Source: an uncultured bacterium (GTDB lineage Bacteria; Patescibacteriota; Gracilibacteria; Absconditabacterales; Absconditicoccaceae). From it: a stretch of 48,052 nt of DNA. Below, piece after piece: positions 1-48,052 of this stretch. The translations under genes were made by a program, and so were the position numbers. The stretch lies in contig CAMJDC010000003.1 of NCBI GenBank assembly GCA_946404285.1, forward strand, positions 1 through 48,052, in the 5' to 3' direction. Position 1 is the stretch's first letter. The number at the start of each line of letters is the position of its first letter. The notes under the pieces were generated by a model. The model saw only the letters and a list, made by a program, of their open reading frames with translations. It made no database searches and was not told where the DNA came from.

Positions 1-202
1 CTGCTCATGTTTCCTTCAATAAGTAACGATAAGCATAGGCTGTAATAGCAAATCCATTTGGAATGTTTACTCCTTTTGGTACAAGATTCCTATACATTTC
101 TCCAAGTGAAGCATTTTTACCTCATACATAAGGTACATCTTCGATTCCGATTTCATCAAATCGTAGGATAAATTTGTTTTCTTTTTCGTTTGTCTTTTTC
201 AT
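1..202 (-). CDS. ppsA: Phosphoenolpyruvate synthase, N-terminal fragment
   Basis: Only the first 67 codons are in the window; the rest lies before base 1. PEP synthase converts pyruvate, ATP and water to phosphoenolpyruvate, AMP and phosphate in the cytoplasm. The motif [11 protein letters not shown] near residues 25-36, followed by [18 protein letters not shown], is the signature of the N-terminal PEP/pyruvate-binding (ATP-grasp) domain. One glycine of the VGGKN motif is encoded by TGA. The ATG at 200-202 is the only start consistent with the family's N-terminus. It is 53 bp downstream of pyruvate kinase on the same strand, so the two are probably co-transcribed. Pyruvate phosphate dikinase shares this domain but usually has a different N-terminus; PEP synthase is preferred. 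Confidence 0.88.
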
Positions 203-255
203 TTTGTATTATTTTTTAAAAATTAAATAAAGTATTAATTTGCTAAAAGCTAAAG

Positions 256-1263
256 TTAAATATATTTTTCAGCTTCGTTGATGATTTTATTCATCACTTT
301 TATACAAGCGATAGGATATTTTCACATTGAAGTTTCTCATGACAACATGAGATAATCGGCTCATTGTGAAACTGCATAAAATATATCAGATACTTCAGCT
401 CTGGTTGGTATATTGTTATTTATCATACTTTCGAGCATTTGAGTAGCGACAATCACTTTTTTTCATTTTCTCTTCGTTTTTTGAATCAGATTTAGTTGGT
501 GGGAAGGAATAGTTTCCACTGGAACTTCAGCTCCCAAATCTCATCTAGCCACCATAATTGCATCAGCATTTCTTATTATTCCAGCAATGTTATCAATTCA
601 TTCTTGATTCTCGATTTTAGCAATTACCTTCAAGTGTGCTCATCCATTTTTATATAAAAATTCTTTTAATTCTTGGATGTCTTCTTCTTTTCTAGCAAAG
701 CTAAGTGCAATGTATGACATATTCTGTTCAATTCAGAATAAAATGTCATCCTTGTCCTTATCTGTGATTCATGGCAATCTAATTGGGATTCCTGGTAAAT
801 TTACGTGTCTTCTAGATGTAATTGTAGCATCATTTTCAGCTACTCATACTATAAAATCTTTTGCTTTTTTAGTAATTTTTATATCCAAAAGTCATGATTC
901 TATTTTTACTATATTCCCAACTTCTACATCCTTTATAATATATGGATAGTCTACGTACATAATTCTTTCATTTTTTACAAGGGATGTATCTACCACGATT
1001 TTAATTTCTTCTCATTTCGTATATGTGATAGGATTTTGTAGTTCTCAAGTTCTGATTCCTGGACCCTTGGTATCCAAAAGAAAAGCAAATCTGTTTCATA
1101 CTGCGCGTTCTACCTCTCTTGCAGACTGTATAACTTCTTTCATCCAGTCATGTGTCGCGTGTGAACAGTTGAATCTTAAAATTCTGACTCAGTTATCATA
1201 TAACTGTTTCAATTTTTCTGGAGATTGTGTTGCTGGTCAGATTGTTGCAATAATTCAAGGCAT
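256..1263 (-). CDS. pyk: Pyruvate kinase, short form without C-terminal domain
   Basis: Transfers phosphate from phosphoenolpyruvate to ADP, giving pyruvate and ATP. The 335 residues show the family motifs in order: ATIGPAT and RFNCSHAT at the N-terminus, [13 protein letters not shown] (about 63-75), NLPG, AKIEN, MVARGDLGAEVP (about 237-248), [15 protein letters not shown] (about 284) and MLSGETSMGKYP (about 305-316). The protein stops soon after this last motif, so the roughly 130-residue C-terminal (allosteric) domain of ordinary pyruvate kinases of about 470 residues is absent. Many conserved glycines are TGA codons. It lies between the AMP phosphorylase gene and ppsA, all on the minus strand, placing it at the end of a nucleotide-to-pyruvate route. 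The catalytic residues seen look intact, so it is likely active and unregulated by the usual C-domain effectors; that last point is inference. Confidence 0.93.
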
Positions 1264-1296
1264 TTTGTTTTATTATTATATAAATTGTATTACATA

Positions 1297-1371
1297 TCAT
1301 CCTGAATGAAAAGAAGGATTTTGTATGTCTTGTTTTATACCTAAGATTCTTCGCAAGACTCAGAATGACAC
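1297..1371. repeat. Dispersed imperfect palindromic repeat, intergenic copy
   Basis: Between pyk and the AMP phosphorylase gene, an arm at about 1297-1320 (tcatcctgaatgaaaagaag) faces an arm at about 1343-1371 (aagattcttcgcaagactca, then gaatgaca). The arms are imperfect reverse complements, with a 22-nt AT-rich spacer. Both arms resemble those of the element at 31477-31540 inside the ABC-F gene, so this is a dispersed repeat family. It lies just downstream of the AMP phosphorylase stop codon and could fold in the transcript, but has no U-tract of terminator type. Confidence 0.75.
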
Positions 1372-1376
1372 TCAAA

Positions 1377-2951
1377 CTATCCAATAGTCATTGCTGGATT
1401 TTCTTTATTTTGTTCTAGAGCTAAGTCAATTTTATTTTGAGCTGTAGCATACATAGTGAACAAAACATCTCATTTCTTAACTTTATCTCCGAGCTTTTTC
1501 GATAGGTAAAGACCAGCTTCATCGATAGCTGGGCATCCAAGTCTTCTAGCAATATGGTTTACATTATGTAAATCGATTTTTTTAACCTTTCAATCTTTTT
1601 CAGCCAAAACTTCTTTTGTAAAAATTCATGGTTTCAAATCCTCACTTTGAATATCTGGATTTCTTCCATTTTGAGCTTTGATAATTTGTTGCATCTTTTT
1701 TCGAGCTGCTCATGACTCAAGCTGTTTTCTAGCAAGAGCTTCAGCTTTTTTACCTTTTGCTAGACCTGCTATTTGAATTATTTTACTGGATAACAAAATA
1801 GCTTTATTCTCCAAATCTAAAGGTCTTTTGGCATGTTGCTGTAATACTCTAAGAACTTCTCTTACTTGAAGAACAGCTCAAACACCATTTCCAATTACTT
1901 CATTGGCTTTAGTAATCTGAACATTCATTTTCATTCAGAGTTTTTTACCTACATATTCAAATTTCTTTTTCCAATCGAGAGCTTCTTTCTTTGTAGTTAC
2001 CTTTGCAGTTGGTCAAACAGGAATATCAATTACAGAATGTGTTACTCACATCGCATATTTCTTAGCCATAATACTTGATACTACTTTAGCTCTAGATTGC
2101 ATAGAAAGTGGGTACTGAACTTTGATAAGCTTATCATCAGCTGGAGCTAAATCTAAACTTCATCCTCGAACTAAACAACAATTATTTTCTTCGATTAATT
2201 TTTCAATTCATGCTTTATCAAAATTGATATCCATCAAGACGTTTACACACTCACCTGTTGCTGCTGGTGAAGTAATTGCTTTTGAGAAATTTTTTGGCAT
2301 TTTGATTCATAAACTTGCAAGAAGTGGAATCATAATCATAGTTGTTTCATTCCCTGGTACTCAACCAATACAGTGTTTGTCTGCTACAATTTCTCATTTT
2401 GGGTATTTAAACATTACTCCACATTCAGCCATAGCCTTTGCAGTTTGATACATTTCTTCATCTGTAGTAGGATAGAAGAAACTAGATGCAACATAATATG
2501 TCATCAGTACATCGTCTAGTTTATTTGTAGAAATGTCTTTGATAATTGAATATGTCTCTCCATAGGAAATAGCTTCTCATCTCATTTTTTTTCTAATAGC
2601 TGTTGTAGTTATAGAAGCTCATTCTGTGAGACAAACTCAAACCATTTCTAAATTTTTAAATTTGTATCTTTTTGCTAATTCAGCTGAAATAGCAACAGTT
2701 CAAACAGTTACCCTATTTGAAAAAGAAACATCTCCTACTACTTCTTCTCAATCCATTCTAATTAAACTTACCTTATCATGCACTGTAATACCATAAGCTA
2801 ATGCTTGTTTAGGATTAAGAAAAATAATCATTCTTTCTCCATCTTCCATGTCACTTATAAAAATTCTGGCAGTGTAATAAGAATCTTCATCTTCTCTAAA
2901 AGGATGGTAATTTTTTCTCCATTTATCAACTTTTCTGGCAAATCGTCACAT
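1377..2951 (-). CDS. deoA: AMP phosphorylase (archaeal-type, thymidine phosphorylase family)
   Basis: AMP phosphorylase splits AMP (and some other NMPs) with phosphate into the base and ribose 1,5-bisphosphate, the entry step of the archaeal nucleotide-degradation pathway leading through RuBisCO to 3-phosphoglycerate. The 524-residue length fits AMP phosphorylases (about 500) rather than thymidine phosphorylases (about 435). An extra N-terminal domain is present (FLNPKQALAYGITVHDKVSL, about 45-65). The diagnostic motif DKHCIGGVPGN occurs near residues 190-205, where thymidine phosphorylases have KHSTGG. The C-terminus has the family's biotinyl-like segment (AGLYLSKKLGDKVKKGD). The start at 2949-2951 is ATG followed by TGA (Gly). 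It heads the minus-strand run with pyk and ppsA. RuBisCO and ribose-1,5-bisphosphate isomerase are not in this window, so the pathway assignment is inferred. Confidence 0.92.
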
Positions 2952-3031
2952 TTTTTTTATTTTTATTTATATAAAAAGTACTTAATTATATTCCAAATTA
3001 ATAAAAAATGCAAATTTTATGTGAGATTTTT

Positions 3032-3574
3032 TTATCGGTTTGTATATATATCAATCCAATTTCATGTCATTCACCCCGTATCATACACTCTACCTGGTCA
3101 AAGAGTTGTCATTATTAGTGAATTTTTCGGTAAATAATTACATGCTACGCATATATAACCATCTTGATCTCTAACAGTTTTGTCACTTGCTACATGTCTT
3201 CATGGAATATTTAATCATCTTCATGATCTCTTTTTTTGAGAATAGAATGTTTCTTTATGTCATTTTTCAGTTTTTTTTGGTCCATATTTTTTTTCTTTTT
3301 CTAAATATTTTGCAGTTACTCAATTTTTAAGATTTGCAACCCCCTTACTTGCTGTTAATTTTTTACCATATTTTTTCCCATCCATTGTGTATTCAGCATC
3401 ATACTCAAGTTTTATTCCTCAGAAATATTTTGTATAATCTTCACTATCTATTTCTTCTTTACTAACACTATTATTGCTTACCTCGTGTTCCAAATCAGCA
3501 ACCTCTTCTCAGATTTCATCAAAAAATTTGTCGTAATCTATACTAGAGAATAATTCAACCATTATTACTTGCAT
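3032..3574 (-). CDS. Conserved-looking hypothetical protein, 180 aa
   Basis: I do not recognise this protein. The frame is open over 180 codons with several TGA glycines. The N-terminal third is acidic (DYDKFFDEIGEEVADLEHE), the middle is lysine-rich (KYLEKEKKYGPKKTEKG), and the C-terminal third is glycine-rich (LNIPGRHVASDKT, ICVACNYLPKN, LGPGRVYDTGGMTGNW) with one CxxC pair. There is no signal peptide or membrane segment, so it is probably cytoplasmic. One CxxC alone would not form a zinc site unless paired with histidines or a dimer partner. It sits between trmD and the AMP phosphorylase gene on the same strand, 69 bp after trmD. The start is the first ATG (3572-3574); a second ATG four codons later is equally possible. 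Confidence 0.7.
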
Positions 3575-3643
3575 AATAATATAAAACTTGGTATTTCTAT
3601 TATACTCAATTTTAAATTTTTTGTCAAATATTTTACCGGTTTT

Positions 3644-4330
3644 TTATAAAAATCTTCTATTATCTTTTCTCCATTGAGAGATTTCCTGAGAATCACCTGT
3701 TAATAATTCTTTTGGAACTTGAAATCATTTTACATTTTCAGGTCTAGTATAGTTTGGCTCTTCTAAATTTTGCATATTTTCTTTTAGAGAATAACTTTCA
3801 TTTTGTCGGCTTTCAGATTCTTTGATCACTCATGGGATTAATCTGGTAGCAGATTCAATCATTGTCATAGTTGCGACTTCTCATCATAGAAGAACGAATT
3901 GTCAGAGTGAAATTTTTTGGAATTGCTCTGGATAATACTTTTGCATATAAAGTTCTCGGCGATAATCAATTCATTCATATCTTCAGCATACGAAAATTAG
4001 ATGTTCTTGTTTGGAAAATGTGTATGAATACTTTTGATTAAAGACTTCTTTGGATGGAGATGGAAAAATAATTTTAAAATCTGATTTTTTCAAGTTGTTT
4101 TTTTGAATAATAGATTCTACTGCATCTATGATAGGTTCGGCTTTTATAAGCATTCATGCTCATCATCAGTATATTTCATCATCAATCTGTTGATGTTTAT
4201 CTGTACAAAATTCTCTTGGATTACAAAAATCTATTTTCAGAATTCATTTCTCTTGAGCCTTTTTGAGTAAAGAAGTAGAAAAAAATGAATCAAATATTTC
4301 TGGAAATAATGTAACGATATGCAAAAACAT
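3644..4330 (-). CDS. trmD: tRNA (guanine-37-N1)-methyltransferase
   Basis: Methylates G37 next to the anticodon of tRNAs reading CNN and CGG codons, using S-adenosylmethionine, and prevents +1 frameshifting. The 228 residues begin with LHIVTLFPEIF, typical of TrmD, followed by DDEIYGGGAGMLIKAEPI (about 50-66). The GGGAG run there is written TGA TGA TGA GCA TGA, a striking demonstration that UGA means glycine. Further motifs are IFVCGRYEGID (about 112-122) and QFVLLGGEVATMTMIE (about 145-160), which build the trefoil-knot SAM site. The C-terminus YTRPENVKWFQVPKELLTG is also classic. Length is normal for the family. It lies 107 bp after RNase J, with a terminator hairpin between them, so it likely has its own promoter. 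Confidence 0.97.
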
Positions 4331-4392
4331 ACGGATAAATTTCTTAGAACTAAATAATTAATTATATAATATGGAATTATTAAATCAATATT

Positions 4393-4424
4393 AAAAAAAA
4401 CCGTTCAACTAAGAACAGTTTTTT
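4393..4424 (-). terminator. Rho-independent terminator after RNase J
   Basis: An imperfect stem of about 10 bp (aaaaccgttc / gaacagtttt, one mismatch) with loop aacta is followed on the minus strand by a run of Ts. It lies just after the RNase J stop at 4438. The A-run on the other side makes it potentially bidirectional, but no plus-strand gene ends here. Confidence 0.75.
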
Positions 4425-4437
4425 ATTTTGATATTTT

Positions 4438-6606
4438 TTATTCTTTTTCTTCTGTTCCGCCTTGTTCTTCAAGAGTCATTCCAATAATCTCTTCTTCATC
4501 GTTTTGCTGTACTGGAGTAGTAAGAGCTTCTCTATTGATATAAACATACATTGGGATAATCATAGGTACTCTTCAAATAATCTTTTCGATTTCAGTTTCG
4601 AGTAAATCTTTGATGCTTCTTAGATTATCTTTTATCTCCATTTTCTTTTTCAGATTTTTATTATATTCTGCTCTAGCAATTTCAACTATTTGTGTGTGAA
4701 TTGTTTTTACTTCACTAGAATAAACAAATCCTCTAGATTCGATTTGTAGATTTCCAACCAATTCTCTAGTTTTGGTATCAATTTTGAATATCAAAGCTAC
4801 CACTCCATCTTGAGACATGATTCCACGAGCTTTGGTTACATATTCTCAGCTTAGATGTCACTGTCATTTACCATCAATTGTAACTGTATCAAGTTTTAAT
4901 TTTTTCTCTGACAGCAGTACACATTCATCGTAAAGTTCAACAATTTGACCATTTTTTGGAAGTAAGATCTTTTCTTCTGGAATTCTCATATCGAGAGCGA
5001 TTTTTTTATGTGCATGTCTCATCAAAGCTTCTCAGTGAATAGGGCAGAAATATTCAGGTTTTAAAAGCGCCATCATTTCTTTCATATCTTCCTGACAAGC
5101 ATGTCCAGATGTATGAAGTGCTAAAGTTGGCTCATCTACCAAATCAATTCCCATATCTATCAAAGTATTCAATAATGATCATACAGCTTTTTCATTTCCT
5201 GGAATAGTATGAGATGAAAGTAATATACAATCTCCAGGTCTAATCATGAAATCTTTATAAGTATTTGTAGCCATTCTTACGAGAGCACTAAATTCTTCTC
5301 ATTGAGAACCAGTACAAACTATCATTACTCTTTCGTCAGGCATTTGATCGATTTCTCCAGAAACGAGTCTAATCATATCCTTTGGTACATTGATATATCC
5401 TAGTTCCTGACAAAGCTGAACATTTCATACCATAGATCTTCCTGCAAGGAAAATTACTCTATTATGTCTTACAGCACTTTCAATAATCTGGATAAGTCTT
5501 CAGATATTTGACGCAAATGTAGAAATAACTATTCTCTGAGTTGGGTGGCTTCTAATTACACGGTCAAGATTTTCTCCAATTAATTTTTCACTTGGAGTAT
5601 GTCATGGAGTTCTAGCATTTGTAGATTCTCCTAGATATAATTTTACTCATTCTTGTCCAATTCTTGAGATTTTTCCCAAATCAGCAGGTTTATCTATTGC
5701 AGGAACAAAGTCGATTTTGAAGTCTCATGAATGAACTATATTTCCCTTTGGAGTGTGAATTGCATATCACATTGATTCAGGAATTGAATGGTTTACACGG
5801 AAAGGTTCAACCAAAAATTCTCAAAGTTTGATTATATCGATATCTGGATCGATAATTTTGTATTTCATTTTTTTCTGGTCTTGATCATTCTGACTTCTTT
5901 TGATAAGTCCTAATGCTAATGGAGTAGTATAAACGATAGGATAATCCAATTCTGAAAGAACATGTTTAATCGCTCCGATATGGTCAAGATGTCCATGAGT
6001 AATAAGGATTCCCTTAATATTCTTTTTCTTTGAAATTAGATAGGAAATATCAGGAATGATATAATCTACTCCGTGCATATCAAAACTCGCGAATTCAAGT
6101 CCAGCATCTACGATAATAATATCATCTTTATATTCGATTACAGTCATGTTGATTCAGATTTCTTCTAGTCCTCAAAGCCCAAAAACTCTGACTGGAATTT
6201 CATCTTTTTTAACTAGCTTTCTCAAATCTGCTATTGATTGAGTAGGAGCTTGATTCCTGTGTTTCAAGAAATTTGCTGAAGATAAAGTTTTATCTGCTCA
6301 TTGTGTGTAATTTGTCCTTGACGTAGTTCTTGTATTCGCTGTTGAATTCGTTGTTCTCGTTGAATTTACAGTTCTAGTATGAGTAGTTCAATTTGTAGAA
6401 GCAGTGGTTGTTGAATGAGTAGTTCTTCTAGCAGTAGGATTTTTTAATTGACCATTTACAGCCTGAGCATAAAGGCTTTGGCTAGAAGTGTTTTTAGAAC
6501 TATAAGTTCTAGTTTCAGTAGGATAGTTCCTTTTAGAATTGTTTTTTTTACTTAAATTGATAGAAATGTTTGAGTGCATTTCTCTGTCACCTTGTGTTGT
6601 AATCAT
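4438..6606 (-). CDS. rnj: Ribonuclease J
   Basis: RNase J is a metallo-beta-lactamase/beta-CASP endo- and 5'-exoribonuclease for mRNA decay and rRNA maturation. The 722 residues start with a disordered T/S/N-rich extension of about 130 residues, then VRVFGLGGLEEIGINMTVIEY, then the metal motif ITHGHLDHIGA. Later segments include VVALIFKIDTKTRELVGN and SRGFVY of the C-terminal region. The long N-terminal tail is unusual compared with about 555 residues for ordinary RNase J, though N-terminal basic extensions exist in actinobacteria. The start is the ATG at 6604-6606; an internal ATG eight codons later is possible. It is divergent from the methyltransferase at 6671, so the 64 bp between them must hold both promoters. 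A hairpin terminator follows its stop. Confidence 0.95.
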
Positions 6607-6670
6607 AATTCAATATAAATAATATAAATTTTTGTTTGAGAGAGAACTTTATCTATTTATTTATTCCTCA

Positions 6671-7210
6671 ATGTTGGATTTATCAGATTTACGTAAGTCT
6701 TGTGAAGATAGACATATACCATTAATTTCAGTTCAGACTCAGGATTTTCTTATCAATTGGCTTGAACGCCATCAGCCGAAAAGAGTTTTAGAAATCTGAT
6801 CTGCTGTATGATATAGTAGTATTGTCATTTCCCAAACAATTTCCAAGCGATGAGGAACTTTAGCATCATTTGAAATCAGCTATCCAGCTTACCTTGAAGC
6901 CTTGAAAAATATAGAAAAAGCTGAAATAAATAATATAGTTCTCTATCCTTTTGATATTAATGAGATTGTACTCGAAAAGTTTTTTTCTCAGAAATTCGAT
7001 GCAGCATTTATTGATGCTCAGAAGAGTCAATATTGAGATTACCTGCAGAAAATTCGATCACATCTTACACCAGAAAATACGCTTTTACTTGACGATGTCA
7101 TCAAATATCAAAACAAACTGGTTCAATTATATCAATTCATCGAAAAAATGCAAATAAATTATGAGATTTTTGATACTGAGCCTGGAGATGGGGTTATGTT
7201 GATAGAATAA
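6671..7210 (+). CDS. O-methyltransferase family 3 (TrmR/COMT-like), SAM-dependent
   Basis: A 179-residue class I methyltransferase. It shows motif I as RVLEIGSAVGYSSIVIS (about 42-58), where both glycines of IGSAVG are TGA. An acidic end of beta2 follows (LASFEIS), then KFDAAFIDAQKSQYGDYL (about 112-129), the metal-binding aspartate region of the O-methyltransferase_3 family, and LLLDDVIKY (about 140). This family includes TrmR, which methylates 5-hydroxyuridine at tRNA position 34, and caffeoyl-CoA/catechol O-methyltransferases. The tRNA role is more likely in a reduced genome but is not proven by sequence. It is divergent from RNase J and followed after 72 bp by a small unknown gene. Confidence 0.88.
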
Positions 7211-7282
7211 AATTTATTTTGTATTGACTTCAAAGAAATTTTATATAAACAAATGATTGTTTAGTTTTTCTTATTGAGTAGT

Positions 7283-7756
7283 ATGGGGTGAATAGATAAA
7301 AATATCGATAATTATGAGAATACTGGTTGAGAAGCTAGAAATAATATGAATCAGCAATTATTTGAAACCATGGATAAGTGAAAGTGAGCAGAATTAAAGC
7401 AATTATTAGAATGATATTTTTCTATGATTAATCATTTATGAGAAGTTGATTACCTGGCTAAGAATGTAGATTATTACGATGAAACATTATCTGAATTGAT
7501 AAAACTTTCTAAAACTCCATTTATGGAAGAAAAAGTTTGGAGAGAATGCGATAATGGAAATAAAGAATATTGTTGAGCTCATTTAAGAAATTTACTATCT
7601 CCGTTTAAAAATCAGATTGCCTTAATAGAAGCTTTTTCTGAGTGAAAGATTGAAGAAGATACTTTTAGGTTATTCGTTAATAAATCTGGATTAATTTTTG
7701 AAGAAAATAAAAAATTATTTTTGGAATTTTGTATGTTTTTAGAGGAAAATTTATAA
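7283..7756 (+). CDS. Hypothetical soluble protein, 157 aa
   Basis: Unrecognised. The open frame holds several TGA codons, beginning ATG GGG TGA, and ends TAA. The protein is acidic and predicted mostly helical (ELKQLLEGYFSMINHLGEVDYL, LSELIKLSKTPFMEEKVW) with three cysteines spread in the sequence. No signal peptide or membrane segment is seen. It follows the O-methyltransferase on the same strand by 72 bp. Dense use of TGA and codon composition match neighbouring host genes, which supports it as a real gene even without a family assignment. Confidence 0.65.
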
Positions 7757-7893
7757 ATATATATTGTAATATTATTTGATTAGAGCTATGAGATGAGAAT
7801 CTAACTGATAGATATATAATTAAAAAAGTTGACATTGGTATATAATTATGTATTTTTATATCAAAATAAAAAGTTAAACTAAAATGGTTAATT

Positions 7894-8250
7894 ATGAAAA
7901 AATTAAGTTTAGAAAAGGCGAAAAATTTAGTATGGACTACGTGGATTGTAGTTCTAATCTCTGGAGGAGTTACTATGTTTGCATTAAATATGAAAATATG
8001 GTTTCTGCTCGCTTTGGCTCTATTGGTTATGTTATGGGTAATTATTAGATTTTTTAAAAAATCTAAGCACATGCCAAAAAAAACGTACTCGGTAGTGCCT
8101 ACTATCTTTTTGCCGAGTGCTTTTTTCAGTTTGATTGTTGCACTAGTATTGATATGCAAGTCTTTCGGTGAGATAACTATGTTATCGATTGGATTTGTAA
8201 TTCTAGGCGTTGCATTCGGTCTCCTAGCAATTGCTGAATCTCGATACTAA
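7894..8250 (+). CDS. Small integral membrane protein, 118 aa, no UGA codons
   Basis: The protein has four hydrophobic stretches, consistent with an inner-membrane protein with two hairpins: WTTWIVVLISGGVTMFAL, IWFLLALALLVMLWVIIRF, TIFLPSAFFSLIVALVLI and ITMLSIGFVILGVAFGLLA. A short basic loop (FKKSKHMPKK) lies between the second and third. No family is recognised. All of its glycines use GGN codons; TGA is not used once, although neighbours use TGA for many glycines. The stop is followed at 8263 by a strong hairpin terminator, and the gene stands alone, so it looks like a single-gene transcription unit. The unusual glycine codon choice suggests recent acquisition from a standard-code donor, or simply chance in a short gene. 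Confidence 0.75.
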   Translation: MKKLSLEKAKNLVWTTWIVVLISGGVTMFALNMKIWFLLALALLVMLWVIIRFFKKSKHMPKKTYSVVPTIFLPSAFFSLIVALVLICKSFGEITMLSIGFVILGVAFGLLAIAESRY

Positions 8251-8262
8251 AATTCTCTGATT

Positions 8263-8299
8263 TCTGTCACATTGTGTATTATAGTGTGGCAGATTTTTT
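8263..8299 (+). terminator. Rho-independent terminator after the 118-aa membrane gene
   Basis: A 10-bp stem (ctgtcacatt / agtgtggcag, with G-U pairs) with a short AT loop is followed by attttttat. It starts 13 bp after the stop codon at 8250. Confidence 0.85.
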
Positions 8300-8463
8300 A
8301 TACTTTAACCTTTTAAAATCATTTGTTAAAATTTAGTTATGAATAACTGTACGATGATAGTTGAATTGATTGTGCAATTTGTTTCTTTTTTCTTGTTTTT
8401 TATGCGAAAAAATATATATTAAGTTTTGATATTTAACGTTTTATTTTTTTATGTGAAAATTTC

Positions 8464-10665
8464 ATGAAGTCTTTTTGGACCACTCGTAGAAAGGTTTATG
8501 CATTAATAACTCTTCTTTCTGCATTTGTTGTTTTTTTTGTTGCACGAACATTTAATAATGAAACCATGTCTAGAAAACTATCTTTGTCTTGGGATGGTGT
8601 GACTAAATTTAGAAGATGATTAGATGTTTCTGGATGAACTAAATTGACTTATAGAGTTGATTATAGTACTTACGAACAGACATACTCGGGAGATACTGCA
8701 CAGTTGCAAACTATAAAAAGGCAAGTTGAAGATATTATTACCAAAAACATCGATGGAAGAATTTCTAAGCTTTGAGTTAGTGATTATAAGTCATACACTC
8801 AGCAGATGGATAATGAAACTCAAATTGTAGTAGAAATCTGAGGAGTCGCTGATCTTGATCAAGCTAAAGAGTCTATCTGAAAAACTGTGGAATTGGAGTT
8901 TAAATTACCAAATGAAGCAGAATGATCAGAAGCTGAAAAGGCTGAGAGGTTTGCCATTGCTGAGAATTTGCGTAAAGATTTGGTGGCAAATCCTGATAAA
9001 TTTGAAGCAATTGCATGATCAAGGCAATCTGAAAATGTTTATTACACAAAATATGATAACGCATCTCTCTCTCAGTTGCCTATGGTTTATCAAAATAATA
9101 TATCGACTCTAAATGAAACTAAAGATTGAGATATTTCTCCTATAGTGAATTGAGAATATCATACATATCAGTATCAAGATATGAGTTGAGGGGTTAGAAA
9201 TGTAGATTTAAGTGGATATACATTTTTCCGTATGATATCCAAGGAAAAATGAGCAAGAACATGAATTTCTCTTAGTGATATTCTAGAAGTGGCTATAAAT
9301 CTATGAGCTACATATGATGAAAATTTTACACTTGTAAAATGATGAACTGATATAGCATCTGGTGATTATAAAATTGAGAATTGAACATTAAAATATAACA
9401 ACTGAGAAGTCTTTCCAAATCAAGAAGCTTATGATGCGAGAATATTAGCCATGATTCCTGATGAAGAGAATAATGAAGGTTTTGAGGAAGAAGTCAATAA
9501 TGCTGTTGACACACTGAATGCTGATGCTGAAAGTGAAATTGCTGAAGCTTCTGTTGTTCATAATGGTGCTATTAGTACGGATAATTTGAGAGCATTCATT
9601 TCTGCGTTTGATGTAACTAATTCTGATAAAGTTCAAAAGTATGTGATGGATGGTGTAACGTACTTGTTGGTTATAAAAGATAAAAAAGCTGTAAATGATA
9701 AGTGGTTTAATTTTGCAGTAATAAATTGAATTGATGAATCTGCGTTTAAAGCATGATTAGATTCTCAGACTTTCTATACTTTAGAAGAAATCTTTGTTCA
9801 AGATAAGCTTTCATGGGTTAATGCACAATCTGATGATTGAAAAATCTTGAACTGAGCTAATTTCAAATATGCGTCAGTTAGTACTTCTCAATTGTGACAA
9901 CCTGTAGTATTAATTAGCTTTGATGACACATGAAAAGAAATCTTCTGTAACATCACATCAAACAATATTTGAAAAGAAATGGCAATATTTATCTGATGAG
10001 AAATGATTACTAGTCCTGTAATTCAAAGCAAAATTTGTGATGGATCTGCTCAGATTGATGGTAATTTTACAGCTGAATCTGCTAAGGAATTAACTAGCCA
10101 ATTAAATGAGTGAGCATTACCAGCTCCGCTTATTTTGATGCAAGAGGAAAAAGTTAGTGCAACTCTATGAGAAAATGCTTTAAATTGAGCATTACTTGCG
10201 ATGTGATTATGATTCATTGCAATATTCTTGTATATGACTTTCTTGTACTGATGGAAAAAGTGATTAGTAAGTTTATTATCATTGACTGTGTACTCTTTCG
10301 TATTGTTTGCAATCGTTAAATTGATTGATTATGCGTTATCTTTAAGTGGAATTGCAGCTATTATATTATCTATTTGAATGGCTGTGGATGCTAATGTACT
10401 TATATTTGAGAGAATGAAAGAAGAAACTGCTAATAAGAAATCTGATAAAGATAGTATAAATACAGCCTATGATAGGAGTTGGAGTGCAATACGTGATGGA
10501 CAGATTTCTACATGAATGATATGACTATTGTTGATGGTTATGTGAATAAATATGTTTAAATGATTCTGAACAATGTTGGTTGTATGAGTATTATTAACAC
10601 TTGTAATTAATGTACCTGTAATTAAAGAATTATTGCATATATTCTATAGGAGAAAAGACGATTAA
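8464..10665 (+). CDS. secD: Protein translocase subunit SecD
   Basis: SecD, with SecF, uses the proton motive force to help proteins leave the Sec channel. The 733 residues contain an N-terminal membrane segment (about 10-27), then FRRGLDVSGGTKLTYRVDY, the SecD signature where the glycines are partly TGA. A long periplasmic region (about 45-570) follows, then a C-terminal membrane bundle beginning ENALNGALLAMGLGFIAIF (about 567). The bundle holds the conserved IGMAVDANVLIFERMKEE (about 636-652) and ends near KELLHIFYRRKDD. The start at 8464 fits the signal anchor. No secF follows: a terminator and then galE on the opposite strand come next, and the protein is not fused to SecF, so SecF must be encoded elsewhere. 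Confidence 0.95.
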
Positions 10666-10679
10666 AATATTCAAATGTA

Positions 10680-10711
10680 AAAAAAAGCTGGTCGAATGAT
10701 CAGCTTTTTTA
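10680..10711. terminator. Bidirectional terminator between secD and galE
   Basis: The stem aaaaaagctggtc / gatcagctttttt with loop gaat lies between convergent secD (ends 10665) and galE (ends 10741). It has A/T runs on both sides and can serve both transcripts. Confidence 0.9.
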
Positions 10712-10740
10712 CATTATCTATTTTTTTGGGATTATGGTTA

Positions 10741-11790
<1,050 letters not shown>

Positions 11791-11915
11791 AAAATTAATT
11801 AAAAATTAAAAAATACTTTTAATTCTTACTTTTTGTTTATAAGTATTTGTAAAGAATATACAAATTATTTTGAAAATAACGGTAATAACTAAAAATTATG
11901 TTCAGATTTTTGTAA

Positions 11916-12455
11916 CTATTTTGCATCAGGGAAATACCTCATAATCTGTAGAACAAATTTGTCAGCCAATCTGTATCTCTTTTCTCGTTCTTCTAATGAC
12001 ATAAAGACTATTGAAGCATTTTCTATATAGAACTCTCTAAACAAATCAGAAATTCAAGATTTCAGCTCATCAACTTGTGGTTTCTCCATATGTTGATAAA
12101 TTATGATTATATCCATATCAATAGGCACTCCAAATATTTTTCATAGAAAATATTTATTTATCATGACTGAATATGTATCAAACAAATCTGTCAGATTTGA
12201 TTTTAATGCTGTAAAGAATACCTGTTTAAATAAGTCAAAAAACTTTTCTTTTATCGAAATAGAAAAACCTGAATTTTCTTTTTGAATATCTAAGATTCAT
12301 GCCTCTTCTAGTGAATCAACTTGTTTTTTAATTGCAGGGAATGTCCATCATATCTCACTTTCTAGTGCTCTCATAGATATTCATTGTCTACGAAAAACCA
12401 AGTATTTTAGTATATCTACCTTTGTTTTACTTCAAAAAAGTTTTTCTAAATTCAT
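11916..12455 (-). CDS. Winged-helix regulator with possible nucleotidyltransferase-like C-terminal half
   Basis: The 179-residue protein begins LEKLFGSKTKVDILKYLVFRRQ, followed by GISMRALESEIGGTFPAIKKQVDSLEEAGILD, a winged helix-turn-helix resembling ArsR-type regulators (about 3-58). The C-terminal half contains FGVPIDMDIIIIY (about 110-122). This resembles the beta-strand with spaced aspartates of minimal nucleotidyltransferases that are sometimes fused to such helix-turn-helix domains, although the GSD loop is not clear. Target genes are unknown. It lies between galE and nrdR on the same strand, 69 bp downstream of nrdR. Length and composition are host-like, with several TGA glycines. Confidence 0.75.
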
Positions 12456-12524
12456 GACAAAAACAGTAATAAAGTCTACTTATTAGTATAAAAATATAAA
12501 TGTAAATTACAAGATATAAAAAAT

Positions 12525-12959
12525 CTATCAGATTAGTTGCTTAAAATCATCTAAACTATCGAAGCTCTTGTATACTGAAAAAAATCTAACATATGGCACA
12601 GGATAATCCTCTTTTAATAGTTCTAGCACATCGTCTCAGATCATAGAAGACTGAATTTCAGGTCACTGACTCTGCCATTTTATTTCTAGAGTATTTAATA
12701 GATTTTCTATTTCTTCGTTTGTAAAATTAGTTTTTGCAAATGCTAATAGGATTGCTTTTTTCAGCTTTGAATGATCGTACATTTCTTTGGAACCATCCTT
12801 TTTTATAACCATCAAATCCGTAATTCCCATACGTTCAAATGTTGTAAATCTGTATCAGCAAAATTCACATTCACGACGGCGACGAATGGTTTGTCAATTA
12901 TCTATAATTCTAGAATCTACGACTTTTGTATCCATATTTTTACATTTTGCACATTTCAT
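12525..12959 (-). CDS. nrdR: Transcriptional repressor NrdR
   Basis: NrdR is a zinc-ribbon/ATP-cone repressor of ribonucleotide reductase genes. The 144 residues begin MKCAKCKNMDTKVVDSR, the first half of the zinc ribbon. IRRRRECEFCWYRFTTFER follows with the second CxxC, and the characteristic RRRRECxxC is intact. The ATP-cone follows (about 50-135): VIKKDGSKEMYDHSKLKKAI, then IENLLNTLE and VRFFSVYKSF. The start ATG is immediately before the Lys-Cys of the zinc ribbon, as in the family. It lies 27 bp after the 737-aa orphan gene and may be co-transcribed with it. No ribonucleotide reductase gene is in the window. Confidence 0.95.
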
Positions 12960-12986
12960 AGTATTATTAATATAGATTAAAATATT

Positions 12987-15200
12987 TTAGGATGGAATTA
13001 GATATCTTTTGTTGTAATAAGTGATATGCTTTAGTACACCACGTAACCATAACAAATCTTCTATGGAGAATAAATCTTGTTTTTGCTGGTCAGATTTTTT
13101 TCATAATTTTTTTAAGAAATCTATCCAATTTTCCTTGATGATTGAGAAGAATTGTTTGTTATCATCAAATTCAACGAAAATCGCAAGTATGGATCAAAAT
13201 TGTTCCAATAATGTATCAATCATTGTTGATCAAGCTGAGTATAACGATTCATCTCGGTTAAGAATTTTCAAAAGATAAATCCTTTTCAATAATGATAAAT
13301 CTAATTTTCTCTTTCATCACTCATCGGTTTCTTGGCTTAGTTGGAGATACCTATAATAGATGACAAATCCGAACAATGTTTCACGTAATACTGAAAGCTC
13401 TTGTAAGATTACAGCATCGTTGTATATATTGAAAAAGGCTTTTCGTGGAAACATTCCGAGAACTTCACGGAAAAATTGGACATCAAATGCATATAATGAA
13501 TTTTTTAAACGAACTATATCTTGGTCAGTAAATACATTTTCCAATATTTGTAATATATTATCTCACAATGAAAAATGAGAAAAAATCGGTTCATAATAAT
13601 TATAAATGAATTCATTGGATGGAAGATGAATAAGAGATGATATTTGGTCAGCATACTGTGCTTGAAACCAATCTAAGACTGTCTTATTTTTCACATACAA
13701 TTTGCTTATGTGAGGATTACATTCCTGTAGTAAAGTTGTTAGGGCTATTTCATCCTCGGTTTTCATTAAAAAAGGAGTTGCCTTAATTGGATCTACTTTT
13801 ATAGAACTTGTTGGTACAAAAAATTTTTCTTTTCACAAACGAACTTTTTTGTTAACAAATTGATAATATGAGTTATTTTTCGCGTATAAAAAATGACTTA
13901 ATCATGAATAACTTATAGCCTTGTCAGACTTGAACGTAATATCAAAATATTTGATTAATTCTGGGACTAAACCTGGTTTAAAAAATCTCAAGAAAAATGT
14001 TTCTGCTCTAGAAATATGTAGTCATCAAATATAACTTACATAAAAATTTAAGAATTGTTCCATAATTCTTGATTCTTTTTTTATACTTGCTGGAATCTTC
14101 ATTTGATCTAACTTATCTACATCATCTCCAATTTCAGACATCATTTCATCTAATTCTTCATAGCTATCTTGATTTTCCAAACGCATATGAGAAATATACT
14201 GTTTTACTCATTTGAAAAATCCTTTCTTGAAATTTTCAGGATCCGTTGCATAATCTATTATAAAATCTAACTCTGATTCATTTTTCATTAAAGCTGTAAG
14301 TTTTTTGTCAAGTACCTTTCTATCATAAATATTAGCAACTAAATTAGATACAACTTCTCATATATCTGTATCCAAAAAAAGATATTTTAAATGAATATCT
14401 GCAGGCACTATTTCAAAAAGTATACTCTCCTCAACTGTTCCGAAATTTGGATTATATATGATTTCATTCACATTACTCAAAAAATTTCTATGTAATGCTG
14501 ATAATTGAGGTCAAAATAGCCACTGATAAAAATCATTAGCATCTTGTTTAAAAACTCTTTTTTCATTGAAATATAATCAACTTATGCGTCTTTCATAATA
14601 AAACATCATAAAAAATATTTCAATATTTGATAACATTTTTGTTTTTATTTCTTGAAAACGCTTTTTCGTGATTTTGTGTTTTAATTGTCAGATAACGACC
14701 TCAAAAAAATTGAAATATAAATCAATAAATCGTTGAAAGTCTGATTTTTCATCTTTTCATGGAAAAACTTTTAATCTACTTGCGAACAAAAATGTCAGTA
14801 AGAAAAAAGCATATAAACTATCAACAAAAATTAAGTTTTCTGAATCATCAAAGGAATCATATAAATATAGTGATGATAGTAATGCGATTGCTGTAGCAGT
14901 ATTTCAAACATTATAGAATTTATATCCATTAAAATTAGCTGCTGCTATATAAGAATAGTAGGTATCAGTCATTTTGGATTGGACTACATCTTTATGATTT
15001 CATAATCAGACTTTTCACTCAAAAATATCCATGGACAAATCAAAGAGATTCAACTTGTAGTTTTCTATAATTTTTCTGTCTATTACTGTAAAAAAGTCCT
15101 TTGCTGATATAAAGGACACAAACATTGAGGCTGGATTAAAAGAGTCTTTTACCAAAGAATCAGGAAAACATGAAAGTAAAAGTCTCTTAAATAATTGCAT
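12987..15200 (-). CDS. Large hypothetical protein, 737 aa
   Basis: Unrecognised. A single frame with many TGA glycines runs from the ATG at 15198-15200 to TAA at 12987. The protein is rich in phenylalanine, leucine and aspartate, appears mostly helical and lacks a clear signal peptide. Some stretches are hydrophobic (NLIFVDSLYAFFLLTFLFAS, about 110-130) but not long enough to be sure of membrane insertion. No catalytic motif is visible. Regular hydrophobic helices with acidic connectors, such as IYDRKVLDKKLTALMKNESE, suggest a helical scaffold. It precedes nrdR on the same strand by 27 bp, and its own start is 34 bp from the end of the FKBP-like gene, so the three may form one unit. Confidence 0.75.
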
Positions 15201-15234
15201 TATATTCTATATAATTTGGATTAAATTCATAATT

Positions 15235-15738
15235 TTAATTCTTTTCCAGTTTTGTTACTTTTATATTATATGATAATTCTGAATAAGTTTTTGGATCATT
15301 GAAATCTACTGTATAAGAAAGATATCAATCTTCGTCTGTAGTTACATCTGTAATGACTCCTTTTCAAATTGAATCAACATAAACTTCGCTTCATATTTGA
15401 GGATCTGATACTCAAAGTACCTCTGTAACAATTATATTTGCGTAAGACTGTACTTTATTTTCACTATGTTCATCGCTAAATAATTCTGATCCATTAATTT
15501 TTCACTGAAACTCGTCATTCTTTTGAGCTCACATAATGATAGTTTCTAGCCAAGCCAATGAAGAATCTTGTCAGATTGTAAGATCCTTAGTTCACTGATC
15601 TACTACTGTTCAGTCTGCTAACGAAAAACTATAATCTACTGAAACTATATCAGAATCATCTATAACTTTTGGTCCACAAGCTGCTAACGCTATTAAACAT
15701 AGGTAAGATCCTAGAACAAGTGCTCTTTTTTTGTACAT
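15235..15738 (-). CDS. FKBP-like peptidyl-prolyl isomerase lipoprotein
   Basis: A 167-residue exported lipoprotein. The N-terminus is basic and then hydrophobic, and ends in a lipobox LIALAAC, giving a lipid-modified Cys21. The mature part contains SDIVSVDYSFSLADGTVVDQG, LTIGQDSSLAWLETIIMGAQKND, and a C-terminal beta-rich segment. This order (DxVxVxYxxxLxDGxVxD, then IGxxxxxxxLExxxxGxxxxD) is that of FKBP/SlyD-type prolyl isomerases. The active-site aromatic residues are not all recognisable, so a purely structural role is possible. It would act on the outer face of the cytoplasmic membrane. It lies upstream of the 737-aa gene on the same strand. Confidence 0.75.
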
Positions 15739-15828
15739 TTTTGTTTATAAATAAATAAAATTTTGATTTATACCTACCTGTCTATATCTTTTTTTTGTGT
15801 ATATGCAAGGGATTTTTATAAAACAAAA

Positions 15829-15851
15829 TAGACAACTTTTAAGGTTGTCTA
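15829..15851 (-). terminator. Terminator after the low-complexity anchored protein
   Basis: A perfect 8-bp stem (tagacaac / gttgtcta) with a 7-nt loop is followed on the minus strand by ttttgtttt. It lies 25 bp beyond the stop at 15876. Confidence 0.8.
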
Positions 15852-15875
15852 CTTCTTATAATTGATAGAGAATAA

Positions 15876-17225
15876 TTAGAATAAAGCTCAAAGTACTTCT
15901 TCTGCATCTCTGAGATCTGTTTGGCTTAGTCCATTTGACGTAGTCTTAGTTTGAGTTTGTGTTGTTTTCTGGGTTGTTGTCTTAGTTTGCGTCTGTGTAG
16001 TTTTTTGTGTGGTTTTGGTTTGAGTTGTCTTTTGTGTAGTTGGCTGTGTTTGTGTTGTCTTCTGAGTTGTAGTCTTAGTTTGTGTCTGTGTAGTTTTTTG
16101 TGCAGTTGGCTGAGATACTGTGGCCGTATTGCTTTCTTTTTTCTCCTCCTTTGGTTCTTCTTTTGTTCATTCTACTTCTACTACAAGGCTATTCTTTGAA
16201 TTAGAAATTTTTTCTAAATATGAATCAGATTTATTCACTTCTTTCTTAGTATCTTCTTTCTTTACTTCTTTCTCGTTTTCCTCTTTGTTCTCTTCTTTTT
16301 TAATTTCCTCTTTTTTAGTATCTTCCTTTTTAACCTCTTTCTCTTTAGTTTCTACTTCCTCATCGTCTTCGTCTAAATCAATGTCTTCTTCATAGACATC
16401 ATCGTCAATGACCACAGTTTCATACCTAGACTTATAAATTCAATCAATCATCTTTTCTAAAGATAAACGTGGTATTGAAAGCACACCATCTCCATCCTTA
16501 TATTTTGGTTGAGTTTTTAATATGATTTTATCCGCTTCTCCTGTTTCGCTATATTCTATCGTTACCAATATTTCAGTATCATCTGTTAGATTGTTTTCTA
16601 TATAAGTATTTATTATTCATATCAAATCTGACTTGGAATATCCAGATACATCTTGTTTTACTTCAGACTCATCTCATAGTTTTTCTTTCATTTTTACGAA
16701 TCTAATTGGAGCGAGATTTCAAAAAGACTTTCAGATATTTTTCTGATTAGTAACTCTTTCGTTTATTTCAATATTTTCGCTATTATCTATGATTTCAATG
16801 TCTGAACCATTTTGTTTTTGATCTGAGTCTGATTTATCTTTTTTCTTGGAACTATTAGAAAGGTCTAAATCTATATCAGAATCTAAATCTGAATCTCTAT
16901 CATCATCTAAATCAGTATCCGAATCGATATCCAAATCTTTATCTTTTGAATCAGATTTATCTTTAGTTCATACTGCTGTGAAATCTAATTTGTACGTATT
17001 ATAATCGACGAAATTTTTATCAGAAAATCGGCTTATAATTCTATCAGGGAATGTCCTAACATTATACCAAAGTTTAGCTGCTCATGATGGACTAAATAAC
17101 CCGTATATAAAGAATGCAATAATCAGTAAAATAGCTATAAAAATTAGTCTTCTTATCCATCTTTTCAACAACCAAATAAGAAAAACTGCTACAAGAATGA
17201 TAACAATCCATATTACGATATTCAT
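15876..17225 (-). CDS. Membrane-anchored low-complexity protein, 449 aa
   Basis: The N-terminus carries two closely spaced hydrophobic segments (IVIWIVIILVAVFLIWLL and LIFIAILLIIAFFIYGLF, about 3-47) separated by basic residues, then YNVRTFPDRIISRF. The rest is low complexity in blocks: Asp/Ser-rich (DIDSDTDLDDDRDSDLD, about 100-130), a short possibly folded part (about 165-270, LILKTQ and LSIPRLSLEKMID), a Glu/Lys block (KEVKKEDTKKEEIKKEE), and a Thr/Gln/Lys block (TTQKTTQTQTK repeats). It ends LSQTDLRDAEEVLGALF. The Thr/Gln block is nearly repetitive at DNA level (15945-16110). I recognise no family. A stalk or cell-envelope role is conceivable. A terminator follows. Confidence 0.8.
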
Positions 17226-17419
17226 GGGTTATATATCCTTAAAAGATAAACTCAAACGTGTATATACGTTTGTATATGTTTTTTTATAACAAAGTCAATA
17301 GACTTTTTTTTGAATAGTGGAAATATTATTTATATTTATTATTACACAAAAAATGTAAATATTATGCAAATTTTATGCACTTTATATTTCTTTATTAAAT
17401 AATTAGTATAATGTAATAA

Positions 17420-17812
17420 CTATAATTCAATAACTTTAGGCTCTTGTGTGAATGAATAGATAGTTGCTACTGCGTTTTTGAAATATAATACTTCTGTGTT
17501 ATGGTCGTTTTCATCATACATACCTCTAAGTTCTGGATATCTATCCAACATGGATTTTTTGGCTTCTACGCGTTCATCTCTAACTAATTCTCCTGAAACT
17601 CTAATCCATCTTCAATCCAAAGCAGCACAAATTTCTACTTTTGGATTTTCTTGGATTTGTCTTGAAACATTTTTTGATTTTCAGGTCTGGATATAGAGTT
17701 TATTTTCAAAGATATTTATAGTTCAGAATGGTCTAACTCTTGGCTGATCTCATTCAACTGTTGCCAAGTAGTAAGTTCAGCATTTTCTGAGAAAATCTAA
17801 CACTTCATTCAT
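17420..17812 (-). CDS. Pyridoxamine 5'-phosphate oxidase-like flavin-binding protein
   Basis: A 130-residue PNPOx-like split-barrel protein. It starts MNEVLDFLRKCGTYYLATVEGDQPRVRPFG, the usual beginning of this family (helix, then YLATVEGDQPRVRP). This is followed by FENKLYIQTGKSKNVSRQIQENPKVEIC and DGRWIRVSGELVRDE. Such proteins bind FMN or F420 or heme-related cofactors and usually reduce unknown substrates, so the substrate cannot be named. Several glycines are TGA codons. It stands alone on the minus strand with about 700 bp upstream free of larger genes; that space includes the two RNA candidates at 18015-18237. Confidence 0.88.
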
Positions 17813-18014
17813 GGGTCTTTATTAAAATTTAAATATAGAGAAAATATATTAAATCTTTTGAAAAAATAAAGAAAAAATCTGATTTTACACTTCCGCCATA
17901 TATATTTCAAAATATGTCAATATCTAAAAATACAGTTAATGTGATGAAAATCCCTATCAGACTTTGAACTTTTCAACAAATTATTGACATTTTGTAAAAA
18001 GTATTAAAAAATTT

Positions 18015-18099
18015 GCTTTTTTAAAAAAAATCTATATCATTGTGTGCGTGTGGTAGAACCTTATAGAAGAAATGGCTATTTGGTAGATAGCCATTTTTT
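18015..18099 (+). ncRNA. Candidate small RNA ending in a terminator
   Basis: A perfect 9-bp stem (aatggctat / atagccatt, 18071-18095) with a 7-nt loop and a run of Ts is a strong plus-strand terminator, yet no plus-strand gene precedes it. Upstream, TTGCTT, a 16-nt spacer and TATCAT could be a promoter and would start a transcript of about 60 nt. A TTGACA further up (17984-17989) lacks a convincing -10. The transcript boundaries are inferred and the 5' end is uncertain. A 27-codon open frame at 17914-17997 ends before the hairpin and could be an alternative explanation. Confidence 0.4.
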
Positions 18100-18121
18100 G
18101 TTTGATATAAAGTTTTCATTT

Positions 18122-18237
18122 AAAAAAAAGGGGCACCCCTCATATGGGTGCCCTGAAGTGTGGATTTCGATCGGACGCTGTCCCACTGTCCTAAGGTAGG
18201 AAAGTCCGTTGATATACAGTATCCACTAACTGCTTGT
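18122..18237 (-). ncRNA. Structured small RNA gene with its own promoter and terminator
   Basis: On the minus strand a promoter (TTGACT, 16-nt spacer, TATGAT) at 18244-18271 predicts a start near 18237. The transcript then has a closing stem GTGGAT / ATCCAC (18221-18226 with 18160-18165). An inner stem CGGAC / GTCCG (18204-18208 with 18172-18176) encloses a small hairpin TCCTaccttAGGA. The RNA ends with a perfect 8-bp GC-rich terminator stem GGGCACCC / GGGTGCCC (18131-18153) and eight Ts. This gives about 115 nt with no open frame of note. It does not show the SRP RNA, RNase P, 6S or tmRNA core sequences. Its G/C content is far above the surrounding DNA, as expected for a structural RNA. The function is unknown; it is 310 bp from the nearest downstream gene, so a free RNA is more likely than a leader. 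Confidence 0.7.
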
Positions 18238-18243
18238 GTTTAT

Positions 18244-18271
18244 ATCATATGAATTTAATATAGAAAGTCAA
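18244..18271 (-). promoter_or_regulatory. Promoter of the 18122-18237 small RNA
   Basis: On the minus strand the -35 TTGACT (18266-18271) and the -10 TATGAT (18244-18249) are separated by 16 nt, close to the sigma-70 consensus. The predicted start lies about 7 nt downstream, just before the structured region. Confidence 0.65.
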
Positions 18272-18512
18272 GAGATATCTTTCTAATAATGAAAGTTACA
18301 TAAAGAACAACACAAAATGCTAGATTTTATATGGAATTTTTGCTTATTTTTATCCTATGCTAAAATATTTTAATATTTTATGAAGACTTTCGATTTAAAT
18401 ATTATGATAATATATCTAAGTGAAAAGAATCTAGCCAATCTGATTTTTATGTTGATTTTTTATGATGTAAAAATACAATGTATTATTGGTATTTATCCAT
18501 TACTTGTTTTTG

Positions 18513-19661
18513 ATGAAAAAGAAATTACTAATTATATTGTGAGTACTACTATTCTCTCTAAACTTTAGTTTAGCTGAAGATTTAGCTCAGCTTATTTTAT
18601 TTTATTGAAAGACTTGTCCTCACTGTAAAGCAGAAGAATGATATTTAGATACATTAAAGGAAAAATACGATTTTGAGGTGGTATGATATGAAGTATATTA
18701 TAGCAAAGATAATCAAGATAAAATGAAAGAATATGGAGAACAATTTTGAACTGAATTTAAGGGAGTACCAGTTGTAATTATGTGAGATGATTATTTTGTG
18801 TGAGCAAGTTATGATAAAACTGTCGATCTATTGGATAAATATGCCACCAAAAAAGATACTGAATGTCTTCCAGAAGAGGATGAAGAAACTAAGAATTCAA
18901 ATCCAATTGTAGATTGTACAGATGATGAAAATCAGACTACTACAATATTTTGAAAGGAAATATCACTGAAAAAAGCCTGACCAATATTATTTGGAATCGC
19001 TTTATGATTTGCAGACTGAATTAATCCATGTATGTTTTGAGTTCTAATTTTCTTGTTAACTTACTTGGTTTCAGTTTGATCTAGAAAGAAAGTTTTATAT
19101 TCAGGATTGATTTTCGCATTAACTACATTTGTGCTCTATTCTGCAATAATGTATGGAATGCATAAGTTATTATTTAGTACAAACTTTTTCCTAAAATATA
19201 TTTCTATAGTGAAATGTGTAATCTGAATTCTGGCTATTATTCTTTGAGCAATTGAAATCAAAGATTTCTGGGCTTATGGAAAATGAGTTTCACTTGCTAT
19301 TCCTAAATGGGCTAAACCAACACTAGAATATGTTACGAAAAAAGGAACCTACATGAGTGCATTCATATTAGCTGTTCTCTCAACATTTGTAGAATTGCCT
19401 TGTACTATTTGAATTCCTTTGGCTTATGTATGAGCTGTAGGAGATAAAGTTAATATTTTCGCAGCTTTATGACTTTATAATTTCTTCTTCATTCTACCAT
19501 TATTAATCATAATATTTGGAATATACTTCGGAATATCAGCATTCAAAACTAAAGATGGAGATTTAGCTATCAATAAAGTAAGCAACAAAAAGATTATGAG
19601 ATTGGTAGCTGGAATTATTTTGGTAACTTTGTGAGTTCTATTCTTAACTAGAGTAATTTAA
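18513..19661 (+). CDS. Thioredoxin-like domain fused to CcdA/DsbD-type membrane domain
   Basis: The 382-residue protein starts with a signal peptide (MKKKLLIILGVLLFSLNFSLAE). A thioredoxin/glutaredoxin-like domain follows with the redox pair CPHC (Cys35, Cys38) and the cis-proline region FKGVPVVIMGDDYF. After a charged linker, a membrane domain of about six helices begins near residue 150. It contains GFADGINPCMFGVLIFLLTYLVS and, later, TFVELPCTIGIPLAY. These paired cysteines near prolines are those of CcdA/DsbD, which passes electrons across the membrane. The protein would carry reducing power from the cytoplasm to exported thiols in one chain. TGA codes glycine throughout. The start was chosen because it gives an intact signal peptide. 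Confidence 0.9.
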
Positions 19662-19676
19662 TTAAAACTTTATTTA

Positions 19677-19711
19677 AAAAAAAGAATTTGTCCATTACGG
19701 GCAGATTCTTT
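19677..19711. terminator. Terminator between the CcdA fusion gene and the small dsRBD-like gene
   Basis: An imperfect hairpin (aaagaatttgtcc / gggcagattcttt, loop attac) with an A-run on the left and T-rich sequence on the right lies between the convergent stops at 19661 and 19715. It can serve both strands. Confidence 0.75.
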
Positions 19712-19714
19712 AAT

Positions 19715-19945
19715 TTATTTTTCGTATGGAAATGGAAAATTAGCAACAAAATTTTGCACTGCTTCAGACAAAGCATTTTCATATGTGTCGCTTATACCAA
19801 TCCCAGTGACATGACCTGAACGGCAACATGCCCAGATTTTTCCACCTCTAACCATATCCATTTCACAGACTGGCCGAGAAATATTATTGTCGCGACAATA
19901 CCGCACCAATGGGTCTAGTATTTCTAATGTTATTTTTATATTCAT
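19715..19945 (-). CDS. Small dsRNA-binding-domain-like protein, 76 aa, no UGA codons
   Basis: The sequence resembles a single double-stranded-RNA-binding domain: an N-terminal helix (LDPLVRYCRDNNISRPVCEM), a beta region (GGKIWACCRSGHVTGIGIS), and a C-terminal helix (DTYENALSEAVQNFVANF) at the place where dsRBDs have GxGxSKKxAKxxAA. The basic KKxAK residues that contact RNA are mostly absent, so binding is uncertain. All five glycines use GGN codons and G/C content is higher than in the neighbours. The second such gene at 20157 has the same features. Together they suggest imported DNA. The ATG at 19943-19945 is the only start. Confidence 0.6.
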   Translation of the reverse strand: MNIKITLEILDPLVRYCRDNNISRPVCEMDMVRGGKIWACCRSGHVTGIGISDTYENALSEAVQNFVANFPFPYEK

Positions 19946-20020
19946 AATTGTTTTTTGTTTTTCTGATTATTCTCTCATTGATGGAAGAGTTTGCCTTTTT
20001 TCTAATAAATATCAACCTAT

Positions 20021-20051
20021 ATTTTTATAATTTCATAAGTGTAGTTAATTC
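20021..20051. repeat. Direct repeat, displaced copy of the apt 3' end
   Basis: 31 bases here are identical to 20512-20542. There they encode the last codons and stop of apt on the minus strand. The match continues for seven further bases with one mismatch (ctattcat versus caattcat). The two copies are 491 bp apart and enclose the 20157-20396 gene and its terminator. Confidence 0.9.
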
Positions 20052-20083
20052 TATTCATATTTATTGGTTTTATTTGAATTTTT

Positions 20084-20123
20084 TTAATAAAAGAACCGCC
20101 ACCCAGAGAAACCAAGTAGCGGT
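20084..20123 (-). terminator. Terminator after the small gene at 20157
   Basis: On the minus strand ACCGCTAC / GTGGCGGT (20116-20123 with 20095-20102, one G-U pair) form an 8-bp GC-rich stem with a 13-nt loop, followed by TTCTTTTATT. It lies about 35 bp after the stop codon. Confidence 0.7.
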
Positions 20124-20156
20124 ACCACCTAAAAATAGGGAGGATAACAACTGGGA

Positions 20157-20396
20157 CTAATCCAGTTGATCAAGTGCCATTCCTGCCGCATCATTTTCTG
20201 CACCTTGCATAGCCTTTTTTGCATCAACACTGTCGCAAAATCCAAGGAAAACTCTAGACTTTCCACTGGAATCCGTAAATCTCACTATACAAACACCATC
20301 ATTGTCTACTTCATCGTAGTATGTGGTAAATATAGCATCAGGAAAACGTTTTAACAATTCTTTTTTCATTTTGTTAGGAAATTTGGGCTCTGACAA
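20157..20396 (-). CDS. Small dsRNA-binding-domain-like protein, 79 aa, TTG start, no UGA codons
   Basis: The 79-residue frame (from a TTG start) again follows the dsRBD plan: helix NKMKKELLKRFPDAIF, strands DNDGVCIVRFTDSSGKSRVFLGF, and helix KKAMQGAENDAAGMALDQL, with the AAxxAL ending of the family. All five glycines use GGN. The longest reading starts at TTG 20394-20396. A stop lies just upstream in frame, and the first ATG is ten codons in at 20367-20369. Upstream on the minus strand there is a TTGACA and a small inverted repeat (TACTTG / CAAGTA, around 20405-20430) that could be a control site. The gene sits between the two apt-end repeats, so it is likely cargo of a small inserted segment. 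Confidence 0.6.
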   Translation of the reverse strand: MSEPKFPNKMKKELLKRFPDAIFTTYYDEVDNDGVCIVRFTDSSGKSRVFLGFCDSVDAKKAMQGAENDAAGMALDQLD

Positions 20397-20511
20397 CCGA
20401 GCAGGTTACTTGTAATTAATATCATTGCAAGTAGATAATACTTTATATTTTTATCGATATATGTCAAGATAATTTCAAAAAGAAAATTTACAATACTTTC
20501 CATTAATCCAG

Positions 20512-20542
20512 ATTTTTATAATTTCATAAGTGTAGTTAATTC
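20512..20542. repeat. Direct repeat, copy within the apt 3' end
   Basis: This is the native copy of the repeat at 20021-20051 and overlaps the apt stop codon (20516-20518). A duplicated gene 3' end is the usual scar of site-specific integration, where the incoming element restores the end of the target gene. Confidence 0.9.
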
Positions 20543-21043
20543 AATTCATTCAAATAAATCCCTTCAATGTAATCACTCATCCGTAATCTCTATAATGAAA
20601 TTGATGAATATATTTTTTGGATTAAATTTTTTGACTAGGTCGTAAGTAGCTTTCATCGTCCCTCATGTAGCCAACAAATCATCATGAAGCAATACCACGT
20701 CATCCTCATCAATAGCATCTTCATGGATTTCAATACAATCTTTCCCATATTCTTTCTCATATTCTTCACTTACAGTTTTTGCAGGGAGTTTTCAAGGTTT
20801 ACGAGCCAAGACTACTCATGCTCACAATTTAACAGCCAAAGCTGAAGCCATTACAAATCCACGACTTTCTATTCAGACTATTTTGGTAATTCATTTATCT
20901 TTGTATAATTCATAAAGCTCGTCCACCATAATCTGTATACATTTTGCATCTTTATAAAGAGTTGTAACGTCACGAAAGTTTATCCCTTTTATAGGAAAAT
21001 CTGGAATACTGCGGAGATGCTCAATCAAATATGGATTATTCAT
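20516..21043 (-). CDS. apt: Adenine phosphoribosyltransferase
   Basis: Salvages adenine with PRPP to make AMP. The 175 residues start [27 protein letters not shown], diagnostic of Apt. They continue with [34 protein letters not shown] (about 55-90). The PRPP-binding motif [21 protein letters not shown] (about 118-138) is next, where the usual DD-x-x-ATGGT is intact. The last codons lie inside a 31-bp direct repeat, whose second copy is at 20021. In context with AMP phosphorylase elsewhere in the window, it links released adenine back to AMP. The divergent HdrB-like gene starts 112 bp away. Confidence 0.95.
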
Positions 21044-21154
21044 TAGCAAAAATATATGATATAAATCTGATTTATGATAAATTTCTATTTGATATATTCA
21101 ATCAAATTTCTATTATTTTATTATTGTGAAAATTTATTAATACAAAATACATTT

Positions 21155-21886
21155 ATGTCGTTTCTCAAATCATTCTTAGATAAAATATTAGGATCAAATA
21201 CTTTGTATTATCCTGGTTGTTTAACCAAGGCCCTTTTACCTGAAATTCAAAAAAATTACGAGGATATTTTACATGAGCTTTGAATAGATTTTATCAAATT
21301 ATCTGATAAAGAATACTGCTGTGGAAGCCCCGTTTTGAGAGCTGGAATGAAAGATGCTTATGAAAAGATTAAAGAAAAAAATATTCAGATTTTTAAAGAA
21401 CATGCTGTTGGTTTAATTATTACTAACTGCCCTGCTTGTTATAATATGCTTAAATATCAATACAAACTAGAAGAAGAACATTGAATTAAAGTGGAACATA
21501 TCACACAAACAATAAAAAGAAATGAGAAAAAGTTGAAAAATAAAGATGTTTTGAAAGAGATAACTTATCATGATCCTTGCCATTTAGGTAGACTTTCATG
21601 AGTATATGAAGAACCTAGAGAGATATTAAATAAATGTGGTTATAAAGTGAATGAATTAAGTCATAATAGAGAAAATTCTATGTGCTGTGGATGAGGAGGT
21701 GGACTCGTGAATAATAATCCAGAATTATCTGAAAAAATTTGTAATCAAGTATTGTCTGAAATACCAGAGTGAGCAAGCATGACCAGTCCTTGTCCAATGT
21801 GTTATTTCCAGTTCAGAAAACATGCCAAAAGTGTAGAAGTGAAAGAATTTTCTGAGATAATTTTAGATGCTAAAAAAGAGAAATAA
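21155..21886 (+). CDS. CCG-domain iron-sulfur protein (HdrB/GlcF-like)
   Basis: The 243-residue protein has two cysteine-rich CCG domains. The first has YYPGC, EYCCGSPVLRAG and NCPACYNML. The second has YHDPCHLGR, MCCGGGGGL and SPCPMCYFQF. Such domains bind an unusual [4Fe-4S] cluster in heterodisulfide reductase B, glycolate oxidase GlcF, LutA and anaerobic glycerol-3-phosphate dehydrogenase GlpC. Two domains in 243 residues match the LutA/GlcF C-terminal module without its own ferredoxin part. The next gene overlaps its stop codon (TAATG) and supplies that ferredoxin part, so the two form one complex. The FAD subunit is probably the gene at 25555. The start at 21155 gives a short N-terminal lead before YYPGC. 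Confidence 0.9.
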
Positions 21887-22269
21887 TGGCAGAAAGAGTT
21901 GTTAGAGATCCAAATGCTATATGTTCTCATTGCTGATTATGTAGGAACGTTTGTCCTGCATACAAAATTTTGAAAGATGAAATAGCCTCTCCAAGAGCTA
22001 AAAATATTTCTATTGATGCATTTGTAGATAATAAAGTAAAGATTGATTGAAAATATTTTTTTGAATATTGTAATGGATGTGAGGCTTGTGTAGCTGTATG
22101 TCCAATTAAATGTGGATTTGATGCAATTAAAGCTAGAGAAAATGTAGTAAAAAGCTGATTTATTTCAAAGGAGAATAAAGAAATGGTGGAGAATATTGAG
22201 AAATATAGAAATCCATTCTGAAAAGTTAAAGAATGAGCTAAAGCTCCTGATAAATTATATTGTTGCTAA
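21886..22269 (+). CDS. 2x[4Fe-4S] ferredoxin subunit (HdrC/GlcF N-terminal-like)
   Basis: A 127-residue electron-transfer protein with two cluster motifs: CSHCGLCRNVCPAYK (about 13-27) and CNGCEACVAVCPIKCG (about 62-77). The spacing CxxCxxxCP is that of HdrC and of the N-terminal part of GlcF. It starts within the stop codon of the preceding CCG protein, so translation is coupled. It likely takes electrons from a flavin dehydrogenase to the CCG subunit or the reverse. One glycine of the first motif is TGA. The stop is followed by a small G/C-rich patch but no convincing terminator. Confidence 0.9.
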
Positions 22270-22343
22270 AAGTTCCCCAATTTGTCAGGGTGAGGATTTT
22301 TAAGTGTATGTATATAGTATACCTATAAATTATAACTTTATAA

Positions 22344-23849
22344 CTACAAATATCTTGTTATATAGTTTTTGTAAACTTCCATGAATTTATCGTATAATAT
22401 ATCTGAATTTTTTTCTGCTTCTGAAATTTTTTCTTTTAACTGAATAATTTCTGTATCATTTTCTTGATTTCTCACTCTCTCTGGTCTATTTAATTCAATT
22501 TCCTTCAATCTGATAAATATTTCATTCTCATATATAATTCATGACATATAATCTATCGCAGCATTTTTTAATAAACTATCTCAATTATAATCTCAAATAA
22601 TATTTGCCACCTTAATAGCTTTTTTACATACATCTAATGCAGATTTTCACTCATTAATATATCTCTGAGATTGTCCAGAGTTTGGTAAATATGCAATTCA
22701 TTCTATACAATATTGAACATCATTTGATATTGCATCAAAATACATTGATGCATTAGTTAATCATGAATATAGTTGTTTAGAATCCATTACTAATTCTCAA
22801 TTTTCATAATATTCTATCTGATAAACATTTTCATCTTCATCATAGTATATAGATAATCAATCCTCTATATTTTCGGAATAATTCCATATTGCAGAGATTT
22901 CTCAATTTTCATTATAAAATCTCTGAGCTCAGTCCATAACAATATTATTATCTTTATCAATTCATAAAATATTATACCAAGCTTGTAAATTTCAGTTCGG
23001 ATACCAATATATCATATTTCCATAATCAATAAGTTCATCTCAACTCCACACCGCATCACTCCAATATCATTTAGGTTTTCCATTATCCGTCCAATCTTCC
23101 AATGAATCCAATTTTTCATATGGTCTATCTGTCTCTGATTCTAATCATTTTAACCCGGTTTTTTCTGGTAATAAGTAATAATATCATGTTTGAATAGGAT
23201 CGCTAATTAATTCTTTAAATTCTTCATCACTTAATGAACTGATCTCCTCAAAACTGTATCTTATTCATGATATATCAATTCGAGTAGCATGTCAATTTTC
23301 AAAGTACTGTTGATATGCGATATACCTTTCATTCGTATCCATTTTTTTAGAAATACCATATCCAATAGATAATCAATTCTCTACTCATTTTTCATATCTC
23401 ATTACATAATCAAGCCATCATGTTGGCTCCTTTTCAATTCATGAATCATTTGGTTTTTCAACAAGCTGTTCTACTATACTTTCTCATGTAAGATAATATA
23501 GATAATTTCAATATGTTGGGATATATCAAGTTCGTACTCATTCTTCATATCAGTTTACATAATTTCATTCTAATGCAATTTGTCCATTTCAATAATAAAA
23601 TACCCATTTTCATTCTGCAAGTACACCACTATATCATCCTGTAGAATATATATTCATTTTCCATTTACTATCAAATCATTCGTAATTATAAGCAGAAAAG
23701 TCTAATCAGAAACTTTTAACTCTCTGCTCTTGATTTTGATTATCAGTAAGTTTTACCTCATTTTTAATTTCTCTTTCATTTGAACTACATCATGTAAGCA
23801 ACATAAATGTAGAAATTACAAGTGTAATAATTAACGATTTTTTATTCAT
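22344..23849 (-). CDS. Lipoprotein with MORN-like (YwqK-type) repeats, 501 aa
   Basis: A lipoprotein with signal and lipobox LLTGC (Cys21). The body has repeats of aromatic/glycine type: LAEGKWVFYYGNGQIALEGNY, MIYWYPNGNLQAWYNI, RFYNENGEISAIWNY and IYYDEDENVYQIEYYENGE. These resemble the YYxNGxxxxExxYxxG of MORN_2/YwqK antitoxin-type repeats. The last 130 residues are helical and end KFMEVYKNYITRYL. A structural or binding role on the cell surface is likely, but no ligand can be named. Many glycines are TGA. It is on the strand opposite the flanking iron-sulfur and FAD genes. Confidence 0.8.
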
Positions 23850-23882
23850 TATGATATTATCAGATTATAAAAGTACAATTAT

Positions 23883-24680
23883 TTACCTTGTATTCATTTT
23901 TTTTATTTTAGAACAATCAGAAATCAAACGAACGGTTTCAATAATGAATATAATAAAACACACAAACATATCAAAGGTAAAATGACTATCAGCATATATA
24001 TTATATTTCCGAATTCAAAATCATTGAGTTATCCCATCCAAGACCAAAAATATAAACCAATCTCTTAATAGATAGAGTATATATTTTCAGAATCTTTTTC
24101 AACATGTCATATTATTCTCTGTTTTATTATTAATATTTGTACGAATTCATAAATCATATACATTATCTCAGTTTGTTCATGGAATAAGATATAACCCTAA
24201 AGATATAATGGGAATTATTCAAATTATAATCCACCATCCAGACAATCCCATATCATGACACCTTTTTATTCCTCGTGGAATTCGAAACCAAAGAAAAATT
24301 ATAGACATGATAATTGATAGAATATTAGCATCTGCATCTGTAATAGGATTATCAACCCGATTACCAATTAATACTAATAAAAGTACAAAAAGATATTCTG
24401 TACAAAACAATATCACTGTATTCCTAAAAAATATCCGCCTATTCATTCTATTATAGTCGTAATCATTTATAGTTTCATCAAGTCAATTTTCATCAAATCA
24501 ATCCCCACTAAATTTCTTTGAGAAGGTTTTTTTCATTTGTATCTCTGTGGATCTGTAGTTCTCTGTATCATTAGCATTTTCTCCAGTCAAATTAACAATG
24601 GTTCAGCAATGGCGACATTTTTCTACAGTTTCCTTAATTTTTTCTCAACAATTAGGACATTTCTTATATAGACTTTTCAT
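23883..24680 (-). CDS. Zinc-ribbon protein with DUF805 membrane domain, 265 aa
   Basis: The N-terminus (about 1-30) is a zinc ribbon, YKKCPNCGEKIKETVEKCRHCGTI, with two CxxC pairs. A linker with NLTGENANDTENYRSTEIQ leads to membrane segments: TVILFCTEYLFVLLLVLIG and LSIIMSIIFLWFRIP. The latter flows into PRGIKRCHDMGLSGWWIIIWIIPIISLGLYLIP, the signature of DUF805. The function of DUF805 is not known. The C-terminus (after residue 180) adds another hydrophobic stretch (MFVCFIIFIIETV). Its zinc ribbon and linker are clearly related to those of the adjacent gene at 24754, so the two are tandem paralogs with different second halves. Gene order and 73-bp spacing suggest one operon. Confidence 0.85.
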
Positions 24681-24753
24681 GATTTATACATTAGTGATAA
24701 AACTATTTTAATCATGGAAATGTAATATTTTTATTCTCTTTTGTTCGTAACAA

Positions 24754-25287
24754 TTATGCAAAAAATACCAATAAGAGAATTATTATGATAAATACTATTC
24801 GTGGAATTTAATATGCTATAAATTTTCCACTTTATGATGCTTTTTCTAGTTTAGTTTCAACAACATTTGGCGATTTACATTTTGGGCATATAACCATATC
24901 TTTCCTTCATATTTCTCCAAATAACATTAAAAGTGCTCATATAAGTCAGAATATTCACATAAAATCGGATGCTTTTGTTTCTCTTTTTCTCCCTCATTCT
25001 CATTTAAATCAGCAATCAAGGCACTCTATGTACGATTTGTCTAATGGTTTTCTATAATTTTTTATAGGTTGATTTTTGTTTGACTTTACTCAGTTTTTAT
25101 CAAATCAATTTCCATTAAATTTCTTTGAGGAAGTTTTGTTTATTTGTATTTCTGTAGATTTGTAGTCCTTTATATCATTAGCATTTTCTCAAGTTAGATT
25201 GAGAATAGTTCAGCAATAACAACATTCTTTGGCAGTTTCCTTAATTTTTTCTCAACAATAAGGACAAATTTTATAGTATTCTGTCAT
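24754..25287 (-). CDS. Double zinc-ribbon membrane-anchored protein, 177 aa
   Basis: The N-terminal zinc ribbon YYKICPYCGEKIKETAKECCYCGTI and linker NLTGENANDIKDYKSTEIQ match the neighbour at 23883. A second metal site is split around a short hydrophobic segment (IFGLIGALLMLFG): IECLDCGFKG on one side and VICPKCKSPNV on the other. The C-terminus ends in a membrane helix, IPRIVFIIIILLLVFF. The protein is therefore tail-anchored with cytoplasmic zinc ribbons. Its start codon is only 13 nt after the terminator of the structured RNA at 25300-25438, so this gene may be controlled by read-through of that RNA. No substrate or partner can be named. Confidence 0.8.
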
Positions 25288-25299
25288 TTAAAAAGAAAA

Positions 25300-25438
25300 A
25301 TAAATAAAAAGACGGCTAACTCCCGCTAGTCGCCAAACTATAGTCTTAGATATCAGTACATGATAAGAAAGATCAGAAGCTAACCGTCTTCTTTCACATA
25401 CTGAGAAAAAACAATTTTCTCTAAAACTACAATTTGGC
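25300..25438 (-). ncRNA. Structured RNA with predicted pseudoknot and terminator
   Basis: A promoter at 25445-25472 predicts a start at 25438. The first 12 nt (GCCAAATTGTAG, 25427-25438) pair with CTATAGTTTGGC (25332-25343; ten Watson-Crick and two G-U pairs). An 11-bp stem AGACGGTTAGC / GTTAGCCGTCT (25379-25389 with 25310-25320) closes around the second of these arms and is followed by a T-run, so it is also the terminator. The two stems interlock as a pseudoknot. A hairpin GAGAAAATTGTTTTTTCTC (25403-25421) lies in between, and TATCAtgtacTGATA is another small hairpin. No known riboswitch or RNA family core was recognised. It could be a free RNA or an attenuator of the zinc-ribbon gene that starts 13 nt later. 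Confidence 0.7.
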
Positions 25439-25444
25439 AGTTTG

Positions 25445-25472
25445 AGAATAAAGAAAATCTATTGATTGTCAA
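25445..25472 (-). promoter_or_regulatory. Promoter of the 25300-25438 RNA
   Basis: On the minus strand -35 TTGACA (25467-25472) and -10 TATTCT (25445-25450) are 16 nt apart. The predicted start is the first base of the 12-nt arm that pairs within the RNA. Confidence 0.7.
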
Positions 25473-25554
25473 ATAAAATTTAGATTTCAATAAATCTTGA
25501 TAAAGAATAACCAATTTTTATAATTTTGGTTAGTTTAATTATCAAAAATACCCT

Positions 25555-26703
25555 ATGCAATCTTACAACGATCCACTCCATAATCTAATTTATAATACTG
25601 ATGCTTCACATTTTCATAATGATGAAAAAACTGAAGTATTTTTACCTAAAAATAGAAATGAAGTAATTGAAATCGTAGAAACTGCCGTGAAAGAAAATAA
25701 AAAAATAGTTTGTAGAGCTTGAGGAACTAACCTAGTTGGGAACTGTTTACCTAGTAAAAATACTATCGTAATTGATTTATCAGCTTTAAATAAAATTTTA
25801 GAGCAAAATGCTTCAAGCATAACAGTTGAACCATGATTAACTACTGATGAATTGAATGAAATATTAGATAAATATGACTTGTATTTCCCTGTTCAATTAT
25901 GATCTCATGCATCTGCCCAAATCGGTGGAATGATTGCGACTAATTGAGCATGAATGAGAGCTATCAAATATTGAAAAATGGAGAAATGGGTGGAAGAAAT
26001 GGAAGTAATTACTGTTTCAGACCAAAAGGAAGTGAAAGTTCAGACTTTATCCTGAGATGATGCTAAAGATTTTTTCTGATCTGAATGAACTTTGGGAATA
26101 ATTCTTAATGCTAAATTGAAATTGATTAAGAAACCTACTGCTTCTAGTCTGAATTTTAAATCTTTTGATAATTTGGATAATGCATTAATGTATGTAAAAA
26201 GCATAAGAGATAAAAAGAATCCTGAATTATCTGCATTAGAAATTATCAATCCACAAGTATCTAAAACTGTTTGATTAGATGAAAAATATTATGTATTAGT
26301 AGAATATGAAAATGATTCTGACTGAGATATCAAAGATCTAAATGAGATTAAAGATATTTGGATTAGAAGAGATGCTTGTTATGCTGCTACTGTAAATGCT
26401 TGATATCCACAGATTGAAGATCCAGAAATTCATGAAAATGAAGAAAAGTTTTTGAAATGGTTGGAAGAAAAGCATATTCCTGCATACTGACACATTGGAA
26501 TTGGGGTTTTGCATCCACATTTCAACGAAGATCAAAAAGAACTTATGGACGAAATGTATAAATTTGTGCAAGAATTATGATGAAATGTTTCATGAGAGCA
26601 TGGAATAGGAAAGAAAAAACAGAAATATCTATCTGATGAAGAAAAAAATCAGATTAAATCTATTAAAGAAAAATGGGATTCTAATGATGTATTTGGATTT
26701 TAA
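25555..26703 (+). CDS. FAD-linked 2-hydroxyacid dehydrogenase (GlcD/D-lactate dehydrogenase type)
   Basis: The 382-residue protein begins with the FAD-binding type-4 domain: FLPKNRNEVIEIVETAVKEN, CRAGGTNLVGNCLPS (about 61-75) with the PP-loop glycines, SSITVEPGLTTDEL, PVQLGSHASAQIGGMIATNGAGMRAIKYGK and FFGSEGTLGIILNAKLKL. The C-terminal domain holds AYGHIGIGVLHPHF (about 310-323) and GNVSGEHGIGKKKQKYL (about 342-358), the conserved histidine motifs of GlcD and bacterial/archaeal D-lactate dehydrogenases. It is shorter than E. coli GlcD (499). Electrons probably go to the CCG and ferredoxin proteins at 21155-22269. The exact substrate (lactate or glycolate) cannot be told. Confidence 0.92.
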
Positions 26704-26712
26704 CAAAAAATA

Positions 26713-27813
26713 ATGAATAGAGATAAACAAATAATCAAAGTTAGCTTATATGGAATACTCACCAATATTGCTTTGGTAGTTTTTAAGTCAATAGTCTGAT
26801 TTTTATCAAACTCTATTGCTATCGTTTTAGATGCTGTAAATAACTTGAGTGACGTAATCTCCTCTCTGGTTACGATAATTTGAATTAAACTTTCAAGCAG
26901 AAAACCGGATAAAGAGCATCCTTACTGACACGGAAGAATCGAATATTTCGCTGCTGTAATAATTGCTGTAATCATATTGATTGCATGAATTATGGCACTT
27001 AAAGAATCAGTGGAAAAAATTATAAATCCTGTGGAGACTAATTATACTATTGTCACATTATTGGTGGTAACTGTCGCCATTTTCGTGAAAATCTTCTTGT
27101 GAAGATATGTTAAAAGTCAGTGAAAGAAACTGAATTCATGAAGTCTAATAGCTAGTGGTGTGGATGCGTTGAATGATAGTCTTATTTCATTATCTACACT
27201 TATTGCTGCATTAATCAGCATTTTCTTTGGTATATGAATTGAATGATTTATCTGAGTAGTTATTTCTATATTCATTTTGAAGGCTGGAATTGAAATTCTT
27301 AAAGATACAGTTAAAGAAATTATCTGAACTAGAGCTGATCCAGAATTAGTTAATAAATTGAGGTCAAAAATTCAGTCACATGAATGAGTTCTCTGAGTTT
27401 ATGACATGATGCTTCATAATTACGGACCAAATAAAATCATCGGAACTGTCCATATTCAGGTGGATGATAATATGACTGCGAAAGAGATTCACAGACTAAC
27501 CAGAGAAATCCAAGTTTGAGTTTACTGAGCTTTTGGAATTATTCTCACAATTTGAATCTATGCTAGCAATAACGAGTGAGAATTTGGAAAGATTCAAAAA
27601 GAATTAAATCAGATTATCAGAAATTACGAGAATATAATTCAAATGCACGGTTTCTACGTAGATGATTCGACTAATCATATTTCATTTGATTTAATCTTTG
27701 ACTACAAAGAAGAGAATCCAGAAAAAATCGTTCGTAAAATCAAAAAAGAAATTAAGAGTAAATTTCCTGATTATGAATATAGCGTAATTATTGATAATGA
27801 TATAAGTGAATAA
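26713..27813 (+). CDS. Cation diffusion facilitator (CDF) transporter
   Basis: A 366-residue divalent-metal/proton antiporter of the CDF family. Six membrane helices run over about 10-205, and the metal-binding aspartates and histidine appear in LDAVNNLSDVISSLVT (about 38-53) and KPDKEHPYGHGRIEYFAA (about 65-82). The second metal pair is in ASGVDALNDSLISLSTL (about 148-164). The cytoplasmic C-terminal domain follows (about 215-366), with MMLHNYGPNKIIGTVHIQVD typical of the family. This C-terminal part is longer than usual. The gene begins 10 bp after the FAD dehydrogenase stop and is probably co-transcribed with it. Metal specificity (Zn, Fe, Mn) cannot be read from the sequence. Confidence 0.93.
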
Positions 27814-27836
27814 TTTTAACAAATATAACCTTCATT

Positions 27837-28466
27837 ATGTGAAAAAGTGAAAAGAAATTTTATGTAGTGCGAAAATGAAAAAAAATCTGAATTTTTGATT
27901 CACGAGATGAATGTAAAGAAAGCGTGAATGGATTTTCAGATGCTAAATATAAATGATTTTCTAGTATAGAGGATGCTGAAATAGCTTTGAAAGAGTGATG
28001 GGAAAAATATTATGAAGTGAATAAAACTGAGAAAAAAGAAAAAGTGAATAACGAAGATATTCCATTTTTTGCTAAAAGTATAGCAGTGGATGCAGCATGC
28101 GCTGGAAATCCATGAGAAATGGAATATAGATGAATTGATTTACAAACATGAGATGAAATTTTTCATGAGAAATTTAAAATTTGAACGAATAATATTGGTG
28201 AATTTCTCGCTATTGTGCATTGACTAAACTATTTGTGAAATGATAATAGAGTAATTTATAGTGATTCTAGGATTGCTATATCATGGGTGAATCAATGAAA
28301 ATGCAAAACTCAGGTAAATACTAATGGAACTTCAGATTTTTCAAGGACTTTGGAAGCAATTGAAAGAGCCGAGAAATGGTTGAAAGAGAACTGAATAAAA
28401 CATAAAATTCTGAAACGAAATACTGAAGATTGGTGAGAAATTCCAGCTGATTTTGGAAGAAAATAG
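27837..28466 (+). CDS. rnhA: Ribonuclease HI with N-terminal viroplasmin-like domain
   Basis: Degrades RNA in RNA-DNA hybrids. The N-terminal 45 residues (FYVVRKGKKIGIFDSRDECKES ... FSSIEDAEIAL) are the viroplasmin-like hybrid-binding domain also found in eukaryotic RNase H1. The catalytic domain starts AVDAACAGNPGEMEYRGID (about 82-100), where the first catalytic Asp lies. NNIGEFLAIVHGLNYL holds the Glu, and VIYSDSRIAISWVNQGK the next Asp. The last acidic residue is near PADFGRK at the C-terminus. Length is 209 residues. The start is ATG TGA. It lies 23 bp after the CDF gene and 20 bp before the IMPACT gene, in one operon-like series. Confidence 0.92.
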
Positions 28467-28486
28467 ATTTATTTTGAAAACGAGAA

Positions 28487-29125
28487 ATGCCAAAATTAAC
28501 CTATCGCACAATTGAAAGTAAGTTTGAATACGAGATACCTAAGATTAAAGGATCTAGATTTTTAACATATCTTTTCCCATGTGAAGATAAAGAAAATGCT
28601 GATGATTTATTGGAACAAATAAGAAAAGAGCATTTTTCTGCCACTCACCACTGCTCTGCTTGGAGATTATGAATCCAGGTCCATGAGGATTTATTTGGAA
28701 ATGTTTTGATTGATCCAAAATTTTCAAAAGCTAACGATGATTGAGAACCAACAAATACTGCCGGGAAACCGATTTTGAATGTATTGGAATGAGATAAACT
28801 TTTGAACATAATGGCTATCGTGGTGAGATATTTTGGTGGAACTTTATTATGAGTTTGAGGTTTAATTCAAGCTTATACACAAGCCACAAAAGATGCTATT
28901 GCGAACTGTAATATCGTTGAGAAAGAGATTTTGAAGGAATTTGAATTGGTCCATGAATATTCACAAACTTCTTTGGTTGCTCATTTAATGGAAAAATATG
29001 ATATAAAACTTATTTCTGAAGTTTGTGATGAAAAATCAAAAAAAAATCTGAGTATAAATCAATGATTATTTTCAGATTTTGAGAAAGAATTATTTGAAGC
29101 TAGTAATGGTAGCTTGAAAATTTAA
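28487..29125 (+). CDS. yigZ: IMPACT/YigZ family protein
   Basis: The 212-residue protein shows the IMPACT family motifs: KIKGSRFLTYLFPCEDKENADDLL (about 19-42), HFSATHHCSAWRLG (about 48-62), DDGEPTNTAGKPILNVLEG and IMAIVVRYFGGTLLGVGGLIQAYTQATKDAI (about 105-136). The GEP-x-x-TAG-x-P and RYFGG-x-x-LG-x-GGL signatures are complete. YigZ-type proteins are linked to ribosome/translation control, but the bacterial biochemical role is not firmly established. The C-terminal part is the usual ferredoxin-like YigZ domain. It follows rnhA by 20 bp. Confidence 0.92.
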
Positions 29126-29286
29126 ATTTCTAATTATTTTGCATATCAAAATTCTAATATTTCTCCCAGCATCCAATTATTATTTGATTAAATCTACATT
29201 GAAATCCAGCTTTATATCTGTATTATCATTCATTGTTTAAATAAAAAACTTTTACTGTATACTTTTATTCTAATATAAATTATTTT

Positions 29287-30174
29287 ATGGAAAATCGAGG
29301 AGATCAAATTTTAAATTCATTCGAATATGTTCGAGATAGTATTGTAAAATTTGTATACGAACAACCATTCATTTTTATAATAATTTTAATTCTATTTATC
29401 CTATCATCAATCTCTCGTGTTTTCAAGTTACGCTTGAAGAAAAAATATATTGAACCATACGAACGATCATGAAACACAGATAATAAAGACTTTTACGTAA
29501 AGTATTACCAAAAAATTCAATATGTGGACTTCTTTTGAGCTTTCATATGAATCTTATTAATATTTATATATTTACTCACAAAAAACACAGTTATTTGAGC
29601 TGTTTGGGCTGTATGAGTATGAGGAATTTTAATTACTTTTCAGACTTTTTCTGTATCATTATTTACGTATTTTTTGCTTATAAAAACTTATAAAGTCTGA
29701 GATACTATCAGATTGAGAATAAATTGAGATACTATGCAGTGACAAATATTATACATAAAACTTCTCCATGTTTGAATGTCTGGGAAAAATGATTTTGGAG
29801 AAAACACTTGAGAATCTTTTGTAATTCCTAACTACCAATTATGGAATAATCCTATAGTAAAAGTTGATCTTTCATTAGACAATTATGCCAAAGATTCTTT
29901 GACTATAGTTTATGATCCAAAAAATTTTAACATATCATTTGAAGAATTTTCTGGTAGCTTGAAAAAATTTTTAGATGGTTTGTTTCCTGTAAGATCGGCC
30001 TCTAATGTCGCTTATTTCAAAAGCTATATATGAGTAAAGTATAAAATTGACTATAAATACGATTGAGATTGAAAAGCTAACATTCGGGTTTGATTTGTGG
30101 AGAAGAGATCGAAGGCAAAGCATATGAAGTTGAAAATAATCTCCTTTGTCGAAGATCAAAAAAAGACTGAGTAA
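29287..30174 (+). CDS. MscS-like mechanosensitive channel family protein, 295 aa
   Basis: Three or four membrane helices are seen: FIFIIILILFILSSI (about 29-43), VDFFGAFIGILLIFIYLL (about 81-98), VIGAVWAVGVGGILITFQTF (about 103-122) and FTYFLLIKTY (about 127). These are followed by a soluble beta-rich part with VGDTIRLRINGDTMQGQILYIKLLHVGM and ESFVIPNYQLWNNPIVKV. The pattern of a pore-like helix rich in G/A/V, then VGDxIxL, then GxxxxIxL-x-x and xPNxxLxNxPI is that of MscS channels. The pore helix is atypical, so assignment rests mainly on the beta domain. It would release solutes on osmotic downshock. It ends 5 bp before the convergent ABC-F gene. Confidence 0.8.
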
Positions 30175-30179
30175 AATTT

Positions 30180-32177
30180 CTATCCCTTCCAGCAACTACT
30201 TTCTAATTCCTGGAATCCTCTCTGCAAATCATGAAAAACTGTTAAACGATTATCCCATATTCACCGTAGCATATTTGAAGTTCATTCTAGAAAATCTCTA
30301 TCATGGGAAACTATCAATGTTACTCAGTTAAATCATTGTAGCATCATTTTGATAGTTTCCTTTGAACCTAAATCCAAATGGTTTGTCGGTTCGTCCATTA
30401 TGATTATGTGCGGTTTCTGTAACAACATTTTGGTTACAGCCACTTTCGCCATTTCTCATCACGAAAGTGAAGAAATTTTATGATCCATCTTTTCTACATC
30501 TATTTTCAAAGTTCACAGAAATGCTCTCGCATCTTGATAAGAAATCCCGACTCACATCACCGCATCTATCACAGTATCATTTGGATGTAAATCATCAAAA
30601 ACCTGAGAATATGAACCAATACGCAAATCTGGATGAACCTTCACAGATCAATGAAGTGGTTGGAGTTCTCACAATATTGTTTTTATTAATGTTGTCTTTC
30701 AGATTCAGTTTTTTCAAATTATTCAGATATGCATTTCTTTGGTAATTTCGATTTTGTTTGGCAAAGTAACAAGTTCTTTTCATGGATATCACACAGTCAA
30801 TCATTCAATCTGCATAATCAGATTTGGTAATCTCTGAGAAAGTTTGAAATTGATTTTCTTTGGATCTGACTCAGTTTCTGGAGCCTCTACCCTATCCAGT
30901 TTATCTAGCATTTTGATTCTACTCTGAACTTGTGCTGCTTTACTAGATTTATAGCGAAACTTTGTAATAAATTTTTCCTGCTGCTGTAAATATTTTTGTT
31001 GTGCTACGTAATTTTTATGCTGAATCTCCAAATTTTTCTCTTTCTGATGTAAATAATCTGAATAATTTCATTCGTAAAGATGTAATTTTTTCTGACTAAT
31101 TTCCACCACACGATTGAAACATGAATTTAAAAATTTCTTATCATGGGAAATACAGATTAGTGTTTTTCACCATAATTCACAAAAACGTTGTAAAAAGAAA
31201 ATTCATTCAATATCTAAGTGATTAGTTGGTTCATCAAGCAACAATAAATCTACTTCTTGGATTAAGAATTTTGCTATTTGGAGTTTAGTTTGCTCTCATC
31301 ATGAAAGTTGCTTAATCTTAAAATTAAGCATAGCTTTAGAAAATCAGAAATATTTCAAAATTTCTATCTGCATTCATCGTTTTTGATAACCATTCTCTTT
31401 TCTAAGCCAATCTTGAATTTTTTCTTTTTCTTCAAGCAATGAATGATAGTCTTGCATATTTTTCTCTCCAACTAAGTTCCTTCACTGCGTTCAGGATGAC
31501 AACAAACTGTCATTCTGAGGAGCTTGCGACGAAGAATCTTGTGAATCTGTGTGTATATCACCTAACGACCTCTCAATCTCCTCTAATCTTTCCATAGCAA
31601 GTTTAATATCTGGAAAACAGGTTTTCATTTCTTCTTCTACCGTGTGTTCATCATTTGCTCGAAATAAATCCTGAGAAAGATATCAGATTTTTACTCAATC
31701 AGCTATTTCTATCATTCAAAATCCTGATTCTTCTTTTCATATCAACATTTTTAAAAGTGTAGATTTTCCGCTTCCATTCTTTCATATCAAAGCTACTTCA
31801 TCACCAAAACGGAGTTGCAAATTTGCATCATCAAAAAGAATTGTTTTTCAAATTTGTTTATCTAAGTGATGAATTTTGATTATATAATCTTTTTTGGCTC
31901 GAGACCTTTCTTGAAAATATTGCTTTGGAATAGACTGTAATGGAGACATGCTAGGCTGAATATCTTCAACTTTAGGTTCTTCATCAGCGAACAAATCAAT
32001 TTCAAAAAACTTACTCAAATACTTTTTCAGACTTTTTATTTTGGTTTCCTCTTTGGTTGGTTTATTAAATTTTAAAAAATAGTCTGAGCATAATTCATAG
32101 ACTTCTGCGTATGTTAAATCTGGATTTATTTCAAGTATTTTTGTAATGTATTCATCAATTGCTTCTTCAAGTGTCAT
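30180..32177 (-). CDS. ABC-F family ATPase
   Basis: ABC-F proteins bind the ribosome and act in translation rather than transport. The 665 residues have an N-terminal extension of about 100 residues. The first ATPase follows: Walker A GKNGSGKST near 131, signature LSGGEQTKLQIAK near 289, and DEPTNHLDIEG. The charged linker comes next (QHKNYVAQQKYLQQQEKFIT), then the second ATPase: GKNGIGKTT near 490, LSGGEMAKVA near 575, DEPTNHLDL near 605. Many of these glycines are TGA. A dispersed repeat (31477-31540) is inserted in frame at about residues 213-234, between Walker A and the first signature. The gene starts 9 bp after the Na/Pi cotransporter gene ends, so the two are co-transcribed. No membrane domain is present. 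Confidence 0.94.
31477..31540. repeat. Dispersed palindromic repeat, copy inside the ABC-F gene
   Basis: The minus strand reads aagattcttcgtcgcaag through gaatgaca, then a 7-nt spacer, then gtcatcctgaacgcagtg. The arms are imperfect reverse complements and match those at 1297-1371. The ABC-F frame continues through it, giving a Ser/Gln-rich insert (SQDSSSQAPQNDSLLSSGTQG) in which two of the glycines come from TGA codons. Confidence 0.85.
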
Positions 32178-32185
32178 TATTTACT

Positions 32186-33880
32186 TTATTTCATAAAATT
32201 TGCTATATTTTCTTTAAAATATTTGATTTCATCTGGTCAAGCCTTATATAATTCCATTGCATGTAGGAGATTTTGACAAGACTGGACAAAATAACGTCTT
32301 GTCTGAATCAGAGCAGTTAATGGGAGATCGTCATTTTTACGAGGACGAATCTGTGCTAGATATTCATCATTTTCTTTTTGTAAAATTTCCAAAGCTTGTT
32401 GTGCATCACTTAAAGCTTTCTTACTATCAAGACGTTGATATAAATGCAAAATTGTGCTATAAAATACTATTACCATTTCACGAGTATCTTCATAATCTTT
32501 TTGTAAATTATCACTACTACTTCGTTGCCAATCTTCGATATGACTTCGAACATCCTTTATAGCCTTACAAGAATCAAGCACAGAAATTACACTTTGATAC
32601 AATTCAGCATTTTCTGCACTTTTGTCTGATACAGGTAATGAAATTAAGAACTCCAAAAGCTGATTCTGAATATATTTTACATCTCAATAAACTTTAGAAA
32701 GATCATTTTTATCAAAATTTCATTCTAAAGATAAAGCTGTAGCTATCTTTTCTTCTGTATCTTCTCAAGCATCAACTGAAATTGGAGAAAAATCTCGGGC
32801 ATTCAGATTGTATTTGATTGCATTTCGAAATAACAGTAACATATCTTGTTTTACTGCTAATTGAGCCACACTTGGATCTAGATTCTCAACATTAAATATT
32901 TTATGTATTGCTAGTTGAGCTCTTTGCTTTTTATCTTTTATGAACTCAGTTAACCACTTAGAAATAGGATTAACGAAAAACAAAAATATAAATGCAAAAA
33001 TTGTACGCCACATAAAGTAAATTATTGTAATTCAGATTACTATACCAAATCTTGGCTCTAAAATATTTGAATATAATTTAACTATTAAAGGTAGAGAAAT
33101 AATTCATAAAAATGAAGTAATAAGATTAAATCATACATGCCAAAATGCAACTTGCTTTTTAATCGCTATTTTATTTGATCATATCGCTCCTAAAACAATT
33201 GTAATAGTGGATCCCAAATATGTAGCAAAAATTGTAGCTAAAGCTTGCTCAGGCTGTAATATTCCTGAATAAGCTAAAGTAAGAGATATGATAAATACTA
33301 TAGTTCATGATTGGACTAATGTTGTTAATCACCATCAGATTAAGAAAAATATTCGTGGACTCATTTTTGCATATTCTCAAAAATCTACGGTATCAGTTAT
33401 AAATCATAGTCACTCTTTCATTAAGGAAAAAGCAAGGAATATCACACCAAAACTTAGAAAGAATTTACTAATTGATGCTACTTTAGACCAACGTGATAAA
33501 AAATTTATTCATATAGCTCATAAAAATATCAAAGGTAATGCTATTTTTGCTACATCGAAACTTAATCAAACTACTCATAAAAGTGATGCAGTGATTCATG
33601 AACCAACGTTTGATCATAAAATGGTTGCCAGTGCTGATTTGAGAGACAGAATTCCTGTTCAAACAAAGGCTAATACTAAAACTGATACTACATTTGAACT
33701 TTGCAAAATCGTGGTAATTAAAACTCCACTTCAGAATGATTTAAATTTTGAGGCTGTAAACTTTTTTAAAAAGTTTTTAAATCATCAATTTGTTAATCAA
33801 GAAACCGCCTGCTCTAAATAATTCATTCAAAATAAAAAAAATCCAAGTCATCATAGAAATTGTAGTACTCACTCTCGCAT
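32186..33880 (-). CDS. Na/Pi cotransporter family protein
   Basis: The 564-residue protein has the duplicated Na/Pi cotransporter motif: FGSGVLITTILQSSNVVSVLVLAFVGTG (about 48-75), matching GxxxTxxxQSSS, then SALATILGSNVGSGITASLLG. In the second half GWGLTTLVQSGTIVFIISLTLAYSG is followed by ALATIFATYLGSTITIVLGA. About eight membrane helices lie in the first 310 residues. The soluble C-terminal part (about 315-564) has PhoU-like helices: KQDMLLLFRNAIKYNL and LYQSVISVLDSCKAI. This architecture is typical of NptA/YjbB-type transporters, which move phosphate in or out. The start chosen (33878-33880) is ATG CGA GAG TGA. The transporter heads an operon with ABC-F. Confidence 0.9.
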
Positions 33881-33999
33881 TTATTTTGTTTAAGTTTAAA
33901 AATCCAAAATTATATTTGATTTTAATAATTCTAAACTAAAATTCAAGCGGCATAGATTTATAACGGAACAAAAAAACTCTGAATAGGTATCTATAAACA

Positions 34000-34953
34000 T
34001 TATAAATAAAATACTTCATATTTAACATTATCTCTAGGAGATTGTTTTCACTCTGCAATGTATCTACGGAACCACGTTCTCTGTTTTTTTGCTAGATAAT
34101 GAGTATTTTTTCTTAATAGTTCTTCCATAGTATCATAATCATATTCTCACTGAATATATCCCACAACTTCTTTATATCCAATTCATTGCATTGATTGTAA
34201 AGATGAAGAATATCATTTATCCAAAAGTCATGTCACTTCATCAATCAATCAGCTTTTTAACATTTCCTTTATTCTAGCATTTATACGCATATTAGTTTCT
34301 TCTTTTTCACGCCAAAGTCATAACATCAACAATGGATGAGTTACAGGCTGATGGAGAAATAATTCTGTTTTAGTTTTTCATGTTTCGTGATAGATTTCTA
34401 ATGCACGGATGATATACCTAGTTGCATTAGGATGCAATTTACCTGCCTCTTCTGGATCTATTTCTTGTAATAATTTATACACAAATCAAGGTTCAGAATC
34501 CTCTTTTTTTTGTAATTCAGCACGATATTCATAATTTGGAGGACATTCAGGCATTTGAAAATTTTTATAAATCGTATCTATGTAAAGTCCGGTTCATCAG
34601 ACTATAATCGGATGATTTTTATGTCAAAGAATTGTCTCCACCTCATTTTCCACGTCAAATTTTCGCTGTCATGCTGTGTAGGTTTCATCTGGATTTACTA
34701 TATCAATCTGATAATGTGGAATTTTTTCACGTCGCTCCAATGGAACTTTATCTGTTCAAATATCCATTCAACGAAAAATCTGTCTGCTATCTGCTGATAT
34801 TATTTCAATAGGAAAAAAGTCTGAAAGTAATAATGATAACTTACTTTTTCACGTAGCAGTTGCTCATCGAATAATGATTGTTCAATCTGAAAATTTATCC
34901 AAAAAAGTTTGGCAACAATCCTTTATTTTGGGCAATATATCGCTTATTTCCAT
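34000..34953 (-). CDS. miaA: tRNA dimethylallyltransferase
   Basis: Adds a dimethylallyl group to A37 of tRNAs that read UNN codons. The 317 residues show the P-loop IIIRGATATGKSKLS (about 26-40), where both glycines of GATATGKS are TGA. These are followed by EIISADSRQIFRGMDIGTDKV (about 49-69), the substrate motif of MiaA. NHPIIVGGTGLYIDTIY comes next, then ATRYIIRALEIYHETGKTKTEL. The C-terminal part has MQGIGYKEVVGYIQGE and THYLAKKQRTWFRRY, which are tRNA-contacting segments. Length is close to the family mean. It is 24 bp downstream of an NTF2-like gene on the same strand. With trmD, the window encodes two enzymes acting on position 37. Confidence 0.96.
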
Positions 34954-34977
34954 TCAGTTATTCTCTCCCTAAATAAA

Positions 34978-35919
34978 CTATCTCATTAATCCAAAATCTT
35001 CTGGTCAAAAAATTGGATGTCTTCAACAACCATTACTAACGCAATAAATCATTAGAATTCTTGGTTTTCACTCGTTTTCACTTGTCGCAAATTTCCATGT
35101 TTCATCGTATTGTTCCTGTGTTGATGACAATATGTATGAAATATCAAACGTATAAACCTCTTTTCATTTATATGTTTCCGTTGTTTTTTGTATATTCTGA
35201 GGTATTATTGTATTTCAATCAATTCATCCAAAGAATGGCGACATTCTGAATGCAGTAAAATGATCTCTTATATTTTTATCGTTTTGTGTCTTTTCGTCAA
35301 ATAATGCAAAAGAACTATCAAAATCTCAATCTGACATATAAGCGAAGTAAGACTGAATTAATTCTTCAGCATTTTGAGGATCTGCTATAATTTCAGTTTT
35401 CTCTGCTGTTTTATTTTCTTCCGTATTATTCTCTTCGCCGGTAATGCTCGACAAATCAACATTTCATACTGTATTTCATTCTTGCATATCACTACTCCAG
35501 TAAAAATTATCATCTACTTGAATAGCAACATTTTTAGTCTCTAATTGTGGATGAATTATAGCCAAGTAAAATGCTATACAAAACCATAGTAAGGATCATC
35601 AAAATAGCAATCGAACCCACAAAGGCACCTTCGAAGAAGATGGTTTTCTCTCTACTTCCCTCGTTTGAGATATTTTTTCTTCAGATAATTTTTTTATCAA
35701 AGCCTGCTTTTTAGCACGATTTGCCTGAGAGATTATTGCAGTAGCACTTGCCTTTGTTGGAGTTAAATCCTTTTTTCTCCTTTTTATAACAACCTTCTTT
35801 TCTGCTTCTTTTGGTTCAGCTGATTGCTTAGTTTTTTTCACTGTAGTCTTTTCTTTGTTGTCAGATTTTTTTGTATTTTTTTTCGTTGTGGTTGTTTGTT
35901 TTGTAGTTTTTTGAGGCAT
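34978..35919 (-). CDS. Membrane-anchored protein with lysine-rich N-terminus and NTF2-like domain
   Basis: The first 100 residues are very basic and Thr/Lys-rich (KQTTTTKKNTKKSDNKEK ... IKRRKKDLTPTKASA), probably disordered and cytoplasmic and able to bind nucleic acid or acidic surfaces. A single membrane helix follows (VRLLFGGSLLWFCIAFYLAI, about 101-122). The exported part has an acidic linker (SSITGEENNTEENK), then AEELIQSYFAYMSDGDFDSSFALFDEKTQND, the start of an NTF2-like/DUF4878-type fold. The C-terminus has CVSNGCGRHPIFGPEDFG with two cysteines. The function is unknown. The orientation (basic inside, domain outside) is an inference from charge. It is upstream of miaA on the same strand. 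Confidence 0.78.
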
Positions 35920-36090
35920 AAAAAATGATTTTTATGTAAAACATATCTTTTTTAGTTTAAAATTTTGGATAAAAATTTCAAATGTTTTTGATAATTTATG
36001 TATCGACCGTAAAGAATTAAATCACTTGCATTTTTCATTTGTTATCTTATATTCTGGTGGTGGTATTTTATGTTTTTAACTACAGATTAG

Positions 36091-36546
36091 ATGGCTTTAG
36101 ATATCAAAAAAACTGAAAATTGAATTCTGATAGAGAATAAGTTTTTGTTTAACCCAACGGAAATAGAAGTCTGAATTATTAATTTATTGCCAAAGACTTG
36201 AGAAGAAATGGCTTATGATAGGGGTAATTTGTTATCAATTGATTTCCCTGGAGAGTATGATATCTGATGAGCTTTCATTAAAGTTTTCGCATGAAATTGA
36301 AATAAGTTAAATTTTTTGGTGACTTATGAAGGAACAAGTTTTGCTGTGATTCAGTCACCTGAAGTATTGGAATTAGATGAGGTTTGTGATATGAATACTC
36401 GGATTTTCCCAGATGAATCTGTTTCAAAAAAGTTAGATCAATTAGAAATGGAGTGAAATAGAATAAATCTTTCTCAATTGGATGAAATGTCATTTGAAGA
36501 TGCGACTAAAGATACAGAAGAAGAAATTGAAGTAAAAATTGAGTAA
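36091..36546 (+). CDS. Degenerate metallo-beta-lactamase-like (UlaG-type) protein, 151 aa
   Basis: The 151-residue protein contains LSIDFPGEYDIGGAFIKVFAG (about 48-68). This resembles the IDxPGEYDIxGxxI element found in small CPR proteins related to the UlaG branch of metallo-beta-lactamases. The metal-binding HxHxDH is not present, so it is probably not a hydrolase. The preceding ILIENKFLFNPTEIEVGIINLLP and following LNFLVTYEGTSFAVI fit beta-strands of such a fold. The C-terminal part is acidic. It is divergent from the lysine-rich NTF2-like gene and about 80 bp before the next lipoprotein. The assignment is tentative. Confidence 0.65.
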
Positions 36547-36626
36547 TATAGATTGTGAATAAATATATTTTTGTAATTTTGTGTGTAAAAATTTGAAATA
36601 TAAAAAGTTTTGATTATAATTAGGTT

Positions 36627-37178
36627 ATGGATTTATTTCATAACCTTTTTAAAATGGGAAATTCTAAAAAAAATAAAACTACAGATTGTTCTCTTTCGAA
36701 TCCTGAGAATAAAAATGAGAAAACTAAGATTTCATGATGGTCTAAAATTATCAGTTCTTTAGCTCTTGTATGAGCATTATCTTCATGTGGTGATTTTCCT
36801 AACAATGAGATAATAGCAAATCCTGGTACTCAAACGGAAAGATTCAATATTGAATATCAATATTCTGGTTGATGAAGCGGAGAACCTACAATAGTTGATT
36901 ATAATATATTAGTTAGTAAAAATTGAGAAATCTATGAATGACAAATTGAGCAAAAAAACTGATGGTTTTTCAAGGAAAATAAAAAAATTAAATCTGACAA
37001 TGTAGATGATCTTTTTCAAAGAATTTCAGATGAATTAGAAAATGAAAAAATCTCAGAGTGAACTAGAAAAAACAAAGATGATAAAGTAGCTCGTGCAAAA
37101 GAAATCTTTAACGATAGTGTATTAAACCATCCAAATCCCTCTAATGAAGAAATTAGAATTAAATATAAGAAGAAATAA
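36627..37178 (+). CDS. Putative lipoprotein with cytoplasmic N-terminal extension, 183 aa
   Basis: A basic, Asn/Lys-rich lead of about 38 residues (FHNLFKMGNSKKNKTTDC) precedes a hydrophobic stretch with a lipobox-like end (WSKIISSLALVGALSSCGD, Cys about 55). The mature part is acidic and lysine-rich (NGEIYEGQIEQKNGWFFKEN, LFQRISDELENEK) without known motifs. An internal start nearer to the hydrophobic part is possible, but no ATG lies between. A true lipoprotein would have a shorter n-region, so this may instead be a membrane anchor. A terminator hairpin follows 40 bp after the stop. Confidence 0.65.
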
Positions 37179-37218
37179 TTTTATATATTTCACTTGCATT
37201 TAAAAAAAATAATCCTAT

Positions 37219-37255
37219 AAAAGTAGCATCCAATGATTTTAGGTGCTACTTTTTA
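37219..37255 (+). terminator. Terminator between the lipoprotein gene and the Clp ATPase gene
   Basis: The stem aaaagtagca / tgctactttt with further pairing (tcc / agg) and a run of Ts lies just before the ATG at 37260. It also overlaps the 5' leader of the Clp gene. Confidence 0.8.
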
Positions 37256-37259
37256 TTGA

Positions 37260-39899
37260 ATGGAAGGAAATGAGAACAAAGAACAGCCAATTATCAAGCG
37301 AGATTATCTACCAGATGGAATCGTTGCTTTAGAAAATGCTCAACGAATCGCTATTGCTCAGAATCAGAATGTTATAAATTTTGAGCATATTTTTTGGTGA
37401 AGTTATGGAGTAATTAGAGAAGATAAGAACTTCCCTACTTTTTCATCAATTGTAGGATTTAATAATGCAAAAAAATTAGATGAGTATTATGTTCAATGGA
37501 TTCAAAACATAGTAAGAAATAGAAAAGATATCCCGAATGAGAATCGTATGAGAATTCAAAAAACTGCTCTGGATGCTATTGTGGGAAATATAAAACAACG
37601 ACAGTTTACACGTCCAGATTTCTGCTTTCTATTTTGTACATCTTTTTTGAATTTGTCCAATGGAAATCAAATAATTTGATTGCTGATTGATGACAGTGTA
37701 AACGTAAAAGCGTGTATGGAGAACTGCGAAAAACTCGTAAATAATCCTATTGCTCGTCGCAGTGGCGTATTTGCTTTTTTACAAATTTTGAGTAAAATTT
37801 TCAAAGATATATCTTTAGATCCTAGTAAAGTACAAACTATGATAAACATTAACGATAACTTGAACGAATTAGAAGCTTTCTTGAAAGAAAATGATGTTTC
37901 AAATCCTGAAAATAGTGTAGAAAGCGAGATTTGACAGGATTACGACCAAAATATTGATGCAAATGGAACTGCGACTAAGAAAAAGGAAGAGAAAAAGCTG
38001 AATATAGAATATTTTGGTACAGATTTAACTAGAGAATGTAAAAATGGGTTCATTGACCCAATTATTTGACGTGAACAGGAAATCAATCAGGTGATTTATA
38101 CACTTTTACGTAAAACTAAGAACAATCCCCTACTTATTTGAGAACCATGAGTAGGTAAAACTGCAATTGTAGAATGATTAGCTCAAAGAATAAATGAATG
38201 AAAAGTTCCAGATAAATTGAAGGGTAAACGTCTTTTCCTTTTGGATATGGGAACTTTGGTTGCAGGAACTAAATATCGTGGAGAATTTGAAGCTAGAATG
38301 AAATCAATTTTGGACGAAGCAATCGATCCTGCAAATAATATCATAATGTTCATTGACGAAGTGCATACAATTATCGGAGCAGGTGGACAAGATCATAACG
38401 ATGCCGCTCAGATGCTCAAACCTATGCTATCTAGATGAAAATTAAAATTAATCGGAGCTACAACTTTTGACGAATATCAGAAAGTAATCGAAAAAGATGC
38501 AGCTTTGAAGAGAAGATTTCAGGAAGTAGTAGTAAATGAACCAGATAATGAAAGCACTCAACTAATCATCGAATGATTGAAAAAAACTTATGAAGACTTC
38601 CATGGAGTTCAGATTTCTCCTGATGCTATTTCTGCTGCTATCAATTTGAGTAAAAGATATATTTTGAATAAGCATTTACCTGATAAAGCATTAGATATCT
38701 TGGACGAAGCATGTGCCAGAAAATCTACTATGCAAGAGAAATTAGAGGTAAATGACGATTATCAAAAAGCTGAAAAAGAAATTGAATCAATCCAGAAAAA
38801 AGTCACGAAAGCGATTGAAAATCAGGATTATTTTACTGCTGCTGATTTGAAAGAAAAGGAAGAAGACTTGAAGCAAAAATTACAATCAATTAGAAATAAA
38901 AGTACAATTCCTACTCACTTGAGAAGCACAATTGATGCAAAAGATATCGGAAATGTATTAGCAGAAAAGACTTGAATTCCTGTAAATATCGTAAACGAAG
39001 ACGAAATCAGTAAATTAAAGAGATTAAAGTGAACTTTGAAAGAAAGTATTATCGGACAAGACGAAGCAGTAGATGCTGTAGTTAAAACATTAACAAGGTC
39101 CAGACTTTCTATGATTAATAAAAAGAAACCTATCGGAAGTTTTCTATTCCTTGGACCTTCATGAGTAGGTAAAACATACTTAGCAAAACTTATTGCGAGA
39201 GATTACTTCGGAGACGAAAGTGCCATGATTAGATTTGATATGTCTGAATTTATGGAAAAATTCTCTGTTAGTAAATTAATCTGATCTCCTGCTGGATATG
39301 TAGGATTCGAAGAATGAGGAGGTTTAACTGAAGCTGTTAGAAGAAAGCCTTATTCAGTAATCTTATTCGATGAAATCGAAAAGGCTTCACCTGATGTATT
39401 GAATATCTTATTACAGATATTGGATGAATGACAACTAAAAGATAGCAAATGAAGATTAATAGACTTCAAGTCTACTATCATAATCATGACTTCAAATATC
39501 GGAAGTGAAGAATTTAGTAAGAAGCAAGTAAGTATCGGATTCGCTACTGGAACTGAAAAAGAAATGAGTGCAAAAGACTTTGACTTAATAAAAGAAAGAG
39601 TTGTCGATCAGCTTAAGAATTCTATGTCACCTGAGCTATTGAATAGAATTGACCACAAGGTAGTATTCAAACCACTCAGCAAAGACGATTTGAAATCTAT
39701 ATTCAATATGCAGTTAGCTACATTCTTGGATGCATGGAAATGAAAAGAATGAATCAAATTACCTAAATTCACAGCTAAACAAGTGAAAGATATCATTGAA
39801 AAGATTTATGATCCACAATATGGAGCAAGACCTGTGGAAAGATATATTCAGAATGATATTGAGTGAGAATTAATTAATTCAGTGCTAGAAGCTAATTAG
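37260..39899 (+). CDS. Clp-type AAA+ ATPase (ClpB/ClpC-like)
   Basis: An 879-residue AAA+ unfoldase. The N-terminal part (about 20-45, [27 protein letters not shown]) is a divergent Clp_N domain. The first ATPase has [17 protein letters not shown] (about 294), [21 protein letters not shown] and [14 protein letters not shown] (about 366). The second has [16 protein letters not shown] (about 630), [54 protein letters not shown] (about 702-724) and [10 protein letters not shown]. The linker between them is short ([33 protein letters not shown]), with a UVR-like region as in ClpC/ClpE rather than the long ClpB coiled coil. No ClpP-binding loop was confirmed, so the choice between disaggregase and protease subunit is open. 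A terminator follows. Confidence 0.93.
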
Positions 39900-39907
39900 A
39901 GATTATA

Positions 39908-39939
39908 AAAATAGCTCTCCGCTTGGAGAGCTTTTTTTA
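39908..39939 (+). terminator. Terminator after the Clp ATPase gene
   Basis: A perfect 8-bp stem (agctctcc / ggagagct) with loop gctt and seven Ts. It lies 14 bp after the TAG stop and overlaps by a few bases the stop codon of the convergent gene at 39937, for which the A-rich left side also makes it usable. Confidence 0.92.
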
Positions 39940-40413
39940 ATTAACTAAATAATGACAAAATCACCTTCCACTTTTTTTTCTTTCTACCGTTTTATCAAAA
40001 TTATCACCTCTAGGAAGATCTACAATATATCGTCGTTTATCGTGTCAATTTTTATCAAATCAATTTCTATCAAACTTACCTCTTGTATACTTATTGACTC
40101 AATCTTTATTCCATCAATTTTTATCAAATCATTCTATATCATATCAAAATTTATTAAATCAATCTTTATTATATCAATTACTATCAAATCAATCTTTATC
40201 ATATTTAGTTGATGTTGCTTTATTAATTCATTCTATATTAAATCATTTTCTATCATATCAATCTACACCATATCAATTTACATCATATCAGTCTTCATCA
40301 TATTTTGTATTTGTAAATTCATTAATTCAATTAATATCAAAATGATAAATCGAATATTTAGTTCAAGTATCTTTATTAATTCGTTCTCATTCTTTATTTT
40401 TTATCCACTCCAT
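39937..40413 (-). CDS. Tandem pentapeptide-repeat protein, 158 aa, UGA-rich
   Basis: The protein is built on units of five residues, (F/Y/I)(D/N)xxG, for example YDVNG, YGVDG, YDRKG, FNIEG, FDSNG, YNKDG and FDKNG. They form two blocks interrupted by TSTKYD and YTRGKFD. Nearly all of the repeat glycines are encoded by TGA, which would break the frame under the standard code. Residues after about 130 are different and basic (DKTVERKKSG). Such regularly spaced Asp/Asn-Gly units recall surface or calcium-binding repeats in other bacteria, but I cannot assign a family. There is no signal peptide. The gene converges on the Clp gene. Confidence 0.8.
39990..40330 (-). repeat. 15-bp tandem repeat array within the 158-aa gene
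   Basis: On the plus strand the unit is close to tcaatctttatcata or tcaatttttatcaaa, recurring with a 15-bp period, which is five codons of the minus-strand gene. Copies vary in the middle positions while the tca (TGA glycine) position is kept. Confidence 0.85.
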
Positions 40414-40526
40414 TTTTAAATAATTAACTAATAAATTTTTTCAAAATTAATATAATTATTAAACCATAAAAGTCAATATATATATTGACATTTTATAAAA
40501 AAATTATATTAATGATTATCAAGGAG

Positions 40527-40559
40527 GGGAGAACATAATCTTCCTATCTCCCGTTTTTA
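40527..40559 (+). terminator. Hairpin with T-tract at the 3' end of the ligase gene, plus-strand orientation
   Basis: The stem gggaga / tctccc with a 14-nt loop is followed by gtttttatttt on the plus strand. It overlaps the last codons of the minus-strand gene ending at 40544. A TTGACA (40485-40490) with a 17-nt spacer and ATTAAT (40508-40513) is just upstream. Together they would give an antisense transcript of about 40 nt, but this may be coincidence. Confidence 0.4.
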
Positions 40560-41860
40560 TTTTGTCCCAAAACTTCTTTCCAAGATAAATTTCCTTTCAA
40601 TCTTGTACTCAAACTTCCAAGAACTATTCCATATATAGTAAAGAATAAATAATTTACCATACTATCCTCAAATACATGTAAGAATAATCACATTATGAAT
40701 AGAGCGAAAAATCAGATTTGTAATTTATACAATATTTGAAATTGATATTCTTCCTCGTTAGTCAGCTTTCATTTATTTAATCTATTCACATTATACTGAA
40801 TTAAGAGCAAACACATTAGCATAAATGTTCGAACTAAGAATCAGACAGTTCCTATATCGAGCATGATTTGTAAGAAATAATTTTCTGGGAGATATTTTCA
40901 TTCATAGTGAATTGCCGGTCATGAACTTCAAAGTCCATGTCAAAGTGGCTCAGAAATTACTTCTGGGATTGTGGATAATTTACTTGTGATATGTCAGACT
41001 GTAGATTCTCGTTTGAGCACTGATAATATTACTAAAGCAACCAAAAGTCAAATTCCTCATCGGAGCAACCATCTTTTTTTTGATTTTAACTGTTTCCAGT
41101 ATAGAGCAACGAAAACTATGACCATTCAAACCAAAACTGCACGAGAAAGTGTGGCTACCATTCATGACATCCAAATTGTTAAGACGAGAATTGATAGAAT
41201 CGTATCTTCTTTTTTCTTAATTTTATTCATGAAAAATCGCCAAACGAATGGAAGAAATGCTACCAAAAAATATCAATAATTATTTGGTCATGAAAAGAAA
41301 CCTTGCCAACGTAAAGTTCATTCATATCATGTAAGATAATATATTGGTGGATTTTCTCCATAAGAATAGTCGTCTAATCCTCCATATCCCAAAGAATAGA
41401 AAAAGTCTGGTCGTAATAATTTAGCTCATTGCCACAGGAATCATAGTCAAACAATTCAGACTAAAACTCGTGGAAGAATTTGAATTAGTTTAGATTTTTG
41501 CCATTTTTCTGAAATCACATATCCAAAAAAACTTGCTGAAATTAGAATAAATGTCCATCGGAATCCATATTTAATTCAAATAAACATATTACTCAACGTT
41601 GCATCTTTCAAAAGAGAAAATAAGACTGAAACAATAATTAAGATTATAAATGCTATCCAAGTTTTTTTCCAATGTTTCCAGTATGGTTTGAATTTTTTGT
41701 ATCATAAAATCAAAATTACGAATAGAAATAATAACCATATTCATTCACGTATTAATGCTGGGTATGACGATTCACATAAATGAATTCCGTAAACAAAAAA
41801 TGTAGATATGACTTGATAAAATACGTTTAGTATCCAGAATATCGAAAATGTAGTCAGCAT
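40544..41860 (-). CDS. O-antigen ligase-like polytopic membrane protein
   Basis: The 438-residue protein has about ten to twelve membrane helices, starting TTFSIFWILNVFYQVISTFF. The large extracytoplasmic loop between the later helices contains HGLGSSGPAIHYEGKYLPENYFLQIMLDIG, the histidine and glycine-rich segment characteristic of the Wzy_C/WaaL O-antigen ligase superfamily, preceded by WMSGMVATLSRAVLVGMV with the Ser-Arg-Ala pattern. It would transfer or polymerise a glycan at the outer face of the membrane. Acceptor and donor are unknown. The ORF starts after an in-frame TAA, so 41858-41860 is the first ATG. It is 25 bp after the 143-aa gene and follows ruvA, all on the minus strand. Confidence 0.82.
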
Positions 41861-41885
41861 TAAAACTATGAAATTATATAAATTT

Positions 41886-42317
41886 TTATTTTATTTTGGA
41901 CCAAACATCACTGAAGTACAATTTCCATGCTTTTTTTGGATCCATATTTTTTCTTTGTTCCTCTTCAGTTGGACGATATGGAATATGTGTCAAATCTACA
42001 TTAAATCAAGATTCTACTACATCTCATGAATATTTGAAAAGAATAATCTCCTCTCATTTAAAAACCATTGAATTATCGTGGGCAAGAAAAAGATATCCAT
42101 AATCCGAAGCTAGATATTTTTTCTGAAAATTCTGAGCATAATCCATTTCATTCTGCACACTTGTTGCTCTTGCATTCACTGTTCTAATTGATTCCATCAC
42201 CGTTCCGTAATTTGTATATGTCTTTATGGCTAAAATCATCAAAGCAAAAACGAGAAAAAATAGTCCGTATTTTATCTTAGTTCAATATTCATTTATTATT
42301 GTCTTTAGGTGAAACAT
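41886..42317 (-). CDS. Single-pass membrane protein, 143 aa
   Basis: The protein has one N-terminal membrane helix (GLFFLVFALMILAIKTY, about 18-34) after a short cytoplasmic lead, then an exported part with RTVNARATSVQNEMDYAQNFQKKYL and DYGYLFLAHDNSMVFKGEEIIFKY. The helical stretch next to the membrane followed by a beta segment resembles small cell-division or septum-associated proteins of the FtsB type, but this is only a topological likeness. The C-terminal end is basic. It lies 22 bp after ruvA and 25 bp before the ligase-like gene and may be co-transcribed with both. Confidence 0.7.
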
Positions 42318-42339
42318 GAATCAAAATCTGATTTAAATT

Positions 42340-42891
42340 TTATAGTTGTGAGATTATTCGCTTAATAATTTCTGGCATTTTTTCTTTGGTGATTGGCTCT
42401 TTGTATGTAAGCAAAACTTTCTTTACACTTTCCGCTTCATATCCTAGTCAACGCATAGATTTTACAATATCTTTGAACAATTTCTGATCCACATCGAGAG
42501 ATGATAATTCGTTGGCATTAAGTGAATCTTTGAGTTCAAGTAAGATTTTCTTTGCTCATTTTGGTCATACTCCTGGAATCGATTGAAAGAATTTCACATC
42601 CATATTTTTGACTGCATTTGAAATCTCCTCTTGTGGAGTTTGTGCAAGCTGAAATGCTGTTTTACTTCAGATTCCATTTACTTTTATGAATTGTTCAAAG
42701 AGTTGTTTTTGCTCTAAAGTATCAAATGCAAAATATTGCAGTGTTCTTTTATTCTCATCATAAACTGGGAAAAGATAGAATTCTCACTCAGATTTTTTTC
42801 AAGCATAAGAAACCTGAATTCCAACAAAGTCATGAATCAATAATGTAATTCAGCCTTTCTTTACTATTTTTCACTGAAAATAATGAAACAT
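42340..42891 (-). CDS. ruvA: Holliday junction branch migration protein RuvA
   Basis: RuvA binds Holliday junctions and loads the RuvB motor. The 183 residues start MFHYFQGKIVKKGGITLLI, the OB-fold domain. The helix-hairpin-helix region follows (about 70-130): FIKVNGIGSKTAFQLAQTPQEE and FFQSIPGVGPKGAKKILLELK. The second motif GVGPKGAKKILLELK is diagnostic. The C-terminal domain is about 50 residues, with LGYEAESVKKVLLTYK typical of domain III that touches RuvB. Length is slightly below E. coli RuvA (203). No ruvB or ruvC is in this window. Confidence 0.95.
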
Positions 42892-42992
42892 TTTTTATAA
42901 AAATGATAAACATTAGTTCAGTGTATAATTATGAACTATTTTTTCAAGAGATTAAATAAATAATTTGATTTTATACAAGATTTAACGATTTA

Positions 42993-45900
42993 TTATCATT
43001 CCTCTTCATCTTCTTCTGACTTATTCAATCTAGACTTTAATGAGAAGAACACGATAATTCATCACATAACTAATAATCAACCGAATAATACTGTCAATAC
43101 TATAATAAGCCATGTTGGAAGTCACTTTTTATCCGAAGATGAATTGCTAGAAATTTTTTCCTTATTCTTTTTAACCTCTCTGTCTATATTGGACCCACAT
43201 GTTTCTGTATATGAAGTTAGTTCATAATATTCAAATATATTACAAAAGGCCTGATCAAAGACTGGCACGTCATCCTTGTCCATTTCTTTTTTTCAGATTT
43301 CTCCTATTTTTTCACGAATTTTTTTCAATTCTGTAGCCATACCTTGTTTGTCTAAAGTTTCTCTATTATTTTCAAAATTTTGAAACATTTCTTTAATTTC
43401 TTTCTTTGCACTTGCTGGAACCATCGTAATTATTTCTTCTTTGTTTTTTTCGTAATCATCAATTCACACTGCAAAGATTGTATCTGAATTAGCTAAAATA
43501 CTTAATATATCTGATAATGAATCTTTCTGTGCTGAATCGAGACTTATTCATCAGTCAGCCTGGATTGTCTGTATTGTCATAATCGTTGATGACACTATAT
43601 TTCTATTATTCAAATTCTTACGCAACACATCAAGAGAGCTTTTTAAATTTGAGTTCTCTCATATTCTATCATCTATTCAGTTGATTAATGTCGATATGTT
43701 GTCATATAATTCTCTGTCTTCAGCGCTCAACTCAAGTATATATCATTCAAAACTTACATAAAAATTTTGAAATACTAATTTTCAATTATTTGCAGTAAAT
43801 ATTACTCTTCATATTGCACTTTCATAGCTTGGCGAATACTTTAATTTTGCAACTGTATTACATGCTGAATCCACATCATTGTCTGTTTCTCAATCTCCAT
43901 CGGAATCTACGGATACGTCTATATCTATAAAACATTTTCACTCTCATTCGTAATTAACGTACATTAGTAATGTGTTGTTCATATTATTTGACAAGAATAT
44001 TTCTGGATTTGAATTGTTAAACGTAGTCTCTGGTATAGTTAAAATATTAACACCTGGTGCTATACGACCATTATTTACTGTATTCTCCGATGTTTTTATA
44101 GTGTATCACGTTTTCATAGACATTCAATATCTATCTTTTAATTCTATCGATACTTGATGATCTCAGTAATCTGAATATCTTTGTATAAACATATCATTTT
44201 TGGCTATAGGGTTATCTCACTTTCTAGTAAAAGCTTCATCGTTTGCAACGACACTGTGAGATTTTATGAATTTTTTATTTCACAATAAACATTCACTTTC
44301 CTCAAAACAGATTTTTCTTTGCATTAACTCTCATATACTTATATCTCTGAATAATACTATATTTTTGTATGAAGTATGAAGTAGAATTGGTTTTATTCAA
44401 TTTCTTACCGTAATTTTTGCTCAATCAGCTTTTCATATTTTATTTCTATATTCTACAGCAACTCTTGGTTGAAATCCGTCTTCATACGCTTCCATAAATG
44501 TATAATTAACTGTGTCTTTTTTAGTAGTCAAATCCCGTACTCCATCTCCTGTAAAATCATAGTAAAATGTCCTCTCTATCTCAAAATTTTCGTTATTTGA
44601 AGAGATTTTAGCTATGGCTGTATATGTTACAGTATCTCATACATCTACATTTGTATTACTAACTTTGAGTGTTACTGTTGGGATATCTGAACTATCACAT
44701 ATTATCGGGAAATAAATTGATGGATTACTTCATAAATAATCTCTACTATCTATCATGTCTCAATCACTGTCATATACCATGACTCAAAATTTATATTCTC
44801 ATGCAATTCTTGGTATTACAAAATGTGTGTATGGACTTGTTGGCAAAGCTTCTTTAACTTCTAAAATTCTACTCGGATCGTCTACATTATAATAGTAAAA
44901 TCTTAATCTAGATATTGACCCGTCTGAATCCTCTGCCCCCACTGCTGTAACCTTTACTGTAAGATTATCTGTTCATGAACACTCAAATGTTGTTTTTCAC
45001 TCTGTTGTATTTAATCAAATAGCATATTGATTTCCGTCAGAATATTGAGGAAATGCTATGCTAACATTTTTTATAGTTGGCTTTGCGTTTTTTACATTAA
45101 ACCAAATCCTTGTTTTATTCTGTTTTCAAACATTCGGATCGTTTACTGTTAAATCGATAAAATGACATCCCATAAAATTAAAACTGTGCGTTAAGTCTTG
45201 AATATTATCCTTTGCTTTATTTTCTCACATTAATCATTCTATTTCGTATGAATATTTTAATCCATTGGAAGTTCATTGTGTATTTACAGAAATTCATGGA
45301 TTTATTGTAAATTTTGAATATCTATCAATTGGATATGCTTCAACTACTTTATTTTCATTAATTCATGAAATATTACATGTTTCTGTTGCTTGGATAGAAA
45401 ATCATCTACTATCTTTTATTCTGTATGCCGCTATAGGATAATCTACTTCTCATATAAATACTCTTTCTGTCACTGTATTTGAATCTCAATCCAAAGAATT
45501 TACTTCTAGATTTACTGAATAAACTCATGCTGAACTATAATTATGATTAATATTCACCAAAGAGTCACCTTGATTATTCTTATTATCTCAGAATTTCCAG
45601 TTATAGTTTACAACAGGTTTATTTACTGAAGATTCAAATCTCATTGCCTTTGTCCACTCAATTGCTCATGGTATCGCTGTAATTTCTGGTCTTAATACAG
45701 ATTGTATATCTACTTCTTTTGATATAGTTGCAGATTTTCAATATTTATCAGTAACTCTTAATGTAATTTTATGTTTACCTTTTTTATTAAACTGAACTAT
45801 CATTTTTTCATTATCATTTTCTGTTGAAACTATATTTATATCTTCCGTTGAAAAGAGCCATTCATATTCAAGAGCATCAACCCCATTAATAACATCAATA

Positions 45901-47294
45901 TCTGAAGAATTTGATGCATCTAATGTGAATTCTGATGCTTTCAATCGTTTACTTGTAGGTGTTATTGTAAATTGTGGAGTTGGTGTAGTAGATTCTACGT
46001 AAATATTCTTAATTTCTTGATTAGTTCTTCCATTCAAGTCAGTTACCGTTAGTCTCACTAAATAATTTCATGGACTTTTAAAAATTTCTGACATTTTTTT
46101 TCATTGTTCAGTTTTTGTCTTATTTCATTCTTCATTAAAGATTTCCCAAAGATATGTATCCAATCTTGATGATAAAGAATATGAAGCACTTCAATCGAAA
46201 ACAAAAGTTGATGATGTAGTTCATTCTGCTGGAGTCTGTCTGATTACAGATACAGGATCTGATACATACAAAGAAAATGTTTCAGATACTACATTTTTTT
46301 CGTTATCCTTTGTTGACAATGTTACTTTGTATTCTCACTCGTCTTTTAAGTATATTTCTTCTGTATAACTAGGCATACCATTTTTTGTTTTACTATAAGA
46401 AAATCCTACTGATTGATTGGTGATAGTTCGCGTATGAGATTCTATTTGATTTCATTCTTTAACTCTAGTCGCAGATCCATCAAATATTACTCCATTTATT
46501 CATTCTATTGTTCAGATTTTTACTGCTTCTTTTGTAGACATTTTCCTTGTGTTTGCATACACAACTATATTTGCAGTTTTAGGAGAAACGTTTATTGTTA
46601 AATCTTTTTCTCCATCCAATATTCATTTATCTACATTTGAACTACGTACAACAAGATGAACTATAAATTTTCATGCTTCTTTGAATTCATAATTAATTGG
46701 ATTTCATACTCATATTGGAGTATCTACTCAGTTTTCATCTCTATAATATCGGAAAAAATTATCAGTTGGAATTGTTTCACTAGATGGATCTACACTTCCT
46801 AATGCATTAAAAGTTACTGTAAGAGGTGCCGATCACATACTTGGATTTGCGGTAGCATTTGCCTTTATTGTATATGATGCATTTATATTTCAAACAGCTT
46901 GGTTAAGTTTCTTGTAACATGAGTTTCATAAAAATGATTTTAATGTCTCATTGTCTACTCATCCTGCTAAAGTATCGGCTAAAAGTTGGCATTTTTCATA
47001 TGTTGTCTGATAGTCTTGAGTTAAATGAGGAAAACTGTCTTGAAAGTATCTGCTAAGTTCTGAAAAATATGAGGTACTAATTTCCATTCATAATTCTTGT
47101 CTAGATTTTATAGTTCAAAATATTTTTCGAATTTTATCCCAACTATCTACAAATTTATAGTTTGCATAATAATAGTCAGGTACTGTATTTCTCACCTGTG
47201 CATTTACATCATTACTTGATGGGATTATAAACCACAAAGTAAGCAACGTTCACAAAGATAAGATTTTTAACGATTTTATTATTAACTTTTTCAT
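42993..47294 (-). CDS. Giant PKD-type surface protein with C-terminal membrane anchor, 1433 aa
   Basis: A signal peptide (KSLKILSLGTLLTLWFIIPSS) is followed by an N-terminal helical region (about 35-125). Many Ig-like beta domains come next, several with PKD character: ANPSMGSAPLTVTFNALGS (about 155), FVFDGSASYSLSSRLDTYLWE, FTLDASNSSDIDVINGVDA and YKWKFGDNKNNQGD. The DSDGDGETD motif near residue 1140 resembles a calcium-binding loop. The C-terminal 300 residues are helical (LSAEDRELYDNISTLING), and the protein ends in a membrane helix (LPTWLIIVLTVLFGGLLVMGGI, about 1393-1414) and a short acidic tail. The protein would project from the cell, plausibly to adhere to a host cell; no ligand can be deduced. 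Many glycines are TGA. Confidence 0.9.
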
Positions 47295-47409
47295 GAATAT
47301 TTTAATGAATAGTATAAAATATTATTGATTAAATTATACTCAAAAAAACGAAAAAAGTCAAAAAAAATCTGACATTTTTATCAAAAAATATTTTATATTT
47401 ACTTTACAA

Positions 47410-48052
47410 TTATATCTTTCATAGTTTTTTCGCTAAATCCCTTGTCTCATTTAGGTAATCTTTCAAAGAATCTAGTCATTCATCTCGGAATTCTTTTTTG
47501 GTAATATCTATTCACATATCCATGAAAATTTCTTCTGGAGATTTGGAGCTTCATGAAGCAAAAAACTTTTTAACCTGATTGATAGTCAGAGTTCAATTTT
47601 TCAGTTTTCTAAGCATTGACTGGGAAATCAAATATCCACTTGCGTATGAATAAACATAAAAAAACATTCTGGTGTGGCTTCGACTTATTCGGCGATTTGC
47701 ATCGAATTCATCGTAATGGATTCATTCTCATGTATAGTCCGACATGTGTTGGATGAATAATTTTCAGATTTCATCTGCTCATAAATATCACTTCTCACGA
47801 AATATTTTATGTAAATCTTGCTCGAAACGATATTCTGCGACCTGACGTGAAACTGTAGCCACCATATCATCCAAAATCATTACACGATAAACGAGCAATT
47901 CTTCATCAGTCAACGTCGATTGGAGAGAATCTTGGAGTAACGACTCGTAAAAAGTGGAAGGAGTTTCTGCTAGTGAAATAGCTGCTCAATATTCCAGAGC
48001 ATTCAGATTTTTTTTCTGTAATTGATTACATGCATTATGTCATGATTCATGA
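47410..48052 (-). CDS. pepF: M3 family oligoendopeptidase F, C-terminal part
   Basis: The 3' 214 codons are in the window; the 5' part lies beyond base 48052. The fragment opens with the zinc site HESGH (codons just below 48051). AISLAETPSTFYESLLQDS then holds the third zinc ligand in its glutamate, the PepF equivalent of GETASxF. FQHMSDY-type and RSHTRMFFYVYSYASGYLISQSM are the conserved C-terminal motifs of this family. The enzyme hydrolyses peptides of about 7-17 residues and would feed amino acids to the cell. Several glycines are TGA. The stop at 47410 is followed by a T-rich region without a clear hairpin. Confidence 0.9.

Follow-up and report, generated by a model that had tools for sequence, protein, structure and literature searches.

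Gene control in the Patescibacteria is little known, and the lineages that host the element described below, which read TGA as glycine, are thought to be host-dependent. The closest described systems are the terminator/antiterminator riboswitches and attenuators, which resemble the element in having a promoter, a structured leader, a terminator-like helix before the start codon and covarying, mutually exclusive helices. Unlike the known riboswitches and attenuators, the element uses as its terminator-like helix a long-range pseudoknot of 12-23 bp into the apical loop of its core (the LR helix), and it has several unrelated output stages, no metabolic regulon and no match to an Rfam class. T-box leaders are also 5' leaders with an antiterminator choice, and a box in the element contains UGG(C), but the element has neither an Rfam T-box match nor a recognised specifier stem region, and none of its downstream genes is an aminoacyl-tRNA or amino-acid gene. 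Type III toxin-antitoxin RNAs of the ToxI kind show the same succession of promoter, pseudoknotted RNA, terminator and gene, whereas the element lacks short pseudoknot repeats arranged in tandem within a single transcript, and Pfam analysis of 40 downstream proteins revealed no ToxN-like nuclease gene. Integron attC sites share with the element a conserved fold of variable sequence, inverted repeat ends and cassette-like neighbours, yet differ from it in box sequence, promoter placement and the LR helix; the attC R box GTTRRRY is absent from the end of the inverted repeat, where nearly all members of our first alignments have GTTTGGC. By the features tested, the element is not an attC site, a type III toxin-antitoxin RNA or a T-box. 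The DUF805 RNA motifs share with some members of the element's family a zinc-ribbon/DUF805 neighbour; no such Rfam family matched the window, the permissive scan included.

The element upstream of a zinc-ribbon gene

The window, that is, the whole stretch of 48,052 nt that we analysed, belongs to a genome assembly that is 70% complete and comprises 81 contigs. Many genes in the window (1-48052) are full-length only when TGA is read as glycine (code 25), and no tRNA was found in it. The element lies on the minus strand, with its promoter at 25472-25445, a predicted start at 25438 and a U-run ending at 25306. The coordinates of the preliminary description had implied the plus strand, which we rejected because of its weaker fold: the minus strand folds at -51.0 kcal/mol compared with -29.4 +/- 3.4 kcal/mol for dinucleotide shuffles (z -6.27), and the plus strand reaches a z of -2.98. 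The features are as follows.

25467..25472, minus strand: -35 box TTGACA (sequence; base-by-base conservation in 71 members)
25445..25450, minus strand: -10 box TATTCT (sequence; predicted start at 25438)
25420..25438, minus strand: P1 5' strand GCCAAAUUGUAGUUUUAGA, 19 nt, predicted 5' end of the transcript (19 bp with 25350-25332)
25405..25419, minus strand: P2, local hairpin GAAAA..UUUUC (minimum free energy fold; variable among members)
25394..25402, minus strand: P3 5' strand AGUAUGUGA (9 pairs, covariation)
25374..25393, minus strand: LR 5' strand AAGAAGACGGUUAGCUUCUG, within the apical part of P3, which also folds locally as P4 (20 bp with 25325-25306)
25355..25363, minus strand: P3 3' strand UCAUGUACU (fold and covariation)
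25332..25350, minus strand: P1 3' strand with the near-invariant box GUUUGGC(GACU) at its end (alignments)
25306..25325, minus strand: LR 3' strand CGGGAGUUAGCCGUCUUUUU and U-run, terminator-like end of the RNA (pairing with the LR 5' strand; pattern matches)
24832..25287, minus strand: zinc-ribbon protein of 151 amino acids, code 25 (TGA = Gly), whose gene has the RNA as its leader (open reading frame; Pfam)
23883..24680, minus strand: second zinc-ribbon protein, the next gene downstream, without such a leader (open reading frame; N-terminal similarity)

The promoter reads exactly as had been claimed: TTGACA (25472-25467) is followed by a 16-nt spacer and TATTCT (25450-25445) on the minus strand, and the last T of the -10 box lies 7 nt before the G at 25438 that opens the first arm of P1. 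Between the two strands of P1 stand the small hairpin P2 and then the long hairpin P3 with its apical part P4. On the 3' side of P1, GACUAG is followed by CGGGAGUUAGCCGUCUUUUU (25325-25306), which forms 20 contiguous pairs, G-U pairs included, with AAGAAGACGGUUAGCUUCUG (25393-25374). The resulting LR helix interlocks with P1 and P3 to give a pseudoknot. An interlocking of two stems had been described at the outset, with the first arm rightly paired to a stretch ending at 25332; both helices are longer than was then thought, P1 having 19 bp rather than 12 and the terminator stem 20 contiguous pairs rather than 11. GGCGACU of the P1 3' box can also pair with the LR 3' strand (the T hairpin), weakly in the window copy.

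The RNA of the window copy is about 133 nt long (118-178 nt in relatives). It has no extra terminator, and its only terminator-like feature is LR, whose 48-nt loop is large by the standard of intrinsic terminators, a point against attenuation. The zinc-ribbon ATG at 25287 lies 15 nt past the aligned element and 18 nt past the five-U run; the spacing of 13 nt given earlier is obtained only if a later A/T-rich run is counted as the end of the RNA. The encoded protein matches the Pfam double zinc ribbon with an E value of 5e-6, just under the curated cut-off, and the second zinc-ribbon protein, judged by its N-terminus, is a paralogue of the first. A model search found no second member of the element's family in the 48,052-nt window.

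Distribution and conservation of the RNA family

BLAST identified a second full-length copy in the window's genome and partial matches in sister species, and a pattern for the 3' box picked up 18 copies within the family, where the reversed-pattern control had no hits. Two covariance models were used, both of which leave out LR. Model R1, with P1, P3, P4 and a short 3' hairpin, was built from five relatives and recovers the window copy at full length (E 1.6e-9). Model R2, with P1, P3 and the 3' hairpin, includes the window copy in its training set; its matches fall in 36 of the 341 genomes of the class and in 21 of its 199 genera, and among 380 genomes drawn from the phylum it returned the window's own genome, one other good match and one chance match only. 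At a more sensitive setting (E 0.1 or better) the window's genome has 4 candidate copies and two others, G086 and G096, have 12 and 14. Scanning 85,000 named genomes located members in candidate division SR1, the Gracilibacteria and one Saccharibacterium. The covariance model search gives 70 convincing members, almost all from code-25 bacteria (SR1/Absconditabacteria and Gracilibacteria), together with the single Saccharibacterium.

Several candidates were discarded. Hits of the genome-wide pattern scan in Janthinobacterium (L212) and Pseudoalteromonas (L217) were missed by the model, showed no extended P1 by eye and are attributed to chance, as is L249 (E 0.004-0.009), which lies inside an apparent coding sequence and has no LR. 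A 14-nt LR-strand pattern had 109 matches in viral contigs, which we attribute to chance given its shortness; a stricter family pattern had none there. No Rfam family reached its gathering cut-off at the element in the window or in 20 relatives, and the window gave no match in a permissive scan either. Among the titles and abstracts that open-access literature searches listed for riboswitches or structured RNAs in Gracilibacteria/CPR, none describes the element.

Some copies are composites. The element L193 (in genome G004) combines the 5' flank and body of L186, the groEL-side copy of genome G000, with a tail and zinc-ribbon gene like those of the window copy, the junction falling in the shared GGAGTTAGCCGTCTTTTTA when it is compared with L186 and with window positions 25270-25450. 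L200 and L202 have the body in common and neither flank, and L201 and L206 have the flanks and a restriction-modification (R-M) gene in common and not the body. In one Gracilibacterium (L175/L219), reverse-transcriptase-like and small helix-turn-helix-like open reading frames, recognised by eye, end about 100 nt before the element, which is probably a coincidence.

The G-U pairs had been read as a hint of covariation, and covariation was found at both depths of alignment. With 27 sequences, 92.9% of the cells are paired compared with 75.5% in shuffles. With 71 distinct sequences (the 70 members and L249, which we judged to be chance), 90.7% are paired, compared with 66.1% when shuffled and 36-49% when slid; two-sided changes occur in 34 of 38 pairs, double-change cells number 649 against 203 in shuffles, and the covariation score is 0.604 against 0.185 shuffled and 0.07-0.11 slid. 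Relatedness is disregarded in the shuffle control but preserved in the slide control. Covariation is strong in P1, P3 and LR. The cells of P1 are 97-99.5% paired in the 71 sequences, and in P3 all nine pairs show two-sided changes, with 93.9% of cells paired; the counts for these two helices lean towards structure, since both are inside the models. LR is in neither model, so its covariation is a test independent of the fit of the alignment. LR reaches at least 12 bp in 68 of the 70 members (median 16, up to 23), and in a set of 28 members the best LR pairing of a copy with itself averages 17.6 bp, compared with 11.1 bp when a 5' strand is matched with another member's 3' strand and 7.9 bp in shuffles. 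At the base of P1, the pairs between GCCAAA and UUUGGC hardly vary, and their conservation must therefore have a reason other than pairing. The absence of homologues or of compensatory changes in related genomes, or an Rfam match to a known family, had been named beforehand as grounds against the structure; homologues exist, compensatory changes are abundant, and the window and 20 relatives gave no Rfam match.

In 69 of the 70 members a nested model makes the P1-P3 fold more stable than folds with LR forced (median difference 11.75 kcal/mol), so that for LR to form, either the body must be loosened or LR must coexist with P1 in a pseudoknot; going by these energies, LR may exist solely in pseudoknotted form or fail to form. 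Two further structures were considered and dropped. The T hairpin between box and LR 3' strand does not serve as a universal terminator, having only 4 contiguous bp in four window-type copies and, in a number of other subgroups, a stability of -1 to -4 kcal/mol, and a triple helix between LR and the pyrimidine tract after P4 fails on unsuitable strand direction.

The promoter is conserved along with the helices. Among the 71 aligned members the -35 TTG stands at a fixed distance (T 90%, T 82%, G 62%), as does the -10 TAnnnT at -12..-7 (T 87%, A 89%, T 85%), and upstream regions lined up on GCC have TTG at -34..-32 with a preference for T at -1. Since this distance is constant, transcription in most members is predicted to start on the first base of P1, and the start exactly on the arm that was first pointed out for the window copy is a conserved feature.

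Downstream genes, output stages and rival readings

A same-strand open reading frame of at least 90 amino acids starts within 150 nt downstream in 57 of the 70 members, compared with 27 of 70 for divergent frames upstream and 31% at random points. In many members only 11-20 nt separate the RNA from the ATG, too little for a further promoter. Among 40 downstream proteins, Pfam identified EcoRI-type adenine methylases, a Tsp45I restriction enzyme, an N6/N4 DNA methylase and a serine recombinase, and also S-layer-homology and other exported proteins, prepilins and zinc-ribbon proteins; further members lead to relatives of the EcoRI methylase that are obvious by sequence. The saccharibacterial copy leads an EcoRI-type methylase, which is followed by a relative of the protein found behind it in SR1. 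The zinc-ribbon/DUF805 link drawn initially is one context of the element among several, R-M genes, S-layer-type surface proteins and prepilins being equally common.

Between the RNA and the ATG, many relatives have a canonical intrinsic-terminator-like hairpin. In several the ATG directly follows the U-run of this hairpin, and the gene is thus reachable only by read-through. LR itself runs directly into a U-run, and A's often stand ahead of its 5' strand. Mutually exclusive helices are general in the family (LR against P4/P3 and against the pairing of the box with the LR 3' strand), and nine relatives, chosen because the pattern was visible in them, have a four-strand series in the order P1 5' strand, box, a' (anti-P1) and box2 with the terminator. 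In all nine the box can pair with the P1 5' strand or, over 8-14 bp, with a'; eight of the nine also allow a' to pair with box2 over 5-9 bp, the GGC of box2 opening the terminator. In L259, GCC/GGC has become GCU/AGC in all four strands. A blind test found 17 of the 70 members with a downstream complement of the box that was equalled by at most 1 of 100 shuffles. In another set of relatives the terminator hairpin copies LR, so that the LR 3' strand could pair with either. The R-M-linked copies L200, L201, L206 and L191 have a second terminator hairpin; the sequence of its 3' strand, AGUCGCUAAAC, matches the complement of the conserved box GUUUGGCGACU, one G-U pair included.

LR with its U-run, the extra terminators before the ATG, the strand series of nine loci and the terminator copies of LR all argue for attenuation, and we lean, with moderate confidence, towards the element being a cis-acting leader RNA that works as a riboswitch-like transcription attenuator. 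Transcription would begin on the first base of P1, and the P1-P2-P3 body would fold co-transcriptionally, keeping the LR 5' strand within the apical part of P3. As the last 20 nt emerge they would pair with that strand, giving a 20-bp helix flush with the U-run that would act like a terminator and keep the gene off. If a signal held the P1-P3 body, LR could not fully zip and the polymerase would continue into the zinc-ribbon gene; such a switch would exploit LR's need for a pseudoknot with P1 or a loosened body. In relatives the same body would serve other output stages, the P1 3' box being captured either by the P1 5' strand or by a downstream copy of it, and that copy, when free, would break the canonical terminator. 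We infer the termination itself, which of the folds is ON, and the sensing of something; for the window copy, a held body would mean read-through and a zipped LR termination.

It is unlikely that the element is instead a free-standing small RNA, of about 133 nt in the window, with its own promoter and a pseudoknot terminator, the downstream gene being reached by leaky read-through and not a target. A start on P1 and an end in LR would protect both ends of such an RNA, up to 14 candidate copies occur per genome, and G086 has tandem arrays in which units with individual TTGACA/TATACT promoters follow one another at about 270-300 nt, most with a tiny open reading frame behind them. One array, L263, has no genes between its units; it resembles free RNA genes and counts against an attenuator. 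However, a same-strand gene lies immediately downstream far above chance, and a free RNA has no need of the terminators and anti-P1/antiterminator strands found beyond the RNA in relatives. These downstream genes, the extra terminators near the ATG and the covarying anti-P1/antiterminator arrangement lead us to favour the attenuator. The original proposal, which offered a novel riboswitch, an attenuator and a free small RNA as options, is partly supported and holds up as a class. A true riboswitch would require direct binding of a ligand by a conserved aptamer; the downstream genes share no common metabolic pathway and give no hint of a ligand, and few unpaired bases are invariant in the family.

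Tandem arrays were also observed in L270, L266 and L244, and these, like L263, have strong TTGACA/TATACT promoters and a tiny open reading frame behind most units. A four-codon frame (MDTS, MNTS or MDTT) recurs with synonymous differences in L263, L244 and L270 and might be translated.

Quite improbable, in our view, is a constitutive 5' leader in which P1 seals the 5' end and stabilises the mRNA or raises expression with no switching. The conserved start exactly on P1 suits this reading, as do the many downstream surface proteins, which may need high expression, but it leaves unexplained LR with its U-run, the terminators before the ATG and the mutually exclusive strands. We consider it very improbable that the element is a site of DNA recombination, whether attC-like or of another type, folding in single-stranded form and combining conserved structure with variable sequence and gene cassettes. 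Although the downstream R-M and surface genes are cassette-like and recombined elements exist (L193; L200/L202), a promoter precedes the copies at a fixed distance, the box is GTTTGGC where integrons have the consensus GTTRRRY, the pairs of LR lie beyond the terminal inverted repeat, and the breakpoint of L193 is in the LR 3' strand and not in the box.

Significance for code-25 bacteria

We rate the attenuator-like element as a new RNA family of a known kind, an attenuator/riboswitch-like leader, with an unusual core and in no curated Rfam class tested. This core, with P1 starting at +1, a long-range pseudoknot as terminator-like helix and interchangeable output stages, matches no Rfam family. 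We put forward only tentatively the broader idea that it represents a new class of riboswitch, or of attenuator responsive to a trans-acting RNA or a protein, in code-25 CPR bacteria, whose pseudoknotted core senses a single global signal such as host contact or growth state and acts through several interchangeable terminator stages; if so, that one signal would turn on surface protein, prepilin and R-M genes together. A leader present in many copies before surface-protein, pilin, R-M and one recombinase genes offers a testable handle on the regulation of host-contact and defence genes in these bacteria.
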